Notes under the pieces: model-generated
Databases searched by the model: none
What the model was told of the DNA's origin: nothing
Seen by the model: only the letters and a program-made list of their open reading frames with translations
In this document: positions 1 to 14,738 of the stretch, in pieces
How the letters are laid out: every line of letters begins with the position of its first letter
Numbering within the stretch: the first letter of the stretch is position 1
Assembly: GCA_021852095.1 (NCBI GenBank)
Contig: JAJZOC010000074.1
Location: 1-14,738 of the forward strand
DNA from: a bacterium
GTDB lineage: Bacteria > Patescibacteriota > Microgenomatia > Levybacterales > UBA12049
Reading direction: 5' to 3'
Length of the DNA stretch: 14,738 nucleotides
Translations under genes and position numbers: made by a program

Positions 1-148
1 ACTATGGGAAAGACAAATCGCTAATTCTGTCTTATTATAATTCTTGTCTTTGGCATATAAACCCCGGCGAATTCTATAAAGATCACCTTTTTTTACATAA
101 TAATTAAGTCTTACCCTTGCAGAATTACCGATTTGTCTTTCCCATAGT
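1..148. repeat. Foldback: 29-bp inverted repeat, arms 1-29 and 120-148
   Basis: Bases 1-20 are the exact reverse complement of 129-148. After one mismatch (21 against 128), bases 22-29 match 120-127. The arms are therefore 29 bp with a single mismatch, separated by 90 bp. Both arms lie inside the AbiEi-like frame: the inner arm encodes the LLWERQIGNS part of a well-conserved domain, and the outer arm encodes unconserved residues at the very edge. A repeat that ends exactly at position 1 suggests a strand-switch chimera or an assembly fold at a contig end rather than a biological element. Confidence 0.85.
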
Positions 149-222
149 AAGGCAATATCTTTAGAAGTAAATACTGTTTTGGAGGATCGTAAAATAATTG
201 TTAAATAATCACCTTTACTTAT
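1..222 (-). CDS. AbiEi-like antitoxin, N-terminal part only (cut by window edge; no normal start codon)
   Basis: A 74-codon open frame runs off the left edge. It reads like the N-terminal winged-helix domain of AbiEi-family antitoxins: LRSSKTVFTSKDIALLWER (residues 11-29), then VRLNYYVKKGDLYRIRRGLY (37-56) and NKTELA. In that family the domain binds operator DNA and represses the operon, and the partner is an AbiEii nucleotidyltransferase toxin, which would lie beyond this edge. The frame opens after a stop at 240-238 and contains no ATG, GTG or TTG. The codon where the family's Met would sit is ATA (222-220), so I set the boundary there. Either ATA is used, the start was lost by mutation or sequencing error, or this is a pseudogene. 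The last ten or so codons (after TELA) belong to a foldback repeat and may not be the true sequence. Family assignment is by motif memory only. Confidence 0.6.
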   Translation of the reverse strand, partial: MSKGDYLTIILRSSKTVFTSKDIALLWERQIGNSARVRLNYYVKKGDLYRIRRGLYAKDKNYNKTELAICLSHS

Positions 223-236
223 AATTAGAACCCGAT

Positions 237-253
237 GTTAGGTTAAAACTAAC
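237..253. repeat. Short inverted repeat in the leader of the AbiEi-like gene
   Basis: GTTAG (237-241) and CTAAC (249-253) form a 5-bp inverted repeat with a 7-nt spacer. It lies between the predicted promoter and the AbiEi-like frame. AbiEi antitoxins are known to repress their own operon through inverted repeats near the promoter, so this could be an operator. A match this short can also arise by chance. Confidence 0.25.
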
Positions 254-266
254 TTCCAGTTCTTAT

Positions 267-296
267 ATTATAATTTCATGGCTCTTTTCTCAACAA
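267..296 (-). promoter_or_regulatory. Sigma-70-type promoter for the AbiEi-like gene
   Basis: On the minus strand a TTGTTG -35 box (296-291) is followed after 18 nt by a perfect TATAAT -10 box (272-267). Transcription would begin near position 260, leaving a leader of about 38 nt before the AbiEi-like frame. The promoter lies in the 119-bp gap after the Fic stop, so this gene can be expressed separately from fic. The -10 match is good and the -35 match is fair. Confidence 0.5.
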
Positions 297-341
297 CTGT
301 TTCCCCTTCCTCAAGACTCAGAGTCTAATTTATAAAAATTG

Positions 342-1352
342 CTATTTAAAAATATAGTAGCTATTTTTAGTCGTCCCTTTTTTATTCAGAAATCCTTTTT
401 CAGATAACGATTTTAGCAGATTAAAAGCTTGCTGTCTGGTTATGTTTAACTCTTTTGCCAAATCGGCTGAAGTTATTTCTTTATACTGTTTGGCAATTTC
501 AAGTGCCTGCTGTTCACGAGTAGAGGGTCTGATGTTAAAAGAAAGCTTAGACAAGCCTTCTTCAACTCGGCCTAAAGCGCTCTGAAGCGAATATTTAACG
601 CCGTCTGTAAAATACTCAAGCCATCTAGTTTTATCCCCCAAATCCGCACTATGAAGTGAGTCTGAATATAGCTCACGGTCTATATCGTAATAATCATCCA
701 AAACAAAGTATTTATTTATTTGATAGCTATGTGAAAGTAAAATAAGCGCGGTTAAAAGCCTGCACACTCTTCCGTTACCATCTTCAAATGGGTGAAGATA
801 AACAAATTCGTGGTGGAAAATACCTGCCTGTAAGATGATAGAACCTTTTGCTGTAAGCAGCCATTTCGTCAGATCACTCAAAGCATTTTCGATAGCAATG
901 CGGTCATGAAAAGGAGGATTATGTTTAATAATTATTTGCTTATCGATTTGTCTTCGGCCAACAACAATTGGTACATCTCTTATTTGACCCTTAATTTTAT
1001 CGTCAACACCGGTAAGTAACTCTTTATGAATATTACGTATTAGAGAAACATTGAAAGGCTCTGCTGTTTTTTTATCTAACTGTTTAAGTATTGAGAAATA
1101 ATTAAGTATCTCTTTCTCGCTTCTGTTCGTAGATACATGATCGTTTAAAATAAGATTTGTCACTTCTGCTACTGATAATGGATTCCCTTCAATGCTATTT
1201 GAAGCATAGGAAGATTGTATAAGATTTATTCTCTCAAGATTTAACTGTAGCTGATGTGGAATTCTTATTCCCTCAAGTTGGCCGTAGTAGCGTTCTATTG
1301 TAGTTAAATTTGTAAGGAGTTTTGAAGTAAGCGTAAATTTAGGATTTAACAT
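342..1352 (-). CDS. Fic family AMP-transferase (self-inhibited, with C-terminal winged helix)
   Basis: Fic proteins transfer AMP (or another phosphate-containing group) from a nucleotide to a hydroxyl side chain of a target protein in the cytosol. The 336-residue protein carries the complete core motif HPFEDGNGR (187-195), with catalytic H187 and the phosphate-binding GNGR. A target-docking flap fits around residues 122-135. SNSIEG (51-56) fits the inhibitory-helix motif [S/T]xxxE[G/N]; its Glu (E55) would block productive ATP binding, making this a class II Fic with its own N-terminal brake. Residues 280-336 look like a winged helix-turn-helix (TSADLAKELNITRQQAFNLL). The length is usual for soluble Fic/wHTH proteins. 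The start at 1352 sits 7 nt from a perfect -10 box, so translation is probably leaderless. The AbiEi-like gene follows 119 bp downstream. The target is unknown; it may be a toxin-like or regulatory AMPylase. Confidence 0.93.
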   Translation of the reverse strand: MLNPKFTLTSKLLTNLTTIERYYGQLEGIRIPHQLQLNLERINLIQSSYASNSIEGNPLSVAEVTNLILNDHVSTNRSEKEILNYFSILKQLDKKTAEPFNVSLIRNIHKELLTGVDDKIKGQIRDVPIVVGRRQIDKQIIIKHNPPFHDRIAIENALSDLTKWLLTAKGSIILQAGIFHHEFVYLHPFEDGNGRVCRLLTALILLSHSYQINKYFVLDDYYDIDRELYSDSLHSADLGDKTRWLEYFTDGVKYSLQSALGRVEEGLSKLSFNIRPSTREQQALEIAKQYKEITSADLAKELNITRQQAFNLLKSLSEKGFLNKKGTTKNSYYIFK

Positions 1353-1358
1353 AAACTC

Positions 1359-1387
1359 ATTATAGAAGGCATAAGACTAATTGTCAA
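1359..1387 (-). promoter_or_regulatory. Consensus sigma-70 promoter of the Fic gene, predicted leaderless
   Basis: On the minus strand TTGACA (1387-1382), a 17-nt spacer and TATAAT (1364-1359) match the consensus exactly. Only six bases (GAGTTT) separate the -10 box from the ATG at 1352, so the expected start of transcription falls on or next to the A of the start codon. No Shine-Dalgarno can exist between them. Confidence 0.85.
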
Positions 1388-1411
1388 GTTAATTGTCAAG
1401 TTAATTGTCAA
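1378..1411. repeat. 12-bp tandem repeat (about 2.8 copies) over the Fic -35 region
   Basis: On the minus strand the unit TTGACAATTAAC repeats head to tail, putting TTGACA hexamers at 1411-1406, 1399-1394 and 1387-1382, each 12 bp apart. Only the copy nearest the gene is correctly spaced from the -10 box; the others would be 29 and 41 nt from it. The array could be a direct-repeat operator (for example for the Fic winged helix) or a slippage expansion. It lies in the 145-bp gap between fic and the glycan operon. Confidence 0.9.
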
Positions 1412-1497
1412 ACACCCTCTTCTTAATATCTTTTAATTCCCCGAATTTCCCCTCTTTAAAAAGGAATAAGAATAAAACCAATATTAAAGTAACTATA

Positions 1498-4400
1498 CTA
1501 ATTGTTTTTTAAAATTGAAGACAAGCTTATATAAAATTTGTCGGCAAATTTTGCTTGACTCTTAAGATCAGGATGAAGACCGTCCCGTAAATCCGCCTCC
1601 GTAAGCCAAGAATAAGGATTTAAATATACAAGGTTATTGTCTTTAGCTACTCTTTTAATTATATTGCTGTAAGCTGAAACCTGATCGGCATTATAGTCTC
1701 CCCGCCTTAATAATCCAACTAAAATAATTTTTGAAGTTGGACTTCCATTCTTAATTCCTCTAACCAATTTTTTATAACTACTACGAAATGTCCTAAGCGG
1801 TACTTTTAAACCTAGATCATTTGTACCTAAATATACCAAAATAACATCGGGTTTAAATAAAACTATATCATTACGATATTGTTTAAGACCGGATGGCCAA
1901 CCCTTAACTTCAGAAGCGGACATGCCAAAAAAACCAGCATTATGTAATTGATATCCCAATTTGTCTGCTAATAAATAGGTAAAATTACTATCTCCCCAAG
2001 ATACGGAAATTGAGTCACCAAGCACTGCTAATGTTTTCTTTGGCACACCGTTTGGCGTTGTTATTATTGCATTATCATCAACATTAATTTCTCTTAAAGC
2101 TAAATCGCATGCAGAATAAGATCCACCACACCAATGCATTACTATAATATTATGTTTTTTTGTATCATCAGAATTGTTTATAGCTATTTTTAATTCTTTC
2201 TCATCAATATTAGGCGTTGTCAATTCATAATTTTTTCCATCTACGGAAACTCTTATTCCTTGCGCATTGTCATAATCATTTGAACTAGTTACTTTGAAAC
2301 TTATACTTCTAGTGTTTGCTATATTAAATCTTACCTCGTCTCCGCCATATCTTGACAGAATCATTTCTCCTTTTACAAAGGGGTTTTTTAGCGCTTTCCA
2401 GTCCTTTGAGAACCAAATATTTCGATCCCTTAAAATATTCTTGCTACTCTCTCTATGGTTTAAGAGGAATAAAACTGACAAAATAATTAATAATAGTATT
2501 AAATGAAATTTTTTATTTATCTTAAACCGTTTAGTAACTTTAATATAAAAAAGTATAAATAAGATAAATAAAATACCCAAAGATATAATAATTCCAATAT
2601 TTAATAGCTCTTGATTTTTATAATAAACGGTTACTTGATTTGTAATCAAAGAAGTTAACACAAAACTATTTAATCCGTCACTTGTTTTTTGACTGGGAAT
2701 AATTTTACCGCCATCCCATAGTACCCAGTTTGGATCATACTTCTGAGAAAATATCACTTTTGCAGGTCTATCTAAAATATTAAGATCTACTGTATATGTA
2801 ACAGGATTTATCTTATAGGATCTATATGGGATAACAGTCCCATTTGGTAGTACTGAATAAAAAAGCCCAGAAGAATTATTAAATTTATATACAGTTAAAC
2901 CCTTAAACTCTTTATCTTTGTTTAAATATGATATGTTGTCCAAAATATTTTCGATCGATTGCCTTTTATTTGCATCATAAGTTCTATTGGACAAAAATAT
3001 TTCTTTGGTGAAATCATCAGGAATAACAACGTATTTAACCGCTAATTTCTCTAATATTCCAATCGTTCCTGGGGCTCTCAATATTTTCTCTATCTGATTA
3101 ATATCTGTGGTATTAAATACTGTACTTGCATCTAGAATAGGATGGTTCTCTGATTCAAAAACAAAACGGTTTCTCCAGGGAACAACCAAGGTACGACTAA
3201 AGTCTGATTGGGATGAAACCAACTGCCCAAATTTAACATAATCCGATGGAACAGAAAGTTTTTTAAACGTTCCGCCCAACTGCCCCAAAATTGCAGGACG
3301 AATTAAAAATAACAAATATAAAGTAATAAGTATTAAGAATAAATTTTGAACATTTAGAAATTTTGATTTGATTAAAAATTTAAAATTAAAAATTAAAAAT
3401 TTCTTCTCGGTCTTCAGCCATTCATAAATCTTCCAAACACTAAACGGGATTAAAATTGAGTATGATATTGCCACTAAGACGTACCATTTTGTCGGATCCC
3501 GAAACATGATAAACCCGGGAACATATTTAAACATCCAAAGATATATTCCCCCAAACGGATCATTTGCTCCTTTTGCCAAAAACGCCCCGATCAAACCCAA
3601 CAAAGCAAAGAAAAGAATTACTCTATTGTTAGATTGTTGAATTGTTACATTGTTTTCAAATTTTTGACTTTTGACCTGCACTTTTGACCTTTGACTTTTG
3701 ACTTTTGACTTTGTTACAAATAGTAACGACGCATATGCTAAAATTGGCAGTATCAGAAACTCCGGCTTCATAAAACTAACCTTGCCAAAAATATTCTCCG
3801 GCCAAAATGGACTAAGAAGAGAAATCGCTTGCTCAAATCTCGCAAAACTAAAAAATTTTACTGATCTCAATGAGGTATAAGCACTGCCTAATTCCGCTGC
3901 GGGATTTTGCTTTCCTAAAATTAATGGCAAAAGCCAAAAAGACTGGAGTAATACTATAATGATTCCAGGAATGATAAAAATAAAAAAAAGGGATCGTAAT
4001 GCTTGATTTAAATTTCTTGCTTTAAGAAAACTAAATATCCAATATATTATTGCAGAGATTATAATTATATATGTAATCCTCAAATCGAATATAGTCAACA
4101 GTGATAAAACCAGTGAATACCAAATTATATTTTTTATCTTTATACTCTTCCTTATTAAGGGAAAAAAACCATATAGCACTAACGGCGCAATAGAATATGC
4201 CATAGCTATTCCCACTTGCCCACCGCCAACCATCATTAAAATATAAGTATTAGCCATATAAATAAGTGCGCCCAAAACAGCGAAGTTTCGATTTTTTAAA
4301 AAGCTATTAGTTAAAAGAAAAGAAGAAAAAGTGCCAATAATAAGAAATGGCCAGAAAAAAAGCATCCTTAATGTAATTGACCATGGTATATGTAAGACAA

Positions 4401-4650
4401 AGACAAGAAACCGAACTCCTAAACTTAAATATGTATTGAGATATAACGTTATAAGCGTATTGCCCCCTAATCCATTTCCTAATATGTTTGACCAAGCGTA
4501 AGGCTGCCATGAAAAATCTCCCAATCTTTCAGGAAGGTAATATGGCAAATCCGGTGCGCTCAATAATCCCTTGGTAAACCAGTTTTTATAAATAAATAGC
4601 AAAACGGAGAATATAATTAAAAGAAATATGTTCTTGTGTAAATATTTCAT
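1498..4650 (-). CDS. GT-C-like polytopic membrane protein fused to an extracytoplasmic SGNH hydrolase/acyltransferase
   Basis: This 1050-residue protein has two halves. Residues 1-450 are polytopic, with a signal-anchor-like first helix (8-21), a loop Asp in SAPDLPYY (D34) where GT-C enzymes keep a catalytic acid, and a motif GANDPFGG...VPGFIMFRDPTKW (361-389) shared with the 1170-residue protein upstream in the operon. Residues about 455-680 form a soluble outer domain. Two helices (683-703, 714-730) flank a basic loop (positive-inside), which puts the C-terminus outside. Residues 745-865 look like the jelly-roll that precedes CE2-type esterases. Residues 873-1050 are an SGNH domain: GDS (S880), G907, GTND (N944) and DGLH (D1023, H1026), all present. 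The likely role is lipid-linked glycosyl transfer plus removal or transfer of an acyl group on the surface glycan. The start overlaps the previous stop by 4 nt (ATGA). Basic loops at 314-331 and 418-428 are encoded by microrepeats. Exact donor and substrate are unknown. Confidence 0.82.
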   Translation of the reverse strand: MKYLHKNIFLLIIFSVLLFIYKNWFTKGLLSAPDLPYYLPERLGDFSWQPYAWSNILGNGLGGNTLITLYLNTYLSLGVRFLVFVLHIPWSITLRMLFFWPFLIIGTFSSFLLTNSFLKNRNFAVLGALIYMANTYILMMVGGGQVGIAMAYSIAPLVLYGFFPLIRKSIKIKNIIWYSLVLSLLTIFDLRITYIIIISAIIYWIFSFLKARNLNQALRSLFFIFIIPGIIIVLLQSFWLLPLILGKQNPAAELGSAYTSLRSVKFFSFARFEQAISLLSPFWPENIFGKVSFMKPEFLILPILAYASLLFVTKSKVKSQRSKVQVKSQKFENNVTIQQSNNRVILFFALLGLIGAFLAKGANDPFGGIYLWMFKYVPGFIMFRDPTKWYVLVAISYSILIPFSVWKIYEWLKTEKKFLIFNFKFLIKSKFLNVQNLFLILITLYLLFLIRPAILGQLGGTFKKLSVPSDYVKFGQLVSSQSDFSRTLVVPWRNRFVFESENHPILDASTVFNTTDINQIEKILRAPGTIGILEKLAVKYVVIPDDFTKEIFLSNRTYDANKRQSIENILDNISYLNKDKEFKGLTVYKFNNSSGLFYSVLPNGTVIPYRSYKINPVTYTVDLNILDRPAKVIFSQKYDPNWVLWDGGKIIPSQKTSDGLNSFVLTSLITNQVTVYYKNQELLNIGIIISLGILFILFILFYIKVTKRFKINKKFHLILLLIILSVLFLLNHRESSKNILRDRNIWFSKDWKALKNPFVKGEMILSRYGGDEVRFNIANTRSISFKVTSSNDYDNAQGIRVSVDGKNYELTTPNIDEKELKIAINNSDDTKKHNIIVMHWCGGSYSACDLALREINVDDNAIITTPNGVPKKTLAVLGDSISVSWGDSNFTYLLADKLGYQLHNAGFFGMSASEVKGWPSGLKQYRNDIVLFKPDVILVYLGTNDLGLKVPLRTFRSSYKKLVRGIKNGSPTSKIILVGLLRRGDYNADQVSAYSNIIKRVAKDNNLVYLNPYSWLTEADLRDGLHPDLKSQAKFADKFYISLSSILKNN
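3371..3402. repeat. Intragenic 7-bp AT-rich microrepeat
   Basis: The plus-strand unit ATTAAAA starts at 3371, 3385 and 3392, with a one-base variant at 3378, giving four perfectly phased heptamers followed by a partial one. On the coding strand it encodes the segment FLIFNFKFLIK (418-428) in a loop before the next membrane helix of the GT-C/SGNH protein. The period is not a multiple of three, yet the frame stays open. Confidence 0.8.
3625..3656. repeat. Intragenic 8-bp microrepeat
   Basis: ATTGTT occurs at 3625, 3633, 3641 and 3649, exactly 8 bp apart, each followed by two variable bases. On the coding strand it gives the Asn/Gln-rich stretch NNVTIQQSNNR (333-343) of the GT-C/SGNH protein, directly after the heptamer array. 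Confidence 0.85.
3661..3713. repeat. Intragenic 7-bp microrepeat (TTTTGAC / GTCAAAA)
   Basis: TTGAC occurs at 3664, 3671, 3684, 3691, 3698 and 3705, with spacings of 7, 13, 7, 7 and 7. On the coding strand it encodes a strongly basic loop, SKVKSQRSKVQVKSQK (315-330), in the GT-C/SGNH protein. The composition differs sharply from the surrounding hydrophobic sequence, so the array looks like a later expansion or insertion. Confidence 0.9.
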
Positions 4651-5255
4651 ACCCGTTGCTTAATCACTCTAGCTGGATTGCCAACCGCAATTGAATATGG
4701 CTTAATGCTTTTTGTCACAACCGATCCTGCCCCGATCACCGAACCTTTGCCAATTACCACTCCAGGCAATATAACTACATGTGTTCCTACCCATACGTTT
4801 TCCTCTATGGTAATTGGTGAAAAAGTATAACCCTGCTGAACAATTGGGGTTTTTAAATCGTTATAGTTGTGATTAAAATCAACTATGTAACAAAAGGCTG
4901 CAATAATTGTATTTTCACCAATGGATATTTTACCTTGTGACATAACATAAGAAGAATCATCCAGCAGAACATTTTTATCGATATCAATTTTCCCCGAAAA
5001 ACCTGCGCTAACTCTCGTATGTTTTCCAAGACGAGAATTTTTGCCGATTGAAATCGCATGTTTATTTGTTTGAAAAAAAGTATTGTCACCACCCAAAACT
5101 ACTGAATAGTCTACTCTATAACCTCTCAATCTCAAGAAAGTAATTTTTATGATAGATACTCCTTTATTAAAGACTAAATCGCATGAAGAGTAAAATGTTT
5201 CCAGTATGCCTTTATTCTTAAAGGCATTACGTATTAGTTGGTTTTTGTTTCCCAT
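4647..5255 (-). CDS. Left-handed beta-helix O-acyltransferase (WcaF/Maa-like)
   Basis: This 202-residue protein probably moves an acetyl group from acetyl-CoA to a sugar hydroxyl in the cytosol. Hexapeptide repeats run from about residue 66 to 182 (AISIGKNSRLG, KISIGENTII, ITIEENVWVG, VVIGKGSVIGAGSVV), the signature of trimeric beta-helix acyltransferases. VDFNHNYND places a His (H129) where the family keeps its catalytic base. The C-terminal SIAVGNPARVIKQR is typical of the CysE/LacA/WcaF group. The first 60 residues are basic and not recognised; they may contact the membrane or a partner. Translation is probably coupled to both neighbours: the start overlaps the small membrane gene by 22 nt and the stop overlaps the GT-C/SGNH start by 4 nt. 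Sitting beside an SGNH domain, it suggests that O-acyl groups on the glycan are added inside and then edited or moved outside. The acceptor is unknown. Confidence 0.9.
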   Translation of the reverse strand: MGNKNQLIRNAFKNKGILETFYSSCDLVFNKGVSIIKITFLRLRGYRVDYSVVLGGDNTFFQTNKHAISIGKNSRLGKHTRVSAGFSGKIDIDKNVLLDDSSYVMSQGKISIGENTIIAAFCYIVDFNHNYNDLKTPIVQQGYTFSPITIEENVWVGTHVVILPGVVIGKGSVIGAGSVVTKSIKPYSIAVGNPARVIKQRV

Positions 5256-5632
5256 AAATCTTTTATATAATAAAAAACAATAATTATCATAAGAAAATAA
5301 ACACCATTTCCGATCGATTCTGCTACGGCATTCTTATGAATTAATGTAAATAATAGTGCTATTCCATATAATAATAAATTTATTATCAGTATTCTTTCTT
5401 TCTTGATACCAAATAAAATTACTGCCAGAATGAATAAAATTAAATAGTTTGTTGGGAAAGAAAGAATTAAATTAAAATACGGAAGTTTTTCGATCAAAAT
5501 AAATATGACCGAAAAAATAACAAACATTTCAAGCCTAATCCTTTTTTCTGTCCAAAGATTAACAATTTCTCTATCTATAATTAGAGAATATCCTGTAAAT
5601 ATTTTTTTTGTATTGTTATAAAACGTTTTCAT
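5234..5632 (-). CDS. Small polytopic membrane protein, function unknown
   Basis: I do not recognise a family for this 132-residue protein. It has a basic, amphipathic N-terminus (about 1-33), then strongly hydrophobic stretches at about 36-48, 57-75, 83-98 and 110-122, consistent with four short membrane helices, and a charged tail. Its gene overlaps the 1170-residue GT-C-like gene by 17 nt and the acyltransferase gene by 22 nt, so it is almost certainly translated with them. Being held between a GT-C-like enzyme and an acyltransferase suggests an accessory role: for example helping the glycan or acyl donor across the membrane, or as a subunit of the membrane enzyme. That role is inference from position only. 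The reading frame is supported by the overlaps and the transmembrane pattern rather than by homology. Confidence 0.7.
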   Translation of the reverse strand: MKTFYNNTKKIFTGYSLIIDREIVNLWTEKRIRLEMFVIFSVIFILIEKLPYFNLILSFPTNYLILFILAVILFGIKKERILIINLLLYGIALLFTLIHKNAVAESIGNGVYFLMIIIVFYYIKDLWETKTN

Positions 5633-8600
5633 CTTTTTTACGTTTTTTGTATACTTTATACATAAAGAAACAGCCTAATAGAAATATTATTGTTGCACCG
5701 CTAAGAAGTAAGCCCTCATAAAAAAGCTGTTGAGGATAAAATTCAACAATCAATCTGCCATTAAAAGGCTTGTTTATATACCACGCGTTGGCAAAATCAT
5801 ATATCTCAAAATGATTATTATTAAAAACTGGTTTTTTAAAGAACGTTTCTGCAAAAAACCCTGGCGGGTTTTTTCCATCCACCTCATATAATCTCCATAG
5901 TGGATTATACGCCTCGTTAAAAGTAAGAACCATTGGTGAATTTACATGAAGCTCTAGGGAATATTTTGTGGGATCAATCCTTGTGTAGCTAATTTTTTGG
6001 ACCCGTGCATTAACGTTTGATTTATCTTTAGGCATAAAAAACACCTGTGGAGTTGTTATACGCTCAATGGTCAATGATTTTAATGATTGTTCAGGATTAT
6101 TTATTGTATTTTGACAATAATATATAGATGCCGATGTATCGCCATCCGAACCAGTAATTATAATATTATCCTGTCTCGTCTTACTTACATCTACAGAATA
6201 ACTGCTAGTCGGATAAAAATAACCATTATTGGATTGATTCGCTTTTCCTGCATTCTTAACATTTACATAAATCATCGCATCCTTAGCAAGAAAAGGATCA
6301 ACGCTATACATAATCTTATAGGTATTTTTCCAAGAAAATCCAGCAATATCACCAACGATGCAATTCATTTGCGAATCGGCAAAATAAATATTTTGCCTAT
6401 GCTGATTAATAAATAGATTACTCGGTTGTGGAAAAAAGAGTTTTATCGAAGATGCTCCTGAGAGGTTAAATAAACCAAGTGAAATTTTTTCCTTATTATC
6501 TACTGCTTTAATAGGAAAAGTAGATTGATTTATTTGAATTTTATTTGGAAGCAGAAGAGATCCGTTATTTCTCTTATCAAGAGATAATGCATCTATATAT
6601 ATCTCTCCTTGCGTAAGATTATTTGGAATAGCGTATTCTTTAACTCTTGACCAATCATTTCCTTGAATTATAGTATTAATCGAGTTATTTACCGCGTTCA
6701 TTTCCCATATTGTGCTACCGATTTCTTGCTGTAGAGTTCCAGGACCCACGGCATCATATAACTTTATCAATATCGGCCGTTCAAGTTTTATATACGCTTT
6801 CAATGTTTGCACCAGCGAAAAATCAGTTTGTTTCTCTTTAATAACTGTATTATTTACATAGGTATTGATAAAATTCCAATATCCCAATAATTTTCCGTTC
6901 GTTTTATTAATCAACTCTTGATTTGAATTCTTATCAATAAGACCTTTCATTTCCGATACTCGCTTTGCCGACAATCCTAACCTATTCACCATTAATTGTT
7001 TTGTGTCAAGACTTGGATTATCAACCTTTCGCTCTTCCCATTTTTTTAAAAAATATAATGGAGAACCCGGAAGAATACCGGCAGATGGCAATTCTGGCAA
7101 ACTAAGTTTTTTTTCTAAAATACATGATTCGCAAGACAATGAATAAATCATCCCATCAATTGGTAAGTTTATACTCGTAGATTGCTTATATCCCGGAGGT
7201 GGGTAGAAAAAATTATTTGATCCCGCAAGAACTGCTCCTGTAATTGCATTTTCTTCTCCGATAAATTCTGTTACGTTCTTTAACCCATAGAATTTATGAT
7301 TATCACCAAAGGGCAATCTATAAACATCCCATGCTCCATCACGCCAAAGAGGAGATATTAGCTTATTCTTTGCCAAAGCCTTTTTATAAATAGACGGATT
7401 TTCAGATGGAATCCAGTTCAAATTATAATAGCTATCATTCCGAAGCAAAGCAAAAGGCGTTTCCAATAAAGACGCAATATCCGAAATATGAGGACCATTG
7501 TTTAAAATCTCATCATAAAGGCGATTAATAAGCGCATATTGACCGTCGTTTAGTCCACCTCCGTTTTCCATTATTGGTTTTGGGGAGACAAGATTAAAAA
7601 AGCTTAATACGCTAAAATAATTCCAAGTATATGCTTCTGCGTGCCATAGCGTATTTAATCTTGGCATAAGAAGCATTCTATTTTCATCATCTAAATTTTT
7701 TTTACTCCAGTCTTCGTAGCGAAAAACATAATTTGGTATATGTACAAGTGTGGTAAGCGGTTTATTCCAAACAAAAAAATCTTTTCCTAAAAAAGGAAAG
7801 TGGTACAAAATTATTAATACTATTACACTCGCCGCGAGAAGTTTTTTGGGAATAGTTATTTTAAAATTAAATAATTTATAACTTTTATTCTTCTCTATTA
7901 ATATATTTATTGTATAAGAAATTAAAATAGCAAAAGCAAGATAAAGAGCAGGAATAAATTTATATTGCGCGGATCTAAAAATTACAAAGAAGGGAACATG
8001 TTCCATGAGGAAGATAAAAAGAGAACCCGTAGGGGAATGCGTTCCTGCGGAAAAAAAGATTGCCACCAATGACAGAGCAACAAAAAGCACGATAATTTTT
8101 TTTTGTTCTCGTTCACGAACAAACCATAAAGATAGATAAGCAAAAAAGGCAAATAAGAAACTGAAAACTATAAGGAATGGGTTTTGTAAAAAATAGTTGG
8201 AGTAAGCATGGTTAATATTATCATACCAATCCGGGAATCCCTGTAGGCGAAATAAATTAATAATACTGGTATGCTGGCTTACAGAATCAGCCCAATTTAT
8301 CAAACCAGCAATCCCGCCCATAGATGCCGTACTAGAAACAAAATTTGAATTAACATACCTAACCATTGGCAGAATCCAATACGCATTCAAAAAAAACGAT
8401 AATATGGCTGTCGTAGCTGTTAATATAAAGATCCTCGAAATAATCTCTATCCTTTCTTTATTATTGCTAATAATTAAAAAGAAGATAGATGCGGTCATAA
8501 GAGTAATTATTACCCCTCCATAAAGAGGAAGACTTCCTCCGCCGCCAGCGCTAAAGAAGAACAACACTAAGGAGATATAAATACCAGCCTTAATTGGTGA

Positions 8601-9128
8601 AATCTGCTTTTTGAGAAATTTTATAAAAAATAGTGCTACTAAAGGAAGCGCTGTATAGGCAGAAAATGTTGTACCCGCTCCTAATCTCCATAGGGCTAAT
8701 AAATAAAAATTAAATATGTATAAGACTGATGCAATAAGCGGAAAATAACGAAAATTAAAAACCTTACGAAGGGAATACGCAAAAAAATACATTGACAAAC
8801 CCATAGCAACAAACCAAAATATAAAGGTGAATTTTTGTGCGTCAAATATTGAAAAACCAATCATCCTAAAGAATGCCTCAATCCCGTTTATGCTAATGGT
8901 ACCCATATTTATAGATGCATCCTGACCGAATGGCGCACTAATCGACCACGTAAAAAAGAGATTTTTAAAAAAATTAACTACGTCAATAGGATAAGCAGAA
9001 TCATTTCCTGTAACATAATTGTTATTGGTAAACCATATTGATGGTATAAAACCTAACAAAACTATAATAAATATATCCTTCAGCCTATTGCTGTATTCTT
9101 TAAGTAATTTCGAGATTAAAAACTTCAT
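5616..9128 (-). CDS. Giant GT-C-like membrane glycosyltransferase (YfhO/AftD-like) with DUF5667-like segment
   Basis: This 1170-residue protein has an N-terminal polytopic region (about 19-450, ten or more hydrophobic segments), a very large extracytoplasmic region (about 450-1130) and one C-terminal helix (about 1137-1157) ending in a basic tail, YKKRKK, which should face the cytosol. The first outer loop holds TGNDSAYPID (D43), placed like the catalytic Asp of GT-C enzymes that use polyprenyl-phosphate sugars. GTHSPTG...VPFFVIFRSAQYK (362-390) matches the equivalent motif of the 1050-residue protein, so the two are paralogues. Residues 684-735 (ILPGSPLYFLKKWEERK..., then a helical stretch) resemble DUF5667, a domain I associate with Patescibacteria and related groups. 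Residues 1051-1081 (PTKYSLEL...YNPLWRLY) repeat a beta module also found at 615-645 of the paralogue. It starts 1 nt after the methyltransferase stop. Donor sugar and acceptor are unknown; AftD-like arabinosyl transfer is only an analogy. Confidence 0.78.
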   Translation of the reverse strand: MKFLISKLLKEYSNRLKDIFIIVLLGFIPSIWFTNNNYVTGNDSAYPIDVVNFFKNLFFTWSISAPFGQDASINMGTISINGIEAFFRMIGFSIFDAQKFTFIFWFVAMGLSMYFFAYSLRKVFNFRYFPLIASVLYIFNFYLLALWRLGAGTTFSAYTALPLVALFFIKFLKKQISPIKAGIYISLVLFFFSAGGGGSLPLYGGVIITLMTASIFFLIISNNKERIEIISRIFILTATTAILSFFLNAYWILPMVRYVNSNFVSSTASMGGIAGLINWADSVSQHTSIINLFRLQGFPDWYDNINHAYSNYFLQNPFLIVFSFLFAFFAYLSLWFVREREQKKIIVLFVALSLVAIFFSAGTHSPTGSLFIFLMEHVPFFVIFRSAQYKFIPALYLAFAILISYTINILIEKNKSYKLFNFKITIPKKLLAASVIVLIILYHFPFLGKDFFVWNKPLTTLVHIPNYVFRYEDWSKKNLDDENRMLLMPRLNTLWHAEAYTWNYFSVLSFFNLVSPKPIMENGGGLNDGQYALINRLYDEILNNGPHISDIASLLETPFALLRNDSYYNLNWIPSENPSIYKKALAKNKLISPLWRDGAWDVYRLPFGDNHKFYGLKNVTEFIGEENAITGAVLAGSNNFFYPPPGYKQSTSINLPIDGMIYSLSCESCILEKKLSLPELPSAGILPGSPLYFLKKWEERKVDNPSLDTKQLMVNRLGLSAKRVSEMKGLIDKNSNQELINKTNGKLLGYWNFINTYVNNTVIKEKQTDFSLVQTLKAYIKLERPILIKLYDAVGPGTLQQEIGSTIWEMNAVNNSINTIIQGNDWSRVKEYAIPNNLTQGEIYIDALSLDKRNNGSLLLPNKIQINQSTFPIKAVDNKEKISLGLFNLSGASSIKLFFPQPSNLFINQHRQNIYFADSQMNCIVGDIAGFSWKNTYKIMYSVDPFLAKDAMIYVNVKNAGKANQSNNGYFYPTSSYSVDVSKTRQDNIIITGSDGDTSASIYYCQNTINNPEQSLKSLTIERITTPQVFFMPKDKSNVNARVQKISYTRIDPTKYSLELHVNSPMVLTFNEAYNPLWRLYEVDGKNPPGFFAETFFKKPVFNNNHFEIYDFANAWYINKPFNGRLIVEFYPQQLFYEGLLLSGATIIFLLGCFFMYKVYKKRKKDENVL

Positions 9129-9129
9129 A

Positions 9130-9768
9130 TTAAGTTTTATTTAATTTCTTAACTGCAAAGAGATCAAATGACAAAGAAGGAAATGGGAAAAATATAATTT
9201 CCGATATAAGAGAGCAGATTCCCCAAAAAATCCAAGGCTTATATTTTATTCCCGCATGGTCGTCTCTTAAAAATTTAAGTCCTCTTAAACCATAGACGGT
9301 ATACCCTAATTTTCTAAGATCGGTCTTTGTCCATCCTGACTTATGAATCTGATGTGGATTACCATCAAAAGCATGTTGTTCATAAAAGCCGTTGGGCGTT
9401 AAAATTATTACCCTTTTTTTAGCTATAACCTCCATATCCTTAATAAGTCTTAAAGCATCCTGTTTATTAAAATGCTCAACAACATCAATAGCAACACATG
9501 CATCGAAACTTTTCTTTTTATAAAGTTTAGACAACTTCTTTATATCACCTAACATATACTTATCATGTAATTTTTTTCTTTTACTTTCAATAATATTCTT
9601 TTTATAAATATCAATTCCTTCACTACGAAATCTCCTGCGAATCATACCTATAGATGAACTATGTCCGCAACCGACATCCAATACAGAATTACACTTCGAT
9701 AATTCTTTTTCTAAAATCCTATAGAAAAAAATGTTTTGATATTTTGAAAAAAAGCTTCTTATGTTCAT
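9130..9768 (-). CDS. Class I SAM-dependent methyltransferase
   Basis: This 212-residue protein has the Rossmann-type SAM site of the Methyltransf_11/UbiE-like group: motif I NSVLDVGCGHSS (28-39), acidic D53 at the end of the second strand (GIDIY), GDIKKL (74-79) and SFDACVAIDVVEHF (87-100). The following VIILTPNGFYEQ (120-131) is a usual substrate-side strand. A hydrophobic stretch near the C-terminus (179-200, Phe/Ile/Trp-rich) could touch the membrane, which would suit a lipid-linked substrate. It lies 23 nt after the GT4-type glycosyltransferase and 1 nt before the giant GT-C-like gene, so it belongs to the same transcript. The most likely job is O-methylation of a sugar in the surface glycan, possibly as a cap. 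The substrate cannot be read from sequence. Confidence 0.85.
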   Translation of the reverse strand: MNIRSFFSKYQNIFFYRILEKELSKCNSVLDVGCGHSSSIGMIRRRFRSEGIDIYKKNIIESKRKKLHDKYMLGDIKKLSKLYKKKSFDACVAIDVVEHFNKQDALRLIKDMEVIAKKRVIILTPNGFYEQHAFDGNPHQIHKSGWTKTDLRKLGYTVYGLRGLKFLRDDHAGIKYKPWIFWGICSLISEIIFFPFPSLSFDLFAVKKLNKT

Positions 9769-9791
9769 AATCTAGCTAAAACGGCGAATAT

Positions 9792-11024
9792 CTACATATG
9801 TCTAAACGCGTTTAAGAATGAATTTTCCCAAGTGCTATCTTTCGCAAAGATTATAGCATTTTTACGGAGTTTTAAATAAAGTTTAGTATCGGTAAATATA
9901 TTGATAATCGCTTCCGCAAAGCTTTTTGAGTCATCGTTTACTATTAATGCTGCACCTTTTTTTGAAACCTCTAATCCTAAAGGCGGCACTTGTGAACTTA
10001 CAATTGGTATTCCTGCCGCCGCATAAACACGGATCTTTCCCGCGTCTGCATAATAACGAGGCGATCCTGGTATAGCCCTATAAGGAGCTAAACCAACAGA
10101 ACATAAGCTAATTATTTTAGACATATCTGAACTTTTTTGCACAAATCCATGATGGTAAACTGATTTTTCAAGATGCAGTTTTTGAATAATTTTTTTTAAC
10201 CAAACAAAATCTTTATCTGTTCCTCCTATAATATGTAAATTAGCATCCGGAAACCTTTCTCTAACCAATGCTAGAGCTTGAATCGCCACATCTGGCCCGT
10301 TTTCAGGACCCAATGTTCCCATATAAACCATGGAATGCCTATCAATTTTAGAAACCGGATTTGCTTTAATTTGGTTTTTATATAAACCATTGGGCACATG
10401 AATTACGGGAGCAGATTTTTGAGGATTTAGTCCCGCTTTAATACGCGCCGGCTGCATTGCTTTTGAAACATCCCAAATATAATCTGCATGCATAGCGCAA
10501 AATCTATCTAACCATAGATATACAGCATTAAACCATTTTTGCGGATACCGCTTAGGCGAGTAATCTGATACATAATATACTACTTTTTTCACTCGGCCGA
10601 TTTTGCGTAAAAAGATTCCAGCCAACGCATTTACGCTTTCTAAACCGATAAGATAATCGAAATGTATTTTGTCTCTAAAAGACCAATCTATTACGGATAA
10701 AAAATCACGAATTTTAAATCTGATTTGAGTACCATTAGAATGTGACATTGCCAAAATTGGTTTCAATAAATAAACAACCCATGAAGATTTACGCGGTATA
10801 AATTTCATACTACCCGTATATTCTTCAATTTTTGGTATCACATCTTCACTGCCAGGATACAATTGATCAATAATTACTAACTTTCTAACCCTTGGCACTA
10901 AAAAATCCCGTAAAGGCTCTACACTTCCATTTGTTGGCAAACGTTGATTATTGTTCCATACAGAAAATGTGGCAAACAATACAGATGAGTTCTTTGATAA
11001 TGGAGGACTACTTTTTATTATCAT
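9792..11024 (-). CDS. GT4-type (GT-B fold) glycosyltransferase
   Basis: This 410-residue protein should move a sugar from a nucleotide donor to a glycan or lipid-linked acceptor on the cytosolic side. The C-terminal half is typical GT4: MVYMGTLGPENGPDVAIQAL (232-251), ANLHIIGG (261-268), then YADAGKIRVYAAAGIPIVSS (325-344), which corresponds to the nucleotide-sugar binding region. The usual EX7E is replaced by a divergent version around residues 346-363. The N-terminal half holds GLESVNALAGIFLRKIGRVK (127-146) and DYSPKRYP...LDRF...ADYIWDVS, a pattern also present in the other GT4 protein of this operon, so the two are paralogues. The start at 11024 overlaps the upstream epimerase-like gene by 17 nt, which argues for coupled translation. 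No membrane segment is seen. Donor is unknown; a GDP-hexose is plausible beside a GDP-mannose 3,5-epimerase. Confidence 0.88.
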   Translation of the reverse strand: MIIKSSPPLSKNSSVLFATFSVWNNNQRLPTNGSVEPLRDFLVPRVRKLVIIDQLYPGSEDVIPKIEEYTGSMKFIPRKSSWVVYLLKPILAMSHSNGTQIRFKIRDFLSVIDWSFRDKIHFDYLIGLESVNALAGIFLRKIGRVKKVVYYVSDYSPKRYPQKWFNAVYLWLDRFCAMHADYIWDVSKAMQPARIKAGLNPQKSAPVIHVPNGLYKNQIKANPVSKIDRHSMVYMGTLGPENGPDVAIQALALVRERFPDANLHIIGGTDKDFVWLKKIIQKLHLEKSVYHHGFVQKSSDMSKIISLCSVGLAPYRAIPGSPRYYADAGKIRVYAAAGIPIVSSQVPPLGLEVSKKGAALIVNDDSKSFAEAIINIFTDTKLYLKLRKNAIIFAKDSTWENSFLNAFRHM

Positions 11025-11835
11025 TCTTTAGAATTTCTTTGGCTTCTTCAACCATAGCTACTATTCCATCCCTAAGCTCAACTCTAGGAAGCCAACCCGG
11101 CACTCTCCCCATATTATCAGCAGGAAGAGGATCATGCCCTTTTGTTTTACCCGGATAAAGTCTTGCCCCAGTCAAGCCAGCCACCATCTGTGCTATGTCA
11201 ATTATTTTAATCCACTCATAGCTACTTGCGTCATACACAGTACGGCGTAAATTTTTTGTATTTAAAGCTGTGTAAAAAGCACTACAGAGATCATCTATAT
11301 GCGTAAACTGCCGCCATTCTTCCCCATTTGTCATCATTTGTATTTTTCCTGTTTGCAGTGCTTGATAAATAAAATCGGAGATTACATGGCTTTTAATATC
11401 TTGTTTTTCCATTACTCCATAAGCGTTCCAAACGCGAATGCATACGCCTTTTAGCAAACTAGTCCAAACTTCTCCCAGTCTTTTAGTAGAACCATATACC
11501 GTATCTGATTCTTCTGTCAGCTGGCTTGAAACAAAAAGAAAATCAGTTTTTTTCTGTTCTTCCAGTTGATTAAATACATTAGTCATTAAATCCAAATTCC
11601 ACTTTAATTGAGACATTTGAAGTTTTGATTCATAGAGATATTTTGATCCGCCCACATCCCAAGCAAGAAAATAAATTCTATCTATATCTTTGAAGTCGAA
11701 TTTAAAAAACCTGCCGTCTTCTCTCTTATCTTTTTTAATATCAAAATGGATAACTTTTTCACCTCTTTTTTCAAGGAATTTACAAAAAGGCTTTCCTATA
11801 AAACCTTCTGAACCAATAACTAAATTTCTAATCAT
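11008..11835 (-). CDS. Extended short-chain NAD(P)-dependent sugar-nucleotide epimerase/reductase
   Basis: This 275-residue protein has the dinucleotide-binding motif GSEGFIG (8-14), the active-site SS (103-104) and YGSTK (Y114, K118) of extended short-chain dehydrogenases. RQFTHIDDLCSAF (175-187) and the C-terminal GWLPRVELRDGI (247-258) are usual in sugar-nucleotide epimerases and 4,6-dehydratase relatives. The region after the nucleotide site is shorter than usual: the normal family length is about 310-330 residues. LAWDVGGSKY (57-66) echoes LAADMGGAGY in the neighbouring GDP-mannose 3,5-epimerase, so it may be a distant relative. However, it has Gln (SSQL) where that enzyme has its catalytic Cys. 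It probably works on the product of that epimerase or on another GDP/dTDP-sugar. It lies 18 nt after the epimerase gene and overlaps the next gene by 17 nt. The exact reaction is not readable. Confidence 0.85.
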   Translation of the reverse strand: MIRNLVIGSEGFIGKPFCKFLEKRGEKVIHFDIKKDKREDGRFFKFDFKDIDRIYFLAWDVGGSKYLYESKLQMSQLKWNLDLMTNVFNQLEEQKKTDFLFVSSQLTEESDTVYGSTKRLGEVWTSLLKGVCIRVWNAYGVMEKQDIKSHVISDFIYQALQTGKIQMMTNGEEWRQFTHIDDLCSAFYTALNTKNLRRTVYDASSYEWIKIIDIAQMVAGLTGARLYPGKTKGHDPLPADNMGRVPGWLPRVELRDGIVAMVEEAKEILKNDNKK

Positions 11836-11853
11836 ATATAAATCTTGGGAAAA

Positions 11854-12846
11854 TTATTTGCTAGTTTTGTGGACTTGTTCATTAATCCAAACATAAGTCT
11901 TTTCAAGTCCGTCTCGTAAAGAACTAGTAGGTTTCCATCCAAGCTTCTTTTTAATTAACCTATTATCCGATTTCCTGCCCCTGACTCCTTGAGGTCCAGA
12001 AATATGCTTTATTTTTAGTTTCTTTCCTGCTATTTCCATAACCATTTCTGCCAATTGGTTTATAGAAACCATTTCTTCCGAGCCAATATTAACAGGTCCT
12101 GTAAAATTTGAATTCATTAACCTACGCACGCCTTCTAAACATTCATCTATATACAAAAAGGATCTAGTTTGTTTCCCATCCCCCCACATCTCGATTATTC
12201 CGCCATCTTTTACTTGTGCAACTTTTCTACACATTGCGGCAGGAGCTTTTTCTTTTCCGCCTGTCCAGGTTCCTTCCGGACCGAATATGTTATGAAACCT
12301 TGCTATTCTCACTTTTAAACCAAAATTCTTATGATATGCTAAATATAATCTCTCGCTAAATATTTTTTCCCAGCCATATTCGCTATCCGGCGCGGCAGGA
12401 TATGCGGATTCCTCGAAGAGTTTAGGATTTTTTGGATCCAACTGGTTATATGCCGGATAAATACAAGCTGAAGAGGAATAAAATATTTTTCCAGCCTTTG
12501 ATTCCTGCGCATTTTGGAGTACATTTAAATTTATAAGCGAGGAATTATGCATAATATTCGCATCGTTATCCCCTGTAAAAATATACCCCGCTCCACCCAT
12601 ATCGGCAGCTAATTGATAAACTTCATCAAATCTTTGATTAAAAACTTTTTTAACAAACATTTGATCTCTTAGATCCCCAACAATAAATTTATCAGCTTCC
12701 GACCTGCCATATTCCGGTTTTTTTAGATCAACTCCAAGTACCCAAAATCCTTCTTTTTTAAGTTTCTTTACTAAATGACTTCCAATAAATCCACCCGCAC
12801 CGCAAACCAATGCTGTTTTTTTGATATTTTTTATTGTTCTACTCAT
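11854..12846 (-). CDS. gme: GDP-mannose 3,5-epimerase
   Basis: It converts GDP-D-mannose to GDP-L-galactose (and GDP-L-gulose) with bound NAD, in the cytosol. The 330-residue sequence is strikingly like plant GME along its whole length: GAGGFIG (16-22), AADMGGAGYI (80-89), SSACIYP (125-131), RFHNIFGPEGTWTGG (183-197), EKAPAAMCRK (199-208), GDGKQTRSFLYIDECLEGV (222-240), NIGSEEMVS (253-261) and GPQGVRGRKSDN (284-295). From memory, the Arabidopsis catalytic residues are C145, Y174, K178, K217 and R306; here C128, Y157, K161, K200 and R289 sit at a constant offset of 17, so there is no gap in the core and nothing is missing. The operon gap before it (75 bp) is the largest, and its ATG lacks a clear Shine-Dalgarno. 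The product would supply the two GT4 glycosyltransferases. A close relative acting on another GDP-hexose cannot be excluded. Confidence 0.93.
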   Translation of the reverse strand: MSRTIKNIKKTALVCGAGGFIGSHLVKKLKKEGFWVLGVDLKKPEYGRSEADKFIVGDLRDQMFVKKVFNQRFDEVYQLAADMGGAGYIFTGDNDANIMHNSSLINLNVLQNAQESKAGKIFYSSSACIYPAYNQLDPKNPKLFEESAYPAAPDSEYGWEKIFSERLYLAYHKNFGLKVRIARFHNIFGPEGTWTGGKEKAPAAMCRKVAQVKDGGIIEMWGDGKQTRSFLYIDECLEGVRRLMNSNFTGPVNIGSEEMVSINQLAEMVMEIAGKKLKIKHISGPQGVRGRKSDNRLIKKKLGWKPTSSLRDGLEKTYVWINEQVHKTSK

Positions 12847-12876
12847 ACTCTATCTTATATTCAGATTTCTAAATAA

Positions 12877-12897
12877 GTGTTATGTATAATTTAACAC
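12877..12897. other. Short inverted repeat in the largest gap of the glycan operon
   Basis: GTGTTA (12877-12882) and TAACAC (12892-12897) form a perfect 6-bp inverted repeat with a 9-nt spacer, 31 bp upstream of the GDP-mannose 3,5-epimerase start. On the minus strand an AT-rich TATACA lies in the spacer and TATAAG nearer the gene, but no well-placed -35 box goes with either. It could be an operator, an mRNA hairpin or chance. Confidence 0.3.
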
Positions 12898-12921
12898 ATT
12901 TTATTGAAACTTAAAAGCCTT

Positions 12922-14106
12922 TTAATTTAAAATATTATTTTTATAATAGATACTCCTGTTTATATTTATCTTATTAAATAATTCATCTAAAACCCTTTCA
13001 CTATCTCTTACTTTGGCTAATTTTAACGCATTTACTCTAAACTCGCTATACAACTGTTTATTCACAATAAGTTCTCTTATTGCTTTTACGAGTTCTTTTT
13101 CATTTGCGTTAATATGTAACCCTGCTTTATTTTTTTCAATATCTTCTGCTGTACCATTGTCCCCAGAGATTATAACAGGCAATCCTAATGCCAGATAGTC
13201 TCTCGCCTTCATGGAATCTATATAATACTCTCCTGGGTAACTATTGATGTAAAAAGCAATACCAATTCCATAATCTGCTATTGTCCTAAATAATTTATCA
13301 TGCGACATTGCGCCTAAAAAGGTAATATTATGATCCAATCTTCTTTTTTTTACTAAAGCTTTCAGCTCTTTTTCCATTATTGGCAAACATACAAATGTTA
13401 ATTTTATACCGGGAAACTCTTTTGATAGATTGCCTATAGCATTTAGTAACATAGTAAATTCGTCTACCGATTTTCTGGTAGACACGACTATCAGCTTGAA
13501 GGGATTTACTACTTTTGAAACTAAATGTCTGGTACGAGCAATTGAGGGAGAATTAGGTAACCAGATAAGTTTGTTGTCTGAAATCCCATCACTTCTTCGT
13601 ATATCTAATATCCTATTCGAAACGGCCAACACCAGATCCGCATTACGAACAGTTAACTTATCTAAAAAATGATACAGCATATTCAAAAATGCGTTACTAT
13701 ATCGTGACTTCGTATAATCAGGACTAAAAGCAATAAGCATTTTTACTCTTCTTAACTTTTTTAATAGTAACCCCCATACTGTATTCAACGGGTCTACGCC
13801 AATATACACAGGCTGATCTTTATCTAAAAATCTTGAGATCAATTTAAAAGTAAGCCATCCTTCCCAGATTCTTGCTCCAATCTCTCCAAATATTACTTTA
13901 TATGGTATGACTTCCTCTTTTTTGCTTATTCCATCAAAATAAGTTACAAGCGTTACCCCCTCTAGATATATTGAATGTCTTATAAATAAAAAAGGTTGTT
14001 GTTGCTTCTCTAAATAATAAGAAATCGTGTGGGCGGGACCGGCATTATCAATATTATTTTTACTAATAACCGTATGACTTACGATACAATAGCTAATTTT
14101 TTTCAT
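12922..14106 (-). CDS. GT4-type (GT-B fold) glycosyltransferase
   Basis: This 394-residue protein is a cytosolic sugar transferase acting on a nucleotide-sugar donor. The C-terminal donor half shows FKLIVVSTRKSVDEFTMLLNAI (203-224), ITFLGAMSHDKLFRTIADYGIGIAFY (261-286) and KARDYLALGLPVIISGDNGTAEDI (300-323), the layout of GT4 enzymes, although the Glu pair of the usual EX7E is only partly kept (E321, E324). The N-terminal half has GVDPLNTVWGLLLKKLRRVK (103-122) and SPDYTKSRYSN...LDKLTVRNADLVLAVS, which parallels the other GT4 protein in this operon; duplication of an ancestral gene is likely. The start overlaps the preceding RmlD-like gene by 14 nt. Residues 380-394 (basic, Tyr/Asn-rich) are a poorly conserved tail. 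Sugar and linkage are unknown. The stop codon lies in a short AT-rich palindrome with no terminator-like U-run. Confidence 0.86.
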   Translation of the reverse strand: MKKISYCIVSHTVISKNNIDNAGPAHTISYYLEKQQQPFLFIRHSIYLEGVTLVTYFDGISKKEEVIPYKVIFGEIGARIWEGWLTFKLISRFLDKDQPVYIGVDPLNTVWGLLLKKLRRVKMLIAFSPDYTKSRYSNAFLNMLYHFLDKLTVRNADLVLAVSNRILDIRRSDGISDNKLIWLPNSPSIARTRHLVSKVVNPFKLIVVSTRKSVDEFTMLLNAIGNLSKEFPGIKLTFVCLPIMEKELKALVKKRRLDHNITFLGAMSHDKLFRTIADYGIGIAFYINSYPGEYYIDSMKARDYLALGLPVIISGDNGTAEDIEKNKAGLHINANEKELVKAIRELIVNKQLYSEFRVNALKLAKVRDSERVLDELFNKININRSIYYKNNILN

Positions 14107-14738
14107 TTTTCATCAATCTTAATCCATTTAATACATCGTTTGGTTTTGCATCTAAAATTGTTACTATTTTTTTAATATCAAAACATGTATTCTTTGGCCG
14201 TGGCGCTATGCTCACAAAATAATCACTGGAAACCGGTATAAGTAATTTTTTATCAAAATTAAAAACTTTTGCGACCTTTAAAGCAAGGTCAAAACGACTT
14301 ATGCATTCTGATCCTGCAACATTATATATCTCATTCTTTTTGTTTTTTAAAATAATTTTCCACAGAACCAAAGCGGCATCATCTGCATAAAGATAATTAT
14401 TATATATATCATTTACTATCTTTAGTTCTTTTCCGCTTTTTAGTTGCTCAATTATCCACGAGACAGGATTTTGTCTTTCATTTTTATTGTTCCATCCATA
14501 CATCGTCATTAAACGCACAATAATATAATTCTTATGTCTTTTTTTTATCTCTTTTTCTGCTTCTAATTTTGTTATACCATAATAATCAACAGGGAAAGGT
14601 CTGCTTTTTTCCGAAAAAGGAGGATTAACTCCATTAAATATTGCGTTTGAAGAAAGATATAACAACGATGCATTTATCTTCCTTGCTTCTTCTGCAATAT
14701 TTATTGTTCCTTCGACATTAGCTTCCCATGCCTCTTTT
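14093..14738 (-). CDS. RmlD-like NAD(P)-dependent sugar epimerase/reductase, 5' end outside the window
   Basis: The frame stays open to the right edge, so the true start lies beyond it; about 215 codons are visible. A TTG at 14665 is not a credible start, because the sequence before it is clearly coding: WEANVEGTINIAEEARKINA, followed by SLLYLSSNAIFNG, is the usual helix-strand of dTDP-4-dehydrorhamnose reductase-like (RmlD_sub_bind) proteins. The active-site YYGITK (Tyr...Lys) follows, then IVRLMTMYGW, NDIYNNYLYADDAALVLWKII and YNVAGSECISRFDLALKVA, all family features. The GxxGxxG nucleotide motif would be in the missing N-terminus. The likely job is a late step in making an activated deoxy- or epimerised sugar for the operon. 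True RmlD, a related reductase or an epimerase cannot be told apart. It overlaps the downstream glycosyltransferase by 14 nt. Confidence 0.85.
   Translation of the reverse strand, partial: KEAWEANVEGTINIAEEARKINASLLYLSSNAIFNGVNPPFSEKSRPFPVDYYGITKLEAEKEIKKRHKNYIIVRLMTMYGWNNKNERQNPVSWIIEQLKSGKELKIVNDIYNNYLYADDAALVLWKIILKNKKNEIYNVAGSECISRFDLALKVAKVFNFDKKLLIPVSSDYFVSIAPRPKNTCFDIKKIVTILDAKPNDVLNGLRLMKNEKN

Follow-up and report, generated by a model that had tools for sequence, protein, structure and literature searches.

The window analysed here, the whole stretch of bases 1-14738 of contig C72, comes from a genome of 0.66 Mb in 96 contigs that is 57% complete. The gene of interest encodes a single protein in which a membrane-embedded, GT-C-like half is followed by a CE2-like SGNH module (Table 1), and is the sole GDSL_2 match in this 57% complete genome. 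Upstream, it overlaps by 4 nt a gene for a hexapeptide (LbH) O-acetyltransferase-like protein, and the overlap noted in the preliminary description can be seen directly in the ORF coordinates.

Table 1. Coordinates of the fusion gene, its parts and the neighbouring genes in the window.
Feature	Coordinates	Strand	Basis or remarks
GT-C / CE2-like SGNH fusion gene, 1050 aa	1498..4650	-	ORF; AF2 pLDDT 91.4, pTM 0.88; at least 13 distinct fusions
GT-C region, residues 1-710, AftD/MmpA-like	2521..4650	-	
D34, acidic, loop after TM1, candidate GT-C catalytic Asp	4549..4551	-	Asp in 70/71 homologues
Outer domain of GT-C half, residues 469-677	2620..3246	-	AF2: alpha/beta, then beta segment
Last GT-C membrane helix, residues 680-709	2524..2613	-	AF2; Kyte-Doolittle 2.98
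Basic inner loop, residues 704-713	2512..2541	-	5 K/R, 0 D/E
Membrane helix preceding SGNH module, residues 713-730	2461..2514	-	AF2; counterpart of the N-terminal helix anchoring stand-alone modules
CE2-like jelly-roll domain, residues 736-868	2047..2445	-	AF2 model and structure matches
Cys pair C841/C848, sole cysteines of the window protein	2107..2130	-	Invariant, 20/20 module sequences
SGNH hydrolase domain, residues 870-1050	1501..2043	-	Pfam PF13472; 2wab/2wao/2waa
S880, block I nucleophile (GDS)	2011..2013	-	20/20
G909, block II glycine	1924..1926	-	11/11 fusions, 6/9 stand-alone modules
N944, block III Asn (GTND)	1819..1821	-	20/20
D1023-x-x-H1026, block V	1573..1584	-	20/20
LbH (hexapeptide) O-acetyltransferase-like gene, 202 aa	4647..5255	-	PF00132 8e-16; WbbJ/WcaF-type NCBIfam below cut-off
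Small membrane protein, 132 aa, four hydrophobic segments	5234..5632	-	Often at the same place in related loci
Second GT-C protein, AftD-like, 1170 aa	5616..9128	-	
Methyltransferase	9130..9768	-	Pfam PF08241 1.5e-9
Group 1 glycosyltransferase	9792..11024	-	Pfam PF00534 7.9e-18
NAD-dependent epimerase/dehydratase (SDR275)	11008..11835	-	Pfam PF01370 1.5e-18
NAD-dependent epimerase/dehydratase (SDR330)	11854..12846	-	Pfam PF01370 8.9e-41

The AF2 model and structure matches recovered the layout that had been read from the DNA, i.e., a polytopic GT-C fold, an outer domain, two helices around a basic loop, a CE2-like jelly-roll, and an SGNH domain in one chain. Pfam matched the SGNH part only (PF13472, 1.7e-19). 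NCBIfam added two weak matches, CE2-type esterase (1.2e-9) and MmpA (7.9e-7), both far below the respective cut-offs. For the membrane half, structure matches indicated a GT-C transmembrane fold, including a match to AftD (PDB 6w98) that has 14% identity and extends through the last helix of this half. According to PMC12041299, the stretch linking TM1 to TM2 in GT-CA enzymes holds a conserved catalytic Asp, positioned at the juxtamembrane helix tip. Here D34 lies between the first helix (residues 8-25) and the helix at residues 66-85 in the AF2 model. Of 71 aligned sequences, fused and unfused, 70 have Asp at this position and one has a gap; R191 and K388 are conserved in all 71. Because a PDB sequence search with a profile of the unfused GT-C proteins yielded no credible match (best E 0.88), the GT-C claim rests mainly on structure. 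In the account given in PMC8698533, the similar part of AftD serves for membrane anchoring, with catalysis placed further on in the protein, so that we regard the GT-C half as a putative glycosyltransferase only, one that would use a lipid-phosphate sugar donor. The fusion protein misses the curated cut-off of MmpA (NF053599) with 28.0 of 210 bits, and MmpA is the single named family weakly matched by all 32 unfused homologues scanned, out of 109 listed (best 1.7e-10). This resemblance is taken as a lead from sequence similarity, not as a family assignment.

The catalytic machinery of the SGNH half was assessed across 20 aligned modules, i.e., 11 fusions and nine stand-alone modules (9 of 11 matches used, with the weak P0130 and P0131 left out). 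S880, N944, D1023, and H1026, which correspond to blocks I, III, and V of the SGNH superfamily, are conserved in all 20, as expected from the catalytic set initially proposed. The glycine of that set, G907, did not hold: the block II glycine is instead G909, found in all fusions and in six of the nine stand-alone modules. The module shares with CE2 esterases (CtCE2, CjCE2A-C; 2wab, 2wao, 2waa) an N-terminal jelly-roll and a C-terminal SGNH domain. PF17996 (CE2_N) was detected in one of 10 modules, weakly (E 0.0034), with no match in the window protein, and the jelly-roll stretch of P0010 matches poorly. Where CE2 enzymes have a block V Asp, it is reported two residues before the His (D-x-H, mostly D-W-H), and it is missing from 14 of 26 CE2 (PMC2661963); by contrast, the Asp stands three residues before the His in all 20 modules (DxxH; DGLH in the window protein). 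The fusions further differ from these esterases in that the CE2-like domain is membrane-tethered and joined to a GT-C enzyme. Weak matches to PF04311 (DUF459/PatB) were obtained for nine of 10 modules (best 1.9e-7) and none for the window protein; the module of genome G063 reached 25.9 bits against a cut-off of 27.2. One SGNH frame in genome G383 (L031) was considered as a second GT-C fusion and rejected, as the protein has a signal-like start and repeats.

Several lines of evidence bear on the orientation of the SGNH domain. The AF2 model shows a hairpin of two helices, 680-709 and 713-730, whose connecting loop contains five K/R but no D/E. With this arrangement, the SGNH part would share its side of the membrane with the GT-C half's outer domain. 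Eight of the nine stand-alone modules carry an N-terminal hydrophobic helix, matching a protein anchored with its N-terminus inside and its C-terminus outside. C841 and C848 are the only cysteines of the window protein; both are invariant across the 20 modules, which fits a disulfide outside the cytosol. An outward-facing SGNH domain is thus well supported by the model and the alignments, in line with the earlier proposal that the GT-C and SGNH parts both lie on the outer face, and a cytosolic SGNH domain was rejected on topology and on the Cys pair.

We then examined how widely this arrangement occurs. A search of 5.8 billion proteins returned 386 homologues, and among the 120 listed at least 11 were fusions of 957-1344 residues, while most other listed matches were unfused, at ~690 residues. 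Names among the matches listed include Woesebacteria, Levybacteria, and "Patescibacteria group bacterium", which points to Patescibacteria, and the fused proteins listed reach down to 35% identity with the window's protein. Two further distinct fusions in genomes G192 and G267 bring the total to at least 13, and two members of the fusion family carry an extra N-terminal region of ~340 residues. Among 60 of the 109 listed unfused proteins, which were used for the GT-C tree and alignment, 53 end at positions 706-715, and the other seven have stray aligned residues beyond, none being listed with a GDSL domain. In unrooted trees of GT-C halves, one branch (SH-aLRT 100, computed with a quick method) separates the fusions from these 60 and, in a second tree, from 30 unfused proteins that include some from genus g107, family f10, and the window's family f1. 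Because at least 13 distinct fusions exist and group together on the GT-C trees, an assembly error joining separate genes was rejected, and the single gene first described is genuine. The fusion is also old. Each half occurs unfused as well, including at least nine clear stand-alone SGNH modules (308-341 residues), and genome G063 encodes both halves as separate genes ~11 kb apart. The simplest reading of these sequence comparisons is a single old fusion that would have persisted in genus g107 of family f10 as well as in the lineage of the window.

Across 373 genomes of the class, a profile of the module matched 11 at 1e-15. The full module is present in seven of them, six with a fusion and one, G063, with the halves unfused; partial matches to the SGNH end alone (G106, G116, G328, and G383; E 1e-15 to 1e-17) were dropped. 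The module is present in two of 82 genomes of the window's order and in five of 24 genomes of family f10, all five in genus g107, where five of seven have it. For comparison, the GT-C family was detected in 86 of the 373 genomes at 1e-60. Among 379 genomes sampled across the phylum, which may include genomes of the class, G000 and G063 were the only ones with a full module, and G601 gave a match in the SGNH half. A contig scan with the single fusion protein as query found no relatives, and the same type of scan with the module alignment found one close locus (L033) and 30 loci with partial, distant matches. A plasmid search returned 16 records from Streptomyces, all of which fell short of 80% coverage of the module.

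The preliminary description had also linked the fusion to the overlapping acyltransferase gene and called for a check of their co-occurrence. LbH orthologues, defined at E<=1e-60 with a profile built from these same loci, were found in 10 of the 373 genomes, i.e., the seven with a full SGNH module plus G039, G065, and G146. LbH was hence detected in 7/7 genomes with a full module vs. 3/366 without (Fisher 6e-13) and, among GT-C genomes, in 6/6 with the fusion vs. 3/80 without (Fisher 2e-7), both p-values taking no account of how related the genomes are or of the LbH profile's bias. The seven module genomes represent about three lineages, with five from one genus, and the 80 genomes were counted as unfused from the scans, as GT-C matches for which the module scan showed no fusion. 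Partial LbH matches in G129 (5e-38; this genome has a GT-C gene) and G361 (1.5e-36) were above the threshold and dropped, and G149 and G173, the two members of g107 that lack the module, had no LbH match even at 1e-35. In G065 and G146 the contig stops within or ahead of the place expected for the GT-C gene, so these two genomes count neither for nor against the association. G039 is a clean exception, with LbH close to an unfused GT-C gene and no match to the SGNH module. Across 19 unfused GT-C loci with up to ~1.5 kb of flank, LbH was adjoining or one gene off in two (G039 and G063). The co-occurrence itself was therefore borne out, but a strict pairing was not, given G039.

Our best explanation, to which we give roughly even chances, is that the protein is a single-chain, outward-facing enzyme of surface-glycan assembly, in which the GT-C half would transfer a sugar and the SGNH half would remove an acyl group from the same glycan or intermediate. 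It is based on the computed folds of both halves, the conserved SGNH set and D34, the grouping of the fusions, the outward topology, and the co-occurrence with LbH. From these we infer activity of both halves, acetyl as the acyl group, hydrolysis as the reaction, and one substrate common to both. The LbH acetyltransferase would add acetyl in the cytosol, and the acetylated intermediate would then be translocated across the membrane. At the outer face, the GT-C half, of the AftD/MmpA type, would use a lipid-phosphate donor to transfer a sugar. The CE2-like SGNH half tethered to it would take an ester-linked acyl group, in all likelihood acetyl, off that glycan or lipid-linked intermediate. A parallel may be drawn with the pathway of Corynebacterium glutamicum described in PMC8698533, in which making and exporting an acetylated trehalose mycolate depends on MmpA together with an acetyltransferase and a putative methyltransferase; the glycolipid is deacetylated after export "by a yet to be identified enzyme". 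A more specific and somewhat unlikely version holds that acetyl acts as a transient tag, which LbH would add to a lipid-linked sugar inside and which the SGNH half would strip for the next step once the GT-C half has transferred the sugar.

Not all alternatives to this explanation are mutually exclusive. The SGNH half may instead be an acyltransferase in the style of AT3-SGNH proteins, taking acyl from a membrane partner or another glycan and passing it to the sugar chain built by the GT-C half. AT3-SGNH proteins (OafA, OafB, OatA) are similarly polytopic, with an extra helix and, on the outside, an SGNH domain that works on surface glycans (PMC7448272), and in the PatA/PatB pair (MBOAT + SGNH) the SGNH enzyme also acts outside on a glycan (PMC9487903), PatB belonging to the DUF459 family weakly matched by nine of 10 modules. 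In the known outer-face SGNH acyltransferases described in these two sources, however, the membrane partner is AT3 or MBOAT. In AT3-SGNH proteins the AT3 half passes acyl groups across the membrane, whereas the fusion protein has no Pfam match to AT3 (PF01757) or MBOAT and its membrane half resembles GT-C folds. No MBOAT was detected in the seven module genomes (controls positive in 3/14). AT3 was found in five of these seven (controls positive in 10/14), either on another contig (G063, G130, and G243) or 60-78 kb away (G267 and G115), and was not found in G192 (96% complete) or G000 (57% complete). OafA and OafB are further described as lacking the Gly/Asn oxyanion pair that the fusions have (PMC7448272). 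With no MBOAT, AT3 absent or distant, and no outer-face acyl donor known here, hydrolysis is the favoured, if still putative, reaction, and we consider an acyltransferase unlikely.

Hydrolysis on a shared glycan also has to be weighed against other roles for the fusion itself. The two halves may perform unrelated or loosely related jobs, the fusion mainly saving a separate anchor for the SGNH esterase of the cluster. In favour of this idea are the unfused versions of both halves, separate in G063, and the hydrophobic helix, equivalent to residues 713-730, that stand-alone modules already carry. Against it, the fused state is common to proteins down to 35% identity that group together, and LbH accompanies the fusion in six of six genomes, making independent roles rather doubtful. 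A scaffold or transport helper is a further candidate: the GT-C half could be MmpA-like and assist an acetylated glycolipid that the SGNH half would deacetylate after transport. In its favour are the MmpA matches of the 32 unfused homologues (best 1.7e-10), the anchoring role given to the AftD-like part and the later deacetylation in the C. glutamicum pathway (PMC8698533), and the acetyltransferase and methyltransferase genes of the window. We nevertheless deem it improbable, given that 28 of 210 bits is far below the MmpA cut-off, that 70 of 71 sequences have Asp at D34, where a GT-C enzyme would be expected to have it, and that the structural match to AftD takes in even the final helix of this half. 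Fusion loci L064, L065, and L067 also have no counterpart of the window's methyltransferase at that place, though G130 (L076) has one near the fusion. Finally, it is highly improbable that the SGNH module mostly serves as a glycan-binding module for the GT-C half. The active-site cleft of CtCE2 reportedly binds cellulose and aids the attached cellulase (PMC2661963), and CBMs are known in GT-C enzymes such as AftD and GT136 (PMC11127046), but some loss of the catalytic Ser, Asn, Asp, and His would be expected in a pure binding module, and all four are conserved in 20 of 20 sequences.

To our knowledge, AftD, a mycobacterial GT-C arabinofuranosyltransferase, has no SGNH domain, and the surface chemistry of Patescibacteria is little known. 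AftD differs from the fusion in having three carbohydrate-binding modules (PMC8698533), and MmpA (C. glutamicum NCgl2761), which likewise works beside acetyltransferase and methyltransferase genes, is given as 474 residues with no esterase domain mentioned in the part of PMC8698533 considered here. GT136 with a CBM is alike in joining a GT-C enzyme to an extracytoplasmic glycan-acting domain (PMC11127046), but that added domain binds glycan, whereas the one added here has a complete esterase set. In titles and abstracts of the openly licensed literature, we found no description of a GT-C glycosyltransferase and a carbohydrate-esterase-like SGNH domain in one protein, consistent with the initial statement that no characterised enzyme has this layout, and searches for deacetylase/glycosyltransferase fusions and transient acetylation likewise returned nothing on it; in PMC10936431, the deacetylase and the transferase are described as separate genes. 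Each half is thus of a known kind, and what appears new relative to this literature is their joining in one chain. If both halves act on one glycan, extracytoplasmic sugar transfer and acyl editing would be tied together in a single protein, in bacteria that appear to be Patescibacteria. The fusion is also a candidate design for the deacetylation step proposed, with its enzyme unidentified, in the MmpA/TmaT pathway (PMC8698533), and if acetyl is a transient tag it would be a one-chain "transfer and unmask" enzyme exemplifying that step.

In G063, the separate SGNH gene lies directly after a different hexapeptide acyltransferase gene and is followed by a methyltransferase gene.

Within the GT-C half of the fusion protein, the WPENIFG stretch is nearly invariant, each residue being kept in 68-71 of the 71 fused and unfused homologues aligned, and despite this near-invariance it is modelled with a pLDDT below 50. 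The stretch is perhaps a loop that becomes ordered upon substrate binding. Two fusions carry an additional N-terminal region of ~340 residues with hydrophobic stretches, preceding the GT-C part.

At several related loci, a small membrane protein gene has the AftD-like gene on one side and the LbH or GT-C gene on the other. Its product in the window is possibly a lipid-sugar flippase. A Fic gene also lies close to the unfused GT-C gene of genome G041 (L073:11001-12035). The GT-C gene fragment and full copy of G063, where GT-C and SGNH are separate genes, look as if produced by partial duplication. In genome G115, a GDSL match (G115:C3:84843-85412) falls within a 14,283-residue open frame.

Features of the window and of related loci (L numbers)
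Feature	Position	Strand	Remarks
Small membrane protein	window 5234-5632	-	four hydrophobic segments
WPENIFG stretch	window 3784-3804	-	residues 283-289 of fusion protein
Fic/DOC-family protein	window 342-1352	-	HTH-type matches at C-terminus; downstream of fusion gene
Fusion with N-terminal extension	L068:7967-11977		the two extended fusions are protein records P0009 and P0011
GT-C gene fragment, G063	L066:14759-15115		118 residues
GT-C gene, full copy, G063	L066:15242-17305		after the 118-residue fragment
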